Shown here: in pieces, positions 1-64,000 of the stretch
Layout of the letters: every line of letters starts with the position of its first letter
Numbering within the stretch: position 1 is the stretch's first letter
From: Brevibacillus panacihumi W25
GTDB taxonomy: Bacteria > Bacillota > Bacilli > Brevibacillales > Brevibacillaceae
Assembly (NCBI RefSeq): GCF_000503775.1
Contig: NZ_KI629782.1
Coordinates: 310,001 to 374,000, forward strand
DNA: 64,000 nucleotides
Direction of reading: 5' to 3'
Position numbers and translations under genes: made by a program
The notes under the pieces: model-generated
The model's input: the letters and a program-made list of their open reading frames with translations, nothing else
Databases searched by the model: none
What the model was told of the DNA's origin: nothing

Positions 1-27
1 AGCAACATACAGGGCGGTGAAGACGGC

Positions 28-72
28 AAAAAGCAGTGCATGCTCACTTTTACGAGCATATGCACTGCTTTT
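28..72. terminator. Bidirectional intrinsic terminator
   Basis: An inverted repeat (arms about 28-45 and 54-72, core GCAGTGCATGCTC) has A-rich and T-rich flanks on both sides. It can end the minus-strand gene at 80-526 and any plus-strand gene entering from the left. Confidence 0.8.
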
Positions 73-79
73 CTCATTC

Positions 80-526
80 CTACATCGTCTTTTCGTTCTC
101 AGCCTTGCCTAGACGCTCCTGGAACACAGCCCCTAGTTGTCCAATATCCACTTCCCACTTTTCGTCCTTGTAGTAGACGGTTGCTTTGGACTCCCCTTTG
201 ATTCCTACGATGCGAATGCTTGCCGTCTTCACTTCATAACTGCCGTCCGGCTGGAAGGTAATATCCGCATCCTTCAATTCAGCATCCAGGATCGGAGTGA
301 TCGTTTTTTCGACCACTTCCTGCGTAGCCTGAGCGGCTGTCCGCCCCATCTGGATCACTTCCTCGGGCGTAAATTGGAAAAACAAGACCAAAACAACCCC
401 GATCAGAGCAACGATGGAAAGAATGCGGATCAAGCCCTTCACCAACCATTGAACAGCGACGATGACGACGATGATGCACAGCGCGATCGGCCAGTAATCT
501 TTGACAAATTGAAGCAATTGCTCCAC
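80..526 (-). CDS. Small membrane protein of unknown function
   Basis: The 148-residue product has one or two hydrophobic segments at about residues 13-51, then a hydrophilic C-terminal domain of about 95 residues rich in beta-type sequence. I do not recognise a family. The start is GTG, about 8 bases after AGGAGTGG, which fixes it well. The terminator at 28-72 follows directly. The topology suggests a membrane-anchored protein with a soluble domain whose side of the membrane cannot be told from sequence alone. Function is unknown. Confidence 0.75.
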   Translation of the reverse strand: MEQLLQFVKDYWPIALCIIVVIVAVQWLVKGLIRILSIVALIGVVLVLFFQFTPEEVIQMGRTAAQATQEVVEKTITPILDAELKDADITFQPDGSYEVKTASIRIVGIKGESKATVYYKDEKWEVDIGQLGAVFQERLGKAENEKTM

Positions 527-657
527 TGTTCACCACTCCTTTGTACTATTCTCGCCAAAAAATGGCAAGAACATATTCTTTCAGCCTGAAATCCGAAGTG
601 GTCTCATGCTTTCGCAGGGTTGACAGGATTTGGTCAAACCCAACTCTTTGATCGTAC

Positions 658-686
658 AAAAAAAAACGCCGCACTTCAAGGCGGCG
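658..686 (-). terminator. Intrinsic terminator of the YheC/D-like gene
   Basis: On the minus strand a CGCCGC/GCGGCG stem is followed by nine T residues, 18 bases after the stop codon of the gene at 704-1816. Confidence 0.9.
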
Positions 687-703
687 ATAAAAGTAGAGCA
701 AGA

Positions 704-1816
704 TTAATTTCCTTGGGCCATTTTTGTGTGAACTCGGACTTCATGACCCAATGTATTCGCAAGAAACACCGCATACTCCAACGGTCTGCGAATCGCCTTT
801 TGATACTGCTGACGAAGGCCCATCTCCCGAAAAATTTCACGCGCTGGCTTGGGGTTAACTTCGATCAGCCAGGCACGCCCATCTACATCAATGCCAATAT
901 CGAGACCGAACTCTACCATTCTGCCGAAATGGTTTTCCAGTGTTTGGACGGTTTCAAAAGCCAACCTTTCACAATCCGCCACAATCTGTTTCGTCTGTCC
1001 CTCCCCAAAACGGGGACGCAGCAATTGCTCGGCTGGGACTGCCTTTCCTCCCCCATGAAGGTTGGAGGTAGCGCTTTTTTCCTGGCCGATTCGAATGCCG
1101 TGGCCAGTGATGCTCCATTCGCCAGTACCGTCCTTCTGGATCAGCAGGCGCATATCGACCGCTCTTTTGGGGACCAGATCGAGACGCAGGCCTTGCTGCA
1201 CGATATATTTTTGGCCTTTGGTCCAGCGATCAACCCATTTTTGGACAGACGATACTCGGGCTAGCACCGCAGATACTTTTGCCCGATTCCGGTCGCGGCC
1301 CAGCAAGCGGTAGCCCCCTGCTGCCCGTTCGATGCGAAGAATATTGCGCCCGCCCGTTCCGTTAAGCGGTTTTACGTACAGAAGCGGATGTCTCCCAAGC
1401 ATTTGCGCCAGCTTTCCTCGATTGTAAAGCCATGTCTCGGGCAGCCATTGATGCATGCGCGGATCTTTGTACAGCACTTCGTGAACGCGCCATTTATTGG
1501 CAAGCCGGTTGTTGACATATAGAAACGTGCTCGTACGACGAAAAGAAACATAGTCTTTGAATGCTTGCGTCGGCGTGTAACGATAACGGTCAAAGACGGC
1601 ATCCGGGCGCCCAAACATTTGGCCTTGCCATTTGCCCTGTTCATTTAAAATATAGCCTCTTACCCGCTTTCCGGAAGCCAATACATCCTTGGGTGAAAAC
1701 AAAAAGACATGGCAGCCCAGTTCCCGGCCTGCCCGAAGCAATTTGCGAAAATAGGCGGGTTCCGCGAATCTTTTTCCCTCCCGCCAGGTGAGAACGCCGA
1801 TTGTGGGTCGTTTCAT
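704..1816 (-). CDS. YheC/YheD family ATP-grasp protein (spore-associated)
   Basis: The 370-residue protein matches the YheC/YheD family, which in Bacillus is tied to the endospore coat and has an ATP-grasp-like fold. N-terminal residues 1-30 carry the typical opening (IGVLTWREGKRFAEPAYF). The middle holds a lysine-rich nucleotide segment (YVKPLNGTGGRNI), and the C-terminal part has the ATP-grasp metal-site pattern (FGLDIGIDVDGRAWLIEVNP). Length fits YheC (about 360 residues). Substrate is unknown. The gene stands alone with its own terminator and a GGGAGGGTGG ribosome binding site. Confidence 0.85.
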   Translation of the reverse strand: MKRPTIGVLTWREGKRFAEPAYFRKLLRAGRELGCHVFLFSPKDVLASGKRVRGYILNEQGKWQGQMFGRPDAVFDRYRYTPTQAFKDYVSFRRTSTFLYVNNRLANKWRVHEVLYKDPRMHQWLPETWLYNRGKLAQMLGRHPLLYVKPLNGTGGRNILRIERAAGGYRLLGRDRNRAKVSAVLARVSSVQKWVDRWTKGQKYIVQQGLRLDLVPKRAVDMRLLIQKDGTGEWSITGHGIRIGQEKSATSNLHGGGKAVPAEQLLRPRFGEGQTKQIVADCERLAFETVQTLENHFGRMVEFGLDIGIDVDGRAWLIEVNPKPAREIFREMGLRQQYQKAIRRPLEYAVFLANTLGHEVRVHTKMAQGN

Positions 1817-1866
1817 CCGACCACCCTCCCTCGTGACCTTCCTGGCAGCAGTTTATTCACCAAAGA

Positions 1867-2787
1867 CTAGTTTGGCACTTCCTCCAGCTTATTTTGCAAA
1901 GCTTGCAAGTCTGTTGGCAGCGGTACATCTACGGTGACGAGCTGCCCGCCAAAAGGATGCGTGAATTGCAGACGTGCAGCATGCAGTGCTTGTCGAGCAA
2001 TGAGCATCTTCTTCCCGCCGTATAGTGCGTCTCCCAGCAACGGATGACCGATATGACGGAGATGAACACGAATCTGATGGGTTCTTCCTGTCTCCAGGGA
2101 GCATTCGATCAGTGTGACGCCATCATAGCGATCGAGCACCTGATAATGGGTGATCGCCGCTTCTCCAGATGGCGTTACCCTTCTTCGCGTAGGGTGATTG
2201 CGGTCTCGTCCAATCGGCTCGTTGATTGTTCCGCGGGCTGTTTTCATACTCCCCTGGACAAAAGCCAAATACGTCCGCCTGATCTGTCGCTCACGCAGCA
2301 ATTCATCCAGCAAGGCAGCGGCCCAAGCATGCTTGGCGTAAAGGACAACGCCAGATGTATCCTGATCAAGCCGGTGCACATGACGCACTTTGCTTTGTAC
2401 GCCCGTTCGCGCGAAATGGCCAGCCACCAGATGATCCAGGGTATGCCGATGGTGCTTTTCCGTCGGGTGAAGGAGCACACCAGCAGACTTGTTCACTACT
2501 AGTAGATGATCGTCCTCGTACCGTACATCTAGTGGTTCGGTAACGGGTTCTACGCCAAATGGCTCCGGCAGACAGACCCGGAGCCGAAGCTCTTGCCCGG
2601 CTTCTCCTTTTGCATGTTGGGCAACCGGCAAACCGTTTACCAAAATGTCTTTATGCTGAAACAAAAGATGGACCTGCTTGCGCGGCAGTTTCCAATCCTC
2701 GCGCAGCAGGTTCCCCAGAGGATGGTGTGTGTCGCTCTCAAGCAATCTCGTTACGAGCCACTCACCGTCTTTTTGCATTTCCCGCAT
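1867..2787 (-). CDS. RluA family pseudouridine synthase
   Basis: This 306-residue enzyme converts specific uridines in RNA (rRNA or tRNA) to pseudouridine in the cytoplasm. It carries the RluA signature HRLDQDTSG, in which the Asp is the catalytic nucleophile. Other family blocks are NKSAGVLLHPTE, LETGRTHQIRVH and IGHPLLGDALYG. The N-terminal 80 residues look like a weak S4-type RNA-binding region (LPRKQVHLLFQHKDILVNG). The exact target base cannot be read from sequence. The gene lies 29 bases upstream of, and co-directional with, none of the leu genes; its nearest upstream partner is the thioredoxin-like gene. Confidence 0.9.
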   Translation of the reverse strand: MREMQKDGEWLVTRLLESDTHHPLGNLLREDWKLPRKQVHLLFQHKDILVNGLPVAQHAKGEAGQELRLRVCLPEPFGVEPVTEPLDVRYEDDHLLVVNKSAGVLLHPTEKHHRHTLDHLVAGHFARTGVQSKVRHVHRLDQDTSGVVLYAKHAWAAALLDELLRERQIRRTYLAFVQGSMKTARGTINEPIGRDRNHPTRRRVTPSGEAAITHYQVLDRYDGVTLIECSLETGRTHQIRVHLRHIGHPLLGDALYGGKKMLIARQALHAARLQFTHPFGGQLVTVDVPLPTDLQALQNKLEEVPN

Positions 2788-2815
2788 CTTTCTACAACCC
2801 TCTCGCTTGCGGTTT

Positions 2816-3163
2816 TTACGATTGCGCCAATCCCTCGCTCACCTGTACAGCGCGATCGAGGAAACGCTCGATTTCTTCGCGGCTTTTGCCTAATTTGCTG
2901 ACAAAGCGCACCACTTCTTGACCCTTGTAGAATGCGATGAAGCTGGGGATGCCGAATACATCCAACCGCTGGGACAATTCCGGCAAAGTATCGCGATTGA
3001 TCTCGACCATATCCAATTTGTCCGCATAGGCCTTCTCTACTTCGGGCATGAACGGATCGATCCGGTGACAATCCGGGCACCAATCGGTAAAAAATTTCAC
3101 TATCACAGGCTTCTCCCCTGTAATCACTTGGTCAAATTCCGCTTCCGTTTTGATTTCTCTCAT
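2816..3163 (-). CDS. Thioredoxin-like protein (YtpP type)
   Basis: The 115-residue protein has one thioredoxin fold with a WCPDC redox motif near residue 26 and the cis-proline segment GIPSFIAF. Family relatives reduce or exchange disulfides in the cytoplasm; YtpP of B. subtilis has a similar WCGDC site and the same RFVSK stretch. I chose the internal ATG at 3163 because GGAGGG lies 7 bases upstream; the longer frame has no such site and adds 21 unlikely residues. The physiological partner is unknown; with bacillithiol made from this same window, a role in thiol redox is plausible but inferred. Confidence 0.88.
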
Positions 3164-3232
3164 GCTGTTTCCCTCCAGTGAAAGATTTGGCAATAGTGTA
3201 GCACAACTCTGTTCTTGTTGCCGCAAAGGAAT

Positions 3233-4120
3233 TTATATCGTTTCTCCTTTTTCGACCAATATCCGGACAAAGGCCTCGGCAGGTTTGGACAAAGGTCTGT
3301 CTTTGCGATATGCGACCACGAGCGTACGGCTTGGTTTCGACGTAAGCGGCACATAGACAGGCGGCTCCGCAGATCCGGGCGCAAGAGCGATCATTTTCGG
3401 AGCAAAAGACAGCCCCATTCCTGCCGACACTAGAGATTGCACCGTCTGGATGTTGCTGCTTTCAAAGACGATGCGCGGGCGAAACCCGGCTAATTCGCAC
3501 AAGCGCAAAGAAATGGTGCGAAAGCCTTGCCCTTCTTTCAATAATATAAACGGTTGATCTGCTACTTCTGCGAGATCGATCTCTTTTCGCTTTGCCAGCG
3601 GATGCTGCGGCGGCAAGGCAAGGAAGATCTCCTCATTGATCGCGGGAATGGTCTCAATCGACGGATCGCCGATCGGCATCGTCAGAAGACTGACATCAAT
3701 TTTGCCTCTGACCAGCAATTGCTCCAGGTGGCTTGAGGTATCCTCTACCAATTGCAGCTCTACCCCCGGAAAACGCTTGGTAAAGGCCGAGATGACATGC
3801 GGCAGCACATACGCCCCGGTGATCGGCAAGCTGCCGACCATGAGCTTTCCGCTTTCTCCCACCGCATAGGAACGCATTTCACGCTCCAAGCCTTCCGACA
3901 TGTCCACGAGGGTTTGCGCAACTTGTACAAAGCGTTGACCCGCATCCGTCAGCTCAACATGCTGCGGCAAACGATGAAACAATGTCACCCCCAGCAGCTT
4001 TTCCAGTTTGGCGATCTGTTGGCTCAAGGATGGCTGGGCAAGGTGCAAACGATTCGCTGCGCGAGAAAAACTGCGTTCTTCCGCAACTGCCAGTACATAA
4101 CGGACTTGTCGTAACTCCAT
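3233..4120 (-). CDS. LysR family transcriptional regulator
   Basis: The 295-residue protein starts with a typical LysR winged helix-turn-helix (residues 1-60, AANRLHLAQPSLSQQIAKLE) followed by a periplasmic-binding-like effector domain. The ATG at 4120 follows GGAGG by 5 bases and gives the canonical MELRQ opening. It is transcribed divergently from leuC, 114 bases apart, so it probably controls leuCD, itself, or both. A perfect T-N11-A dyad lies in the gap at 4133-4147. Its effector is unknown; branched-chain pathway intermediates are likely candidates by analogy. Confidence 0.9.
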   Translation of the reverse strand: MELRQVRYVLAVAEERSFSRAANRLHLAQPSLSQQIAKLEKLLGVTLFHRLPQHVELTDAGQRFVQVAQTLVDMSEGLEREMRSYAVGESGKLMVGSLPITGAYVLPHVISAFTKRFPGVELQLVEDTSSHLEQLLVRGKIDVSLLTMPIGDPSIETIPAINEEIFLALPPQHPLAKRKEIDLAEVADQPFILLKEGQGFRTISLRLCELAGFRPRIVFESSNIQTVQSLVSAGMGLSFAPKMIALAPGSAEPPVYVPLTSKPSRTLVVAYRKDRPLSKPAEAFVRILVEKGETI

Positions 4121-4132
4121 AAAAACCTCCTG

Positions 4133-4147
4133 ATAGGCAAAAGCTAT
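4133..4147. promoter_or_regulatory. Candidate LysR operator, ATAG-N7-CTAT
   Basis: ATAG (4133-4136) and CTAT (4144-4147) are separated by seven bases; the dyad extends one pair to GATAG/CTATC. This has the T-N11-A geometry of LysR-family sites. It lies 13 bases upstream of the lysR start codon, in the gap shared with leuC. Confidence 0.55.
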
Positions 4148-4234
4148 CCATCTCATAATTATTATATCTTTGATCTATTTTCATTGCCATGATACAACCT
4201 TGATAAGAGTTTTTCGCACGAAGGAGGAAAAAGA

Positions 4235-5668
4235 ATGATGAAACCCCGCACGATGTTTGAAAAAATTTGGCAAAATCATGTCATCCACGAAGAGGCAGGC
4301 AAACCAAGCCTTTTGTACATTGACCTGCACCTGGTTCATGAAGTAACCTCGCCACAAGCTTTTGAAGGCCTTCGTCTCGCCGGCCGCAAAGTGCGCCGCC
4401 CTGACCTGACCTTCGCCACAATGGACCACAACGTTCCAACCGCAGACCGCTTCAATGTGAAAGACCCGATCTCCCGTCAACAAATGGAGACACTTACGCA
4501 AAACTGCGAAGAATTCGGCATCACCCTCGCGGATTTGAACAGCCCGGATCAAGGGATCGTTCACGTCATCGGACCTGAATTGGGATTGACCACGCCTGGC
4601 AAGACGATTGTATGCGGCGACAGCCACACCTCTACGCATGGCGCATTTGGAGCCCTCGCCTTTGGTATCGGTACGAGTGAAGTGGAGCATGTGCTGGCTA
4701 CCCAGTGCCTGCAGCAATCCAAACCGAAAACGATGGAAGTTCGCGTGAATGGCGATTTGCCTTTTGGCGTCAGTGCAAAAGACTTAATTTTAGCGATCAT
4801 CGCAAAATACGGAACAGACTTCGCTACTGGCTATGTCATCGAGTATACCGGTGAAGCCATCCGCAAGCTCACTATGGAAGAGCGGATGACAGTCTGCAAC
4901 ATGACCATTGAGGGCGGTGCCCGCGCAGGTCTGATTGCGCCGGACCAAACCACCTTCGACTATTTGAAAGGCAAGCGCTATGCTCCTCAAGGCGAAGACT
5001 TCCTCGCAGCTGTTGAGGCTTGGAAGCAGCTTGTTACAGATGAAGGAGCTACGTACGATACAGTCGTCGAAATCGAAGCTTCTGAGATCGCTCCACAAGT
5101 AACCTGGGGAACCAGCCCAGGGATGGGTACGGATATTACCAAAACCGTCCCAGCACCTGAATCCTTTGAAACAGCAAACCAACGCAAGGCTGCCCAAGAC
5201 GCTCTCGCCTACATGGGGCTGACTCCAGGCACGCCAATGAGCGAAATCAAAATCGACCGCGTCTTCATCGGCTCCTGTACCAACGGCCGGATCGAAGACC
5301 TGAGAAAAGCGGCGGAAGTTGCCAAAGGACGCAAAGTCGCCCCTTCTGTACATGCGATGGTCGTTCCCGGCTCACAATTGGTAAAACAGATAGCGGAGCA
5401 GGAAGGCTTGCATCTCATCTTCCAGGAAGCTGGCTTTGACTGGCGCGAATCGGGATGCTCCATGTGTCTTGCGATGAACCCAGATATCCTGTCCGAAGGC
5501 GAGCGTTGCGCTTCCACTTCCAACCGCAACTTTGAAGGCCGTCAAGGACGTGGAGGACGTACTCACCTGGTCAGCCCGGAAATGGCAGCAGCGGCAGCAA
5601 TTGCTGGACATTTCGTCGATGTACGTGAATGGAAACGCGAGAACGCTAGCAAGGAGGTATTCCAATGA
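4235..5668 (+). CDS. leuC: 3-Isopropylmalate dehydratase large subunit
   Basis: LeuC carries the [4Fe-4S] cluster of isopropylmalate isomerase, which interconverts 2- and 3-isopropylmalate in leucine synthesis together with LeuD. The 477-residue sequence has aconitase-type cluster ligands in [12 protein letters not shown] and [12 protein letters not shown], and the conserved [21 protein letters not shown] block. The start at 4235 (ATGATG) follows AAGGAGG. It overlaps leuD by four bases (ATGA), implying translational coupling. leuA, leuB and ilv genes are not in the window, so leuCD are separated from any full leucine operon here. Confidence 0.97.
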
Positions 5669-6249
5669 ATCCATTTGTCATCCACACCGGAGTGGCAGCC
5701 CCGCTCGACCGTGTAAACGTAGATACGGACGCCATCATCCCCAAACAGTTTTTGAAACGGATTGAACGCAGCGGCTTCGGCCAATTCCTCTTTTACGAAT
5801 GGCGCTTTGAGGTTGACGGCAGCCCAATCGACTCCTTCATTTTGAACACGCCTGCGTACAAGGATGCTACCGTACTGCTTGCCCGCAATAACTTCGGCTG
5901 CGGCTCCTCCCGAGAGCACGCTCCATGGGCCCTGCTCGACTACGGCTTCCGTGCGATCATCGCACCGTCGTTTGCCGACATTTTTTACAACAACTGCTTT
6001 AAAAACGGCATCCTGCCGATCAAGCTGAGCGAAGAACAAGTCGATGAACTGTTCAAGCGCGCCCAAGGAAAGGAAAACTATCAATTGACCATTGACTTGC
6101 AAGAGCAAGTGGTCAAAGACAACGATGGCCTCTCCTATCCGTTTGAGGTGGATGCTTACCGCCGTTACTGCTTGCTCAATGGTCTTGATGACATTGGCAT
6201 CACCCTGCAATACGAAGACAAAATTGCTGCTTACGAGGCTCGCCGCTAA
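5665..6249 (+). CDS. leuD: 3-Isopropylmalate dehydratase small subunit
   Basis: The 194-residue LeuD supplies the swivel domain of isopropylmalate isomerase. It shows the family blocks [15 protein letters not shown] near residue 20 and [15 protein letters not shown] near residue 75. Length is normal for Gram-positive LeuD. It is translationally coupled to leuC, with AAGGAGG inside the end of leuC as its ribosome binding site. A strong terminator follows 22 bases after the stop. Confidence 0.97.
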
Positions 6250-6271
6250 TCATTGCGAGTTACGTGAAAAG

Positions 6272-6308
6272 GCGAAGGCATTGCTGCTTGCATGCCTTCG
6301 CTTTTTTT
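6272..6308 (+). terminator. Intrinsic terminator of leuCD
   Basis: GCGAAGGCA (6272-6280) pairs with TGCCTTCGC (6293-6301) and is followed by seven T residues. Confidence 0.92.
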
Positions 6309-6317
6309 CGCTTATTG

Positions 6318-6827
6318 CTACTCGAACATCATGTACATATGTGCCTCGTCGACGTAGATATCCCCGATCTTCAGCGCCCTTTTCTCTAAGCCATACGGTG
6401 CAAAGCCCATTTTCTCGTAGAATCGCTTCGCTGATTCGTTCGCGGTAACCACTGCCAACTGGACCTGATCGATGTCGCCGAATGCTTGCAGATGTGATAG
6501 AGCGGCTTGCATCAATTGCCCCGCCACGCCCGTCCCGCGATGTGCATTTTTCACATACATAGAAACAATGGATGCTTTATGCCTTACCTTCGCACCCTTG
6601 TGTCGAAAGTAACCGATCAAGCCGATCATCTCACCGGCATCAAAGGCCCCGATATACCCGCTCTCCTCACGATTGGATTCTGCGAGTCTCGCCTGCCATT
6701 CTTCCAAGCTGCGGTTTTTCTCTTCTTCCAGACTGGCTCCAAATGCATAGGGTTCCTGCTCCAAGGCTTCCAGACGAATCGCAGCCAAGGCTTTCGCATC
6801 ATCCGGATTCAACAAGCGAATCTGCAT
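6318..6827 (-). CDS. GNAT family N-acetyltransferase
   Basis: The 169-residue protein has the GNAT acetyl-CoA fold: a central SMYVKNAHRGTGVAGQLM block matching motif A (R/Q-x-x-G-x-G/A) near residue 95 and a C-terminal NESAKRFYEKMGF motif B. Such enzymes move acetyl groups to amines of small molecules or proteins; the substrate here cannot be predicted. The nearby leuD terminator separates it from the convergent leuCD operon. Confidence 0.88.
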   Translation of the reverse strand: MQIRLLNPDDAKALAAIRLEALEQEPYAFGASLEEEKNRSLEEWQARLAESNREESGYIGAFDAGEMIGLIGYFRHKGAKVRHKASIVSMYVKNAHRGTGVAGQLMQAALSHLQAFGDIDQVQLAVVTANESAKRFYEKMGFAPYGLEKRALKIGDIYVDEAHMYMMFE

Positions 6828-6901
6828 CTCTAGTTGACCCTCTTCCTGCTTTTCCCACCATCATAGTAGAGGAACGCTAGATTGTAAAGTGCGCTCGTCG
6901 A

Positions 6902-8560
6902 TCAAGCAGTTTCGGTTTCACTACGGGATTCCAACCCAAAGCTCTGGATCGCTTGTTCACGCAGCTTGAACTTTTGGATTTTGCCAGAAGCCGTCATCGG
7001 ATATTCCTCGACGAATTGGATGTAATACGGAATTTTAAAGCGTGCGATCTTCCCGTCACAATACGCCTTGACCTCTTCCGCTGTCAACGTCTCCTCCGGT
7101 TTGACCCGGATGCAGGCCAAGACTTGCTCTCCATAGGTGCTGTCCGGCACCCCGACGACCTGTACGTCGAGGATCTTGGGGTGCGAGTAGAGGAACTCCT
7201 CGATCTCACGCGGATAAATGTTTTCTCCACCGCGAATGATCATGTCTTTGAGACGTCCTGTTATCCGGTAGTAGCCTTCCTCATCTACTGTGGCAAGATC
7301 CCCGGTATGCAGCCACCCCTCTTCGTCGATGACCATCCTGGTCTGCTCTGGCATATTGTAATAGCCCTTCATCACCAGGTAGCCCCGCGTGCATAGTTCC
7401 CCCTGCACATGAGGTGGAACCGTCTCTCCCGTAGCCGGATCTATGATTTTTACCTCTACTCCTTCATGCGCGCGTCCCACAGTAGACACCCTGCGCTCGA
7501 TTGTATCTTCAGGCCGGGTTTGGGTAAAAACGGGAGAGGATTCTGTCTGCCCATAGGCGATCGTAATATCTCGGATACCCATTTTCTCGATGACATTCTT
7601 CATCACTTCCATCGGACATGGGGAACCAGCCATGATGCCCGTTCTCAGGGAGCTTAGGTCTCGCGTCGCGAATGACGGGTGATTCAATTCCGCGATAAAC
7701 ATGGTGGGAACACCGTACAAGGCCGTGCAGCGCTCGTTTTCCACCACGGAAAGAACCAGTCCGGGATCAAAAGAGATGACCGGAACCATCGTCGCACCTG
7801 TAGCGACGCATGCCAGCGTACCCATCACACAGCCGAAGCAGTGGAAGAAAGGCACCGGGATGCACACCCGATCCTCCAGACCCAACCCCTGGCATTCGGC
7901 GACCTTGATCGCATTGTTGACGATGTTGTAATGGGAAAGCATAACCCCTTTGGGGAAGCCCGTGGTGCCGGACGTGTACTGCATATTGATTACGTCATCC
8001 GGCCCCAGCGATTGCTGTCTTTGTAAGAGAGCCTCCTCATCTATCGAGGCTGCCAGCTCCACCAGATCCTTCCAGAGGAACATCCCTGGCTGACGCTCGT
8101 CTCCCAAATAAATCACATTTTTCAAATGAGGCAGACGTTTGGATACGAGTTCCCCCGGCTGACTCGTGGCAAGCTCGGGACAAATATCCTGAATCATCTG
8201 TAAATAGCTGGCGTCTCGGTAGCCATCGATAAGCAAAAGCGTCGTCGACTCGGACTGTTGAAGAAGGTACTCCAGCTCATGCGCCCGATAGCTGGTATTG
8301 ACTGTCACCAGCACCGCGCCCATCTTGGCAGTCGCAAATTGACTGATCACCCATTCCGGCACATTGGTGGCCCAAATTGCGACGTGCTCCCCTTTCTGGA
8401 TGCCAAGCGACATCAGCCCCCTCGCCACCTGATTGCACAGCTCCCGAAATTTCTCAAAGGAATAACGCAGACCTCGTTCCTGGTAGACCAAAGCTTCTTT
8501 TTGCGGGTAATTTCCTGCTGTCTCATCTAGCAAATCGCCAATTGTAATGCTACGAAGCAT
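6902..8560 (-). CDS. yngI: Acyl-CoA synthetase, AMP-binding family (YngI-like)
   Basis: This adenylate-forming enzyme activates a carboxylic acid, probably a fatty acid, to its CoA thioester with ATP. It has the P-loop [13 protein letters not shown] (near residue 195), the hinge block [19 protein letters not shown], and the catalytic lysine in [14 protein letters not shown] near the C-terminus. The sequence as I recall it is very close to B. subtilis YngI. I chose ATG 8560 (MLRS) because GGGGGTG lies just upstream; a further ATG at 8575-8577 would add 6 residues. It is monocistronic, and its chain-length preference is unknown. Confidence 0.9.
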
Positions 8561-8623
8561 GCAGACACCCCCACTCATTTTTCGAGTAGAATTTCTTCCT
8601 TCCTCCAATATATTCCTTCTACA

Positions 8624-8659
8624 GCAAAAAAAGAAAAGCGTCCCCCGATCGGAACGCTT
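8624..8659 (-). terminator. Intrinsic terminator of the 8665-9138 gene
   Basis: On the minus strand AAGCGT and ACGCTT form a stem with CC/GG inside, followed by a T-rich run broken by one C. Confidence 0.8.
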
Positions 8660-8664
8660 GCCTC

Positions 8665-9138
8665 TTACTTCACGACGAATTTTTTGACTGCTTCTACCTT
8701 GTAAGGGAGATGATTGCTGTAATTTAGCTCGACACGCAATTCATGCTCACCCTTGGGCAATTTTTTCAAGAGAAATTCTGGTTGGTAGATCATGCCCTTC
8801 GCTTCTCCATTCAGGTAGAGATGCGCGTGGCCTTCTCCATATACCGGATCCATGCTCATTTCGCCGTCTTCTTCGACAAATTCAAAGTTCTGTGTAAGCA
8901 GCGATACTTCTGCTGTCGTTCCATCCACCTGAATGTCCAGATTCAAGGATGGCTTTTCCGAACCGACGGGTTTGTTCACCGGCGCGGCAGAGGCAGGGAC
9001 GCTTTCTCCCCCAGGACGGTAGGAGTCGGACACGTTCAACGGATCCTTCACCAGCAGCATGATCCCTGCTACCAGGACAATCAGGAAAACGATGCCACCC
9101 AGAATGAGGTTGCGCATACTGATTATAAAGACCTTCAT
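8665..9138 (-). CDS. Membrane-anchored hypothetical protein
   Basis: The 157-residue protein has a single transmembrane helix at about residues 9-30, then a linker rich in Pro/Ser/Ala and a beta-rich domain outside the membrane. The C-terminal half ([26 protein letters not shown]) resembles a small immunoglobulin-like or metal-chaperone-like beta sandwich, but I cannot assign a family. The ATG at 9138 follows AGGGAGAG. The gene has its own terminator. Confidence 0.75.
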
Positions 9139-9228
9139 GTCTCTACTCTCCCTTTCACAGTGCTTGTCATTACTTTGTACATGCATACGCGAAAAGAAGA
9201 GAGGTTAGAAGTAAAAGTTTTTCTGGTT

Positions 9229-9720
9229 TTAGCGGTAATTGATGAACTGCACGTCCAGCGGCAGGTCAGCTTTACGGATCGCCGCAATGATCATCTGCAG
9301 CTCATCCCTGCTTTTGCCTGTGACGCGAAGCTGGTCATCCTGGATCTGGGTTTTCACTTTCAGACCAGCATCCTTGATGATCGTGGTGATTCGTTTTGCA
9401 TTTTCCTTGTCAATGCCCTGCACCAGTTTGACACGTTGACGGACCGTTCCCCCCGCCGCAGGCTCGATTTTCCCGTAGTCAAGATTTTTGATCGGGACAT
9501 CGCGCTTCACTAGTTTGCCGATCAGGATGTCCTTTACCTGCCCCAGTTTGAACTCATCGTCTGAAACCAGCACAATCTCTTCCTTCTCCAAGGAGATGCT
9601 GCTTTTGCTCCCTTTGAAATCAAAGCGGTTCTCGATCTCTTTGAGTGCCGTATGAATCGCATTGGTTACTTCCGACAAATCTACCTTGGAAACGATATCG
9701 AATGAATTTTCCTTGCTCAT
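9229..9720 (-). CDS. yajQ: YajQ family nucleotide-binding protein
   Basis: The 163-residue protein matches the YajQ/UPF0234 family end to end: N-terminal [17 protein letters not shown], central [11 protein letters not shown], and C-terminal [23 protein letters not shown]. Family members bind RNA, nucleotides or cyclic di-GMP; the ligand in Firmicutes is not settled. It is cytosolic. The spacing to the upstream SDR gene (41 bases) allows co-transcription. Confidence 0.93.
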
Positions 9721-9761
9721 ACGATTGGCTCCTTTCCGCTCATACCAGTGGTTTTGACAAA

Positions 9762-10550
9762 TTACAAAGCTTTGACCAGCCCGCCGTCGACCAGTATAGC
9801 CTGCCCTGTCACATAACTGTTGGCAGGAGAGGCAAGGAAGGTGACCATGCGCGCGAATTCATCTGGCTGACCATAACGTCCCACCGGTATCAAGGCCTCC
9901 TCCTTGGTCCGAACTTCTTCCACAGTCATTTGGGTCCGTTCCGCTTGATTTTGGTCTAATTGGGCTACCCGGTCCGTCGCTATCCGGCCCGGACCGATCG
10001 TATTGATGAGGATTCCATCTGGACCAAGCTCTGTTGACAGGGATTTTGCCAAACCGACAACTCCTGTACGGAAGGTATTGGAGAGGATCAGATTTTCCAA
10101 CGGTTGCTTGATCGAGGAAGAAGTAAAGTTGATAATACGTCCGAACTGCTTGGCCCGCATATGCGGCAGGACGGCGCGGATCGCCCGAACATAACTTAGC
10201 AGATTCAGCTCAAATGCTTTGATCCAGTGTTCGTCCGTGAGGTGGTCAAAGTTTCCAGGAGTCGGACCGCCAGAATTATTGACCAAGATGTCTACTCCGC
10301 CAAAGCGTGCGACTGTCTCGTCCACAATGCGCGCAATGTCATTTGCCTGAGTAACATCCGCTACGACCGACAGAGGCTCTTCGCCAGTCAGTTGCTGCAA
10401 TTCGGCTTTGACCAAAGCGAGAGCTGCTTCATCGCGGCCGCAGACGGTTACATTCGCGCCCTCCTGTGCCAGACTACGAGCTGTGGCCTTGCCCAATCCC
10501 TTGCTGGAAGCCAGTACGATCGCCGTTCTTCCTTTTAATTGCAAATCCAT
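9762..10550 (-). CDS. SDR family protein lacking the usual catalytic tetrad
   Basis: The 262-residue protein has an overall short-chain dehydrogenase/reductase fold resembling 3-oxoacyl-ACP reductases (NNSGG near residue 92, C-terminal [12 protein letters not shown]). The cofactor loop reads [10 protein letters not shown] in place of TGxxxGIG, and the YxxxK active site is replaced by SNTFR. This matches the known BKR-like subgroup that lacks a perfect NAD motif and tetrad. It may still bind a nucleotide, but ordinary ketoreductase activity is doubtful. Confidence 0.85.
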
Positions 10551-10622
10551 GTAACATACCCCTTTTCATCATAAGCCATGTTTCCCTCCATTCTACAGAA
10601 CTTTCTGAAGAACGAAAAGATA

Positions 10623-10649
10623 AAGAGAGGGGAAAACGCACTTCCCCTC
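10623..10649 (-). terminator. Probable terminator of the RND operon
   Basis: GAGGGGAA (10627-10634) pairs with TTCCCCTC (10642-10649). The following minus-strand sequence is T-rich but interrupted. Confidence 0.6.
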
Positions 10650-10664
10650 CCCCTTTATTGGGTT

Positions 10665-13600
10665 TTATAACTTGATTCCGATGGCCGCCTCTGCAGCAGC
10701 TTGTTTTGCAGCTTTTCGGGCCTCTCTGCGCGCGAGTCTTTTTTCTTTTGCCCCCTCGAACAAGGAGTACAAGACCGGCACCAGGATCAGGGTCACCATC
10801 GTATGGAAAATCAAGCCGGAAATGACTGCTGTCGCCAAGGGTGCCTCGAGATCGGATCCTTCTGCCACAGCCATTGCCATTGGAAACATGCCGAGGATCG
10901 CTGTCAGCTTGGTCATGATGACTGGTCGGACCCTGTCTTTCGTTCCCTGGATAATGGCTTCTGACAATGGCATGCCCCGCTCCCGCAAGAGATTGATTCG
11001 GTCGATCAGCAAAATGGCGTTGGAGACGACAATCCCGATCAGCATGATCATCCCGATCATCGCCATCTCTCCAAAAATACGCTGCGTGAGGACGAATCCG
11101 ATGACTACACCTACCAAGGCCATCGGGATGGTCAGAAGGATGATCAAGGGCTGGGAAATTCGGCTAAACTGCGCGACCATAATGACGTAGATCAAAGCGA
11201 GTACACCTACAAAAACCAAGAGAGCTTGGGTCATATTGGCGCTCTGTTCCTTCAGTTTCCCTGCAATTTCGACCTGATACCCCGCTGGAATCGCCAACCC
11301 CGGCATTTTTGCGGCAACCTCGCGTCCTACTGTCCCAAGATCTGTCCCGAGCATTTCTGCGAAGACCGTCACTTTGCGCTCTCCCTGATCCCGGACGATG
11401 ACGACAGGCGATTTGCTGTACTTGATATCCACCAGCTCGATCAAAGGAACCTGTGCTCCCTGATTAGAGGATACCATGACCTGGCGCAATTGCTCCGGAT
11501 GCTTCAACCAATTCTCCGGCATTCTCGCGACGACGTCTACATCCAAGCCGTCTTTTGAAATGACGGTAATCGCTTGCGTTCCCAGCATCATGCTGATCTG
11601 CTGCAGCAAAGAGCGATGATCCACGTCAAAACGAGCCAAGGCCTCCTGTCGGGGAACCAACGTGACCTTTTCTTTTCCTTCCTCTAAATCGTTGCGGATG
11701 TTGTTCACACCTTCGATGCTTGCCAGCATGGCCTCGACTTCTTTGGCGATCCCGGCCATCTGATCCATGTCGTCCCCTTTTATGTCCAACTGGATCGGCG
11801 CTTGCGTCCCTTGCCCGCCGAAAGCGGTTGTAATATTCTCGATTCCCGGGACAGACTTGAGCCGCTCGTTGATTTCTTGCGTCAATTCCTCCTTGCCCCG
11901 CTCTCGCTCTTTCTTTCCTTTCAGCAGAATAAAAATCTCAGATGAGCTTTTATTCGCGAAGAAGAAGACATCCTTCACTTCTGCCAATTGGCGCAGCTGC
12001 TGCTCTGCATCCATGGATGCCCGCTGCGTCGATTCCAAAGAAGAGCCCTTCGGCATGGTAATTTGCGCAAACACGATGTTTTCATTGACATCCATACCCT
12101 GGCCCAACTTCATGAACGGCATCAAAAAGCCTGATGCAAGCAGAAGCGCAACGGCTGCGATCACCGTCTTAACCCGATGGCGAAGGGCAAATTTCAACAG
12201 ACGCTGGAAGGATCTGACGATGAGATGATCCTTGCCGCTTCCCTCCAGGGAGACTTTTTTGTCTTTTTGCAAAAAGCGCTCCGAGAATACAGGGACGAAG
12301 AAAAAGGCAGCCACGGTAGATGCGATAATCGCAGAAGTCACCGTAAAGGCAATAGTCGCCAGAATCGGCTTCAACCAGTCCTCAAAATCCGCAAACATCA
12401 GTGGCAAAAAGACGACGATGATCGTCAATTGGGAAGTAAAGACGGGCGTCAGCACCTCACGAGTCCCTTTTACGATCGCCTCAGACAGCGGCTCTCCTTT
12501 TTCCCGGAAATGATAAATGCTCTCCAGTACTACAATTGCCGCATCCACGATCAATCCCACTGACAGGCTGAGCGAGATCAACGTAACCATATCGATGTTA
12601 TAGCCGCCAATTTTCATCGCAATGAACGTCATTAGTGCTGACAGCGGCAATGTGGTAGCGATCACGAGTGTCACACGCCAGTTACGCAGGAAGAGGAACA
12701 AGATGATGATCGCCAGTGAGCCTCCAACCATCAATTCACGGCTCAAATTGCTGACCGCATGCTGAATATAGGAGACGGCCTCCACCATAACTTTTATCTC
12801 ATACTGACCGCTTGCTTCCGCATTGATTTCCTTGACGACTTCCTCTACCTTTGCTTGTGTGCTGATCAAGTCGCTGCCCTCTGAACGTTTGACAGACAAA
12901 TAGATGAACACCCCGCCATTGGTAAGAGCGACCGAATCTTTCACTTGACCGCGCAGATCCTCAAGGGTTGCCAATTGGTCCAAAGAAACGGCTCCTTTGG
13001 GTGTGTCGATAACGAGCTGTTTCATCTCCTGCACGGTACTGTAAGAATGGTCGATCATCACGACGGTATCAAAACCGCTGTTTTCCAAAGTCCCCACTGC
13101 TTGTTTCCAGTTGGTTTGCTGCAGTTGACCGATGACTTGAGCCGGTGTCGTTTGATAGGCGTTCAGACGCTCGGGCAAGAGAGTGACTGCGATCTTATTC
13201 TCAAAGCTGCGGTCCGATACCACTACTTCCTTTACACCTGGCACAGCTTCGATGCGATCCTTGATCGCCGTCTTGGACAGACTGAGCAGCGCTTGCGGAT
13301 CAGCACCGACAAGGGCATAATCAACCAGAGCATCGTCGCCAAGATTGTCCTGGCTGACATTGACTCGGTCCACATCTTTGGGAAAGTCATTTCGCAGCCG
13401 ATTCACGGCATTTTGCACTTCCTGTTTGACCTGCTCCCCCTGACCTTCCTCCGCGATGATTTGGATAGAAGAATTGCCTGTACTCGTTTTGGAGGAAAAT
13501 TCCTTGATTCCGTTGATCGATTTGAGTTCCTGCTCAATTTTTCTCGTTACTTTTTCTTCCATTTCTTCCGGTGGCAAAGCCCCGCCATTCACAGAGACAT

Positions 13601-13739
13601 TTACCCAAGGAAAATTGGATTTTGGCACCAATTCAATATTGAAGCTGAACAACGAGCCCATACCGGCTAGCACGATCAAGAACGTGATCAGGTAGACGAT
13701 GAGACGACGTTTCAGCAAAAAGAGAATCATCCGAATCAT
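10665..13739 (-). CDS. RND-type efflux transporter permease
   Basis: The 1024-residue inner-membrane permease has the two-repeat RND layout: a first helix at about residues 10-28, a large outer domain, a helix bundle near residues 330-480, and a mirrored second half. Gram-positive relatives include SwrC of B. subtilis, which exports lipopeptides and drugs. It is 2 bases downstream of the adaptor gene (13742-14965). The proton-relay region reads GLIVDAAIVVLES in place of the usual VDDA, and the TM10 block reads VVSNAIL in place of AKNAIL, so one Asp and the Lys of classical pumps are absent. The substrate is unknown. Confidence 0.92.
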   Translation of the reverse strand: MIRMILFLLKRRLIVYLITFLIVLAGMGSLFSFNIELVPKSNFPWVNVSVNGGALPPEEMEEKVTRKIEQELKSINGIKEFSSKTSTGNSSIQIIAEEGQGEQVKQEVQNAVNRLRNDFPKDVDRVNVSQDNLGDDALVDYALVGADPQALLSLSKTAIKDRIEAVPGVKEVVVSDRSFENKIAVTLLPERLNAYQTTPAQVIGQLQQTNWKQAVGTLENSGFDTVVMIDHSYSTVQEMKQLVIDTPKGAVSLDQLATLEDLRGQVKDSVALTNGGVFIYLSVKRSEGSDLISTQAKVEEVVKEINAEASGQYEIKVMVEAVSYIQHAVSNLSRELMVGGSLAIIILFLFLRNWRVTLVIATTLPLSALMTFIAMKIGGYNIDMVTLISLSLSVGLIVDAAIVVLESIYHFREKGEPLSEAIVKGTREVLTPVFTSQLTIIVVFLPLMFADFEDWLKPILATIAFTVTSAIIASTVAAFFFVPVFSERFLQKDKKVSLEGSGKDHLIVRSFQRLLKFALRHRVKTVIAAVALLLASGFLMPFMKLGQGMDVNENIVFAQITMPKGSSLESTQRASMDAEQQLRQLAEVKDVFFFANKSSSEIFILLKGKKERERGKEELTQEINERLKSVPGIENITTAFGGQGTQAPIQLDIKGDDMDQMAGIAKEVEAMLASIEGVNNIRNDLEEGKEKVTLVPRQEALARFDVDHRSLLQQISMMLGTQAITVISKDGLDVDVVARMPENWLKHPEQLRQVMVSSNQGAQVPLIELVDIKYSKSPVVIVRDQGERKVTVFAEMLGTDLGTVGREVAAKMPGLAIPAGYQVEIAGKLKEQSANMTQALLVFVGVLALIYVIMVAQFSRISQPLIILLTIPMALVGVVIGFVLTQRIFGEMAMIGMIMLIGIVVSNAILLIDRINLLRERGMPLSEAIIQGTKDRVRPVIMTKLTAILGMFPMAMAVAEGSDLEAPLATAVISGLIFHTMVTLILVPVLYSLFEGAKEKRLARREARKAAKQAAAEAAIGIKL

Positions 13740-13741
13740 GC

Positions 13742-14965
13742 TTATTCCCCTTTCGCCTCCACTTTTTGTCCCTCTACATAAAAGGTAATGCCGCTCTTCA
13801 GGAGCTGGTCCCCGGCTGAGACGCCGGACAGAATCTCGATTTGATCATCGACCAATTGGCCTGTCTTCACTTCCTTTTTTACCGTGCTGCCATCGACAAC
13901 CGCCATCACATAGTGATTCGCTTGACTGACTCCCACACTTTCCAGCGGCACGAGGAATCCAGCGATCTTGCGTGGCACCTTCACTGTTGCCATCATACCC
14001 CCGCGCCAGGATTCATCCGGGTTGGCGACAGTCACTTCGACACGGTATTTTCCTGTCTGCTTATCCATGACCGGTGCGACGAAGGTCACATTCCCCTCAC
14101 CCGTCTTCCCGTCCTGCGATGCCACCTGAACCTTCGAATCTTTGCCGAAGAGCCCGATCTCGTCATTCGTCACATCCAGGGTTACTTTGATCTCGGACAG
14201 GTCAACCAGATGGATCATCTGTTCACCTGGCGATACCTGCTCACCGATCTGCTTGTAGATGTCCACAACAGTCCCGGCAAAAGGAGCCTCAATCCTAGCG
14301 TCATCGATGCTTTTTTTCGCCCGCTCTACCTGACTAGCCGCTTGTGTGATCGAAGCATTCGCGATCGCTACGTCCTCTGGTTCGGCTGCCCGACGCAAGG
14401 AATCCAGCGCCAATTGCGCATTTCTCGCTCCGATTTCTGCGCTCGTCAAGGCGCGTTTGCGTTCATCCATTTCACTTTGCGAGATTGCCCCTCCCGCCAA
14501 TAGTCTTGCCCCTACTTCTACATCTTCTCTTGCTTTTGCCAATTGGTTTTGCGCGTTTGTCACCTGCAATTGCTGCTGCTCGATTGCCTCTTCGTTTGCA
14601 CCCTTCAACGTCTTGCTTTTCCGAGCCGCCGCTTCCGTTACTTGACTTGCGGCTGCCTCCACTTCCTTTTGGTAATAGCGCGTATCCAAAGTAGCCAATA
14701 GCTGCCCCTGTGCGATATGCGCTCCTTTGACCGCACCGATGGAAGCGATCGTCCCTCCTGTACCAAATGGCAGAACTGCATCCCTCTTCGCTTCCATGAT
14801 CCCCGTCAATTGCAAGAGAACCGAATCAGTCTGAGGTTTTACAGTCACTACTTCCACTACTTTTGCTTTTACAATCTCCTGGCTGGCCGCTTCGGGCTGA
14901 TCTTGACTGCAACCTGCGGTCACAAGCATGAGTGACGCAAGAATGAATGCCGCTTGTTTTTTCAC
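13742..14965 (-). CDS. RND efflux adaptor subunit, lipoprotein
   Basis: The 407-residue protein is a membrane fusion protein (HlyD/AcrA family). An N-terminal signal ends in a lipobox (VTAGC, Cys 19), so it should be anchored to the outer face of the membrane. A biotinyl-lipoyl half-domain precedes a long coiled coil (about residues 100-220), followed by the second lipoyl half (ARIEAPFAGTVVDIYKQIGE) and a beta-barrel domain. It pairs with the permease just downstream. No outer-membrane channel gene is present, as expected for a monoderm. Confidence 0.92.
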   Translation of the reverse strand: MKKQAAFILASLMLVTAGCSQDQPEAASQEIVKAKVVEVVTVKPQTDSVLLQLTGIMEAKRDAVLPFGTGGTIASIGAVKGAHIAQGQLLATLDTRYYQKEVEAAASQVTEAAARKSKTLKGANEEAIEQQQLQVTNAQNQLAKAREDVEVGARLLAGGAISQSEMDERKRALTSAEIGARNAQLALDSLRRAAEPEDVAIANASITQAASQVERAKKSIDDARIEAPFAGTVVDIYKQIGEQVSPGEQMIHLVDLSEIKVTLDVTNDEIGLFGKDSKVQVASQDGKTGEGNVTFVAPVMDKQTGKYRVEVTVANPDESWRGGMMATVKVPRKIAGFLVPLESVGVSQANHYVMAVVDGSTVKKEVKTGQLVDDQIEILSGVSAGDQLLKSGITFYVEGQKVEAKGE

Positions 14966-15094
14966 GATTATTCCTCCAATTGACTTACAATCTTTCCCTT
15001 GCGTTATTGTGCCAGTTTTTCCCTCCCTCCCAAACAGTCAAGGGTTGGAACTTTCTCTCCTCCTCAAGACGGAGGTCAATCATATCTTGCTAAT

Positions 15095-15124
15095 AAAAAA
15101 CAGCCGGAGCACAAGCTCCGACTG
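15095..15124 (-). terminator. Intrinsic terminator of pepF
   Basis: CAGCCGGAGC (15101-15110) pairs with GCTCCGACTG (15115-15124) with one mismatch; six T residues follow on the minus strand. Confidence 0.88.
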
Positions 15125-15141
15125 TTCGTTCCATGACTATT

Positions 15142-16950
15142 TTATTGTCCCATTAGTTGTTCCAACTCTTCTATCAACGCTTTGAAGACAGCCAAGGCTT
15201 CGCGGATCGGTTCTGGCGATGTCATATCCACACCCGCGTTTTTCAGCAGATTGAGCGGGAAATCTGAACTTCCGCCTTTTAAAAACTGAAGATAGCGTTC
15301 CACTGCTGGCTGTCCTTCCTCCAGAATCTGTTTGGAGAGCGATGTGGCCGCCGAGAACCCGGTGGCGTATTTGTACACGTAGAAATGGCGGTAAAAATGC
15401 GGGATTCGTTCCCATTCCAGTTCGATTTCTTTATCAATGACCATCTCAGGTCCATGATACGCGACGTTCAGCTCGCGATAGATTTCGTTGAGGCTGTCTG
15501 CCGTGAGCGGTTCTCCCGCCTCTTCCTTGGCGTGGACGATTTTCTCAAACTCCGCAAACATCGTCTGACGGAATACGGTCCCCCGGAATTGCTCCAGATA
15601 GTAGTTGATCAGGTACATCCGCTGGTGCTTATCATTTGTCGTCTCCAGCAAATGATTCATCAGGAGGGCCTCATTCACGGTAGAGGCTACTTCCGCAACA
15701 AATATTTTATAGTCTGCATAAGTGTAGGGCTGATTTTTGTTCGAGTAATAGCTGTGCAGCGCATGCCCCATCTCATGGGCCAGCGTAAACATATTGTTCA
15801 CGTTGTCCTGGTAGTTCATCAGGACGAACGGATGAGTCGTATAAGCTCCCCAGGAATAAGCCCCGCTTGTTTTGCCTTCATTCTCGTGGACGTCAATCCA
15901 GCCCCCCGTAAAGCCTTCTTCCAGCACTTTTCCATAGTCTTCCCCGAGAGGATGCAGGGCTTCTTTGATGGTTTGCACAGCTTGGTCATACGGGATCTTC
16001 ATGTCCACTTCCGGAACAATCGGGACATAGAGATCGTACATATGCAATTCGTCAACGCCAAGAGCCTTTTTGCGCAGCGAGATATACCGGTGCATCAAGG
16101 GCAAATGCTCGCGGATGGTTGCGATCAGATTGTCGTATACCGAGATGTCCACATTGTCGGCGAACAAGGCGGAATAGAGCGCAGACGGATACTTGCGCGT
16201 ACGAGCGTAGAAGACATCCGCTTTGACCGAGGAAGTCAGGGAGGCAGCAATCGTGTTGCGGAACTTGCCGTACGTGCTGTACAACGCTTCGAACGCTTCC
16301 TTGCGCACGCGGCGATCTTTGCTTTCCATAAAATGGGTATAACGTCCCTTGGTCAGCTCCACTTCTTCCCCGTTCTCATCGGTAATCATCGGGAACTTGA
16401 GGTCGGCATTGTTCAGCATTCCGAAAATCTTGGAGGGAGCAGATGCCACTTCACTCATATTGGCCAGCAGAGCTTCTTCCTCTGCGGATAGCGTGTGAGG
16501 CTTGAAGCGCGTAATTTCGTCCAGCATAATGCGGTAATGAGCCAAGCCCTCATCCTGCTGGATCCATTGCTTCAAAGTGTCCGTCGGAATCGCCAGGATC
16601 TCTGGCTGTATGTAAGAAATAGCGCCATAAGCCTGCGTACTGAGTGCGGTGGCACGGTCTGTCAGTCCCTGATACTTGCTGTTGGCGTTGTCTTCATCAC
16701 GTCTCATGCGGGCATAGACGTATACCTGATCAAGCGTCTGAAGCAATTCGTCCTGCAGGGTAAGAGCCTCGTGCAAATGCTTGGAGGATTGACCCAGCGT
16801 ACCTTTCTTGGTAGCAATTTCCTCCGCGAGCTTCTTGGCTTTCTGCAGATCCTCTTCCCAAGCTGCGTCGGTCGGATAAATATCCTCCAATCGCCATTTA
16901 TGCTCGGCTGGAACTTCACTTCGTTTCGGCAGTGTTTTGCTTTTATTCAA
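15142..16950 (-). CDS. pepF: Oligoendopeptidase F
   Basis: This M3-family zinc metallopeptidase cleaves short peptides in the cytoplasm. The 602-residue protein has the HEXXH zinc motif in LAHEMGHALHSYYS and downstream glutamate region FVAEVASTVNEALL, as in PepF. The usual N-terminal block (WRLEDIYPTDAAWEEDL) is complete. The likely start is TTG at 16950, preceded by AGAGGAGTG; the frame could be opened a few codons upstream but without a ribosome binding site. It is monocistronic. Confidence 0.93.
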   Translation of the reverse strand: MNKSKTLPKRSEVPAEHKWRLEDIYPTDAAWEEDLQKAKKLAEEIATKKGTLGQSSKHLHEALTLQDELLQTLDQVYVYARMRRDEDNANSKYQGLTDRATALSTQAYGAISYIQPEILAIPTDTLKQWIQQDEGLAHYRIMLDEITRFKPHTLSAEEEALLANMSEVASAPSKIFGMLNNADLKFPMITDENGEEVELTKGRYTHFMESKDRRVRKEAFEALYSTYGKFRNTIAASLTSSVKADVFYARTRKYPSALYSALFADNVDISVYDNLIATIREHLPLMHRYISLRKKALGVDELHMYDLYVPIVPEVDMKIPYDQAVQTIKEALHPLGEDYGKVLEEGFTGGWIDVHENEGKTSGAYSWGAYTTHPFVLMNYQDNVNNMFTLAHEMGHALHSYYSNKNQPYTYADYKIFVAEVASTVNEALLMNHLLETTNDKHQRMYLINYYLEQFRGTVFRQTMFAEFEKIVHAKEEAGEPLTADSLNEIYRELNVAYHGPEMVIDKEIELEWERIPHFYRHFYVYKYATGFSAATSLSKQILEEGQPAVERYLQFLKGGSSDFPLNLLKNAGVDMTSPEPIREALAVFKALIEELEQLMGQ

Positions 16951-17053
16951 GTCGATCACTCCTCTTCGCTTCAACTGATGTTCACTACTTGTATCGTATC
17001 CTATTCTCCCTCTTGGTTCAAATTGACATGAAAAATCGCCTACCGAAAAATCG

Positions 17054-17091
17054 AAAAAGCCAACTCTTCCACAATGGAGGAGTCAGCTTTT
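17054..17091 (-). terminator. Terminator at the end of the polysaccharide cluster
   Basis: A 15-base imperfect stem (17056-17070 with 17076-17090) is followed by T-rich sequence on the minus strand. It overlaps the last codons of the UDP-glucose dehydrogenase gene. Confidence 0.75.
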
Positions 17092-18369
17092 GCCCACGCC
17101 TAGATATTCGAAGCCCGCTTTCTTCAACTCATCATGAGGCCAGGCATTTCTGCCATCAAAGAGCAAGGGTTGCTCCATCTGTTCCTTGATGAGCTTCCAA
17201 TCCAACTTGACACACGCTTGCCACTCGGTCACCAAAACAGCCGCATGCGCACCGGCAAATGCTGCCTCAGGCGTCGTAACGTATTCTACATCTGGAAACA
17301 ACGCTTCTACAGCCTTCGCAGCGATGGGATCGTATGCCGTGACCACAGCCCCAGCAGCTTGCAGCTCTGCAAGAATTCGAAGCGCGGGCGCTTCGCGAAT
17401 ATCGTCAGTGTCCGGTTTGAATGCGAGTCCCAAGACCGCGATGCGTTTCCCTGCCAGATCCGGTATTTTACTTACCAACTGATTAAAAAACCAAACAGGC
17501 TGAGAGGCGTTTACCTCCCTTACCTTCTCGAGAAGAGAAAGTGTAACGCCGTGCTGATTCGCCAGTTTAAGCAAAGCGATGGTATCCTTTGGAAAACAGG
17601 AGCCGCCAAAACCGACCCCCGCACGCAGAAATTGCGAACCGATCCTGCTGTCCAGGCCCATGCCGTGGGAGACGACGGTTACATCTGTTCCGAGTACCGC
17701 ACTCAGGCGCGCAAGTTCGTTCATGAAGGAAATGCGCGCAGCAAGGAACGCATTCGAGGCGTATTTGATCAATTCCGCATTGGCTCGCGTCGTAATGACC
17801 CATGGAGCCGACAATCCGCTGTAGAGCGTTTGCATGACCGCAATCGCTTCCTCACTGTCTGCCCCCACAATGATGCGGGACGGGTTCAGGGCATCCTCCA
17901 GCGCACATCCTTCGCGTAAAAATTCCGGATTCGACACGACCTGCAGTTCCTTGCAGTGACGTAATGAAACGGCCGCCTGGTCCCCCGTCCCGACTGGTAC
18001 AGTGCTTTTAATCACCAAGGTCCGCTCTTTGGGAGAATGGTTATGCAACGTGGCAATATCCTGCAAGGCTGCGTGCAAATAACGCAGATCCGCTTCGCCA
18101 TCTTCTGTTTCGGGTGTTCCCACGCAAACAAAAACTACTTGTGCTTCCTTTGCTTCGACTAGATTGGTGGAAAAGCGAATTTTGCCTTGACCAAGCGTCT
18201 CCAGTAAAACCTGATCCAAGCCTGGTTCATAAATCGGGGATCGCCCGTTGGACAATTGTTCGATCTTCGCTGCATCGACATCGATTCCCAGTACCTCATG
18301 CCCCTTTACTGCAAGGGATACTGCTGTAGTCAATCCTACATACCCGGTACCGATTACGGCAACCTTCAT
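17083..18369 (-). CDS. ugd: UDP-glucose 6-dehydrogenase
   Basis: This enzyme oxidises UDP-glucose twice to UDP-glucuronate using NAD. The 428-residue protein has the N-terminal Rossmann motif IGTGYVGL, the substrate-binding Lys in LIKYASNAFLA, and the catalytic Cys in GFGGSCFPKDT near residue 258. It is the last gene of a polysaccharide cluster and supplies acidic sugar nucleotides to it. The closest functional analogues are TuaD and YwqF of B. subtilis; I cannot tell which it corresponds to. Confidence 0.95.
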   Translation of the reverse strand: MKVAVIGTGYVGLTTAVSLAVKGHEVLGIDVDAAKIEQLSNGRSPIYEPGLDQVLLETLGQGKIRFSTNLVEAKEAQVVFVCVGTPETEDGEADLRYLHAALQDIATLHNHSPKERTLVIKSTVPVGTGDQAAVSLRHCKELQVVSNPEFLREGCALEDALNPSRIIVGADSEEAIAVMQTLYSGLSAPWVITTRANAELIKYASNAFLAARISFMNELARLSAVLGTDVTVVSHGMGLDSRIGSQFLRAGVGFGGSCFPKDTIALLKLANQHGVTLSLLEKVREVNASQPVWFFNQLVSKIPDLAGKRIAVLGLAFKPDTDDIREAPALRILAELQAAGAVVTAYDPIAAKAVEALFPDVEYVTTPEAAFAGAHAAVLVTEWQACVKLDWKLIKEQMEQPLLFDGRNAWPHDELKKAGFEYLGVGKS

Positions 18370-18381
18370 TCCTTCACCCCG

Positions 18382-19455
18382 TCATTTTTTCATCACGCGC
18401 AGGTAGAGCTCTTCCAGCTTGGCTCGCTGCTTTTCTATATCGTGGTTTTTCTCCACTTTTTCCCTCGCTCGTGTGACAATCTGCGGCCATTCGCCCCTGG
18501 ACGCCATGACATACTCCATCATGCGCGCCAGCTTGGTCGGGGAACGCTCCGGCACCAGATAGCCGCTTTCCTTGTGTTCGATCAACTCGGGAATTCCTGC
18601 ATGGTAGGTAGATATCACGGGCCTTCCGGTAGCCATGGCTTCCATAAGCACGTTGGGTATCCCCTCCTGATTGCCGTTGCGTGCCGTTTTGCAAGCTATG
18701 ACAAAGAGATGGCAGCGTGCGAGCTCCTTTTGGACCCGTATATGAGGCAGAGCCCCTTTAAATACAACCTGTTTTTCGATTTGGTATTTCTTTACCAGCT
18801 TGCGAAGCTTTTTCCGTTCTTCTCCATCTCCCACGATGACGAGCTTGGCGCGCGGGAAACGCTCCCTCACTCGCTTGAAAGCCTTGATTAACGTATCCAT
18901 CCCTTTTTTTTCTGTCAATCGGCCTACGCTTAATAACCGATACTCGCCGTTAGTAACCTCTTGAGGCGGCTGCATCGGGAATTTGCGCAAATCGATGCCA
19001 GAACGGATCAGCGTTATTTTTTTCTCCGGGCACCCTAAACGGACAAGACGCTTCTTCATGTGCTTGCTTACCACGGTAAAAGCTTTTCCTTGCCGAAATA
19101 GACGTTTCAGCGAACGACGATATCCGGGGTTCTCCCGTACTCTCTTCGTCGCATCAAAGCCGTGAAACGACGTAATCAAAGGAAGCTTGGTACGTCGCGC
19201 ATAGGGGAGAAGTTCCAAGCCTGCCGGGCCGAATCGGGCGTGCAGACACTTGACTTTCTTTTTGCGCAGCCATGAAGAGAGGCCGGTCATACGCTTGCGA
19301 ACGTAGACCGGCGAGTAGGGAAACAGCTTTTTATTCCGTTGGCGTTCACGTGTCAGCACGATCGGTTTGACCTGGCGGTGACCAAGTAATTGCTCGTAAA
19401 TAAAGGTTTCGCTCTTAGGTAGAAACTTTCTGCGGTATACGAGGACACGTTGCAT
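18382..19455 (-). CDS. Glycosyltransferase, GT4 family
   Basis: The 357-residue GT-B fold enzyme has the GT4 signature in its C-terminal half: LLSVGRLTEKKGMDTLIKAF near residue 190 and EGIPNVLMEAMATGRPVI with the E-x7-E nucleotide-sugar site. The start at 19455 is fixed by CAGGAGG 7 bases upstream. It is very basic overall, suggesting peripheral contact with the membrane. Donor and acceptor sugars are unknown. It lies 24 bases downstream of the epimerase and 12 bases upstream of ugd, so the genes look co-transcribed. Confidence 0.9.
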   Translation of the reverse strand: MQRVLVYRRKFLPKSETFIYEQLLGHRQVKPIVLTRERQRNKKLFPYSPVYVRKRMTGLSSWLRKKKVKCLHARFGPAGLELLPYARRTKLPLITSFHGFDATKRVRENPGYRRSLKRLFRQGKAFTVVSKHMKKRLVRLGCPEKKITLIRSGIDLRKFPMQPPQEVTNGEYRLLSVGRLTEKKGMDTLIKAFKRVRERFPRAKLVIVGDGEERKKLRKLVKKYQIEKQVVFKGALPHIRVQKELARCHLFVIACKTARNGNQEGIPNVLMEAMATGRPVISTYHAGIPELIEHKESGYLVPERSPTKLARMMEYVMASRGEWPQIVTRAREKVEKNHDIEKQRAKLEELYLRVMKK

Positions 19456-19479
19456 GACCCGGCCTCCTGTCATTCGTTC

Positions 19480-20430
19480 TTATCCTTTGTTTTGGGCGCG
19501 CAGATTGGCCAACTGCATCCGGAGTCCGTCCTCCAGTCCAACACGAGGCCGGTAGCCCAGCTTGGTTTGAGCGAAGCTGATGTCCGCGCAGGTTCTTAGA
19601 GAATCTCCTGCGGAGCCTGTCGCAAATTGAATCTTGGGCGTGATTTGCAGCAATTGGCCCATGATGTTGAGTACATCAATCAGCTTGATTTCCCGGTCCC
19701 CGCCAATATTGAAAATATCACCGGGTGATGCATGTCGCGCAGCTAACAAGTTGGCTTCAACGGCATCCGACACAAAGGTGAAATCTCTGCTTTGCTGTCC
19801 ATCGCCGTAAATAGAGACTGACTCGCCTTTCAGCATCTGGCTGAAAAAACGGTGGAAAGCCATATCTGTACGCTGTCTTGGCCCATACACCGTAAAGTAC
19901 CGAAGCATAGTGACCGGCAGACCAAAGGCTTTTACGTACACCTGGCAGATCTGCTCCATCGACGCCTTGGTGACACCATAGGGAGAGATCGGCCTAAGTG
20001 GGGTTTGTTCATCGGTCCGGCTCCCTTCCATCGTACCGTAGACCGAGGATGAGGAAGAAGCTACGATAACAGGCGGCTTGGGGAGTTTCAGACAAGCCTC
20101 CAGCAGTGATTGCGTCACCAAAATATTGTGACTGACATAATCGGAGAAGGCTGCCCCCCAACTGCTGCGTACCCCGGGAAGGGCAGCCAAATGATAGACG
20201 ACATCAACCCCATCCAACCACTGCTCCCATCTCTGAGTCTGGAGCATGACGGAATGAAAGGTAAAGGCGGGATGCGTACCAATTTCCGCGAGGTTGCGCA
20301 GTTTGGCAGCTACGTCGTAGTTGTCAAGAAAACCGTCTATCCCGATCACGGAAACGCCGTCCTTGAGCAGACGCTGCGTCAAATGAGAACCGATAAACCC
20401 GGCACATCCTGTGACAAGTGCTTTCGTCAT
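19480..20430 (-). CDS. NAD-dependent nucleotide-sugar epimerase/dehydratase
   Basis: The 316-residue extended SDR has the cofactor motif GCAGFIGSHL at residue 8, SSSSVYG and the YGVTK catalytic Tyr-Lys pair near residue 150, and the MLRYFTVYGPRQR block typical of UDP-glucuronate/UDP-glucose 4-epimerases. With ugd in the same cluster, UDP-glucuronate 4-epimerase is a reasonable guess but not proven. Its start overlaps the end of the GT2 gene by four bases. Confidence 0.9.
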   Translation of the reverse strand: MTKALVTGCAGFIGSHLTQRLLKDGVSVIGIDGFLDNYDVAAKLRNLAEIGTHPAFTFHSVMLQTQRWEQWLDGVDVVYHLAALPGVRSSWGAAFSDYVSHNILVTQSLLEACLKLPKPPVIVASSSSSVYGTMEGSRTDEQTPLRPISPYGVTKASMEQICQVYVKAFGLPVTMLRYFTVYGPRQRTDMAFHRFFSQMLKGESVSIYGDGQQSRDFTFVSDAVEANLLAARHASPGDIFNIGGDREIKLIDVLNIMGQLLQITPKIQFATGSAGDSLRTCADISFAQTKLGYRPRVGLEDGLRMQLANLRAQNKG

Positions 20431-21230
20431 CGACGCCGCCTCCTCACTTTCTTCAACCGTTTAATGACCAGATATCCGTCTCGATAACCGTACACAGCCC
20501 GATAGTGGTTCCCCCAACGTTTCAGATAGTGGGAAAAGGTTTTTCTGCGCAGATAATTCCGTCTTCTTTTCATTTTCCGATCTGTGAGCTGTCCCTTGTG
20601 TTTGGTGCGGTTATACAACTTTTGATTGATATATCGGACGGGATATTTCTCCATCAGTCTCAGGATCATGCGGCGATCCTCCATAATACGTCCTTCGTAC
20701 TTGTCAGAGGTATCCCAGCCTCCTACCTCGTTCAGGGCAGCGACCCGATAGCAGCGAGGTGCCACCATCCAGCGGTTGTATTTCAAGAACTGGTATTTAT
20801 TGCGAAAGTGCTTGTGTTTCACGAGGAATGGGTTGTAATATTTCCCTCGTTTGACCCGCCAGATTTTTACGTTTCCATAAAAAAGAGCTGTTTTGGGTTT
20901 GCTTTTATAGATGTATTTCTTGATCGTGGACAAGGTTCGCTTGGGAAGCCAATCATCGGAATCTAGTTGCAGCAGATACGGGGTATCGGTCATGGAAAGA
21001 GCTTTATTCATCACCTTGGAAATCCCTGAGTTTTTTTCCATACGGTAATAAATCACATTGGGGTGGTACAGATATTTCTCTACTTTTTTTCTGGTTTTAT
21101 CCGTAGACGCATCGTCCATAATCAAAAGTTTCCAGTCTTTAGACTTCTGCTTCATGACACTGGAAATGGCTTTGCGAATGAATTTCGCCCGATTATACGT
21201 CGGTATGACAACAGTGAAGGTCGGACTCAT
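20427..21230 (-). CDS. Glycosyltransferase, GT2 family
   Basis: The 267-residue GT-A enzyme has an N-terminal VVIPTYNRAKFIRKAISSV block, DDASTDKT, and the metal-binding DSDDWLPKRTL near residue 92. The C-terminal tail is strongly basic (RRRR at the end), which may hold it at the membrane. It is coupled by four-base overlaps to both neighbours, the nucleotidyltransferase upstream and the epimerase downstream, so the three are expected to be translated in step. The sugar transferred is unknown. Confidence 0.9.
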   Translation of the reverse strand: MSPTFTVVIPTYNRAKFIRKAISSVMKQKSKDWKLLIMDDASTDKTRKKVEKYLYHPNVIYYRMEKNSGISKVMNKALSMTDTPYLLQLDSDDWLPKRTLSTIKKYIYKSKPKTALFYGNVKIWRVKRGKYYNPFLVKHKHFRNKYQFLKYNRWMVAPRCYRVAALNEVGGWDTSDKYEGRIMEDRRMILRLMEKYPVRYINQKLYNRTKHKGQLTDRKMKRRRNYLRRKTFSHYLKRWGNHYRAVYGYRDGYLVIKRLKKVRRRRR

Positions 21231-22273
21231 AGCTCCTCCCTCTTGACAGCAGGTAGTCTCATTGAAGATTTGTCGCTTAAAATGAAAACGCCAATGCTGT
21301 CAGCAGATTGACCTGTCAGATGAGAGGACCGACCAAACACGCTGTCGGTCACTTTCCAAGCCATGTCTTGAATGGTGCTGTGTTCCAGCAAGATACTGTT
21401 TTCGATGTGGGCGCAATTCTCCAGGCGGACGCCATCCTGTATGGAGACATAAGGCCCGATTCTGCAATTCTTGATGTGACACCCCTCGCCAATCAATACC
21501 GGACCAACAATGTTACAGTTTTCCAGGGTACTGGTCGCACCGACATGATACGTCTCCCCTAGCTCTCTTTCCAACATCCAGCGATTTGCCTCCAGCCAGC
21601 GATCGATCGTGCCCACGTCAGAGTATTTGCCATTCGTGGTGACATGGGCAATATGATAACCGCGATCGATCATGGATTGAATCGCATCCGTAATCTCATA
21701 TTCGCCGCGTGCTGATGGCTGCAGGGAAGCGATCGACTCAAAGATTGGTTTGGTGAACAGATACGCACCAATGACGGCCAGATTGCTTTTCGGCTGCTTC
21801 GGCTTTTCTTCCACGCCGATAAGTCGACCGTTCTTCACTTCAGCAATCCCATAATCCTGAGGTCTCTCTACTTCACTTACCATCACGGCGCCATCGGATT
21901 GCGCATGTGCAAACGTACTTGTCAGTCCATGCAGCGAATCCATTAATAAATTATCACCTAGCAGCAGGATAAACGGTTCGTCAAGCAGGAATGGCTGAGC
22001 CAGTTTGACGGCATGTGCGATGCCCAAGGGAATTTTTTGTTCAATAAAGGTGATGGTAGCCCCGAATTGACTACCATCACCAACCAACGGAGGAATTTGT
22101 ACCTGGGAAGGGTGAATGACGATCCCGATGTCATGAACACCCACTTCACGCAACTTGCGGATGCAAGAGTGTAAAACTGGATGGTTGGCCACTGGGAGGA
22201 GGGTTTTGGGTTGCGAATAGGAAAAAGGGTGCAGTCGTGTGCCACGCCCAGCACATAAGATTAATCCTTTCAC
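21227..22273 (-). CDS. Sugar-1-phosphate nucleotidyltransferase (long RmlA type)
   Basis: The 348-residue protein has an N-terminal nucleotidyltransferase domain (GLILCAGRGTRLHPFSYSQPK, then LLGDNLLMD) and a C-terminal left-handed beta-helix with hexapeptide-like repeats (residues about 245-310). This is the architecture of long glucose-1-phosphate thymidylyltransferases. The true start is GTG at 22273 with GGGGAG eight bases upstream; the open frame runs 26 codons further but without family sequence. It feeds an activated sugar to the cluster. Confidence 0.9.
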   Translation of the reverse strand: MKGLILCAGRGTRLHPFSYSQPKTLLPVANHPVLHSCIRKLREVGVHDIGIVIHPSQVQIPPLVGDGSQFGATITFIEQKIPLGIAHAVKLAQPFLLDEPFILLLGDNLLMDSLHGLTSTFAHAQSDGAVMVSEVERPQDYGIAEVKNGRLIGVEEKPKQPKSNLAVIGAYLFTKPIFESIASLQPSARGEYEITDAIQSMIDRGYHIAHVTTNGKYSDVGTIDRWLEANRWMLERELGETYHVGATSTLENCNIVGPVLIGEGCHIKNCRIGPYVSIQDGVRLENCAHIENSILLEHSTIQDMAWKVTDSVFGRSSHLTGQSADSIGVFILSDKSSMRLPAVKREEL

Positions 22274-22317
22274 AAATATCACTCCCCAGATGTGCTCTGT
22301 GATACTTTTAACGTATG

Positions 22318-22356
22318 CACAGTTACACATCTGGACAGGGCAAATGTCCAACTGTG
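22318..22356. repeat. Nested inverted repeat between two cluster genes
   Basis: CACAGTT (22318-22324) pairs with AACTGTG (22350-22356), and inside it GGACA (22333-22337) pairs with TGTCC (22345-22349). No T-run follows on either strand, so it does not look like a terminator. Confidence 0.5.
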
Positions 22357-22375
22357 TGAAAGAAAAGGCTCTGAC

Positions 22376-23563
22376 CTATCCTGCACGCAGGAGTTCGTTT
22401 GGTTGTGTACGGCCGGCATTGCGTTTTTGTACAGATTGCTCAAATACGCGGAGATAGCCTTGAGCCGTCGCATACCAGGAAAACTGCTTGGCTCTGCTCA
22501 ATGCGTGTTTTCCCATCTCGTTCTTGATCTGCGGATGCTTCCAAAGCCCCTCCCAAATGGAGGGAAGCTCTTTTTTCCACGCCTTGGGCGGAATCAGAAA
22601 GCCGCTGCCCTGATGGGTCACAACTTCCCCGATTCCCCCGCGGGGGGTCGTAATGACTGGCTTTCCAGATGCCATCGCTTCGAGATTGACGCGGCAAAAG
22701 GCTTCCTGCCATACGGAAGGTGTTGCTACTACATCTCCAATCTGGTAATAAAGCGGCATTTGCGCGCTCGGGACAAATTTGACGAACTTTACCTTGTCCC
22801 CAAGTGGTTTCGCCAGCTTCTTCAACTCCCGAACATACGGATTCAGGCGATTGCTGCCATATCCTGTCCCGCCTACTATGACTAATCGGGCCAAGGGGTC
22901 TTGTTCGCTTACCTTCCGAAATGCCCGCAGCAATACGTGAACGCCTTTTGCCCGGATCAAACGCCCGGCGTAGAATAGCACCCGATGCTCAGGCAGCAAA
23001 TCAAGTTGTTTGCGCAGCTTCTTCACGGTGTAGTGAAGTTTGGCCTGCTGATAAGGCGAGACATCTACCCCGAGATGGACGGCCTGAATCTTCGCAGCCG
23101 GGATCTTGCACTTGGTCATGAAATAGCGGCGCAAATACTCGCTGTTGGTAATAAAACCGTCTGCAATCCGTACCACTCGCCGCATTTTTTGGGGGCTGAT
23201 CATCGCAGGAGACGCGTAGACATGCGAGTGCATGTTGACGAACACAGGGATTTTGGGAAACCGGCGCTTCAAAGCCAATACATACTGCGGCCGATTTTCC
23301 ACCATAATGACGTCTGGCTTGTGCCTGCGCAAATGATTCATGATCTTTTGCAAGTACGGCTTTGGTCCGTTGTAGCGATAGCGGACGAAGCGCCGATTCT
23401 CCTCTACGCTTGATTTCGGATAGGTTGCGCATTTTCGCGTATAAATGGTCACTTGATGCTCAGGATCCATCATTTTCGTCACTTCATCAATATCATGCTC
23501 GACGGAGCTTCCCTTGACTGGTGGGACCGAGAACGGGCCGGGACTAATGATCGCGATGTGCAT
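22376..23563 (-). CDS. Glycosyltransferase, GT4 family
   Basis: The 395-residue GT-B enzyme has the N-terminal block IAIISPGPFSVPPVKGSSVE, the linker-domain motif VLFYAGRLIRAKGVHVLLRAF near residue 195 and the C-terminal E-x7-E segment (EAFCRVNLEAMASGKPVI). It resembles glycosyltransferases found in spore-coat or teichoic-type polysaccharide clusters. Its first codons overlap the end of the coiled-coil gene by 20 bases. Substrate not determined. Confidence 0.9.
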   Translation of the reverse strand: MHIAIISPGPFSVPPVKGSSVEHDIDEVTKMMDPEHQVTIYTRKCATYPKSSVEENRRFVRYRYNGPKPYLQKIMNHLRRHKPDVIMVENRPQYVLALKRRFPKIPVFVNMHSHVYASPAMISPQKMRRVVRIADGFITNSEYLRRYFMTKCKIPAAKIQAVHLGVDVSPYQQAKLHYTVKKLRKQLDLLPEHRVLFYAGRLIRAKGVHVLLRAFRKVSEQDPLARLVIVGGTGYGSNRLNPYVRELKKLAKPLGDKVKFVKFVPSAQMPLYYQIGDVVATPSVWQEAFCRVNLEAMASGKPVITTPRGGIGEVVTHQGSGFLIPPKAWKKELPSIWEGLWKHPQIKNEMGKHALSRAKQFSWYATAQGYLRVFEQSVQKRNAGRTQPNELLRAG

Positions 23564-23924
23564 TTCGCTCGTTCTCCCACTCCTTTTTTAAGGACAGGAC
23601 CACTTGATAAAGATGTTGTCTTTCCTTGGCCTGTGCTTCTTCAGCTGCCTTCCAGTGCTTTTCCATCGCTGCTGCTTGCTCATTCACTTCGATTAGCTTT
23701 TGTTCCAGCTCCCGAATTCGTTCCGTCAATCTTTCCTCTACTTGTTTGACCGCATCCTTGAGGTTTTCGTCCGATTGCTTCTCCATGCCCGACGGCTTTT
23801 GCAAGGTGAATTCCATCGGTTTGAAGCTGGTAATCCGCTCTACAGCTTCGTCCACGACATAATTTCCCGAAAATACACCCGGAGTTACCCAATGCGGCAA
23901 ATCCCATTTTTTTCGTTTCTCCAT
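23544..23924 (-). CDS. Small coiled-coil protein of unknown function
   Basis: The 126-residue protein opens with a conserved-looking segment (WDLPHWVTPGVFSGNYVVDEAVERI) followed by a long coiled coil from about residue 48 to the end (heptads rich in Glu, Lys, Leu). I know no family. ATG 23924 is chosen because GGAGGTATGGAAG precedes it; the frame extends 54 codons further without support. It is the first gene of the polysaccharide cluster and overlaps the next gene by 20 bases, so it may act as a scaffold for the glycosyltransferases. That role is inferred. Confidence 0.75.
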   Translation of the reverse strand: MEKRKKWDLPHWVTPGVFSGNYVVDEAVERITSFKPMEFTLQKPSGMEKQSDENLKDAVKQVEERLTERIRELEQKLIEVNEQAAAMEKHWKAAEEAQAKERQHLYQVVLSLKKEWENERNAHRDH

Positions 23925-24063
23925 CTTCCATACCTCCAAGATTCTGCCTCCCGCTTCAGGTCTTTCTTCCGGCCCTTGTCGCGATGAAAGCGGGCGCGGC
24001 AACGAGCATCTACGTAATATGCTATGACACAGGCTTAGAATGGGTACGTGTACAGAAAACAAG

Positions 24064-24097
24064 AAAACCGCTTTGACTGTTTCCAATCAAAGCGGTT
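24064..24097 (-). terminator. Terminator at the end of dnaD
   Basis: AACCGCTTTGA (24066-24076) pairs perfectly with TCAAAGCGGTT (24087-24097), then a T-rich run on the minus strand. The stem overlaps the dnaD stop codon. It divides the dnaD end from the polysaccharide cluster. Confidence 0.85.
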
Positions 24098-24767
24098 GCC
24101 GATGATCTTTGGTTGTCTGTTGGCGGCGGAACTGCAGGCTGTAGTGACGGGCTTGCTCTACACTCGTAATCTGCTGTTTTTGCCACTCCAGTAGAATGCG
24201 GTCAATGTAACGAATATGCAATTTCCCTACGGTCGCGGCTTCCCGCAGGGCAGTTAAAATCAAGTCCTCCTGATAGCCATCCTGCTGCGTCCACATGTGA
24301 ATATTCTCGACCTCGATCGGAGACAGGGGACGGCCAAAAGCCTGTTCAAACCGGGTGTAGAGTCCTACTGACTCCATCTCTTGGGAGACAGCAACCTCGC
24401 TATACCCACCGCTGAGTACGGTGCCTTGCTGCTCTCGCCAAGCATTGTACAGTTTGCGGTATAAAGGGGTCAGATTGTACTGCTCATGTCGCATGCCAGT
24501 CTGTTCATCCCGATACTCGTCGATGGCGATCCATTCTTCCTTCAGCAGTTTCTGCAGAGCTTGTATCAACCGGGCATTTCCGATCGACATCCGCTCCTCC
24601 AGCTCAGCCAATGTGGGAAAACGATTTCCTTCCTGTTGAAAGGACAACAAGTGAATGAGCAGCATCATCTCTTCATCTGCCAGAGACATGCGTTTATACA
24701 TTTTGAGCAGCAAATTGGATACAGAAGTTGCACCCTCTTGCAATAATTGTAAAATATGGGAATCCAT
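24087..24767 (-). CDS. dnaD: DNA replication initiation protein DnaD
   Basis: DnaD loads replication restart/initiation proteins with DnaB and DnaI in Firmicutes. The 226-residue protein (B. subtilis DnaD has 232) has an N-terminal winged helix (residues about 1-110) and the C-terminal DnaD domain with FEQAFGRPLSPIEVENIHMW and ALREAATVGKLHIRYIDRILLEW. ATG 24767 is preceded by GGAGAC. It lies downstream of asnS as in B. subtilis, but nth, which follows there, is not present. Confidence 0.94.
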   Translation of the reverse strand: MDSHILQLLQEGATSVSNLLLKMYKRMSLADEEMMLLIHLLSFQQEGNRFPTLAELEERMSIGNARLIQALQKLLKEEWIAIDEYRDEQTGMRHEQYNLTPLYRKLYNAWREQQGTVLSGGYSEVAVSQEMESVGLYTRFEQAFGRPLSPIEVENIHMWTQQDGYQEDLILTALREAATVGKLHIRYIDRILLEWQKQQITSVEQARHYSLQFRRQQTTKDHRQPL

Positions 24768-24833
24768 GAAGCAACGTCTCCTCTGGGTTGGATTGACTCG
24801 GATACCACGCTCTGGCACCACCTTTTCTCTGAC

Positions 24834-24867
24834 AGAAACACCCTGCTGCCATCCAGCAACAGGGTGT
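24834..24867 (-). terminator. Weak terminator between asnS and dnaD
   Basis: ACACCCTG (24838-24845) pairs with CAGGGTGT (24860-24867); the minus-strand T-run is short, so read-through into dnaD is likely. Confidence 0.6.
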
Positions 24868-24891
24868 ATCGATAAAAGGACGTGTACCCGT

Positions 24892-26181
24892 TTACGGATA
24901 GAGGCGGTACAACATGCGCGGGAATGGAATCGTCTCGCGCACATGATCCAATCCGCAAATCCAGGCAATGGTTCGCTCCAGACCCAAGCCGAAGCCGGAG
25001 TGAGGAACCGTTCCGTATTTGCGCAGATCCAGATACCAGCGATACGCTTCTTCCGATAACTCATGTTCTGCGAATCGCTTTTCCAAAAGCTCTGGATCAT
25101 CAATCCGTTGACTTCCGCCAATGATCTCGCCGTATCCTTCAGGAGCGATCAAATCCGCGCAGAGGACCACCTCAGGTCGATCCGGGTGCGGCTTCATATA
25201 GAAAGCCTTGATCTCAGTCGGATAGTGCGTGATGAAAACCGGTTTGTCATAATGCTCGGCAATCAGCGTCTCATCAGGCGCTCCGAAGTCATCGCCCCAC
25301 TTGATGTCACTGCCTTTCTCCTGGAGCAGCTTGATGGCGTCATCATACGTGATGCGTGGGAATGTACCGACCACATTTTCCAATTTGCTGGTGTCGCGTT
25401 CAAGTGTTTTCAACTCGCGTTGGCAGTTCTTCAGCACAGACTGCACGACATGGGATACGAATGCTTCCTGGATGCGGAGATTTTCTTCATGATCCACGAA
25501 CGCCATCTCCGGTTCGATCATCCAGAATTCAATCAGATGGCGACGGGTCTTGGATTTTTCTGCACGGAAGGTAGGACCAAACGAATAAACCCGTCCCAGA
25601 GCCATCGCGGCAGCTTCCATATACAACTGACCGGATTGGGACAGATAGGCATCTTCGTCAAAGTATTTGGTATGGAACAGATTGGTCGTACCTTCTGCAG
25701 AAGTAGGCGTCAGGATCGGCGGATCTACCTTGTAAAAGCCGTTTTCCTGGAAAAATTCGTACATAGCGCGAATGACTTCAGAACGGACAGCCATGACTGC
25801 TCGCTGGCGTGGAGAACGGAGCCAGAGATGGCGGTGGTCCATCAAAAAGTCGACTCCATGTTCTTTCAAAGAGATCGGATAGTCTTGTGCAATTTGAATG
25901 ATTTCCACACCTGTCACAGTCAGTTCATAACCGCTTGGAGCACGGTCATCCGCGCGTACGGTACCTGTTATGTACAAAGAGCTTTCTTGTGTCAATTGGG
26001 AAGCCTTCTCCCAGACGTCTTCCCCTACTTCAGCCTTCACGACAACACCTTGAATAAATCCGGAACCGTCACGAAGCTGAAGAAACTGTATTTTACCGCT
26101 GCTGCGCTTGTTATACAGCCAGCAACCTATTCTAACTTCTTGTCCCACATGCTGCCCAACTTGAGCAATGGTCGTCAACAT
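24892..26181 (-). CDS. asnS: Asparagine-tRNA ligase
   Basis: AsnS charges tRNA-Asn with asparagine. The 429-residue class IIb synthetase has an N-terminal OB-fold anticodon-binding domain (residues about 1-110), motif 2 region [21 protein letters not shown] and motif 3 [15 protein letters not shown] near the C-terminus. Start ATG 26181 has AGGGAAAG upstream and gives the normal Bacillus-like length. A sigma-A promoter lies about 60 bases upstream. In B. subtilis aspB precedes asnS; here a repeat-protein gene stands in that place. Confidence 0.97.
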
Positions 26182-26239
26182 CGGTTCACTTTCCCTCCAT
26201 TTGCCATTACCTAACATGAGATGCTTGGTATACCTAACA

Positions 26240-26268
26240 ATTATACTATCGGCATGTGGTAAATACAA
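26240..26268 (-). promoter_or_regulatory. Sigma-A promoter of asnS
   Basis: On the minus strand TTGTAT (26263-26268) and TATAAT (26240-26245) are separated by 17 bases, upstream of asnS. Confidence 0.75.
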
Positions 26269-26348
26269 CGAGAACAACGAATGGGCAGCACTTAGTTGAC
26301 CATAATATTATTATGTAGCTTTTGTGCATGGTTTTTCTATGTACCTAA

Positions 26349-26385
26349 AGAGCCCTTCTGATCTGCTAACTACCAGAAAGGCTCT
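26349..26385 (-). terminator. Hairpin after the decapeptide-repeat gene
   Basis: AGAGCC-CTTCTG (26349-26360) pairs with CAGAAAGGCTCT (26374-26385). The T-run is short, so it may be a weak terminator or an mRNA 3' stabiliser. Confidence 0.5.
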
Positions 26386-26391
26386 GCATGC

Positions 26392-28527
26392 TTATGATTC
26401 TTCTCTTACATCCGGGTCGTTGTCCTCTGATGAAACTTCCTGGTCCAGATCCAACAGCAAGTCATCTTCTTCATCTATCAATTCGTCTGCGGGCTCTTCT
26501 TCCTCCTCCTGCCAAGTCGAATAGGCTTCAGGGTCGTATTCTTCAACTGGCAATCCCTTTTCTCCCAGCGCAATCCAGTGCACCAATCCATTGATTTCCT
26601 GTCCGATCCGCGGACGGAATACCGTAATCACCGAATTGGTTTTGGTACTGTATTTCAGCGAAGCGTGGCACCCCGGCTGATTCGTCATCGCAACCACGCA
26701 ATAATGCTGGTTTGCATAGGGCTGCGGTAAACGGATGGTTACATCCACCATCTTTTTATTGGCTGTGAAACGGAAAGGTACAAAGCCAAACTGCTGCAGG
26801 GTTTCCCCTTGTACAGCATGTGTTTCTACCGGACGGAACGAGAGCTTTTCAGGAGTAACGACGCCGTCAGCCAATTTATCTGTCGTTATGCTTTCGTCTT
26901 GGAGTTGATGATGCCCGATGGCTGATGCGGCGATATGCTTTTGCTGGATCACCTGTGGAGTAAGATGTTGAGCCAAAATCGCCTGGTCGGCTATCTTTTC
27001 GCTGGTAATCGAAGCCCTTGCCACATGACGGCTTTTGACGGCATCCGTCGCCAGCTTGGATGTAGTAACGGCATGTTCTGCCAATTTGGCGGTAGTGACG
27101 CTTTGTTCCGTAATTTTATCGGTAGAGACGGATTCCGAGGCGAGCTTCGAGGTCGTGATAGCCCGATCAGCCAAATGATGTGTTTGTACGACTGCTTCAT
27201 TCAGATGCGAAGAGTTGATCAGGCGATTGGTCAAGTGTTGTTCTTCAATGGATCTCGCTGCGATCTTGTCACTGTCGACCACACCATCTGCCAGGTGGAT
27301 TCGCTGGATGCTTTCCTTTTTCAGCTGTTCACTCCCGACACTACGGGGAGCCAGTTTGTCAACCGTGACGGCCTTGTCAGCGAGCTTGCTGGTCGTGACC
27401 TGCGACTCTCCAATTTTACCAGTGGTGATCGCTTGATCCTGCAGGTGAACCGTCTGTACACTGGATGACTGAAGATGATTGCTGGTAATCGATTCTCTGG
27501 CTATTTTTTCTGTCGTGACACTGGCATGATCCAAATGCTCGGTCAGGATGGCGTAAGGACTGATTTTCTCGCTTGTAATTGCGTTATTTACGAGGTTCTG
27601 AGGATATACGGCGTCAAACGCCAGATGTTGGTGAAGCACACACCCCGCAGTCAGATTGACACTGTCCACCGCCATTTCTGCAAGATGATGGTGCTGGATG
27701 CTGCCTTCTCTAAGGTGGCGTGATTCTATGGCCTCTTCATCGATTTTCGAAGCAGTGACTACTCCGTCGCGAAGCTTGCTGCTGGTTACGGCACCGTCTT
27801 CCAGCTTGGCGGAATTGATGATCTCATTTGCCAAATTCCCTTTTTGAATCCCGCCCATTTTAATTTTGTCTGCAGTAATCGCCTGGTCCTGAATACATTC
27901 TCGTGTGATCGCCTGCTCCGCGATGTGTCTGGTCTGGATAGAACCATCTCTAAACTTGATGGAGTCAATCGTATTGTCTGCAAGCTTCTCCGAGGTGATG
28001 CTGTTGTTCATCAGCTTTTCTCCGGAGATCGCCCTGTTTTGAATCATCTCATTGCTGATGATTCCTGCACTTAGATGCTCGCGTGCGATCGCATGCGGTG
28101 CAATTTTGCTGGAGGTTACACTTTGGTCTGCCAATTTCGTGGCATCAACGGCATAATCTTTCAAAAGAAGAGTGTCCACAGTTCCGGGTTTAATTTTGGC
28201 TGCATCGACGGCGCGATTGGCAATTTTTTCCGTCGTTACCGCCTGATCGGTCAAATCATCCGTATAGACGAAGGATTGCGGCCGGTCTCCCGTGCGTTCT
28301 TTTATCAATTTGGAAAAGGTTGTCTGATTAGAAGATACTCCATTCTTTGACTTCTTTTGAAATGGGGGCTTCAGGAACGGCTCTGTATGGGTACCTAACA
28401 GTTCTGCCTCGAGTTCGTACACTTCTGCAAGATCCCCACCCGTCTTGATCAGGGGTATGTCATGAACGTTGTTTCGATAGGTTTTGCCTAGATTTTTATT
28501 TAGCTTTCGGCGATTTACATTTGCCAT
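26392..28527 (-). CDS. Decapeptide-repeat protein with WIAG-tail-like C-terminus
   Basis: The 711-residue product has a basic N-terminal part (residues 1-95), then 47 consecutive ten-residue repeats (96-565) without a single indel, consensus roughly (A/S)(I/V)-x-(S/T)-x-(K/H)(I/L)-x-x-x. Next comes a C-terminal domain (566-660) ending in NGLVHWIALGEKG, and a very acidic tail. The C-terminus resembles the WIAG-tail domain found with such repeats in Gram-positive proteins. The repeat unit looks like those of phage tail-fibre shafts. ATG 28527 is set by GGGAGGAG. There is no signal peptide or membrane helix. It probably forms a long fibrous or solenoid rod; its role and location are unknown. Confidence 0.88.
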   Translation of the reverse strand: MANVNRRKLNKNLGKTYRNNVHDIPLIKTGGDLAEVYELEAELLGTHTEPFLKPPFQKKSKNGVSSNQTTFSKLIKERTGDRPQSFVYTDDLTDQAVTTEKIANRAVDAAKIKPGTVDTLLLKDYAVDATKLADQSVTSSKIAPHAIAREHLSAGIISNEMIQNRAISGEKLMNNSITSEKLADNTIDSIKFRDGSIQTRHIAEQAITRECIQDQAITADKIKMGGIQKGNLANEIINSAKLEDGAVTSSKLRDGVVTASKIDEEAIESRHLREGSIQHHHLAEMAVDSVNLTAGCVLHQHLAFDAVYPQNLVNNAITSEKISPYAILTEHLDHASVTTEKIARESITSNHLQSSSVQTVHLQDQAITTGKIGESQVTTSKLADKAVTVDKLAPRSVGSEQLKKESIQRIHLADGVVDSDKIAARSIEEQHLTNRLINSSHLNEAVVQTHHLADRAITTSKLASESVSTDKITEQSVTTAKLAEHAVTTSKLATDAVKSRHVARASITSEKIADQAILAQHLTPQVIQQKHIAASAIGHHQLQDESITTDKLADGVVTPEKLSFRPVETHAVQGETLQQFGFVPFRFTANKKMVDVTIRLPQPYANQHYCVVAMTNQPGCHASLKYSTKTNSVITVFRPRIGQEINGLVHWIALGEKGLPVEEYDPEAYSTWQEEEEEPADELIDEEDDLLLDLDQEVSSEDNDPDVREES
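26833..28242 (-). repeat. 47 in-frame 30-base coding repeats
   Basis: This stretch encodes residues 96-565 of the repeat protein. Protein-level periodicity is exactly ten residues; DNA copies are diverged. Motif SEK(I/L) or xx(H)(L) recurs at position 4-7 of each unit. Confidence 0.9.
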
Positions 28528-28619
28528 GCGGCTCTCCTCCCGTCCAGTGACAACATAGCTATTGTGTAGCGTATTCACCTATCTGGGTGGTGGGTACTTG
28601 TGTACGAAAATTTTCATGC

Positions 28620-28660
28620 AAAAAAACTGCTTTTCCAGCATCCACACTGGAAAGCAGTTT
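28620..28660 (-). terminator. Terminator of the FtsH-like gene
   Basis: AAACTGCT-TTCCAG (28624-28637) pairs with CTGGAA-AGCAGTTT (28647-28660), followed by seven T residues on the minus strand. Confidence 0.9.
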
Positions 28661-28677
28661 CCTTTAGCGGTGTTTCG

Positions 28678-30198
28678 TCAGACCGCGACATGCTTGTTTT
28701 CAGGCGTATACCGAGTGAGCAAGGCGCGGAATTCGTCACCCTGCAACACTTCTGCGTCCATCAAGGTCTGCAAGCTGTTGATGAAGACGGGATCATACTG
28801 ACCCAATAGCTGGCGGGTTTTGACCAGCAGGTTTTCCAAAAGATGCTCGACTTCTTCATGTACCCGATTTTTATCGACGTATTGGAGATGTACAATACCC
28901 AGACGGGACATCCCGCTCTGTACGATCTCCTGGGCCATGTTCAGGGCTTGTTCAAAGTCATTCCTGGAGCCTGTGCTGCGGCCGCCATAGTAGATTTCCT
29001 CGGCTACGGCGCCACCCAAGCTTACCATGATCTGTTTTTCCATCGCATCCTTGGTGTACAGATATCGATCTTCCATCGGATTTTGCCGTACGTACCCCAA
29101 TGCCTTTCCGCGCGGACTCAGTGTGACTTGGGAGACCGAACCTGGGCGTACGATTTCACTGACGATAGCATGACCCAGCTCATGCAGGGCGACCCTTTTC
29201 TTCTCTTCAAGCGATGCTTCCCGGTCCACTTTTTCCCCCATCATCACCTTGTCCACCGCATAGCCAAAGTGGCGGGCCTCGATCATCTCATTGCCTTCAC
29301 GCATGGCGTAGATGGCAGCTTCGTTGGCGACGCTCTCCAATTGAGCGCCAGAAAAGCCAAAGGTTTCTTGGGCAATTTTCTCCAGCACCACGTCCGAACC
29401 AAGCGGCTTGTTCGCCGTATGAATCGTCAAAATCTGCTCACGCGCAGGCTTGTCCGGCAAGTCCACACTGATGTGCCGGTCGAAACGGCCAGGTCTGAGC
29501 AAGGCTGCATCCAGCATGTCCTTCCGGTTCGTCGCAGCCATAACGAGTACACGCGGCTTGTCGCTGGTCGCTACTCCGTCCATCTCTGTCAACAGCTGGT
29601 TGAGAGTCTGATCGTATTCGCGCTGCTGCTGACCATCGCGTTTTCCCCCGATGACGTCAATTTCATCGATGAAAATAATGGCGCTATCCTGGCCGTTCTT
29701 CTCCGCCATCGCTTTGACGTCACGAAACAACTCACGCACACGCTGAGCACCGACACCGACGTACATCTCCACGAATTGGGAACCTGAAGCAGCAACAAAA
29801 GCGGAATTCGTGTAATTGGCCGCCGCTTTTGCCATCAGCGTTTTCCCGGTTCCCGGTGGACCGGTCAAAAGTACACCCTTAATCGGACGAATGCCATACT
29901 GCTCAATCTTGTCCTTGTAGACCAGAAAGTCGAGCGCTTCCTTCAATTCTTTTTTAGCCCGCTCCTGTCCGCCAATGTCGGCGAACTGCACGTTTGACCG
30001 GGGAATCACATGCTTTTTCTGCTTGCCTTTGCCGCCAAGAGCCACGTTGCCGCCCTTACCGCCTTGATGGCGCTGCAGCATAAAGTAGATAACCCCCAAC
30101 ACGATGGCCAAGAGCAAGAACGGGGTGATATTGATACCGAGGAACAGCAGGAAGATCAGGCCCCCTGCAATGACACCGATCACCCATTCCTTAAGCAT
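28678..30198 (-). CDS. Short FtsH-like membrane AAA protease
   Basis: The 506-residue protein has two closely spaced helices (about residues 5-22 and 25-42) with only about three residues between them, then an AAA module: Walker A GPPGTGKT (113-120), Walker B IIFIDEID (174-181), and arginine fingers in LLRPGRFDR. The M41 protease domain has HELGH (339-343) and the third zinc ligand Asp 414. Ordinary FtsH has a long domain between its two helices and about 640 residues; both the loop and the C-terminal tail are reduced here. Catalytic residues are intact, so it should be an active ATP-dependent protease. It overlaps the upstream membrane-protein gene by eight bases. Confidence 0.9.
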   Translation of the reverse strand: MLKEWVIGVIAGGLIFLLFLGINITPFLLLAIVLGVIYFMLQRHQGGKGGNVALGGKGKQKKHVIPRSNVQFADIGGQERAKKELKEALDFLVYKDKIEQYGIRPIKGVLLTGPPGTGKTLMAKAAANYTNSAFVAASGSQFVEMYVGVGAQRVRELFRDVKAMAEKNGQDSAIIFIDEIDVIGGKRDGQQQREYDQTLNQLLTEMDGVATSDKPRVLVMAATNRKDMLDAALLRPGRFDRHISVDLPDKPAREQILTIHTANKPLGSDVVLEKIAQETFGFSGAQLESVANEAAIYAMREGNEMIEARHFGYAVDKVMMGEKVDREASLEEKKRVALHELGHAIVSEIVRPGSVSQVTLSPRGKALGYVRQNPMEDRYLYTKDAMEKQIMVSLGGAVAEEIYYGGRSTGSRNDFEQALNMAQEIVQSGMSRLGIVHLQYVDKNRVHEEVEHLLENLLVKTRQLLGQYDPVFINSLQTLMDAEVLQGDEFRALLTRYTPENKHVAV

Positions 30199-30718
30199 GT
30201 GCCGTCACCTCTTTTTCCTCGGAGCGGGGGACGATCGCATAGAAATCCTCCGTCCCTTTTTTCAGGTAAATATAAATGTTCGCATCATCCATCAAGGCTG
30301 ACACCTGATCAAGCTGATGAGTGTCCTTCCACTCATTCACCAGTTCCGGAATGCGGCTGTACTGATGCAGATCCATCGCTTCCGTGAAAACAAACTGGCC
30401 GCTTTGCCAGATGTCTTTCATCGACTCTGATTTGTTGCCGACGCGAATGACCACTTGCTTGTCTCCTGCCAATTTGCTGGCTGTATCCATCAATTCCCGA
30501 TATTCTTGCGGGAATATCTCCGGTTTTGTAACGCTGAGATCAATTTGGATCTTATCTCTGCCAATCTCCAGGTTGTTCAGCGTTGCGGACTGCAACTGCC
30601 CGATTTCCCCACGGAGTGGCGACTCCACTTCGAGTTTTTGATACAGAAACCATACTCCAAAAAGAAGAGTCAGCGTCGCCAGCAAAGATAAACCAATTGT
30701 CGATTTCCGCCATTGCAA
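30191..30718 (-). CDS. Single-pass membrane protein coupled to FtsH-like gene
   Basis: The 175-residue protein has one N-terminal helix (about residues 7-26) and an extracytoplasmic domain of about 145 residues. The start is TTG at 30718, seven bases after GGGGAG. No family recognised. Its eight-base overlap with the FtsH-like gene implies coupled translation and joint function. The size and topology suit a protein that supplies the outside domain missing from that protease (inference). Confidence 0.75.
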   Translation of the reverse strand: MQWRKSTIGLSLLATLTLLFGVWFLYQKLEVESPLRGEIGQLQSATLNNLEIGRDKIQIDLSVTKPEIFPQEYRELMDTASKLAGDKQVVIRVGNKSESMKDIWQSGQFVFTEAMDLHQYSRIPELVNEWKDTHQLDQVSALMDDANIYIYLKKGTEDFYAIVPRSEEKEVTAHA

Positions 30719-30818
30719 TGCTTACTCCCCCCTACGATTCATCTCTCTTATGACGCTTTTAAGTATATCATACGAATATATCCATTTTTCCATGTAGATG
30801 TTGGATAGCATGCCAAGG

Positions 30819-30862
30819 AAAAAAGAGCAGCCGTTCAGGTTTCAACCCTGCTCGACTGCTCC
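30819..30862 (-). terminator. Terminator of the tseB unit
   Basis: GAGCAG (30825-30830) pairs with CTGCTC (30856-30861), with CAGG/CCTG inside; six T residues follow on the minus strand. Confidence 0.8.
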
Positions 30863-30882
30863 TAGTTCTGGTTTTTCTTCAT

Positions 30883-31362
30883 TTAGGTCGGTGATAGGAC
30901 ATAACTCGTCAACAATTCACCCGTATACAGGTTAAAATGCAAGTAATGGAAGCGGCCATCCTGATCCTCCATGGTAACCTCCCAAAAACGCTGTTCTCCA
31001 TCCATTCCCGGAACGATGCGGGTAATGTGGGACTGAGGATAGCTTCTTTTCACCGCTTCCTCTACGTTCTTCTTGGGAACAGCCAGGTCAAGCCGGTCCA
31101 TGATAGCGTGTTCTTCGGTCAACCAGGCAATGACGGGTGTTCCTGCCTGGTTTTTTCCTGTCACGACAGCATAGCTTTGTTTGCCTCGGTACTCATCGAT
31201 CTCCTCAATTTCCTGTATGGTGGTCCGTTCTGAAACCCACTGGCGAACCTGAGATTCAAAGTCATGCCTGCCCTGAACCACTGAGGAAGCCAAGTGATAT
31301 GCCCACCCCGCTACGAAGAGAAGAAGAGCAGCGATGATTCCTGTTATCCATCGAACTACCAC
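30883..31362 (-). CDS. tseB: Cell-wall elongation regulator TseB-like protein (YpmB)
   Basis: The 159-residue protein has an N-terminal helix (residues 5-25) and two repeated PepSY-like/DUF5590 units outside the membrane (AVVTGKNQAGTPVIAWLTEE, WEVTMEDQDGRFHYLHFNLYTGE). B. subtilis TseB (YpmB) modulates the class A penicillin-binding PBP2A. Gene order (near dinG and asnS) matches ypmB. The start is GTG at 31362 after AAGGAG. Confidence 0.85.
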   Translation of the reverse strand: MVVRWITGIIAALLLFVAGWAYHLASSVVQGRHDFESQVRQWVSERTTIQEIEEIDEYRGKQSYAVVTGKNQAGTPVIAWLTEEHAIMDRLDLAVPKKNVEEAVKRSYPQSHITRIVPGMDGEQRFWEVTMEDQDGRFHYLHFNLYTGELLTSYVLSPT

Positions 31363-31391
31363 AAGCCATAAACTCCTTTAGTGAAATACCG

Positions 31392-32090
31392 CTACAATCG
31401 AAAACGAAGCTGGTCTCGCTTTTCTCCTGCCGGGGTTTGAAGCTGCAGATCGATCTCCAACTGACGTACAAGCCCGGACTGCTCATCGTACCAGAGCTGA
31501 TATTCCACCCCGATTTGTTTTGCCAGCTCAGGAGAAAGGTCTTTGACGGGAAAAGATGGTCCCAGCCACATATCCAGAAGGCTGGTGACTTCCTGTGACG
31601 GCACAGTGATTCGATACCCCTTCCAGCCTTCTCCACTGGGGTCAGAAACTGGCGCAGCCTTGACGGACGACAAGACGCTCTTCAGAAGCTCTGCATGCTC
31701 ATGCGGGGTGAAAAGTGCATATGGCAGTGCAGCATCGTCTTGCTTTTCACCATCGATCTGGACCGTGACAGGCTGGTTCAGATCACGTGATATCTCCAGC
31801 TTATGACCCCCGATTTCACCTGTCAATTGAAAGCGTTCCTGCTCGTAGCGGCCATTCAAAGCGCTCTCCTTCATGTACACAATAAACGAACGTTCTTTCG
31901 CATCTGTCAATTGATCCAGCAGAGCCTTCAAGGCCATCTGCTCGGTGTAGCCTTTTTCTGCCGGTGTTAGGATGTCGGGCGCTAGTTCAATATCATGCCG
32001 GTTTCCTGCAGCCCCAAACGCCATGCCGACCAAGAAAAGAATCAAAAAGGCGGGTAACCCCCACCACAACAGTTTGGGTCGGATGTACAT
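31392..32090 (-). CDS. Membrane-anchored protein of unknown function
   Basis: The 232-residue protein has an N-terminal signal anchor (about residues 8-28) and a beta-rich extracytoplasmic domain. Alternating segments such as KLEISRDLNQPVTVQIDGEK and EYQLWYDEQSGLVRQLEIDL resemble lipoprotein-type half-barrels that bind lipids or peptidoglycan (LolA/LppX-like), but this is only a resemblance. ATG 32090 follows AGGGGAAGGGG. It lies 29 bases upstream of tseB in the same direction, so the two are probably co-transcribed. Confidence 0.75.
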   Translation of the reverse strand: MYIRPKLLWWGLPAFLILFLVGMAFGAAGNRHDIELAPDILTPAEKGYTEQMALKALLDQLTDAKERSFIVYMKESALNGRYEQERFQLTGEIGGHKLEISRDLNQPVTVQIDGEKQDDAALPYALFTPHEHAELLKSVLSSVKAAPVSDPSGEGWKGYRITVPSQEVTSLLDMWLGPSFPVKDLSPELAKQIGVEYQLWYDEQSGLVRQLEIDLQLQTPAGEKRDQLRFRL

Positions 32091-32226
32091 ATCCCCTTCC
32101 CCCCTGTCCCGTTTTTTGTGTAAGCCTATGCTATACGGGAAGGTTTTAGAACGGGACGGAAATCTTGCTACTCATAGCATGAGGGGCTGCGGTCATACTA
32201 GGTTTACACCCGAAGGAGGTGAGCGC

Positions 32227-32388
32227 GTGAAATGGTCGCAACGAACCACATCTCCTGATGTATTAGGGTTTCTGTTACAGGAATACCGCGTCTCCTGGGC
32301 AGCATTATCCTCGCCGCTGCGCAACCTGACTCACACACCCACACTGCATTTTCGCCACCGATCCCTGACAGAACTGTGGCGAAAATGA
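32227..32388 (+). CDS. Small ORF of 53 codons with near-perfect ribosome binding site
   Basis: GTG at 32227 lies at the proper distance from GAAGGAGGTGA, an almost full match to the 16S anti-Shine-Dalgarno. The 53-residue product is basic, rich in Trp, Arg, Ser and Leu (MKWSQRTTSPDVLGFLLQEY at its start). No family recognised. It is divergent from the membrane-protein gene at 31392 and convergent with mtaD. It is followed by a hairpin at 32440-32465. Expression is not proven. Confidence 0.5.
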   Translation: MKWSQRTTSPDVLGFLLQEYRVSWAALSSPLRNLTHTPTLHFRHRSLTELWRK

Positions 32389-32439
32389 GCACGGCACAAC
32401 AGCTTCAACAAATTCCCCTACCTACACCTACTTCTTGGC

Positions 32440-32465
32440 ACTCCTGCCCCACACCTGGCAGGAGT
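32440..32465. terminator. Hairpin terminator between convergent units
   Basis: ACTCCTGCC (32440-32448) pairs perfectly with GGCAGGAGT (32457-32465). The plus-strand side is followed by T-rich sequence. It can serve both the small ORF and mtaD. Confidence 0.75.
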
Positions 32466-32476
32466 ATTCTTTCTCT

Positions 32477-33775
32477 TTATCGTTTCAATTGCTGGAACAA
32501 GCGGTTTGCTTCAAAGATCGCTTTTTCCTCGTCGATGGTCAACAGCTCGCCGTTGCGCATCAGGAAAGTACCCGCAACGATGGTGTCCTTCACATCGCGG
32601 CCATTTGCGGCGTACACAACGTGGGAGACTGGTTCGTGTGCAGGATGAAAATGCGCTTGATGACTGTCAAGCACAATTAGATCCGCCTGCTTTCCAACTT
32701 CGATGGAGCCAAGTGTATCCGCTTGGAAAACACCGTCTGCACCAAGAATGGTTGCCATGCGCAAAGCCGTATCAGCTGGCACTGCGACAGGGTCGTTGTT
32801 TACTCCCTTATGAAGAATCGCCGCAAGCCTCAACTCCTCAAACAAGTTCAGGTTGTTGTTGCTCGCCGAGCTGTCAGTCCCCAAGGAGACGCTGACCCCT
32901 TTTGCAAGCATTTTCGGAACGGGTGCGACACCGCTTGCCAGCTTCAGGTTGCTGATCACATTGTGCGAAACTTTTACTTGGTATTTTGCCAATACATCGA
33001 TCTCTTCATCCGTCAAATGTACGGCGTGGGCCAACAGCGTCGGGCGCGAAAACATGCCCAGCTTTTCCAGATGCGCTACAGGGCGCAGGCCGTAATCCCG
33101 TTCATTTTGTGCGACTTCAAAGGCGGTCTCTGACATATGGATATGAAGCGGCACCGACAGTTCGTCTGCTTTTTCTATAATTTGTGTAATAAACTCCGGC
33201 GAGCAGGTATACGGAGCATGAGGTGCCATCATGGTGGTAATCCGCCCATTTGCCTGGTTGTTCCACTCTTTTGCAAATCTTGTGGCATCCTCAAGCTTAG
33301 CTTGGCGCTCTTCTTCCGAGCACAACCCGATCATGCCGCGGCAAAGTCTGGCTCTCATGCCGGAAGCATCAACAGCTTTTGCCACTTCATCCATGTGATC
33401 GTACATATCGACAAAAGTGGTTGTCCCCGTGCGGATCATCTCAATCAGGGACAGATGAGTACCCCATTTGACGTGGTCTGCCGTAAACTGGGCTTCCAGC
33501 GGCCACATTTTTTCTTCCAGCCATTGCTGCAAAGGCAAATCATCCGCATATCCGCGGAGCAAAGACATGCCAGCGTGTCCATGGGTATTGATCAGACCTG
33601 GCAGCACGTAGTCTCCCTTTTGGTCCAATACCTCATCATAGCCTGACAAATCCTCTGGCGTGGGGCCGACATATGTGATTTTTCCATCTTCAAACGCAAC
33701 CGCGCCATCCAGAATGACTTCATTTTGCTCATTCACTGTGATAACCGTTGCATGAACTAAAATTGTTTTCTTCAT
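32477..33775 (-). CDS. mtaD: 5-Methylthioadenosine/S-adenosylhomocysteine deaminase
   Basis: This 432-residue amidohydrolase of the MtaD/TrzA group deaminates methylthioadenosine or S-adenosylhomocysteine to inosine forms. Metal and substrate residues are intact: NTHGHAGM (HxH), HIHMSE, HAVHLTD and LGTDSSASNNNLN. The N- and C-terminal beta-sandwich strands (MKKTILVHATVITV; DLIVLDS) are present. It is next to rex with a 16-base gap, so redox and S-adenosyl metabolism genes may be co-transcribed. Confidence 0.92.
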   Translation of the reverse strand: MKKTILVHATVITVNEQNEVILDGAVAFEDGKITYVGPTPEDLSGYDEVLDQKGDYVLPGLINTHGHAGMSLLRGYADDLPLQQWLEEKMWPLEAQFTADHVKWGTHLSLIEMIRTGTTTFVDMYDHMDEVAKAVDASGMRARLCRGMIGLCSEEERQAKLEDATRFAKEWNNQANGRITTMMAPHAPYTCSPEFITQIIEKADELSVPLHIHMSETAFEVAQNERDYGLRPVAHLEKLGMFSRPTLLAHAVHLTDEEIDVLAKYQVKVSHNVISNLKLASGVAPVPKMLAKGVSVSLGTDSSASNNNLNLFEELRLAAILHKGVNNDPVAVPADTALRMATILGADGVFQADTLGSIEVGKQADLIVLDSHQAHFHPAHEPVSHVVYAANGRDVKDTIVAGTFLMRNGELLTIDEEKAIFEANRLFQQLKR

Positions 33776-33791
33776 ACGTACACTCCGTTCT

Positions 33792-34415
33792 CTATGTCAG
33801 GTAATAGGCCAAGCTTTGCAGGTTGGACGTCACATCCGCATAATGGACCCGCACATCCTTGGGGACGCGAATGGTAGTCGGGGCAAAATTCAGGATTCCC
33901 TTGATCCCCGCCTGGATCAATTGATCGCATACCGTCTGGGCAGCCGTCGCCGGGATGGTCATGATGGCCAGCTTGATGTTCTTGGCCTGGATCGTTTCAG
34001 CCATCTCTTCCATCGGTTGGATCTGGAGTCCCGCTACCTCCTTGCCCCATTTCTGTGGATCGCTGTCAAAGATGGCGGCGATCCGCATATTGTCTTTCAT
34101 ATACGCATTGTAATTGCTGATAGCATGTCCCAGGTGGCCCGCTCCGACAAGAACCACTCGGACCTCTTCCGTGAGCTTCAAAATTTGGCGAATATTCTCC
34201 ACCAGATAATTGACATCATAGCCGATCCCTTTTTTGCCGAAATCTCCGAACGCGGCCAAGTCTTTTCGTATTTGCGCCGGATTTACGTCCAAATTCATCC
34301 CCATTTGCTGGGAAGATACGGTCGTAACATTCACTTGCTGCAAATAGGAGAGGTACCGAAGATAGATCGGCAAGCGACGAACGACCGCTTCCGAAATCTT
34401 TTCATGTTTTGCCAC
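33792..34415 (-). CDS. rex: Redox-sensing transcriptional repressor Rex
   Basis: Rex represses fermentative and respiratory genes and leaves DNA when NADH rises. The 207-residue protein has an N-terminal winged helix (KISEAVVRRLPIYLRYLSYL, then VSSQQMGMNLDVNPAQIRKDLAAFGDFGKKGIGY) and a Rossmann domain with VGAGHLGHAISNY. The start is GTG at 34415, downstream of GGGGGAT; the longer frame adds unrelated residues. In the same window the bc-complex genes and a short sRNA candidate are possible parts of its network, but no Rex box was found. Confidence 0.93.
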   Translation of the reverse strand: MAKHEKISEAVVRRLPIYLRYLSYLQQVNVTTVSSQQMGMNLDVNPAQIRKDLAAFGDFGKKGIGYDVNYLVENIRQILKLTEEVRVVLVGAGHLGHAISNYNAYMKDNMRIAAIFDSDPQKWGKEVAGLQIQPMEEMAETIQAKNIKLAIMTIPATAAQTVCDQLIQAGIKGILNFAPTTIRVPKDVRVHYADVTSNLQSLAYYLT

Positions 34416-34435
34416 GTACGGTCTATCCCCCTTCT

Positions 34436-35338
34436 TTACTGCTGCTTCAAGACACGATAATTCTTGCCATTTGACAAGATGGTAATCGTGCCGTCCTGGC
34501 CGGTCACATAGGTCTCTGCCCATGATTCGCCCAACCTCTCCAGCACTTCAGTTTGAGAGTCCTTCATCTGGTCACGCGATTTTCCTGTCTGGATGATCGC
34601 AATCTGGGGATCCACCTTTGTCAAAAAAGGGTGGGAAGAACCCTGATTGCTCCCTTGATCTCCCACTTTCAGTACAGCAGCCTGCAAATCTTCTGGATGG
34701 CGCTCCAGAAGCCGTTCTTCTGCCTGTTCATTGATTCCGCTCGTAAACAAAAAACGCAGTTGGTCCTGCTGCAGTGAAAAAACAAGCGAATTGTTTTGGG
34801 GCGACAAAAACAACGGCTCATTGGGCGATAATGCCTTCATGGAAACAGTCTCATCGAGCGAAAGAACTTCATTTTCTGCCAATACCAGCCGCTTCTGGTC
34901 CGGTCTGAGGGAAATGGCGTGACGAATCACGTTCTCGATCAGCTTCGGCATGACCAAGGTATCCACCTGCAAGTCATTGGCTAGAAGCGGATAACCCCCT
35001 GATTGCTCCGGTTGGTCATTGGTGAGAACCACGTAATCCAATCGGGTCACTTTGCGTTCGAGCAATTTTTCCTGCAATACCGGCCAGTCTTCTTCGCTGC
35101 CCGTATCGATCAGAACGGTCTTGGCTTCCGGGTGCGGTAAGCGAACCAATGTGCTCTCCCCATGCGGAAGAGCGAAATAAGTAACCACCATGCCGGTAAA
35201 ATCCCGTTCGTCTTCACTTGCGAACGGATCATCGACTTTGATCGCTTCTTGCAGATGGCTGTCAATGGATGAACAACCGAACATCAACATCGCGCTTAAA
35301 ACGAGGCACAAGCACGTCCATCCCGTTTTCCCTACCAT
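34436..35338 (-). CDS. Lipoprotein with metallo-beta-lactamase fold lacking metal ligands
   Basis: The 300-residue protein has a lipoprotein signal (LMFGC, Cys 22). The rest resembles the ComEC-type metallo-beta-lactamase domain: VLIDTGS (76-82), VVLT (103-106), the SLVFSL block and a KVGDQGS block. The signature THxHxDH is TNDQPEQ (106-112), the GD motif is TSG (199-201) and HHGS is DQGS (227-230). All metal ligands are therefore lost. It should be displayed outside the cell as a non-catalytic binding module. ATG 35338 follows AGGTGAT. The gene is just upstream of rex. Confidence 0.8.
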   Translation of the reverse strand: MVGKTGWTCLCLVLSAMLMFGCSSIDSHLQEAIKVDDPFASEDERDFTGMVVTYFALPHGESTLVRLPHPEAKTVLIDTGSEEDWPVLQEKLLERKVTRLDYVVLTNDQPEQSGGYPLLANDLQVDTLVMPKLIENVIRHAISLRPDQKRLVLAENEVLSLDETVSMKALSPNEPLFLSPQNNSLVFSLQQDQLRFLFTSGINEQAEERLLERHPEDLQAAVLKVGDQGSNQGSSHPFLTKVDPQIAIIQTGKSRDQMKDSQTEVLERLGESWAETYVTGQDGTITILSNGKNYRVLKQQ

Positions 35339-35379
35339 GTATTTTATCACCTAAATCCTTGCGAGACTATCGATTCATT

Positions 35380-38280
35380 TTATGAGTCTGACAAGGGTAG
35401 CATACCCAAAAAGGCGGGAATTTGCTGGCGAAGCGCTGGCCAAGGTCCGCTTTCAATTTGAAAAGGCGGCAAGGATTGCAAAAAAGTGCGGCCGTAACGA
35501 GACTCGACAATGCGTGTATCGAATACCACCACAACTCCCCGATCGAGATGGTGCCGAATCAATCTCCCTACACCTTGCTTGAACTGAATGACCGCCTGGG
35601 GAAGCGCAATCGACATGAACGCATTTTTTCCCGCGGCTTTCAACAATTCAGCCCTGCCCTGGTATACCGGATGATGCGGAGGCGTAAACGGCAAGCGGAC
35701 AATCACCAGGCAGCTCAAAGCTTCTCCTGGTATATCCACACCTTCCCAGAAGCTGCTGGTTCCGAAGAGCACGCTGCGCTCCATCGTCTGAAAAAGGTGG
35801 ATCAGCTTGCTGCGATTATTGCTGTCAATCCCCTGTCCATGCAGCAAATACGGGGCTTCCTCGTGGGCCAAGCGCTCTTTCATTGCCTGGTACACGTAGC
35901 GAAGCATCGAATGGGAGGTAAAGAGCAGCATCGTCCTCCCCTGCGCTGCCAAAACGACGTCCAGACAGCCTTGTACGATCGCGTCCAGATACGCCTGCTC
36001 ACTCTCTTTTCCCGGCAGAGGAAAATCCGACGGGATCAACAGGAGTCCTTGCTCCTCATAGTGGAACGGCGAGGGAAGGACTATTGTGCGTACACGCTCC
36101 TCCGGCAGCAAATCCAAACCAAAACGACTCAGGCAGTAGGAGAAGCTGTTCTTCACTGTCAAGGTGGCTGACGTCAGGATCACGCTTCGCTTCTCAGCGA
36201 AAAAAGGCTCCGCCAACGCTTCGGAAACCTGGAGCAGCGCTGCTGAAAAATGCACCTGCTTGCGGGCCATCCTGGACTCTACCTCCATCCAGTAGACGTA
36301 TTGCGGATCTTGCTCCAACAGGAAAAAGTGCAGTCCCTCCATCCCCTGCTGCCATTCCTGCATCAGACCATGCAGATCGGTCCGCAGGCTGCGCAAGGAG
36401 AACGAAGGTTTCTCCTCCTTGTTCAACAAGCGCCAGAGTTGGTCCCATAATTTGGCAATTTCACCCATCTCTTCGATGATCTTGCGTGTTTCTCTTTTGA
36501 TTCGTTCGCTTTTCCCGGTAAACATCTCAGTCCGATAACGTACCGTTTCCCGGCCGGCATCTGTCGTTTCTTCCGCTCGTCTGGATGCCCAATCATACAC
36601 ATACGTCGTCCACTTCTGAACGTGTTCGCGCAGCGGGGAGATTTCCTTGCCTATCTCTGCAAGCAATTCTTCTCCCCTCTCCTTGGTCTCCGGAAAGGAT
36701 AAGGTCAATTCTTCCACGTAACGATGCAGCAGGCTGCCACAATCCACAGCGGCACGATCCAGTAAAAACAACAGCTCCGTGGTCGACAAATGCTTGCCCA
36801 GATGCTGTGTCGCGGCTTCCTCCAGGTGATGGGCCTCGTCAATGATCGCCACCTCATAGGGCGGCAGAATGCGATTTTCCGCCTCCATGTCGCTGATTAA
36901 GAGGGCGTGGTTGACGATGATGACATCCACTTCCCTTGCACGGTCCTTCGCCTGGAAGTAATAACAACGGCTAAACCACGGACAGGCCCGATTCAGGCAA
37001 GAGCCCGTATCGCTCTTCACCTGCTGCCAAAAAAGCTGACCTGCCGCTGGCAAGCTTAACTCTTCCACATCACCGGTCTTGGTTTGCGTCAGCCAGGTGA
37101 GCATTTGTCCTTTTACCAAGCGGAGCTCCTGACTGCTTCCTTCGATCGGCTCCTCAAGCGCTTGTTCAAATTTTCGCAAACAGAGGTAATTGCCTCTCCC
37201 CTTGAGCGTAGCCGCCGTGACCGGGAAGGGCAGCGCTTCCTGCAAGGCAGCCATTTCCTTGTGAAACAACTGTTCCTGCAGTTGAATGGTGTTTGTGCTT
37301 ACTACCAGCTGCTGCTGGTTCTGTTTCGCCCAGATCACTCCTGGCAAGAGATACCCCAGAGATTTCCCCGTTCCGGTCCCCGCTTCCACCAAGAGATGGA
37401 CCCCTTCGGATATCGCGGAAAAGACAGCTTGCATCATGGCTTCCTGTGCATCCCGGCGCTGATAGGACGGAATATTGTGAAGCAATCTGCCCTGTTCCCC
37501 GATGGTCTCCTCCAGCAGCTCTTCGAAGCTCTCTTCCACCTCGTGCTTGCGGTCCATTGACTTCAAAGATGCCTCCAGCTTTTCTTCACGCTTGTACAAG
37601 GCCAGTTGACGGTACACATCCCACATCTGTTCGTCTTTTCCTGTGCCCTTTTCCTCAAATTCAGGTAAAGCAGCGAGCTTTTCCATTTCCAGATGACGCA
37701 GCAAGACATGGATGTCGGAGCGAAAAGAAGCGACCAGCATGTGCAGCCTTTGGATCGTCACCAGCGGCAATGACCGCAACACTTCGACCAAGTGCAAATA
37801 CAGCTTGGCAGTTGCCTCCGCGTCACTGTCCGCCTGGTGAGGACGTTCGTGAATGATGCCGAGATCTACGGTAAGCTCCCCCAGCCTGTAGCTGTTCTGC
37901 ATCGGCAATAGCAGACGCGCCAGCTCGACTGTATCAAGCACATAGCCGTCAAACGTATAATAGCCCTGACTCAGCAGGGCTTCTTGTAAAAATTGGAGAT
38001 CAAAATAGGCATTGTGGGCGACGAAGGCACGTCCCTCCAGCATGCGCAAAAAACGGGGAAACACTTCCTCCAGGGTGGGTGCCTCTTTTACCATCTCATC
38101 CGTAATCCCGGTCAACTGCGTGATGAAAGGAGGGATATCCATTTCCGGATTGATCAGGCTGGAAAAGCTGTCCACAATCGCACCATCCTCGATCGCGACA
38201 GCACCGATCTGGATGATTTGATCACCCTGGCGCGGGTTGCTTCCCGTAGTTTCAAAATCTACAACGAGTAATCGATTCAA
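35380..38280 (-). CDS. dinG: ATP-dependent helicase/exonuclease DinG
   Basis: The 966-residue protein has an N-terminal DnaQ-like 3'-5' exonuclease (residues 1-165, VVDFETTG, AHNAYFDLQF) and a C-terminal XPD-like helicase: Walker A EAGTGTGKS, DEAH box (IIDEAHHLEEAA), and ARG motif near VGRLIRH. Cysteines in NYLCLRK and SCLNRACPWFSRC fit the four ligands of a DinG-type iron-sulfur cluster. The start is TTG at 38280 after GAGGTGAC; a GTG 12 bases upstream is the alternative. Position next to panD fits B. subtilis. The enzyme unwinds or degrades DNA in repair. Confidence 0.93.
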   Translation of the reverse strand: MNRLLVVDFETTGSNPRQGDQIIQIGAVAIEDGAIVDSFSSLINPEMDIPPFITQLTGITDEMVKEAPTLEEVFPRFLRMLEGRAFVAHNAYFDLQFLQEALLSQGYYTFDGYVLDTVELARLLLPMQNSYRLGELTVDLGIIHERPHQADSDAEATAKLYLHLVEVLRSLPLVTIQRLHMLVASFRSDIHVLLRHLEMEKLAALPEFEEKGTGKDEQMWDVYRQLALYKREEKLEASLKSMDRKHEVEESFEELLEETIGEQGRLLHNIPSYQRRDAQEAMMQAVFSAISEGVHLLVEAGTGTGKSLGYLLPGVIWAKQNQQQLVVSTNTIQLQEQLFHKEMAALQEALPFPVTAATLKGRGNYLCLRKFEQALEEPIEGSSQELRLVKGQMLTWLTQTKTGDVEELSLPAAGQLFWQQVKSDTGSCLNRACPWFSRCYYFQAKDRAREVDVIIVNHALLISDMEAENRILPPYEVAIIDEAHHLEEAATQHLGKHLSTTELLFLLDRAAVDCGSLLHRYVEELTLSFPETKERGEELLAEIGKEISPLREHVQKWTTYVYDWASRRAEETTDAGRETVRYRTEMFTGKSERIKRETRKIIEEMGEIAKLWDQLWRLLNKEEKPSFSLRSLRTDLHGLMQEWQQGMEGLHFFLLEQDPQYVYWMEVESRMARKQVHFSAALLQVSEALAEPFFAEKRSVILTSATLTVKNSFSYCLSRFGLDLLPEERVRTIVLPSPFHYEEQGLLLIPSDFPLPGKESEQAYLDAIVQGCLDVVLAAQGRTMLLFTSHSMLRYVYQAMKERLAHEEAPYLLHGQGIDSNNRSKLIHLFQTMERSVLFGTSSFWEGVDIPGEALSCLVIVRLPFTPPHHPVYQGRAELLKAAGKNAFMSIALPQAVIQFKQGVGRLIRHHLDRGVVVVFDTRIVESRYGRTFLQSLPPFQIESGPWPALRQQIPAFLGMLPLSDS

Positions 38281-38372
38281 AACGTTAGTCACCTCGTAAT
38301 CGAAAGCAGAGCATAAGAAAACGGCTCTCCTCACATTCGGCAACGACGGGGGATCTTCCTGCTGAAAAAACA

Positions 38373-39824
38373 CTATGACTTCAACAGCTCGTCAAACGCA
38401 ATGGCTTTTCCCTGTTTGCTGGCACAGAGTTGCAGATAAACGGGAATCTCCTGAAGCCAGCCGCTGTTTGGTTCGGCCCGTTTCAGGTATTGCTCAGCCA
38501 AAAGCCACTCTTCTTCCCCCATCGCCAATCTCCCCAAATGAAAATAGCCAAGGGATTGGATGGATGGCCGCTCATCCGCAAGAAAAGACTTCGCCAGTTG
38601 CTTGGCAGCCTGGATATCTCCGCTTTTTTCATAGGCTGAAATCATTCCGGATTGAGCAAGTCGATTCGTCCCATCCTTTTCCAGAATATGACGAAAGGCT
38701 TCTACGGAAGCCTCGATATCTCCGTCAAACAAGCGCATCCAGCCAAAGCTGAACAAGAAATCAGCCTGATTTGGCGCGAGAGAGATCGCCTTTTTCATCA
38801 AGGTTGCAGCTCGTTTGGAACCAGAGATCAACCAGGTATGCCAGGCAAGTCCATGCCAAGCCCAGCCTTCTTTCGGAAAGCGCTCGGTCAAAAAATGATA
38901 GCAGATTTGCGCCCGGTGATGATTCCCGACTGCTTCGTAAAGTGCAGCCATCTCCTGCAGCGTCTCACTGTCCAGCTCCCGTGTCGGCAAACGCAGAGAA
39001 ACCGGGGGTTCCAACTCAGCCGTTTCGTCCATGCCTTGCAGCTGTTTTGCCGCTCGCAGCCAGAGCATCTGCGCTTCCCAATCATGTTCATGTTCCTCTA
39101 GATACTTGGTGCTCTCATCGACTGCTTCCTGTGCGTCTCCATCACAGTAATAGCACAGAGCGAGATTGAAGCGGGCATCAGGCAGGTCTGGTTTGGCTTC
39201 CAACGACGCCTTAAATGCTTGCGCTGCCTCCAGCCACTGTTCTTCCTCTGCCAGTATGCATCCTAGCGCATTATAACTGATTGACACGATGTTGGGCGAG
39301 CTGGCTGACTTGCATAAGAGCCGGAACTCGCGCATCGCTTGTCCCTTGTCATTGCAAAACAAGAGGCTGTAAGCGTAGTAGAGGCGACCTGTCTCCCAAT
39401 CCGGTGCCGCAGCTACCAGTTCAGAGAAGCATTTTTTCGCGTCGGGGTACATCCGCAGATGATAAAATCCTTCTCCGCGACGAAACAAATGCTCGTACGC
39501 ATGCACTTGTTCTTCTGTCCCATTGTTGTTGTGCTCCGCCACGGTCGCTTCTTTTTTCAATTCTTGCTGCAATTCCTTCAGCTCGACTCCCTGGTCTCCT
39601 TGATCAGATGAGCCTTGTCCCTCCCATTGCTTCACATGACGAATCGTATGGGAGAGCCTTTCTTCGAATTGCAGCCATAAATCTACGACTCTGTCGCTGA
39701 CCTGACGCAAATAAAACAATTGATCCGCCAGCTCCAAGCGTTCCTGCTCTGTCGCTTTCGGCCATTTTTGTTCAATGGTCTCCGCTCTGTTGCGCAAACC
39801 TTGAAACCAATCCTCGATCTTCAT
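38373..39824 (-). CDS. TPR repeat protein
   Basis: The 483-residue protein consists of a helical N-terminal region (about 1-110) and a series of tetratricopeptide repeats to the end, for example NALGCILAEEEQWLEAAQAFKAS, DARFNLALCYYCDGDAQEAVD and FSFGWMRLFDGDIEASVEAF. No signal or membrane segment is seen, so it is a cytosolic scaffold. Partners are unknown. It sits between panD and dinG, where B. subtilis has no such gene. ATG 39824 follows AGGGGGTGG. Confidence 0.85.
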   Translation of the reverse strand: MKIEDWFQGLRNRAETIEQKWPKATEQERLELADQLFYLRQVSDRVVDLWLQFEERLSHTIRHVKQWEGQGSSDQGDQGVELKELQQELKKEATVAEHNNNGTEEQVHAYEHLFRRGEGFYHLRMYPDAKKCFSELVAAAPDWETGRLYYAYSLLFCNDKGQAMREFRLLCKSASSPNIVSISYNALGCILAEEEQWLEAAQAFKASLEAKPDLPDARFNLALCYYCDGDAQEAVDESTKYLEEHEHDWEAQMLWLRAAKQLQGMDETAELEPPVSLRLPTRELDSETLQEMAALYEAVGNHHRAQICYHFLTERFPKEGWAWHGLAWHTWLISGSKRAATLMKKAISLAPNQADFLFSFGWMRLFDGDIEASVEAFRHILEKDGTNRLAQSGMISAYEKSGDIQAAKQLAKSFLADERPSIQSLGYFHLGRLAMGEEEWLLAEQYLKRAEPNSGWLQEIPVYLQLCASKQGKAIAFDELLKS

Positions 39825-39912
39825 GCAAAAGCCACCCCCTGTGAGGCGTAAGTACTCTCATTGTCTCACAAGGCGGTGGGCTCTATGCAAAAGCCTGGAA
39901 GCGCGAGGGCCG

Positions 39913-40296
39913 TTACAGGACCGTCGCATGCACCTCTTCGGCGATCAGTTGCTTGATTTTGTTGTTCTCGTCCATGATGGCGACACGTGGCGTGTAGGTA
40001 CGCGCTTCTTCATCTGTCATCATGGCGTAGGCGATGATGATGACGATATCCCCTTCCTGGACAAGGCGTGCTGCAGCGCCGTTCAGGCAGATGACACCAC
40101 TGCCGGGGGCTCCCTCAATCACATAGGTTTCCAATCTAGCACCATTGTTGTTGTTGACAATTTGCACCTTTTCATTTGGGAGAATATCCAGGGCATCCAG
40201 CAAATCTTTATCGATCGTAATGCTCCCGACATAGTTCAGATTGGCTTCGGTGACAGTAGCACGGTGAATTTTGGCTTTCATCATGGTGCGAAACAT
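39913..40296 (-). CDS. panD: Aspartate 1-decarboxylase
   Basis: PanD makes beta-alanine for pantothenate. The 127-residue pro-enzyme has the self-cleavage site between Gly 24 and Ser 25 (YVGSITID), which forms the pyruvoyl group. Conserved Tyr 58-region and NGAAARL block are present. ATG 40296 has GAGGAAAAA upstream. It is the last gene of panBCD. Confidence 0.97.
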
Positions 40297-40332
40297 GTTT
40301 TTCCTCCTCAAGTCATCTGTCCACTCTATTTC

Positions 40333-41193
40333 TTAGATCGTTCCGATCCAATTGTCGATCAGGCGGGTTTTGCCGAAACGCACCGCCAGTGCCAGAATCA
40401 ACGTAGTGCCTGAGACCGCCTGTTCGAGCGGCTCCAACTCTGGGTAGCTCAAAATCTCGACATATTCGATGGCAGCCAACGGCTTTTCGCTGATGATGTC
40501 GATGACGCGGCCACGTACTTCCTCGATCGTCACGCCTTCACGGAGCCATTTTTCCGCCAGCGAAAGAGAATGGGACAGGACAAGTGCCTGTGCACGCTCC
40601 TCCGGCGTCAGATAGACATTGCGCGAGCTCATCGCCAAGCCGTCTGCTTCGCGGATGATCGGGCATGGCACGATTTGGACAGGAACATTGAGGTCTTGGA
40701 CCATCTGTGTGACCACAGCCACTTGCTGTGCGTCCTTTTGCCCAAAAAATGCGTAATCGGGCTGTACGATCTGGAACAGCTTCATCACGACTGTAGCTAC
40801 TCCGTCAAAATGGCCGGGCCGCGATCGTCCGCAAAGGGGATTTGTCACATTCGATACGGAAATATTGGTCAGGATCTTGCGCGGATACATCTCGCTGACA
40901 TCCGGCGTAAACAGTACGTCTACCCCCGCTTGATCCGCCAGTGCGCGATCCCGCTCCAAATCACGCGGATACCGGTCAAAGTCCTCATTGGGACCGAATT
41001 GCAAGGGATTGACGAAAATGCTCATGACCACCACGTCACATTTTTCCCGAGCCGCCCTCACAAGACTGAGATGGCCTTCATGCAAATACCCCATGGTTGG
41101 CACTATGCCGATGCGCTTGCCCTGCATTCTTGCCGTTTGTATGTGTTCACGCATTTCTGCGACGGTGTTTATCTGTTGCAGCGTCTTAATCAT
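40333..41193 (-). CDS. panC: Pantothenate synthetase
   Basis: PanC joins pantoate and beta-alanine with ATP. The 286-residue protein has the HIGH-like PTMGYLHEGHLSLV block, FVNPLQFGPNEDFDRYPR, and the KMSKS-like SSRNVYL with nearby RCGRSRPGHFDGVATVV-type segment. It overlaps panB by four bases, so it is translationally coupled, and leads into panD after 36 bases. Confidence 0.97.
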   Translation of the reverse strand: MIKTLQQINTVAEMREHIQTARMQGKRIGIVPTMGYLHEGHLSLVRAAREKCDVVVMSIFVNPLQFGPNEDFDRYPRDLERDRALADQAGVDVLFTPDVSEMYPRKILTNISVSNVTNPLCGRSRPGHFDGVATVVMKLFQIVQPDYAFFGQKDAQQVAVVTQMVQDLNVPVQIVPCPIIREADGLAMSSRNVYLTPEERAQALVLSHSLSLAEKWLREGVTIEEVRGRVIDIISEKPLAAIEYVEILSYPELEPLEQAVSGTTLILALAVRFGKTRLIDNWIGTI

Positions 41194-42062
41194 GGCTTTG
41201 ACACTCCTTCGCCGTACAACTGTTGTATCGTCTCCTCCGTCGCATGAAATACATGCTCCGGTGCAGGAAAAGCACGCGCTTCCACTTCTTGGACATAAGA
41301 AGCAACAGCGGATCGAATTTGTTCCCCGATGTCTGTATAACGTTTCACAAATCGGGGTGTAAGTTGTGAAGCGTACCCCACCAAATCGTGGAAGACCAGG
41401 ACTTGTCCGTCACAGTGAACTCCCGCTCCAATTCCAATGACAGGGATACTCAACTTGCTGGCGATCTGAGCTGTCACTTCTTCCGGCACTGCTTCCAGGA
41501 CGAGGGCAAAGACACCCGCCTCCTGCAAAGCAAATGCATCTGAAAGCAGACGTTTTGCCGCTTGCAGATCACGCCCCTGCACTTTGTAGCCACCAAGCTG
41601 ATGTACGGCCTGCGGCGTCAAGCCAATATGCCCGACGACGGGGATGCCAGCTTGCACACAGCGGATGACGATCGGTACGATTTCGTTGCCGCCTTCCATT
41701 TTTACCGCTTTTGCCAAGCCTTCCTGCATCAACCTGCCCGCATTCTTCACGGCCTCCTCAACGGTTCCGTGATAGCTGAGAAAAGGGAGATCAGCGACGA
41801 CCAGTGCACGTTTTGCCGCTCTGGTCACGGCTTTTGTGTGATGAATCATGTCTTCCATTGTCACCGGGATCGTCGAGTCGTATCCGAGGACAACCATCCC
41901 GAGTGAATCACCCACCAAAATCATATCTACCCCTGCTTCTTCCACCAGCTTGGCGGTAGGGTAGTCATACGCTGTAATCATGGTGACCGGTATCCCCGTC
42001 TCTTTCTTTTTACGGATAAAAGCTGTCGTTACCGGTTTCGTGCTCTCTGCCAATTCTTTCAC
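41190..42062 (-). CDS. panB: 3-Methyl-2-oxobutanoate hydroxymethyltransferase
   Basis: PanB adds a hydroxymethyl group from methylene-tetrahydrofolate to ketoisovalerate, the first step to pantothenate. The 290-residue protein has the metal-binding Asp residues in ILVGDSLGMVVLGYDSTIPV and the block VGHIGLTPQAVHQLGGYKVQG with catalytic Glu in VLEAVPEEV. A long leader (42063-42348) with a hairpin precedes it. Confidence 0.97.
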   Translation of the reverse strand: MKELAESTKPVTTAFIRKKKETGIPVTMITAYDYPTAKLVEEAGVDMILVGDSLGMVVLGYDSTIPVTMEDMIHHTKAVTRAAKRALVVADLPFLSYHGTVEEAVKNAGRLMQEGLAKAVKMEGGNEIVPIVIRCVQAGIPVVGHIGLTPQAVHQLGGYKVQGRDLQAAKRLLSDAFALQEAGVFALVLEAVPEEVTAQIASKLSIPVIGIGAGVHCDGQVLVFHDLVGYASQLTPRFVKRYTDIGEQIRSAVASYVQEVEARAFPAPEHVFHATEETIQQLYGEGVSKP

Positions 42063-42348
42063 CTCTGTACGTGCCGAAAGCCTGGGCTGATCTGGAACGT
42101 AAAAAACCTTCTCGCGCCGAATACGGGAGAAGGTTGTCCATACATAAGAGACATCTTGCGTCTGAAAGGATTCCTTCTGTCTCGGTCCACACAGGCTCTG
42201 AGCAGATTTTAGTCCATAAGCTTGTAAGTATCACTATTCTCCATCAACAAGTGCTTTACTCGAAAAGATTTCACCTCGAGCATGTCTTTCATTCGGAGTG
42301 CCGTTCAGGTATGATACAGCCTCCACTTTTTGGAGTATAACAGAAAAT
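42063..42348 (-). promoter_or_regulatory. Leader of panBCD with possible attenuator
   Basis: This 286-base gap between birA and panB contains small hairpins and, 39 bases before panB, a terminator-like hairpin (42101-42135). No known riboswitch could be assigned. It may regulate panBCD by attenuation or simply separate birA from panB. Confidence 0.45.
42101..42135 (-). terminator. Terminator-like hairpin upstream of panB
   Basis: AACCTTCTC (42105-42113) pairs with GAGAAGGTT (42127-42135), with CCG/CGG inside; six T residues follow on the minus strand. Confidence 0.8.
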
Positions 42349-43332
42349 TTAATGTTTTGCACGATAATTGACATCTGCCGAATAGACTTTGTGCACATGT
42401 CCGGACTCATCCCGCACGAGCAGCACGCCTGCTTCATCGAGGCCGATTGCTCTGCCTTCTAATTTTTGGGAAATGGTTTGGACGCTTACGTCCCGACCGA
42501 TGGTATAGGAATGGGCTTCCCAGTTTTCCTTGATCTGCTGAAAGCCATCCTGCAGGAAATGATCGTACCAAGATTCAAAAATACGGCAAAACCGCTGGAT
42601 TAGACGAATGCGGTTTACAGGTTGCCCGGACTCGATCCGCAGAGATGTGGCAATCTGAGCCAAGTCTGCTGGAAAATCGGCGCTGACGCTGTTTACATTG
42701 ATACCGATACCGATCACCAGATAATGAACCCGATCCGACTCGGCATGCAGCTCTGTCAGAATACCGCATACTTTTTTATCCCCGATGAAAATATCATTTG
42801 GCCATTTGATCTTGACTGGCAGCCCAGTCTCTTCGCGAATGCTCTGAGCTACACAAACCGCTGTCAAAAGAGTCATTTGCGGTGTCTTGGGCAGCGGGAT
42901 CACCGGCCTTACGATCAAACTCATCCAGATCCCGGACCCCTTCGGCGAATGCCAGGGGCGGCCCAAGCGTCCTTTTCCGCCTGTCTGCAGCTCTGCCAGC
43001 ACCAAAGTTCCTTCCGGAGCGCCTTTGGTTGCAGCATCATGTGCGAGCGGTTGTGTCGAAATTACCTCGTCATAGGCGAATACCTGCTGTCCGATTCGCT
43101 GAGTGCCCAAGCCTGCCGTCACTTCAGCGGCAGACAAGCGATCTGGAGCTGCCACCAGCCGGTACCCGGATTTGCGGACGGCTTCTACCTCATAACCGTC
43201 GCGGCGGAGCTCCTCCATATGCTTCCACACTGCTGTACGGGAACAGCCGCACATCTGGCTCAATTCTTCTCCCGATATGAAACGATCTGGCTGATCGTGA
43301 AAGGCCTGCAGTATCACCTGTTTAATATTCAT
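42349..43332 (-). CDS. birA: Biotin-protein ligase / biotin operon repressor
   Basis: The 327-residue protein attaches biotin to carboxylases and represses biotin genes. An N-terminal winged helix (LSQMCGCSRTAVWKHMEEL) is followed by the ligase core with GGKGRLGRPWHSP, the biotinyl-AMP loop, and KIKWPNDIFIGDKKVCGIL. A C-terminal SH3-like domain is present. ATG 43332 follows GAGGTGG inside the end of cca. Confidence 0.95.
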   Translation of the reverse strand: MNIKQVILQAFHDQPDRFISGEELSQMCGCSRTAVWKHMEELRRDGYEVEAVRKSGYRLVAAPDRLSAAEVTAGLGTQRIGQQVFAYDEVISTQPLAHDAATKGAPEGTLVLAELQTGGKGRLGRPWHSPKGSGIWMSLIVRPVIPLPKTPQMTLLTAVCVAQSIREETGLPVKIKWPNDIFIGDKKVCGILTELHAESDRVHYLVIGIGINVNSVSADFPADLAQIATSLRIESGQPVNRIRLIQRFCRIFESWYDHFLQDGFQQIKENWEAHSYTIGRDVSVQTISQKLEGRAIGLDEAGVLLVRDESGHVHKVYSADVNYRAKH

Positions 43333-44545
43333 TGCGTGCCACCTCATTTTTTGCCGCTGCGATCAGTGCCTCAGGCGTGTTTGGCAAACCCGCAAATGCC
43401 GTTTGATGCAAAAGGCTTACCAGAACCCGACCAATCCACTCACCTTTATGCTTCTTCAATGCCACCTGGAGATCATAGCCCGTCACTGCCAGCTCCTTGG
43501 CGTTTTTGACAGGCAGGCTGTCGTAGGCTCGTTGAAGCGCCTCTGTATCAACCTGCTGGCGTTGCTGCCACCAGATAGCCAGCAACAGGCTGTTTACCTC
43601 CTGGCTTGTCGCCAAACCTGCATCCAGTATGAGGGTACGCCACTCAATGTCTTTGGGGATATCCCACTGAGGGCGAATTTTCTCAAGCCATCCCAGCAGC
43701 GTTAGCAGACGTTCGCTCTCTCGCTTGGACATTTTCAAGTGGGTCGCAACCTGCTTCACCTCAGAGAGCGTAAATTCCGCCGCGTAAAAGAGCAGCGCCC
43801 ATTTTTGCACCAGATCCTGTACATGAGAAAGTCTCCATGCTTGTTGGGACCCATGCTGAAAAAGCCTTTCCAACAGTGGTGTGGAAACAAAGAGTCCAGC
43901 CTCGCAAAGAAGCTGACACCCCCATTGCGGTGCAGCGCTGGCCAACATCTTGTTCACTTCCTCACGCACCCTCTCCACTGCGATATGAGCCAGCAAAGGA
44001 GCCGTTTGTTTCATCGCTGCCATCGTCTTGCTCTCAATGTCAAAAGAAAGCTGGGCTGCAAACCGAACCGCACGAAGCAAGCGAAGCGCGTCTTCCTGGA
44101 AACGTTCGACTGCCTCCCCCACTGCACGGATTTGCTTCTTTTTCAAATCCTCTTGTCCGTCAAAGGGATCGTGCAGCCTGCGGTGACGGTCCATCGCCAT
44201 CGCATTGATCGTAAAATCACGCCGCTGCAGGTCAAGCCGCAGCTCGGATACAAACTGGACGGTGCTCGGTCTGCGGTAGTCCTCGTATTTGCCCTCTGTC
44301 CGGTACGTCGTCACTTCAAAGAACAGACCTTCCAATTTGACACTGACGGTCCCGTGCTTGAGACCCGTCAAGACATGATCGGGAAAAATAGTCATGACGT
44401 CGCCGGGATGGGCATTCGTACATATATCTATATCGTGCACGGTGCGATGCAAGAGCCAGTCGCGGACGCAACCCCCGACAAAATACGCTTCGTATCCGTT
44501 TTTTTCAAGCGTCTGCAGGATTCGTAACGCTATCTCGTACACCAC
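43322..44545 (-). CDS. cca: CCA tRNA nucleotidyltransferase
   Basis: Cca adds or repairs the 3' CCA end of tRNAs. The 407-residue class II enzyme has GGCVRDWLL, the DxD metal site in DIDICTNA and the RRDFTINAMAMD motif. GTG 44545 (a second GTG at 44542) after GGGAGG is the probable start; an ATG ten codons upstream has a weaker site. It overlaps birA. Confidence 0.94.
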   Translation of the reverse strand: MVYEIALRILQTLEKNGYEAYFVGGCVRDWLLHRTVHDIDICTNAHPGDVMTIFPDHVLTGLKHGTVSVKLEGLFFEVTTYRTEGKYEDYRRPSTVQFVSELRLDLQRRDFTINAMAMDRHRRLHDPFDGQEDLKKKQIRAVGEAVERFQEDALRLLRAVRFAAQLSFDIESKTMAAMKQTAPLLAHIAVERVREEVNKMLASAAPQWGCQLLCEAGLFVSTPLLERLFQHGSQQAWRLSHVQDLVQKWALLFYAAEFTLSEVKQVATHLKMSKRESERLLTLLGWLEKIRPQWDIPKDIEWRTLILDAGLATSQEVNSLLLAIWWQQRQQVDTEALQRAYDSLPVKNAKELAVTGYDLQVALKKHKGEWIGRVLVSLLHQTAFAGLPNTPEALIAAAKNEVARNEY

Positions 44546-44610
44546 TGTGGTTTTCCTCCCGTTTTCACATGGCATTCCCTATCCTTCACTCTGAAAAGGA
44601 GGCATCTTGC

Positions 44611-44688
44611 ATGAGAATGTTGTATGGCCTGTTTATCCTGATCTCCAAGCTTCATCAATACGCCAAAGAAGCCTTTCAACGCCCCTAA
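44611..44688 (+). CDS. 25-codon small ORF with strong ribosome binding site
   Basis: ATG 44611 lies eight bases after AAAGGAGG in the gap between cca and bshA, on the opposite strand to both. The 25-residue product has a hydrophobic stretch (LYGLFILIS) then an amphipathic basic half (KLHQYAKEAFQRP). It ends just inside the 3' end of bshA. This looks like a small membrane-associated peptide, but expression is unproven. Confidence 0.45.
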   Translation: MRMLYGLFILISKLHQYAKEAFQRP

Positions 44689-45818
44689 TTTTGCTGATGG
44701 CTAACTCCGAGAAGCTGTTCGTACAAAGCCTCATACTGCGAGGCAATTTTTTCATGGCAAAACGTATCATTCGATCGTTCGATACCTTTGCGCGAATGAA
44801 TCCGATACAATTCCTCATCCTTCAAAAGCCGGATTGCTGCCTCTGCCATCCCGTCGACATCCCCGATCGGCCGTAAAAAGCCGCATACGCCATCCAGGAC
44901 CACCTCGGGCAATCCCCCTGCATCAGAGGTGACAGCGGGTACCCCGCACGCCATTGCTTCCAGTGCGACCAGTCCGAAGCTTTCTTTCGCGGATGGCAGA
45001 AGCATCACATCGGCGAGAGAGAGAACTTCTGCTACGTCATCCTGTTTTCCCAAAAAGCACACATCTTGAGTCAAATCCAGCTCGGCAATCATGTTGCGGA
45101 CGAGCCCCATCTCTGGCCCTTCCCCGATCAGGATCAGTCGGGACGCCACTTCCTTGCGCACCTTGGCAAAAATTCGGATCACATCCGGGACACGTTTGAC
45201 CGGACGGAAATTGGAGATATGCATAAGAATTTTTTCGCCATTTGGCGCAAACTTCTTTTTCAGCGCACTTACCTCTTTGGGATAGTAACGCCGCTTGTCG
45301 ACAAAGTTATAGACCGGAACAATCTCTTTTTCCACGTGCAAAAGCTGTTTCGTCTGGCGAATCAGGTCTCTGGATACAGCCGTGACGAGATCGCTACGTT
45401 CGATGCCGAAACGAATCATATCGCTGAGATTGGAATCATAGCCCAGGACCGTAATATCCGTGCCGTGCAGAGTCGTGACGATCTTTAGATGATCCCCGAC
45501 CATTTGCTTGGCGAGAAAAGCACACAAAGCATGCGGCACAGCATAGTGAACATGGAGCAAATCCAGGTTCTCATTTTTGGCAACCTGCGCCATACGGTTC
45601 GCCAAGGTCAAATCATACGGTGGATATTTAAATACATCATAATTGTTAACATCTACTTCATGGTAAAAAATGTTGGGGTGGAAGGCTCCCAGCCGAAACG
45701 GCATGCCAGACGTAATAAAATGGACCTGGTGTCCGCGTTCAGCCAAGAGCTTGCCCAGCTCGGTAGCCACTACCCCAGAACCGCCCAATGACGGATAACA
45801 GGTAATCCCGATCTTCAT
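44685..45818 (-). CDS. bshA: N-acetyl-alpha-D-glucosaminyl L-malate synthase
   Basis: BshA is the first enzyme of bacillithiol synthesis, joining GlcNAc to malate. The 377-residue GT4 enzyme has YPSLGGSGVVATELG at the N-terminus, HVHYAVPHALCAFLAKQ and a C-terminal E-x7-E motif (ESFGLVALEAMACGVPAV). Together with bshB1 it forms part of the ypjD-bshA block. Confidence 0.96.
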   Translation of the reverse strand: MKIGITCYPSLGGSGVVATELGKLLAERGHQVHFITSGMPFRLGAFHPNIFYHEVDVNNYDVFKYPPYDLTLANRMAQVAKNENLDLLHVHYAVPHALCAFLAKQMVGDHLKIVTTLHGTDITVLGYDSNLSDMIRFGIERSDLVTAVSRDLIRQTKQLLHVEKEIVPVYNFVDKRRYYPKEVSALKKKFAPNGEKILMHISNFRPVKRVPDVIRIFAKVRKEVASRLILIGEGPEMGLVRNMIAELDLTQDVCFLGKQDDVAEVLSLADVMLLPSAKESFGLVALEAMACGVPAVTSDAGGLPEVVLDGVCGFLRPIGDVDGMAEAAIRLLKDEELYRIHSRKGIERSNDTFCHEKIASQYEALYEQLLGVSHQQN

Positions 45819-45837
45819 ACCAGGATGTCACTCCTTC

Positions 45838-46533
45838 TTACAGGTTCGCCACTACAAATGGCGCCGCACACATAAATCCCTCCGCGTAGCGCACCCCTGC
45901 TTGTTGCCCAAACAGCCGTTCCCGGTACTCCACCGATTCGAGATATCCATTGGTCAGCGGTGTAGCGACACTGCCTTCCTCTAATTCAAATTGACTTTTG
46001 TAGCAGCGAAGCACTTCCATTTTTTCTTGATAAACAGCCGTGATGTCCACCACGATCTGCGGTGTCACCGTCGAATTAATGAAGTAATAATGCAATTGCG
46101 CAGGCCGATACGCAGGGTACTTGTCGTGCGGCTGGTACTTGCGGATTCCGGCTGAAAAAACGGCTTCCCGTACGATCCGGCTGACACTTTCGTGATCTGG
46201 GTGTCGATCCTGGAAGTACGGCGCCAGTACGACTCGCGGACGTGTCTGTCGTATCAACTCCACTATGCGGCTGATCGCCTGCTCCCGCACCGGCTCCAGC
46301 CCTCTGTCGGGAAACCCGAAATTGTAGCGCGCTGCCACTCCCAGCAAACGGTCTGCTGCTGCTGCCTCCTGCTGTCTGCGCTCCACATCGCCATTCGAGG
46401 ACAGCTCTGCGTAAGTCAAATCCAGGATGCCTACCCGCTGCCCTTGCTTGGCGGCCAGCAAGAGACTGCCAGCCGCCCCGATCTCGACATCGTCGGGATG
46501 AGCACCAATTGCCAATATATCCAATGAACTCAT
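45838..46533 (-). CDS. bshB1: Bacillithiol biosynthesis deacetylase BshB1
   Basis: BshB1 removes the acetyl group from GlcNAc-malate. The 231-residue LmbE-family protein has the zinc residues in AHPDDVEIG and the second His in DRHPDHESV. ATG 46533 (MSSLD) is chosen as the family start; an earlier in-frame ATG has no better signal. It ends 19 bases before bshA. Confidence 0.95.
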   Translation of the reverse strand: MSSLDILAIGAHPDDVEIGAAGSLLLAAKQGQRVGILDLTYAELSSNGDVERRQQEAAAADRLLGVAARYNFGFPDRGLEPVREQAISRIVELIRQTRPRVVLAPYFQDRHPDHESVSRIVREAVFSAGIRKYQPHDKYPAYRPAQLHYYFINSTVTPQIVVDITAVYQEKMEVLRCYKSQFELEEGSVATPLTNGYLESVEYRERLFGQQAGVRYAEGFMCAAPFVVANL

Positions 46534-46540
46534 GGTTTGT

Positions 46541-46948
46541 TCATTCCTTCTCCTCATGAATGATTTCCCGCCAGTCCAGCTCCCCGCGCTCCAATGCACG
46601 CAGCAAAATCTCTGCTGTGCCCAGATTGGTGGCGAAAGGAATCTTGTGCACATCACAAAGCCGCAGTAGTGCAATAATATCTGGTTCATGTGGCTGAGCA
46701 GTCAGCGGATCGCGCAGAAAAATGATCAGATCCATCTCGTTCTGTGCGATTTTCGCCCCGATTTGCTGGTCTCCTCCCATGGGTCCGGAGAGACATCGCG
46801 TGATCGACAAGGAGGTGGCCTCCATGATCCGCTTACCGGTTGTGCCAGTCGCAAACAATTCATGCTCGGATAAAATCGCTTCATAGGCAAGAGCGAGCTG
46901 GACGATCTCTTCTTTCATACGGTCATGGGCGATTAAAGCAATTTTCAC
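46541..46948 (-). CDS. mgsA: Methylglyoxal synthase
   Basis: MgsA converts dihydroxyacetone phosphate to methylglyoxal. The 135-residue protein has [13 protein letters not shown] at the start, GTTGKRI and the catalytic Asp in [14 protein letters not shown]. The start is GTG 46948 after GGGAGAGGG. It sits between dapB and bshB1, as in B. subtilis. Bacillithiol made by the neighbouring genes helps detoxify its product. Confidence 0.95.
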
Positions 46949-46995
46949 ACTACCCTCTCCCTTTTCTCCTGACAAAATTCCCGTTAAACAGTTGT

Positions 46996-47748
46996 TTAAT
47001 CGATGAGATGCTCCAATCCATACAGGAATCCGTTCATATTCATCACGGCTTTAATGGCCATATTGACTCCTGGCATGAAAGACTCGCGATTGATTGAATC
47101 ATGACGGATGGAAAGGGTCTGACCGGTCGCACCGAACAGTACTTCCTGATGGGCTACCATCCCCGGCAACCGCACGCTGTGGATGCGGAAACCCTCGTAT
47201 TCGGCTCCGCGAGCACCTGGGATCGTCTCTTTTTCCTCCGGATGGCCCTGTTTGATCTCTTCACGCACAGCCGCAATCATCTCGGCTGTTTTCAAAGCGG
47301 TCCCGCTCGGCGCATCCAGCTTCCGGTCATGGTGAAGCTCGATGATTTCGACATGCGGCATGTACTTGGCCGCCATCGCTGCAAACTTCATGCACAAAAT
47401 CGCCCCGATCGCAAAGTTCGGCGCGACAATACAGCCCAATCCTGCTTCACCAAATCGTCTGGTCATCTCCTGGATCTCGTCCTGGCTAAGACCGGTAGTT
47501 CCCACGACTGGACGAATCCCGTGCTGCAAACAAATCTCCAAGTGGCGGTAAACGCTATGGGGGGTCGTGAAATCGACCAACACATCCGGCTTCATCTCTT
47601 CCAGTCTGGCGCGGATTGCCTCATCTTCCCCCCTTGTATCCAAGGCTCCTACATAAACCAATTGCTTGTCCTGTCCCAGCATGGTGACAACTTCCTGTCC
47701 CATTCGTCCATTTGCACCTGCTACTGCTACTCGAATTTGCTGTTCCAT
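46996..47748 (-). CDS. dapB: 4-Hydroxy-tetrahydrodipicolinate reductase
   Basis: DapB makes tetrahydrodipicolinate for lysine, diaminopimelate and the spore-core compound dipicolinate. The 250-residue protein has the cofactor motif [12 protein letters not shown] and the active-site block [18 protein letters not shown]. Its ATG overlaps the stop of the mazG-like gene (TAATG), so they are translationally coupled. Confidence 0.97.
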
Positions 47749-48089
47749 TACTCTGTCTCCTCTATTTTCGTCCAGCGATCTTTATCTCTTGTATTAAATT
47801 TGTGCATGATGCGGTCGAAGGCCTCCTGCAGGTCAATTCCCAGGGAATTGGCGAAGCACAGGACGATAAAAAACACATCGCCCAGCTCCTCTTCGACGGT
47901 TTTCTCGCCTTCATCCGTTTTCTTGGGTTTTTCTCCATAATGGTGATTGATTTCCCTCGCCAATTCGCCGACTTCTTCCGACATGCGAGCCATCATGGCC
48001 AAGGGAGAAAAATAGCCTTCCTTAAACTGCGATATGTATTGATCCACTTCCTGCTGAATCTCCTGCAAGTTTTTCTTTTTCTGTTCCAT
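47748..48089 (-). CDS. ypjD: MazG-like nucleotide pyrophosphohydrolase (YpjD)
   Basis: The 113-residue protein has the all-alpha NTP pyrophosphatase fold with metal-binding glutamates in ARMSEEVGELAREI and VEEELGDVFFIVLC. It probably hydrolyses dCTP or damaged nucleotides. ATG 48089 follows AGAGGAGTGG. It heads the dapB-mgsA-bshB1-bshA unit as in B. subtilis. Confidence 0.9.
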   Translation of the reverse strand: MEQKKKNLQEIQQEVDQYISQFKEGYFSPLAMMARMSEEVGELAREINHHYGEKPKKTDEGEKTVEEELGDVFFIVLCFANSLGIDLQEAFDRIMHKFNTRDKDRWTKIEETE

Positions 48090-48222
48090 AGGCCACTCCT
48101 CTTCTATCTGAAACATCCTTTCACTTATCGTAACTGAAAAGCCCTGGTTTGCCAAATTTGAAATCGCGATGCGGTGCATAAAAGCGTCTGTCACTACATC
48201 GATCAAATCAGATAGGAAAATC

Positions 48223-48252
48223 TTGACAAAGGTTGTGCTCCATGCTTAAATA
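48223..48252 (+). promoter_or_regulatory. Sigma-A promoter of the MFS gene
   Basis: TTGACA (48223-48228) and TAAATA (48247-48252) are 18 bases apart; reading the -10 as TTAAAT at 48246 gives 17. Confidence 0.65.
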
Positions 48253-48315
48253 AGAAACGGCAAAATTATTATACATTTTTGTTTTCAATATATGATTAAT
48301 GGGAGTGTGAAAAGA

Positions 48316-49470
48316 ATGAAACCGCTTTTCACGAAATCTTTTGTCACTTTGACGCTCGCGATGTTCTTTTTATCAACGGGCTTTTATTTCCTCTTGCCGA
48401 CGATGCCTCTCTACATCAAAGAGCTTGGCGGCAACGAGTCACAGGTTGGACTGGTCATTGGCCTGTTTACGATTGCAGCGGTAGTTATCAGACCGTTCGT
48501 CGGAAGCTTGCTTGACCAAATCGGACGAAAAACTTTCGTAATGTGGGGCCTGTCTTTGTTTGCTATTACGATGTACTTGTATACCTGGGCCAGCAGCATC
48601 CTCCTGTTACTGGTATTTCGGGTGATTCACGGCATTAGTTGGGGTTTTGCCACAACCGCAATCGCAACTGCGATTACGGATACGATTCCTGAACAGCGAC
48701 GCGGTGAAGGCATGGGGTAGTTCGGCCTGTCAGGCACACTTGCGATGGCGATCGGTCCCCTCTTGGGCGTGTATCTGATCGCAGAGCAGTCCTTTACAGG
48801 TACTTTTCTCGTGGCCACTCTGCTTGTCTTGATCGCCTTGGTCGGGAGCTCGATGGTGAAAATGCCTTTTCAGAAAAGTTCGTATACCGGGCGAATGAGA
48901 CTTTTTGAGAAATCGCTGCTTCCGATTAGCTTCATTGTCTTTTTCCTTGCTTTCGTCTATGGCGGAATTGTCACCTTCATTCCCCTTTTCTCTACATCGG
49001 TTCAGGTCAATCCCGGTTTGTTTTTTCTCGTCTATGCCATAGCTCTTACATTCGTCCGGTTTTTTTCCGGCCGTTTTGCTGACCGTTATGGAGAAGCGTA
49101 TGTGATCATTCCGGGTCTACTTGTAACCGTCGCCGCAATGATTACCCTGGCTTCTACTTCGGGCCTGACTGGTGTTGTCGCGGGAGCCATCCTTTTCGGT
49201 TTTGGCTTTGGTTCGGCCCATCCTGTCTTGCAGGCGGTAGCGCTGCGACTGGTCCGTCCCGATCAAAAAGGAATGGCGAATGCCTCCTTTACGACTGCAT
49301 TCGATCTTGGACTCGGCATAGGCTCGATCACTCTCGGCTGGATTTCTGAATGGAGTGGCTACTCCGCTCTCTTCCTCGTTGCAACTTTCTTCGGCGCCGT
49401 CTCACTGGCGATTTACCTCCTGACCGCAAAGCAAATGAATCAAAAGCAGGAATCAGCGCAAGAAGCTTGA
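48316..49470 (+). pseudogene. MFS transporter gene with an in-frame stop
   Basis: The frame encodes a 384-codon major facilitator protein with about twelve helices (opening KSFVTLTLAMFFLSTGFYFLL, loop 2-3 motif GSLLDQIGRKTF). Codon 135 is TAG (48718-48720) inside the otherwise conserved GEGMG-x-FGLSG segment, where relatives usually have Tyr. The sequence continues in frame on both sides, so one base change explains it. The ATG at 48316 follows GGGAGTG. Either the gene is recently inactivated or this is a sequencing error. Confidence 0.85.
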
Positions 49471-49572
49471 GTCGCACCTGTTCCTAACTTTATTTTCCTC
49501 CGCGATTGTCATATAATGACACTCGAATGAACATTGCCCGCGCCCGTCTCGACGGGTACACAGGAGGACAAG

Positions 49573-50430
49573 ATGAAATTACGTTTGGACAGCATTATTG
49601 CCATTATTGTCGGTACTGCCATTATGGGATTTGGCATTAACTCCTTTAACATCCCCAATCATTTAGCGGAAGGCGGCATTACGGGCATTAGCATTTTGAT
49701 CAAATTGCTTTTTCCGGCGGTGGACCAGGGGATCGTATTCTTTGCCCTCAACATTCCCCTATTCATTCTCGGGTGGAAAATCCTTGGCCGCACCTCGTTT
49801 ATCTATACGATTCTAGGGACTGTGTCCCTGTCGGTCTTCCTTTCCGTGTTTGACAGCGTCCTCCCCTTGCCCATGGATGATCGACTGCTCGCATCGTTGT
49901 ATGCAGGGGTTGCCGTAGGTATCGGGCTAGGTATTATCTTTCTCTATGGGGGAACCACCGGCGGCGTCGACATCATCGCCCGCATGCTGCAAAAATACTG
50001 GGGTGTCAGCATGGGAAGAACCCTTTTTTTCAGCGATATCCTGGTTATCTGTGCATCACTCATTTACCTCAATCTCGAAAGCGCGATGTACACATTGGTT
50101 GCCGTCTTCATCGCCGCTCGGGTCATTGATTTCTTCCAGGACGGCGCATACGCAGGCAAAGCATTGACCATCATCTCCGAACGCGCTGAAGAGATTTCCA
50201 AGCAGATTCTCGAGCTTGGCCGTGGCGTGACGCTTCTCTCCGGCAAAGGGGCCTTCTCCGGCGCCGAGAAGCAGATTGTCTATGTTGTCGTCAGCCGGAA
50301 TGAAGTGATGCGTTATAAAAACATCATCCAGGAGATAGACCCTCATGCTTTTCTGATCGTCAATGACGTGCATGAAGTCCTTGGGGAAGGCTTCACCCTC
50401 GATGAGAACAAAAAGCCGCTCCATGACTGA
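49573..50430 (+). CDS. YitT family membrane protein (YpjC-like)
   Basis: The 285-residue protein has five or six N-terminal helices (SIIAIIVGTAIMGFGINSFN, ...), the NIPNHLAEGGITGIS and GGTTGGVDIIARML blocks of YitT/DUF161 proteins, and a C-terminal DUF2179 domain of about 80 residues. Transport function is suspected in the family, but the substrate is not known. ATG 49573 follows GGAGGACAAG. The position between ypjB and ypjD matches ypjC. Confidence 0.9.
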   Translation: MKLRLDSIIAIIVGTAIMGFGINSFNIPNHLAEGGITGISILIKLLFPAVDQGIVFFALNIPLFILGWKILGRTSFIYTILGTVSLSVFLSVFDSVLPLPMDDRLLASLYAGVAVGIGLGIIFLYGGTTGGVDIIARMLQKYWGVSMGRTLFFSDILVICASLIYLNLESAMYTLVAVFIAARVIDFFQDGAYAGKALTIISERAEEISKQILELGRGVTLLSGKGAFSGAEKQIVYVVVSRNEVMRYKNIIQEIDPHAFLIVNDVHEVLGEGFTLDENKKPLHD

Positions 50431-50443
50431 ACATCTGAATGCG

Positions 50444-50476
50444 AAAAAACCTTGCTCTTTGGCAGCAAGGTTTTTT
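50444..50476. terminator. Bidirectional terminator between YitT gene and ypjB
   Basis: AAAACCTTGCT (50446-50456) pairs with AGCAAGGTTTT (50464-50474), A/T-rich on both sides. Confidence 0.9.
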
Positions 50477-50489
50477 ACATGCGTCGTGT

Positions 50490-51305
50490 TTACGTGGAGT
50501 GAAATTCAGCGTCGTATTTGCGGTAGGCTACGTACGCGAGTGCGATGATGACAGCTACCGATATGCTTGTCGTGATCACCAGCGGGGAATCGGGTCTCAT
50601 CATCAAACGTGTAAACGCGCTTTTTTCCCCTCCTACAAAAGCATCCTGCAATTCACTGTTCAAGACGCGCAAGGTTTCTCGTACGATTTGCCAATCCTTC
50701 TCCCCTTTGCGCATTTCCTTGAGAATCTGCTCGTAGGCAGAGGATATGGTCTGCATCTTGGCTTCATCAAGCTGGATACTCATCGCAGGCTTGAGCGCCA
50801 AAAACAAGCGTTGATTCTCCTCAAACTGCACACGAAACGTCTCGAAATCCCGCTCCACGGCAGATAGCTGCAAGTTTTGCACCTGCGTCATAAAAGAGGG
50901 ATAATAGCTGCGCCACATCGGTTGATGGTTTTCTCTCAAAGCATCGATGGCGACGCGAACCCGAGTTGCATGCCAGAGAATCTGTTCTTCGTTCACGGAA
51001 GGAGATTGGATGCTTTGCTTGGCTGCCAGAATGGACTGTGTAACGGCGTTTAATGTCTCGATGCGAATCGGGATCGGCAGGTGCTGATTCGGGAAGCGTA
51101 CAGCCAACCGCTCGATGCGCTCTCTTGCCCCCTCCAAATCTCCTTTTTTTACGTTCGTCAGCAGTTCCTGTGCGATCTGGTCCAGATCAGCCAATTGCTT
51201 CTCTTCCCGTGGCTGGTCCAATCTCATATACAAGCTGTGTATCGGCCACGAGAGAAAAATGCCAATCAACAGGAAGACCGAAAGATAGCGTATGTTTTTT
51301 CTCAA
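50490..51305 (-). CDS. ypjB: Sporulation protein YpjB
   Basis: The 271-residue protein matches the YpjB sporulation family: an N-terminal signal anchor (residues 7-25), a long helical extracytoplasmic domain and a C-terminal helix (about 243-263, ITTSISVAVIIALAYVAYRK). Its exact role is not known in the family. It follows ypjA as in B. subtilis. Confidence 0.88.
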   Translation of the reverse strand: MRKNIRYLSVFLLIGIFLSWPIHSLYMRLDQPREEKQLADLDQIAQELLTNVKKGDLEGARERIERLAVRFPNQHLPIPIRIETLNAVTQSILAAKQSIQSPSVNEEQILWHATRVRVAIDALRENHQPMWRSYYPSFMTQVQNLQLSAVERDFETFRVQFEENQRLFLALKPAMSIQLDEAKMQTISSAYEQILKEMRKGEKDWQIVRETLRVLNSELQDAFVGGEKSAFTRLMMRPDSPLVITTSISVAVIIALAYVAYRKYDAEFHST

Positions 51306-51355
51306 CGCAAAAAACCCTCCTTTCCCTTGTACAGACTATGGAAAGGAGGACAAGA

Positions 51356-51961
51356 TTAGACCTTGTTTCTCGTGAACATCTGGTTGGTAAACCAAATGAC
51401 CCCTATTGAAAGTAAGCTCAGCATGACCGTGAACAGGCCGACTATTCCGTCATATGGTTCCAGAACCGAAGGCAGCCATGGATGAATTTTCATGACATAA
51501 TCGAGAAAATCATTATTCAACGTCCACAGTGCAGCAATCCCGACTGGCAGGATGCTTAATTTGAAAAACCTTGCATACAGGACTGATTCAATCGCCATGC
51601 CCGCATGTGAGACCATGAGCATAATATCGGTCCAGCGCAGTTCATTTCCCATGATCCACCCTGCCACGATGATGCATACAGCCCACACGCCGTATTTAAA
51701 ATTGGTAATGCCAGCCAATGCTTCCAGAACAGGAACGTGGCGACCCAACAAATAAGTAAGCAGGACGAGCGTAAACAATCCGCTACCGGTCGGGCTATCC
51801 GGGACGAAAGGACGCAAGAATGCAGGGGTTGCTGCCAGTTGATTGCCATACCAGATAAATCCGTATATGGTTCCCAGCAGGTTCACGACCAAGAGCGTCC
51901 AAAGAAACCATCTTTTCGTCAAGGATTGCCTAAACCACTCCCATATCCAGATCATGATCAT
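51356..51961 (-). CDS. ypjA: DUF1405 membrane protein (YpjA)
   Basis: The 201-residue protein has about six helices, beginning with FLWTLLVVNLLGTIYGFIWY, and matches the DUF1405/YpjA family of unknown function. The start is ATG 51961 or ATG 51955, both after CGGGAG. It lies just downstream of qcrC with a terminator between. Confidence 0.88.
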   Translation of the reverse strand: MIMIWIWEWFRQSLTKRWFLWTLLVVNLLGTIYGFIWYGNQLAATPAFLRPFVPDSPTGSGLFTLVLLTYLLGRHVPVLEALAGITNFKYGVWAVCIIVAGWIMGNELRWTDIMLMVSHAGMAIESVLYARFFKLSILPVGIAALWTLNNDFLDYVMKIHPWLPSVLEPYDGIVGLFTVMLSLLSIGVIWFTNQMFTRNKV

Positions 51962-51986
51962 CGTCTCCCGCTGTTTACGCTGAAAG

Positions 51987-52016
51987 AAAAAGCTGACCGA
52001 ACGTCAGCCAGCTTTT
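51987..52016 (-). terminator. Terminator after qcrC
   Basis: AAAAAGCTGAC (51987-51997) pairs with GTCAG-CC-AGCTTTTT (52003-52016) with a two-base bulge; T-rich on the minus strand. Confidence 0.75.
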
Positions 52017-52027
52017 TCTCTATGAGC

Positions 52028-52819
52028 TTATTTCAGGCTTGCCAAGTACTCAGCAAGTTTTTGGATTTCTGCATCATCCTTGATCAATTTAGGTGGCATT
52101 GCACCTTTACCGTTCTTGATGATGTCGGCAATTTGGGTAGCATCCAGTTCGCTGCCGATTTTTTGCAGGTTAGGTCCCATTCCGCCTTCCATGTTGCCGC
52201 CATGGCAACCCATGCAGCTTGCTTGGGCTTTCCAGACAGCATCTGCTTTAAAACTGGAATCTGCAGGAGCTGGTGCCGCAGCAGCTGGAGGCGTGCCGCC
52301 ACCGCCCTCGCCACCACTCTTGTGTTTCAAATGGTTCGCTTGATCGTTTGCAGTCCAGGTCAGGTAGAAGATAGCGACCAACGCTGTCAGCATCAGACCA
52401 GTTGCTACTGGACGTTTGGAAGGACGGCGTTCTTTACCGGTATCCAGCCATGGAGCCAACATCAGGGCGCCGAAGGCAATACCCGGGATACCAATAATAC
52501 CGATGACGACCCAGTCTCCGGCAGCCCAAGGATACTTGAGCAACTGATACAGGAACAAGAAGTACCAGTCTGGCAACGGGAGGAAAGAGGTGTCATTCGG
52601 GTTTGCTTTGTCAGTCAGTGGAGACGGATGGGATACCGTCAAAATCAAGAAACCGACCAAGCAAACGGCCGCAACCATCCACTCTTTCAACAGGAAGTTC
52701 GGCCAGAAAGGCTCGGTTTTTCCCGGAAAGTCAGAGTAGGATGGGGAAATATTAGGGATACGCTTCGCCGATACTCGGGAGTCTCCAACGAAGGTAGCAT
52801 CTTTATCCTGTTTTGCCAT
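52028..52819 (-). CDS. qcrC: Menaquinol-cytochrome c reductase, cytochrome b/c subunit
   Basis: QcrC is the fused subunit of the bc complex. The 263-residue protein has about three N-terminal helices like subunit IV, a flexible Gly/Pro/Ala linker, and a C-terminal c-type cytochrome with CMGCH heme motif (near residue 200). Its likely axial Met is in GAMPPKL. It is the last gene of qcrABC. Confidence 0.96.
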   Translation of the reverse strand: MAKQDKDATFVGDSRVSAKRIPNISPSYSDFPGKTEPFWPNFLLKEWMVAAVCLVGFLILTVSHPSPLTDKANPNDTSFLPLPDWYFLFLYQLLKYPWAAGDWVVIGIIGIPGIAFGALMLAPWLDTGKERRPSKRPVATGLMLTALVAIFYLTWTANDQANHLKHKSGGEGGGGTPPAAAAPAPADSSFKADAVWKAQASCMGCHGGNMEGGMGPNLQKIGSELDATQIADIIKNGKGAMPPKLIKDDAEIQKLAEYLASLK

Positions 52820-52850
52820 GCTAATTCCTCCTTATGTTATGAAGACTATT

Positions 52851-53522
52851 TTATAGTGGACCCGAGATCCCTTGCGAACGAATCATTACAAAGTGAGCTG
52901 CCAACAGGGCAAACAGACCAGCAGGCAGGAAGAATACGTGAATTGCAAAGAAACGTGTCAGGGTTTGGGCCCCAACGATTTCGCCACCCGTAAGCAGCAT
53001 TTTTGCGTACGGACCTATAAACGGTACGGAGTCAGCAATTTGCAGACCTACCTTGGTTGCGAAGTATGCTGTGTTGTCCCACGGGAGCAGGTAACCGGTG
53101 AAGCCAAGACCGAGCATGACGAAGAAAATCAGTACGCCAACAACCCAGTTCAATTCACGCGGTTTTTTGTAAGCACCGGTGAAGAATACGCGCAAGGTGT
53201 GCAGGAACATCATGACGATGACCAAGCTGGCACCCCAGTGGTGCATCGCACGAACGATCGATCCGAAAGCAACCTCGTTTTGCAGGTATTTCACCGATTC
53301 ATACGCATTGATGATGTCTGGTACGTAATACATGGTCAAGAACATGCCAGACAAGATTTGAATAACGGTAATAAAGAACGTAAGACCACCAAAGCAGTAA
53401 ACAAAAGCAGAGAAATGGTGTGCCGGGTTCACGTGCTCAGGTACCTCGTGGTCGGCCAAATCACGCCACATCGGAGTGATATTGAGTCGTTCATCAACCC
53501 AATCGTACATTTTTTGCATCAT
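52851..53522 (-). CDS. qcrB: Menaquinol-cytochrome c reductase, cytochrome b subunit
   Basis: QcrB is the cytochrome b6-type membrane subunit that carries two b hemes and the quinol site. The 223-residue protein has four helices, with heme ligands in the MHHWGASLV and FFAIHVFFLP regions. ATG 53522 follows GGGGGTGA overlapping the end of qcrA. It is close to B. subtilis QcrB. Confidence 0.96.
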   Translation of the reverse strand: MMQKMYDWVDERLNITPMWRDLADHEVPEHVNPAHHFSAFVYCFGGLTFFITVIQILSGMFLTMYYVPDIINAYESVKYLQNEVAFGSIVRAMHHWGASLVIVMMFLHTLRVFFTGAYKKPRELNWVVGVLIFFVMLGLGFTGYLLPWDNTAYFATKVGLQIADSVPFIGPYAKMLLTGGEIVGAQTLTRFFAIHVFFLPAGLFALLAAHFVMIRSQGISGPL

Positions 53523-53523
53523 C

Positions 53524-54042
53524 TTAACCACTCACCCCCGCACGAGGATTCGCTTTCACAGCGCCCAGATACAGTTTACCGTCTTTGATCTCAGTCTCAT
53601 ATTCGTCTAGAGATGCAGTAGGCGGCGTACCCAGAATGTGTTCACCGTTGATTGCATAGCGGCCCATGTGGCATGGACAAAAGTACTCGTTTGGAAAATC
53701 AGGGCTTGTGTTCCAGTCAACTGTACAGCCTAAGTGCTTGCAAATCGGGGACAAAGCCAGGATCGTGCCGTCTTCTAGCTTACGAATCCAGGCAGACAGT
53801 GTGGTCTCTGATTCATACCAACCGTCCTTGGTATGTACCTTAAACTCAACACGCTTCGGGTCTGGTCCGAAGTCATCAGGACTTCCAACCGCTACCATAT
53901 CTCCTCCAGCATGTCCTTGGAGCAGTGGGTCAACCGCAAAGCGAAGCATTGGGGTGATCATTCCTGCAGCAAGAAACCCGCCAGTTCCCATCAGTGCGTA
54001 GTTTAGAAATGTACGTCTGGAAATTTCGCGTTTATCGCCCAT
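53524..54042 (-). CDS. qcrA: Rieske iron-sulfur subunit of the bc complex
   Basis: QcrA carries the [2Fe-2S] center that takes electrons from menaquinol. The 172-residue protein has an N-terminal Tat-like motif SRRTFLN with a membrane helix, then the cluster ligands in CKHLGC and CPCHMG. Two promoters lie upstream (54115-54143 and 54179-54208). It is the first gene of qcrABC. Confidence 0.97.
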   Translation of the reverse strand: MGDKREISRRTFLNYALMGTGGFLAAGMITPMLRFAVDPLLQGHAGGDMVAVGSPDDFGPDPKRVEFKVHTKDGWYESETTLSAWIRKLEDGTILALSPICKHLGCTVDWNTSPDFPNEYFCPCHMGRYAINGEHILGTPPTASLDEYETEIKDGKLYLGAVKANPRAGVSG

Positions 54043-54114
54043 ATCTTTTCCCTCCTTATCCTGTAAAATAGCGCAACGATGGCGTTTTCATACATATACA
54101 CTAGGTCAATCCCA

Positions 54115-54143
54115 ATCATAGCTAACGCCTATTCAGATGTCAA
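54115..54143 (-). promoter_or_regulatory. Sigma-A promoter of qcrABC (proximal)
   Basis: TTGACA (54138-54143) and TATGAT (54115-54120) are 17 bases apart on the minus strand. Confidence 0.8.
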
Positions 54144-54146
54144 GAA

Positions 54147-54159
54147 TGTCCAATGGACA
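54147..54159. promoter_or_regulatory. Palindrome TGTCCAATGGACA at qcr promoter
   Basis: A perfect dyad (TGTCC/GGACA, three-base centre) lies four bases upstream of the proximal -35 element; it fits an activator or repressor site. Confidence 0.4.
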
Positions 54160-54178
54160 GGACCGAATCAAACCCCTG

Positions 54179-54208
54179 ATAATAAAGATATTGTTACCAT
54201 TTTGTCAA
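54179..54208 (-). promoter_or_regulatory. Second possible promoter upstream of qcrA
   Basis: TTGACA (54203-54208) and TATTAT (54179-54184) are 18 bases apart on the minus strand. Confidence 0.55.
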
Positions 54209-54257
54209 AAATAGCCCTTTCCTCTTGCTAAAATCTAGTATGACCCGAAGTCGCTCT

Positions 54258-54680
54258 CTAATGCTCGCTATTTCGCTGCCAATGTCGAATGACTTCTCGG
54301 TACAAGACATCTACGGTTACCTCAAAGCGCAAAGCAGAATCCAACTCCTGATCCCCTACCGCTAGCATCAGGGCGTTCGCATTTTCTTCCGTCTTCCTCA
54401 TGGTGTCCCCGCTAAAATGAAGAATGACCGTATGTGCAAAACCTTCCGGAATACGAGGGGTCATCTGCTCATTCGAAAACTGATACATCATCGGAAACAG
54501 CAAAACCCTCCCCCTCAGTTTTCGCTCGATTCCAGCCGCGACATTCAATAAATAATTCATTCGCAGGGCGTGGTCGGGCACCTGAGCGCCAGATCGATAC
54601 AAATAAAGAGGGAGTAGCGCGGTATCTACATCGTTCCGCAGCTCCTCCCAATTCTCCAGTTCATTCGTATTCCACTGCAT
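54258..54680 (-). CDS. ypiF: DUF2487 protein (YpiF)
   Basis: The 140-residue protein matches the DUF2487/YpiF family found before qcrABC. It has no signal peptide or membrane helix. The RVLLFPMMYQF and EGFAHTVILHF strands suggest an alpha/beta cytosolic fold. ATG 54680 follows AGAGGAG. Function unknown. Confidence 0.8.
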   Translation of the reverse strand: MQWNTNELENWEELRNDVDTALLPLYLYRSGAQVPDHALRMNYLLNVAAGIERKLRGRVLLFPMMYQFSNEQMTPRIPEGFAHTVILHFSGDTMRKTEENANALMLAVGDQELDSALRFEVTVDVLYREVIRHWQRNSEH

Positions 54681-54774
54681 GGTTCTAGCTCCTCTTCTCG
54701 TAGATTTACGGAAGTTAGCGTACCATGAATCTGTCAAGGCTGGCAATCCGCCTGCGCCATCCTTTTCAGCTCTA

Positions 54775-54990
54775 TTACTTCTGCTCGTAAGCCATGATTT
54801 TTTTCAACTCTCCTGTAAGTTGCAAAAATACTTCCTTGTCCTTCTTTGCCAAGGCTTCGTCAATCTCCTTGTAAAGCTCCCGTTTTCGATAGCTGCGCAT
54901 CTGTTCGTCGATCACGATCTCGGACAACAAACCCGAAACCATTTGATTGTTCGTACCATACGCATTGGAATAGAAATTCAGCCACTCCAT
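54775..54990 (-). CDS. IDEAL-domain small protein
   Basis: The 71-residue protein contains the helical IDEAL motif (ELYKEIDEALAKKDKEVF) and little else. In B. subtilis this domain is the tail of YpiB in the same neighbourhood, so here the tail appears to exist without the UPF0302 domain. The ATG at 54990 is preferred, since GAGGG is too close to the ATG six bases upstream. Function unknown. Confidence 0.8.
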   Translation of the reverse strand: MEWLNFYSNAYGTNNQMVSGLLSEIVIDEQMRSYRKRELYKEIDEALAKKDKEVFLQLTGELKKIMAYEQK

Positions 54991-55076
54991 ACCCATCCCT
55001 CACTTTTCAAACTGGATTTGCCCGTCTCTGGCAAAGCTGCAGGAGTCGAGCACCCTTCAAGCAACAATCGTAGGGC

Positions 55077-56210
55077 CTAGCCGTGCTTGTCGCCCAACAG
55101 AATCGTTGTCTCCGCAAAGCCGTTGTATTTGCGCAGCCACGTCTGACTTGCGTAGGTGGCTGAATACAACCAGTTACCTTCCTGGTCTTGTCCGACACGC
55201 AACAAACCGAGATGAACCATCATCTTGCATACCCGATTTGTCAGTACCTGAAAAGAATCGTCGTAATAAAAATCCTTCACCCATTCCAACAGCGTCTGTG
55301 CCAAAGTGGATTGTTGAACCCATCCGCCAGACACCAGCATGGGAATCAACTGCACCAGCATCGGCAAATTCGGAATCGGCTTTTTGTAGAGCCTGATCCA
55401 AAAGCGAATCAAATCATGGTACAGGCTGTCTTCATACTGCTGCTCCAGCCTTTCCCTGCCGGCCTCTGACAATCCGACCCTGCCGCCCGACTCCTCAATC
55501 CACTTGTTGTAATAGCAGAAATCATACAGCAGCGAAAAACGATCCGGGTAGAGATCAAAGTGAAGGCCGTAGCCAAAGCGCCATTTTTGCGGAAGGAGCG
55601 GCTCTTCTTTTACAAATAAAAATTGAAAAAGCTGTTGTTGATGCCGCTTGTACATACCTCCGTCAGCTGTCAAGGGAACTGGCTCCTGCTGAAGAAATTG
55701 TAAAAATTGCATGATATCGTCACACAGGGCCGTACCTTCATCCCGATACGCATCGATGCTTTGCAGCTCCAGTATTTGATTCTCCTGCCGCCATTGTTCA
55801 AGCCAAGCCTGCAAATAAGGCTCGCGAATGTCGAGCGGTATCTGGTACTGTCCCACTGCTTTGTTCCTGATCGGGTAAATCCAGCCCCTCTTCATCGCCT
55901 GCGTTACAAAACGGCGTGCTTCCGCCTGCTTTTGCTCCTTGGCTCCGTCCAGTGCAATCCCTGCCTTAGCCAGCAGGTCTTCAAGCGACATCACCGTACG
56001 CTTGTCAAGAAAAAGCAGCAGCATGAAGTGAGTCTCATCTTTGCTTAAATTCGAAACTTCCTGCGAGATTGTCGACCGGTGCCGCAAACTGGACAGCAGT
56101 GACGTGATCAGATCATTTTTGGAATGAGGGTTGCATTCGCATCCGTAATGGTTGGCAATCTGATGGAGCTGCCGGATATCGGTGTAAACCAAGATCTCAG
56201 CCAAGTTCAT
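55077..56210 (-). CDS. Unrecognised 377-residue cytosolic protein
   Basis: The N-terminal part (residues 1-90: LHQIANHYGCECNPHSKNDL, then LSKDETHFMLLLFL) resembles the winged-helix region of helicase-associated (XPB/Ssl2-like N-terminal) domains; the rest is all-helical with Trp/Tyr-rich stretches. I cannot name a family with confidence. ATG 56210 follows AAGGGATG. It lies downstream of the TPR gene with a terminator between. Confidence 0.7.
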   Translation of the reverse strand: MNLAEILVYTDIRQLHQIANHYGCECNPHSKNDLITSLLSSLRHRSTISQEVSNLSKDETHFMLLLFLDKRTVMSLEDLLAKAGIALDGAKEQKQAEARRFVTQAMKRGWIYPIRNKAVGQYQIPLDIREPYLQAWLEQWRQENQILELQSIDAYRDEGTALCDDIMQFLQFLQQEPVPLTADGGMYKRHQQQLFQFLFVKEEPLLPQKWRFGYGLHFDLYPDRFSLLYDFCYYNKWIEESGGRVGLSEAGRERLEQQYEDSLYHDLIRFWIRLYKKPIPNLPMLVQLIPMLVSGGWVQQSTLAQTLLEWVKDFYYDDSFQVLTNRVCKMMVHLGLLRVGQDQEGNWLYSATYASQTWLRKYNGFAETTILLGDKHG

Positions 56211-56270
56211 CTGCGCATCCCTTCTTTGCGTTGGCTTACGTTTATCCTCCATTCTTGCCAGAATGCGGAA

Positions 56271-56309
56271 AAATAAACAGGAAGCCACCGATGTGACTTC
56301 CTGTTTTTA
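56271..56309 (-). terminator. Terminator of the YpiA-like gene
   Basis: AAACAGGAAG-CAC (56275-56288) pairs with GTG-CTTCCTGTTT (56293-56306); T-rich beyond. Confidence 0.85.
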
Positions 56310-56316
56310 TGTCCTG

Positions 56317-57261
56317 CTATTCTTCGTTCGATTGATCGTCCCACTGGTTGAGAAGATGTTGGTAATCCTTCGCTTCCTCGTACCTTCCCGCCTGTGTCAA
56401 CAACGCGACAAGACGCTTGATATGATCCAGATCAAATCCTGACAACTCCACGTATTGCTGCAGGGCTTCGATGGCTTTCTCCGTTTTGCCGAGCGACAGA
56501 TAGATATCCGCCGCCAGCGGATAGGCAGCCACGTATTCCTCATCAAGCGCAAGCAATCTGTTTACCAATTCAACAGCATCTTCCAAGCGGCCGATATGGA
56601 ACGCCATCAGACTGCATCCGTACAAAACCTCCGCAGATTGGTCCAAGACCAGTGCCTGGCGAAACACCTGATAAGCTTGCTCGAAGTGACCGTTCTGCGC
56701 CAGCGAACGACCTTTGCTCAGCAGCATCTCCAGGCTCTCTTCTCCTGCCTGCTCCAGCAGTCTTAATGCTTCCTCGTCATTGCCGATGCGGAAATGCAGA
56801 TTGCCCAAGGCTGCCAAGATATCCTGGTTGTCAGGCTCTTTTTGACGAGCTTGCTCCAGGTATTTGACTGCAACCTCATCCAAATCCTGCAATGCGTACA
56901 AGTCAGCCAACAGCAAATCAAGCTGAATGCTTTCTACGCCGGATTCCTTGCATTCGTACAGCAAGTGCTGCGCTGTCTCAAAATCTGCGGAATCCAGCGC
57001 AATCTCTGCGAGGAGCATTTGGCATTCCCGCCGCAATGAAGGCTCCATCCCGGGGTTCTTCTGCAGAATTTCAGACAAGAGCGAGGAGGCTTCCTCTAGA
57101 TGCCCCAAGCGATACCAGACCTCCGCCAGATACATCATGACCTCGGGCAGCTCCCGTCCATGCTCCTGAACTTTTTGCAGAGCTGTCAATCCGAGCTCTA
57201 CCTCATCATTTTCAATCCGTTTGATCGCCTCGTCTATTACGTAGAGCCATTTTTTCGGCAT
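56317..57261 (-). CDS. TPR repeat protein (YpiA-like)
   Basis: The 314-residue protein is made of tetratricopeptide repeats (MMYLAEVWYRLGHLEEASSLL, NLHFRIGNDEEALRLLEQA, LAADIYLSLGKTEKAIEALQQYV). The place between aroA and qcrABC matches ypiA, whose product is longer (about 420 residues). ATG 57261 follows GAGGTGAA. Partners unknown. Confidence 0.85.
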   Translation of the reverse strand: MPKKWLYVIDEAIKRIENDEVELGLTALQKVQEHGRELPEVMMYLAEVWYRLGHLEEASSLLSEILQKNPGMEPSLRRECQMLLAEIALDSADFETAQHLLYECKESGVESIQLDLLLADLYALQDLDEVAVKYLEQARQKEPDNQDILAALGNLHFRIGNDEEALRLLEQAGEESLEMLLSKGRSLAQNGHFEQAYQVFRQALVLDQSAEVLYGCSLMAFHIGRLEDAVELVNRLLALDEEYVAAYPLAADIYLSLGKTEKAIEALQQYVELSGFDLDHIKRLVALLTQAGRYEEAKDYQHLLNQWDDQSNEE

Positions 57262-57292
57262 TCCGTTCACCTCATATGTAGGATCAACAGTT

Positions 57293-57322
57293 GCAAAAGA
57301 CCGTCCGAGGACGGTCTTTTGC
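57293..57322. terminator. Palindromic bidirectional terminator
   Basis: GCAAAAGACCGTCC (57293-57306) and GGACGGTCTTTTGC (57309-57322) form a perfect 14-base dyad; the two-base centre means the top pairs open into a small loop. Confidence 0.88.
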
Positions 57323-57344
57323 TGTTTCATTTGATCATATACCA

Positions 57345-57998
57345 TTATACCCGTGTAAGCCAACTCATTGTTAAGACTGTAATTAAAATACCAAAAACAC
57401 TGAGGACAATACTGTAATTCGGCTTGGCATAATCGTTATTGACCGGTTTTCCGTCCAACGGTACGATGGACGCTGTCGCGTACTGCAAGGCATCCTCTTG
57501 CTGGGCGGACAATGGAGGCGTCTCCACCACATACGTTCCGTCATCGGTCTGCATCGAGGAAGAGATGACTTGAGCCTTGGATGTCTCCATCGCCATCAAC
57601 TCTCCATCGATCATCAAAGCATTGGCATGCTCCGTAGAACTGGTATTCAAATAGAGCGTAAACGTAAAGACCATGAGCAAAACGGCTGCAGCGCTCGCGC
57701 CCATCCTTCTCATTCTCGCCGTTACGGTAAAGATTTTCCGACCGATCGGAATCGCCCATTTTTCCTCCGAGAGAATTCTGGCCATCACAGCGTCTACAAT
57801 CGAACGGGATGGGGTCACGGAATGGTACTGCTCCATGTCCTCCTTCATCCATTCTCCGCTGTCTGTCCACAACTCATAATCCGAGCGACAGGCATAACAA
57901 CTCGCCATATGATGGTCTACGCGTCTTTGTGTTACCTCGGACAACAGATTCTCGGCGTAATCAGGCAGGAGCTCCTGAACTTCTTCACATCTCATCAT
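57345..57998 (-). CDS. Membrane anti-sigma factor with ZAS domain
   Basis: The 217-residue protein has an N-terminal zinc-binding anti-sigma domain (HxxxCxxC at His 30, Cys 34, Cys 37), a transmembrane helix near residue 108, an outer region of about 70 residues and a second helix near the C-terminus (about 195-214). It should hold the ECF sigma factor inactive at the membrane until a signal appears. It overlaps the sigma gene by four bases. Confidence 0.9.
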   Translation of the reverse strand: MMRCEEVQELLPDYAENLLSEVTQRRVDHHMASCYACRSDYELWTDSGEWMKEDMEQYHSVTPSRSIVDAVMARILSEEKWAIPIGRKIFTVTARMRRMGASAAAVLLMVFTFTLYLNTSSTEHANALMIDGELMAMETSKAQVISSSMQTDDGTYVVETPPLSAQQEDALQYATASIVPLDGKPVNNDYAKPNYSIVLSVFGILITVLTMSWLTRV

Positions 57999-58585
57999 CG
58001 ATTCATCCCTTCAGCTTCATCCAAATGAGGGTCCAGGATATAGGCTTCCAATTGTCCTTTTATACTTTGCCGAGCGCGGAACAACAGGGACTTGACCGAG
58101 CTTACGGTCAAATCGAGAATGGTAGCAATCTCGTTGTAATCCAACTGTTCGTACTCGCGCAGAATCAGGGCAGAACGCTGTTTTTCCGGCAAGCTGTTGA
58201 TTGCCAGGCGGACCATCTGTTCCCTTTCATTGCGCAACAAGACTTGCTCAGGCAGACGCTCCGAAGAAGCTGTCGGCACCTGTAGCGTGTCCTCCAGATA
58301 AACATCTGAATTTCGACTTTTGCGAAGTTCGCTCAAGACGGAGTTGCGGGCAATGGTATAAAGCCAAGTGGAAAATGTAGCTTCTACATCTCGGAAAGAA
58401 TGAATGCTTTTATACGCCTTGTAAAACGTCTCCTGACAGATATCCTCTGCAATGTGCTCCAGATGTGCCTGACGCAAAAGATGTGTGACAAAAGCGAGGA
58501 TCTTTTTCTCATATCGACGAATCAGCTCAGCATAGCATTCCAGATTACCTTCTTTAATCTCTCGGATAAGCTGGGAATCGGTCAT
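57995..58585 (-). CDS. ECF sigma factor
   Basis: The 196-residue sigma-70 family member has region 2 (EDICQETFYKAYKSIHSF) and region 4 (LPEKQRSALILREYEQLDYNEIATILDL) and no regions 1 or 3. A perfect AAGGAGGTAA site precedes the ATG. An ECF-like promoter about 60 bases upstream (58637-58664) suggests autoregulation. Which B. subtilis ECF it corresponds to is not clear. Confidence 0.93.
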   Translation of the reverse strand: MTDSQLIREIKEGNLECYAELIRRYEKKILAFVTHLLRQAHLEHIAEDICQETFYKAYKSIHSFRDVEATFSTWLYTIARNSVLSELRKSRNSDVYLEDTLQVPTASSERLPEQVLLRNEREQMVRLAINSLPEKQRSALILREYEQLDYNEIATILDLTVSSVKSLLFRARQSIKGQLEAYILDPHLDEAEGMNR

Positions 58586-58636
58586 GTTCAGGATTACCTC
58601 CTTGCGATTCCGACTCCCCAGCGACCTTTTGCCTAA

Positions 58637-58664
58637 TTAGACCGCCGGAGAGCTAAAAAGTTGC
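58637..58664 (-). promoter_or_regulatory. ECF-type promoter of the sigma/anti-sigma pair
   Basis: GCAACTTTTT (-35, AAC at 58660-58662) and CGGTCTAA (-10, 58637-58644) are 15 bases apart from AAC to CGG, as at known ECF autoregulated promoters. Confidence 0.6.
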
Positions 58665-58733
58665 GCTGTTATCAGATCTTTTTTCTCGTCTGTCTACCAA
58701 AATCCTTTATGAAAATATCCCCATAAGCATCGG

Positions 58734-59849
58734 CTAGATGACATAGGCATAGGGCCTGGTGTCGCGAAGGCACCTGCCAAGTCCCAATACGGGGAGAAAA
58801 TTCAAATCTCGATATATCCAAATACCATTCGACATAACAGATGTTGGAAGCTCGATTTCACTAAAATTGAGAATAGTGGAAGAATCCATCTTTGTCAACC
58901 AGTATTCCTTTTTCAGGAAAAGGATGTCGGCATCTGCCCCTGGAGCAAGCGATCCTTTGCGCGGATACAAACCGAAAGCCTTGGCGACATTTCTCGACGC
59001 CAGTCGTACCAGAAGAGACAAAAGCTCCTCCTCTGAGCACCACCTGCGCCGATAATCGCAGCGGATTTCCTTGATCGAGGAAGCGATCGGACATGAAGCA
59101 TACCATTGACGGTGCAGAGCCCGCAGCCCACGATCCGTATGCACTGTATCAAGCCAGTACAGATGGTAGTACTTCTCGAAGTCTTCTTCCTCAAAGGGAG
59201 GAAGCATCTGCTCTACTACGATACGGATATTCCAGTAACGGGTGACTTCCATCCAGCGGCGCCGAAGCTCTTCGCGATCCGCCCTGCCAAGAGACGACCT
59301 TGGCGGCAGGTGAAGATGAAGTATCGCTCTATATGACGTAAGGATTTGCGAAATAGTTTCCCATTCCAGGGTGGAAATATCGCCCAAATGCCGCAGGTAC
59401 AGTCGAATCGTCCGAAAACCTTGGCGGCACCATTCAAGAACTTCTTTTCCCGTAAAACGGGTGACTTCCAGACCGACATGCCATACGTAATCAATGGGGC
59501 TGTCGTAATGATTCGTCTTGAGATACGCTACCTGCTCGCGATTCATCCAGCGCTCAGGCAAAAGCACATCCACGAGCGTCGTACAGCCTGTCCGGATCAA
59601 CGCCCTTACCTCTTGCAAGTAGTCCGCCCCCTTCAACCGCTGAAGATGCGGCGGAGCCATTGCTACAAAACCGGGCAAAAGGTACATCCCGGTTGCATCT
59701 ATTTCCTTCGGACGCGACACCTGCTTTTTGGCGCGCAGCGTATCCTTGCCCCAACGCGCTATTTTTCCGTCTACAATCCAGACATCCGTCTCCATAAGCC
59801 CTTGTGCTGTCACGATCGTACCGCCGCGAATCACTGTCTCCTGCTGCAA
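58734..59849 (-). CDS. Amidohydrolase-fold protein without HxH site
   Basis: The 371-residue protein is related to dihydroorotase/hydantoinase-like amidohydrolases: N-terminal beta-strands (VIRGGTIVTAQGLMETDVWIVDGK), LLPGF near 57-61 and the C-terminal SLAPGADADILFL. In the metal-binding motif PGFVDxHxH the residues are A63, A65 and P67, so two metal ligands and the Asp are lost. The start is TTG 59849 after GGGGAGGGG; the ATG at 59867 (18 bases earlier) is the alternative. It is probably not a normal hydrolase. Confidence 0.75.
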   Translation of the reverse strand: MQQETVIRGGTIVTAQGLMETDVWIVDGKIARWGKDTLRAKKQVSRPKEIDATGMYLLPGFVAMAPPHLQRLKGADYLQEVRALIRTGCTTLVDVLLPERWMNREQVAYLKTNHYDSPIDYVWHVGLEVTRFTGKEVLEWCRQGFRTIRLYLRHLGDISTLEWETISQILTSYRAILHLHLPPRSSLGRADREELRRRWMEVTRYWNIRIVVEQMLPPFEEEDFEKYYHLYWLDTVHTDRGLRALHRQWYASCPIASSIKEIRCDYRRRWCSEEELLSLLVRLASRNVAKAFGLYPRKGSLAPGADADILFLKKEYWLTKMDSSTILNFSEIELPTSVMSNGIWIYRDLNFLPVLGLGRCLRDTRPYAYVI

Positions 59850-59922
59850 TGCTTGTCCCCTCCCCATCCCGAAACCGCACGTTATCTTATACATGCTTAT
59901 GAGGGGGAAACAGGAAAAATAC

Positions 59923-60014
59923 AAAAAAAAGACCGTCTCTTGAAAACGCATTCAATAGACGGTAGCACGATATGTGCTTTTATATTGGATAGGAGTGGAG
60001 AGAAACCATACTGT
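59923..60014 (-). ncRNA. Candidate small RNA or attenuator leader (~92 nt)
   Basis: From the predicted start near 60014 the transcript carries a C-rich stretch (UCUCUCCACUCCUAUCC, complement of 59987-60003), a short hairpin AGCAC/GTGCT (59964-59978), and a terminator (ACCGTCT-TTGAA/TTCAA-AGACGGT, 59932-59963) with eight T residues. The C-rich part is complementary to AGGAGUGG-type ribosome binding sites. The unit sits in the otherwise unexplained gap between aroA and the amidohydrolase gene, whose start is about 74 bases beyond the terminator. Confidence 0.6.
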
Positions 60015-60020
60015 ATTTTT

Positions 60021-60049
60021 ATAATAAACGGAATGTAAGCGCTTGTCAA
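60021..60049 (-). promoter_or_regulatory. Strong sigma-A promoter of the small RNA unit
   Basis: TTGACA (60044-60049) and TATTAT (60021-60026) are exactly 17 bases apart on the minus strand. Confidence 0.8.
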
Positions 60050-60126
60050 ATCATTTTTGCTAAAATTCGGGAATAAAATCAATATAATTTTATTGGGCAA
60101 TTTTTTTATTAGTACAGCCGGTCATG

Positions 60127-60160
60127 CAAAAAACCCACACACCATTATGTGGGTTTTTTG
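60127..60160. terminator. Terminator at the end of aroA
   Basis: CAAAAAACCCACA (60127-60139) pairs with TGTGGGTTTTTTG (60148-60160). It is A/T-flanked on both sides, so it acts in either direction. Confidence 0.92.
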
Positions 60161-60168
60161 TCTTTCTT

Positions 60169-61449
60169 CTATAGACTAATCCTGCTTAGCAACTCGGAAA
60201 ATCCAGGGAACGAGACGGCGATAGCTTCGTCGTTCTCGATCTGGGTCTCTCCTTGCGCAGCCAGTCCGGCAATCGCCATCGCCATGCCGATGCGGTGATC
60301 GCCCATACTGTCGATGACAGCGCCTTTCAGCTTGGAACTGCCGGTGATAACCATCCCGTCATCCGTCGGTTCTACCTGAGCTCCAAATTTGCTGAGCTGG
60401 CTTACAACGGTTGCGATGCGGTCTGTCTCTTTTACTTTCAATTCCTGCGCGTCACGAATGACCGTTTGTCCGGCCGCCTGCGTCGCCATGACCGCGATCA
60501 CCGGAATCTCGTCGATCAATCGCGGAATAATGTCTCCTGCGATTTCAATGCCGTGCAGCGGCGCGTACGTCACCAGAAGATCCGCGACCGGTTCTTCATT
60601 GACTAACTTTTCGTTGAGCAGTTCAAGACCGCCGCCCATCTGGCGTACGACGTCAATGATTCCCGTGCGGCTCGGATTAATCCCTACATTTTCAATCAGC
60701 AGAGAGCTGCCTGGCACCATCATCACAGCCGCGATCAGAAAAGCGGCAGAAGAGATGTCCCCAGGAACCTGGATGTCGCGTCCTTGCAGCTCCTGTCCGC
60801 CTTTGACACGCACGGTCAAGCCGTCACGCTCGACCTGCACGCCAAACGCTTGGAGCATTCTCTCCGTATGGTCGCGCGACAGATGGGGCTCCGTCACGGA
60901 GGTTTCGCCTTGTGCCTGCAATCCTGCGAGCAAAATAGCCGATTTCACTTGCGCGCTCGCTACCGGAGATTCATAGGAGATCCCGGTTAACCCTCCCCCG
61001 CGGATGGAGAGCGGCGTGAACTCCCCCTCTTTGCGTCCGTCAATTTTGGCCCCCATCTGGCGCAGTGGTCCAATCACGCGACGCATGGGCCGTTTGGCGA
61101 TCGATTCGTCTCCCTCCATGACGACGTGGAAGGGCTGGGTTGCCATAATGCCTGCCATCAGGCGAATCGTAGTGCCGGAGTTGCCGACATCCAGACGAGA
61201 GGAAGGCTCTTGCAGGCCGTACCAGCCTTTCCCTTGGACAGTGACTCGGTCTCCTGCTTGCTCGATCTCGATCCCCATTTGCTTGAAGCATTGAATCGTG
61301 CTCAAGCAATCGGCACCGGGGAGAAAGCCCTCGATGCGCGTCGTTCCCTTGGCAAGCGCTCCGAACATGACCGCGCGATGGGAAATTGATTTATCTCCTG
61401 GAACACGGATGGTTCCGCTGATTTGATTGGTTGGTTTGATGCGTAGCAC
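60169..61449 (-). CDS. aroA: 5-Enolpyruvylshikimate-3-phosphate synthase
   Basis: This shikimate pathway enzyme (called aroE in B. subtilis) makes EPSP from shikimate-3-phosphate and PEP. The 426-residue protein has [35 protein letters not shown] and [14 protein letters not shown]. The start is GTG 61449 after AAGGGGAG. It follows tyrA, 75 bases away. Confidence 0.97.
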
Positions 61450-61524
61450 ACGTACACTCCCCTTCTTCATCTAGCCAGTCATGCTGTGAAGCGTCTTCGT
61501 TGTAAAGTACCTCTGCATGAAAAA

Positions 61525-62625
61525 TTATCGTCTGTACACATTGTACTCGAAATAGCGAAGCAGCTCTTCCCCTTTTTCCATCTCGTACTGGGATTGGAAC
61601 GTAATCCGCAATGCTCCGTAGATGTCCTCCCGCGTCTCCCTGATTTGCAGGTTGGTAATGTTGATTTGCTTGGCCCCGAGCAAGGTCGTAATTCGCCCGA
61701 TTTCACCCGGATGGTCAGGAATGTCAATGTACAGATCGTAGAGCGGAGGCAGTGCACCCGCTTTTCTCTCGGGCAGTCCATCGCGGAAATCACGAGCAGA
61801 TTGAAAAAACTGTTCAATGCCGTCGGGATTGCCTTCTTCGACCAGCTTCATCACATCCTCCAGTGCCTTGGACCAATCGCGTCCGATCTGGAGCAAATGC
61901 TCGCGATTGTGCAAGAGGATGTCCCGCCACATGCGTGGATTGCTGGATGCGATGCGGGTAATATCCCGGAATCCGCCCGCAGCAAGACGGGCATGCCAAG
62001 CATTTTCATCATCGTAGCCCGCTACTAGATTCACCAGTGCTGAAGCCAGGATATGTGGAAAATGGCTGACTGCTCCGACGACTTGGTCATGCGTGTCGGC
62101 GTCCATGCGCACGATCTTGGCACGCGTCAACTGAAGCAGCTCGCTCAAATACTCTACCTTGTCTTCAGGAGTGCCGGGCGCTGGAGTCAGCACGTAATAG
62201 GCGTTTTCAAACAAACGATCGGAGGCTGCCTCAACTCCTGATTTATGCGAGCCAGCCATCGGATGGCCGCCAATAAAGGTAACATGGTCGGGAATGACGC
62301 GAATTGCATGGTTTACAATGCCTGTTTTGATGCTGCCAGCGTCCGTGACGATCACGCCGGGCTGCAAATCCAGAGTGCGAAGCGATTCGAGAATCGCGTA
62401 AATCTGTTCCACAGGAGCTGCTAGGAAAATGACGTTTGCTTCTCTTACTGCTGTCTGCAAATCGGTCGTTCCCGCATGGATGGCTCCTGTATTCAAGGCT
62501 TTATCCAAAAAATCCTGACGAACGTCGAAGCCGACGATCCGAATATCGGGGTCTCTTTTTAAGGATAAAGCGATCGATCCGCCGATTAATCCGACGCCGA
62601 TCACAGCTATGGTTGTTCTCTTCAT
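61525..62625 (-). CDS. tyrA: Prephenate dehydrogenase
   Basis: TyrA makes 4-hydroxyphenylpyruvate for tyrosine. The 366-residue protein has IGVGLIGGSIALSLK, the HPMAGSHKSGVEAA block and a C-terminal ACT domain (LYIDIPDHPGEIGRITTLLG) that should bind tyrosine for feedback control. It lies between hisC and aroA as in B. subtilis, with a terminator upstream at 62664-62684. Confidence 0.96.
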   Translation of the reverse strand: MKRTTIAVIGVGLIGGSIALSLKRDPDIRIVGFDVRQDFLDKALNTGAIHAGTTDLQTAVREANVIFLAAPVEQIYAILESLRTLDLQPGVIVTDAGSIKTGIVNHAIRVIPDHVTFIGGHPMAGSHKSGVEAASDRLFENAYYVLTPAPGTPEDKVEYLSELLQLTRAKIVRMDADTHDQVVGAVSHFPHILASALVNLVAGYDDENAWHARLAAGGFRDITRIASSNPRMWRDILLHNREHLLQIGRDWSKALEDVMKLVEEGNPDGIEQFFQSARDFRDGLPERKAGALPPLYDLYIDIPDHPGEIGRITTLLGAKQINITNLQIRETREDIYGALRITFQSQYEMEKGEELLRYFEYNVYRR

Positions 62626-62663
62626 CTCCAGTTTCGATCCTTCCTTTGCGCGTGTAGCGAAAA

Positions 62664-62684
62664 ATGCCGGGAAAGTCCCGGCAT
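62664..62684 (-). terminator. Hairpin between hisC and tyrA
   Basis: ATGCCGGGA (62664-62672) pairs with TCCCGGCAT (62676-62684), followed by five T residues on the minus strand. Confidence 0.8.
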
Positions 62685-62697
62685 CTCAAGCATGAAT

Positions 62698-63786
62698 TTA
62701 GGCACCTTTTACGATCTCTTCGAGGGCGCGAAGCAATTTTTCATTCTGTTCCGCAGTCCCAATCGTGATTCGCTGATAGCCTGGATGCCCCAGTGCACTA
62801 CCGGATCGAACGATAATACCATGACTCAGCAGTTTTTTAAAGACCTCATTGGAATCCTGGTTCAAGTTGACAAGAACAAAATTCGTCTGCGAAGGGTAGT
62901 ATTGCAAGCCCCATTCGTCGAACCGATCCGTCAACTGTTTCATGCCTGCTCTGTTTTTCTCCCGGCAGGAAACCACGAATTCCTGGTCATGCAAGGCTGC
63001 ACGGGCAGCTGCCTGTCCCAGAGTTCCCGTGTTAAACGGCTCGCGCACATGCTCGAGCGCCGATACAATTTCTTCGGAAGCGATTCCGTAACCTACGCGC
63101 ATCGTCGCGAGCCCGTAGATTTTGGAAAAGGTGCGCAAGATGATCAGATTTGGGTAGTCAGCCAGCATTGGAACAGTCTGCGGATATTCCGGGTCCACCA
63201 CGTACTCGTAGTAGGCTTCGTCCAGAACGACCAAGACTTCTTTCGGAACCTTTTTCAAAAAGGCTTCCAGCTCTGCTGTCGTAACAATTGTGCCGGAAGG
63301 ATTGTTCGGATTGCATACCCAGACCACGCGTGTCTGCTCATTGACAGCAGCAGCCATGGCTTCCAGATCGTGCACACCGTCTTTTAACGGAACCTCGATC
63401 AGCTCCGCTCCTTCGATAATGGCATTGGAACGATATTGGGAAAAGGTAGGCTTTGCCATCACTGTATTCGTACCCTCGCTGAGGAAGGCGCGGGCGATCA
63501 TGAGAAGATTTTCGTCCGAACCGTTGCCAAAGATCAGCTGCTCAGGCTTAACACCGAGGAATTCAGACAAGTCCCAACGCAATTGCAAGCTGGCGCCGTC
63601 CGGGTAAATCGCCAGGTTGTCCAGTTGTGCGACAATCGCTTCTTTGGCTTTCGGGGAACAGCCATACGGATTTTCATTGGAAGCGAGCTTGATCACTTCC
63701 GTCAAACCATACTCGCGTTTTACATCTTCAATCGGTTTCCCAGGTTGGTAGACCGGGGCATTGAGGATTCGTTGCTTGGGTTGCAT
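62698..63786 (-). CDS. hisC: Histidinol-phosphate/aromatic aminotransferase
   Basis: In the trp region this aminotransferase serves both histidine and aromatic amino acid synthesis. The 362-residue PLP enzyme has ASNENPYGCSPKA, the PNNPSGT block and the PLP lysine in RTFSKIYGLATMRVGYG. It starts 30 bases after the trpA stop, so it is in the trp operon. Confidence 0.96.
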   Translation of the reverse strand: MQPKQRILNAPVYQPGKPIEDVKREYGLTEVIKLASNENPYGCSPKAKEAIVAQLDNLAIYPDGASLQLRWDLSEFLGVKPEQLIFGNGSDENLLMIARAFLSEGTNTVMAKPTFSQYRSNAIIEGAELIEVPLKDGVHDLEAMAAAVNEQTRVVWVCNPNNPSGTIVTTAELEAFLKKVPKEVLVVLDEAYYEYVVDPEYPQTVPMLADYPNLIILRTFSKIYGLATMRVGYGIASEEIVSALEHVREPFNTGTLGQAAARAALHDQEFVVSCREKNRAGMKQLTDRFDEWGLQYYPSQTNFVLVNLNQDSNEVFKKLLSHGIIVRSGSALGHPGYQRITIGTAEQNEKLLRALEEIVKGA

Positions 63787-63816
63787 GCACGTCTCACTCC
63801 TGCATTCTTTTTCACA

Positions 63817-64000
63817 TTATTGTAGCGCACTCGTCAGCTGATGTACAAAGTTTTTTATTTTTCCGACAGCCTCTCCTGTTGTAGCAGGGTCCTTCAATTC
63901 TGATTCATACCGCTCGATTTCCCGTACAATGGCACTCCCCACGATCACCGCATCCGCATGGGGCGCAAGTGTGCGGACTTGTTCCGGGGTCGAGATGCCA
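63817..64000 (-). CDS. trpA: Tryptophan synthase alpha chain (C-terminal part)
   Basis: Only the last 60 residues are in the window; the gene runs off the right edge. The stretch GISTPEQVRTLAPHADAVIV-GSAIV is the conserved TrpA C-terminal glycerol-phosphate binding region. It is followed directly by hisC. Confidence 0.93.
   Translation of the reverse strand, partial: GISTPEQVRTLAPHADAVIVGSAIVREIERYESELKDPATTGEAVGKIKNFVHQLTSALQ

Follow-up and report, generated by a model that had tools for sequence, protein, structure and literature searches.

A WIAG-tail protein with a decapeptide-repeat shaft as a candidate spore-surface fibre of sporulating Bacilli

A chromosomal gene of Brevibacillus panacihumi W25 encodes a protein with a long run of ten-residue repeats of the kind found in phage tail shafts, which raises the question of what such a protein does in a cell. 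It lies in the window, the whole 64,000-nucleotide stretch of DNA that was analysed (contig NZ_KI629782.1, positions 310,001 to 374,000). The question was approached by computation, through the repeat, the predicted head fold, the distribution among sporulators, the upstream element and the gene neighbourhoods. The protein is probably a trimeric fibre that is made by the mother cell and displayed on the spore surface. There is about an even chance that it represents an unrecognised class of Bacilli spore-surface fibres, mother-cell-made and glycosylated by neighbouring gene products, with a phage-type shaft whose number of units (typically 47–250) sets its length and with a trimeric lectin-fold tip. 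The outermost spore layer governs what spores stick to, and to our knowledge spore-surface fibres are poorly known outside a few groups. The features of the locus are as follows.

26392–28527, minus strand: WIAG-tail decapeptide fibre gene, 711 aa, ATG start
28632–28653, minus strand: terminator-like hairpin between the upstream FtsH-like gene and the promoter-like element
28567–28597, minus strand: promoter-like element GTACC-N16-GAATACGCTA, conserved upstream of the WIAG gene
28273–28527, minus strand: basic N-terminal region, residues 1–85, putative anchor, free of signal-peptide-like and membrane segments
28243–28272, minus strand: first in-phase unit, residues 86–95 (FVYTDDLTDQ), a conserved shaft-start motif in the alignment
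26833–28242, minus strand: shaft, residues 96–565, 47 decapeptide units
26560–26799, minus strand: head, residues 577–656, WIAG-tail domain, predicted discoidin/H-type-lectin-like jelly roll
26395–26538, minus strand: acidic tail, residues 664–711, computed charge about −22
17083–23563, minus strand: downstream six-gene sugar cluster, putatively linked to the fibre

The WIAG-tail gene occurs in one place in its own genome. Translation was started at ATG 28527, which has a good ribosome-binding site (GGGAGGAG, ending six bases before the codon). The mechanical open reading frame begins at GTG 28578 within the conserved promoter-like element, and the ATG is therefore the better start. An FtsH-like AAA plus M41 protease gene (506 aa, 28678–30198, minus strand) adjoins the gene upstream. 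Terminator-like hairpins were called by pattern match only, and the region has five against a mean of 3.3 in shuffled sequences. The sugar cluster encodes GT4, nucleotidyltransferase, GT2, epimerase, GT4 and UDP-glucose dehydrogenase proteins.

A sequence-only reading of the window had described 47 exactly phased decapeptides with hydrophobic residues at positions 2 and 7 and small residues at 1 and 4, and this description was borne out. Residues 96–565 divide into 47 units without insertion or deletion. Positions 2 and 7 are V, I, L, M or F in 47/47 units, and each of the other eight positions holds one of these residues in just 1–8 of the 47. Position 1 is A, S, T, G or C in 38/47 units, position 4 is T, S, A or G in at least 34/47 (a lower bound from the commonest residues alone), and position 6 is K in 24/47 and H in 15/47. 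The unit consensus is roughly [AS]-[VI]-T-[TS]-x-[KH]-[LI]-A-D-x. At period 10 the information amounts to 1.48 bits for each column versus 0.26 (sd 0.03) over 2,000 shuffles (shuffle maximum 0.37), or 45 standard deviations over shuffled sequence. Judged on hydrophobic residues alone, the repeat stays in phase for one more unit on each side (86–95 and 566–575) and gives 49 units, so a count of 47 is fair or slightly low. An eight-unit superperiod of H at position 6 was considered and dropped, because the lag-8 autocorrelation is weak (0.36 in the window, 0.19 as the mean of 39 proteins) and the script misread the phase in some proteins (e.g., L043, L055 and L068).

Tail-fibre profiles of PHROG align to the repeats (best 3.2e-86), and decapeptide repeats occur in 70 of 50,697 phage records. 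These phage shafts (PHROG phrog_892 and others) have the same kind of ten-residue unit as the WIAG shaft but are joined to other ends, and identity is below 60% in all 70 records. A whole-protein homologue search scored 7,993 candidates and returned 802 matches. The best 120 of these are repeat-bearing proteins of other kinds, 109 of which show runs of eight or more units in phase. Seven homologues were re-scanned. YadA anchors turned up in two of them, and an S74 chaperone, Mtd_N, Phage_fiber_2 and CotH in one each. The seventh (P0006) gave no family at 1e-4 despite its precomputed T7-fibre domain. The YadA, S74 and Mtd modules each form trimers. Five homologues (P0077, P0090, P0091, P0092 and P0106) join an N-terminal run of 21–22 units to a CotH kinase domain, known from precomputed annotation and, for P0077, from a re-scan as well. 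Against solved sequences, the repeat gave weak matches to 9eg4_H orf16 (E 0.0029) and to DotG/IcmE repeats (E 0.031). Pentapeptide-repeat families gave nothing over cut-off, the sole match being HetL at 13.5 bits versus 260, and Pfam gave no match of this kind.

Two folds had been offered for the shaft, a beta-solenoid and a trimeric fibre like phage tail shafts. The fibre gained indirect support from the PHROG matches, the 70 phage records, the relatives with YadA-anchor, S74 and Mtd_N modules, and the predicted head fold. The solenoid gained none: a single-chain model of the 490-residue shaft, built from 13 sequences, is not confident (mean pLDDT 33), a value that demonstrates neither a solenoid nor a disordered chain. 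Just ahead of the head, the final units were modelled as short helical turns every ten residues, with block pLDDT of 64–81. We infer that both shaft and head are built from three chains.

Residues 577–656 match all 80 positions of the NCBIfam WIAG-tail domain NF012201 (105.4 bits, cut-off 33), of which the window protein is thus a member; the model name carries no function. The WIAG-like end noted earlier reads WIALG (residues 651–655), and the acidic tail follows it, as had been described. The WIAG-tail domain is predicted to form a jelly roll of the discoidin/H-type-lectin-like kind, the fold of trimeric fibre heads, and the window's head model falls within this fold. H_lectin (PF09458) had no match in the window member, and among the 33 members of the family it matched one, with an E value of 0.31. 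Gp53-like_C (PF21882) scored 20.1 bits on the window domain, under its cut-off of 24.9, and matched 13 of the 33 with E values no higher than 1 (best 4.7e-6). A search of the head profile against solved sequences found nothing relevant. R-pyocin tail fibres, AP22 gp53 and the C-terminal domains of the LKA1, phi297 and Sf6 tailspikes share 9–18% identity with the head; the window gene differs from these in not being a phage gene.

Repeats that match tail-fibre families, together with a predicted head fold that is that of fibre tips, would also suit a tail fibre domesticated from a prophage, tailocin or secretion device that still serves some particle as its receptor-binding fibre. Such a fibre is improbable in view of the gene's distribution and surroundings. 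The chromosomal WIAG gene is present in 26/26 genomes of the genus with one match in each, and it has its own promoter-like element. No match to the head was found among the 50,697 phage records, and 0/13 candidate WIAG stretches on viral contigs were confirmed. The comparison of neighbourhoods covered 80 loci (one of 81 was left out), of which 30 belong to the window's family and 50 to other families. Within five genes in the window's family, an FtsH-like protease recurs at 25/30 loci and an AsnS-like gene at 26/30 (AsnS, AspB and YpmB were assigned by eye, without a profile), and DnaD-like genes also recur. The scanned neighbours in the window encode DnaD, the FtsH-like protease, a peptidase and sugar genes rather than a phage structural module. 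The WIAG fibre gene is not a phage gene.

Across class Bacilli, 109 of 398 genomes carry WIAG (108 over cut-off), with a single match in all carriers but one. A sample of the phylum gave six carriers among 398 genomes, all six Bacilli. NF012201 is found in 0/14 control genomes, a set in which other searches give B. subtilis matches, so the earlier remark that B. subtilis lacks this protein held. That aspB would stand in its place was roughly right: at 7/30 family loci an AspB-like gene is no more than five genes away from WIAG. Carriage is confined to sporulators in this sample. SpoIVA is present in 109/109 WIAG carriers versus 159/289 non-carriers of the 398 Bacilli genomes, and WIAG is present in 0/130 SpoIVA-negative genomes (Fisher p 2e-23, with relatives not independent).

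Signal-peptide-like and membrane segments are absent from the 71 WIAG proteins of at least 600 aa. With start codons chosen by script, the maxima over these proteins are a 15-residue hydropathy mean of 1.08 in the first 60 residues and a 19-residue mean of 1.57 anywhere. Their first 25 residues have a median net charge of +5. A vegetative cell-surface adhesin could have the same layout of fibre and lectin head, as trimeric adhesins do, and two of the re-scanned relatives bear a YadA anchor. We regard an adhesin as very doubtful, given 71 proteins that lack an export or membrane segment and carriers that are all SpoIVA-positive. A spore fibre made by the mother cell fits the absence of an export signal, the finding that all carriers sampled are sporulators, the fibre shaft and the lectin-fold head. 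The first two of these also suit a protein that stays unexposed in the cell, as a structural component of the coat or a parasporal body or as a single-chain solenoid scaffold, and both trimerisation and the anchor role of the N-terminus are things that we infer. This alternative is rather unlikely, because a lectin-type head on a tail-fibre shaft suggests a projecting fibre and the single-chain shaft model gave no confident solenoid. The indirect evidence favours the spore as the protein's location, which the earlier reading had listed simply as something to check.

Outside the window's family, YheC/D genes lie within five genes of WIAG at 29/50 loci (7 families) and SpoVR at 20/50 (4 families), with Pfam confirmation of six YheC/D proteins and one SpoVR. 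YheC/D copies number 5–15 per genome in six genomes checked and ten matches in the window's own genome; from the 5–15 copies per genome, chance proximity is estimated at a few per cent at most. The window itself has a YheC/D ATP-grasp gene at 704–1816 on the minus strand (C1:310761-311519), some 25 kb away from WIAG. Nucleotidyltransferase families are near 26/80 loci (19 in the window's family), and GT4 is near 23/80 (20 in the family).

GTRCC followed by TGAATA was found upstream of the gene in 20/21 genus-set sequences, and the remaining one (L056) shows both with a corrected start. Across families, TG[AC]ATA lies 15–90 nt before the chosen start in 58/78 WIAG genes versus 53/1,037 control genes of the same loci, a descriptive contrast because the motif was derived from those same WIAG genes. 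A GerE-like consensus box occurs in 30/78 WIAG upstream regions versus 118/1,037 controls. Allowing one mismatch, it stands 39–40 nt before the core in 17/58; at 37–42 nt it is found in 21/58, none in the window's genus. The −10 of the window element departs at one position from the sigma-K sequence CATANNNTA. Neither the strict sigma-K pattern AC-N15-18-CATANNNTA nor sigma-E patterns are enriched upstream of WIAG genes. A regulon search with TGAATANNNTACA in the window's own genome gave 13 places (two with the pattern reversed), among which no coat gene was recognised by eye besides the WIAG gene. GTACC-N16-GAATACGCTA has the spacing (14–16 nt) and, at position four of the −35, the C that PMC517825 describes for sigma-K promoters. 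The element is plausibly a sigma-K-like promoter of the late mother cell.

The fibre gene would probably be switched on at this promoter at a late stage in the mother cell. Its product, having no export signal, would be assembled onto the spore from the cytoplasm of the mother cell, and its basic N-terminus may fasten it to the coat or exosporium. The shaft would be wound from three chains, and the number of ten-residue units would set its length. The trimeric discoidin/H-type-lectin-like head at the end would nucleate folding and might also bind sugars at its tip, and products of the neighbouring sugar-transfer genes may glycosylate the shaft, which is rich in Ser/Thr.

This role would be the job done by BclA in the B. 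cereus group. BclA and the collagen-like exosporium fibres likewise have an N-terminal anchor, a repeat shaft of variable length, a trimeric jelly-roll head and sugar genes nearby. The WIAG fibre differs in having decapeptides rather than Gly-X-Y, a different head and no Pfam collagen match; without collagen repeats it is not a BclA-family member, and it is best read as an analogue, not a homologue, of BclA. A collagen search of the window's own genome gave one marginal 45-residue match and nothing else. CpbA, CpbB, CHRD and ExsC of B. laterosporus were considered as the WIAG protein and rejected, since their bands of about 28 and 16 kDa (PMC5335551) are too small.

The WIAG-tail family name is already known. 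In the open-licence PMC literature searched, the term surfaced in algal virus work and, as a bare word, in wireless sensing. We found no published function for the family, nothing on this decapeptide repeat among the repeat and tail-fibre papers listed, and no WIAG family, or spore-fibre role for it, among the spore-surface papers listed. If the reading as a spore fibre is true, Brevibacillus, Paenibacillus and other sporulating Bacilli gain a fibre with a readable length code, encoded by a conserved, mostly single-copy gene. It would also place phage-type fibre parts in cellular use, offer a ready-made scaffold for display and supply the function of a domain for which NCBIfam has just a name.

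Shaft length varies among relatives. On the shaft DNA, TRF gave one 19-base match and nothing more, and the units have on average 41% of bases in common, so the shaft is no recent tandem array. In a MAFFT alignment of the window shaft with 12 from named Brevibacillus loci, all gap runs are multiples of ten; multiple-of-ten shaft lengths are a product of excerpt cutting, and the internal gap placing by MAFFT is not. Six of the 12 shafts were compared unit by unit with that of the window. Collinear best matches number 48/48 in B. panacihumi, 35/48 in B. invocatus, 28–31/48 in three others and 10/48 in the shorter of two B. massiliensis WIAG genes, so units retain their identity across short distances.

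The longest in-phase run per protein is 2 to 212 units (median 68) in 78 WIAG proteins, taken from the window and 80 other loci with four clipped by contig starts left out; the low values include fragments and three short proteins. A named Paenibacillus locus (L137) has a run of 251 units with one off criterion. The shaft-start motif (FVYTDDLTDQ region) is found in 36 of the 71 WIAG proteins of at least 600 aa. Among tails of at least 20 residues, 52/58 are net acidic, and six Brevibacillus proteins (L042, L044, L045, L050, L051 and L053) have DDEDT-type acidic repeat tails of 117–155 residues, 72–98 of them acidic. The three short proteins (L063, L066 and L067; window's family, about 350–370 aa) have the head and no recognisable decapeptide run, and are perhaps a natural shaftless version. 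One genome (L071, L132; Brevibacillus massiliensis by the named record) carries two tandem WIAG genes, with 93 and 48 units.
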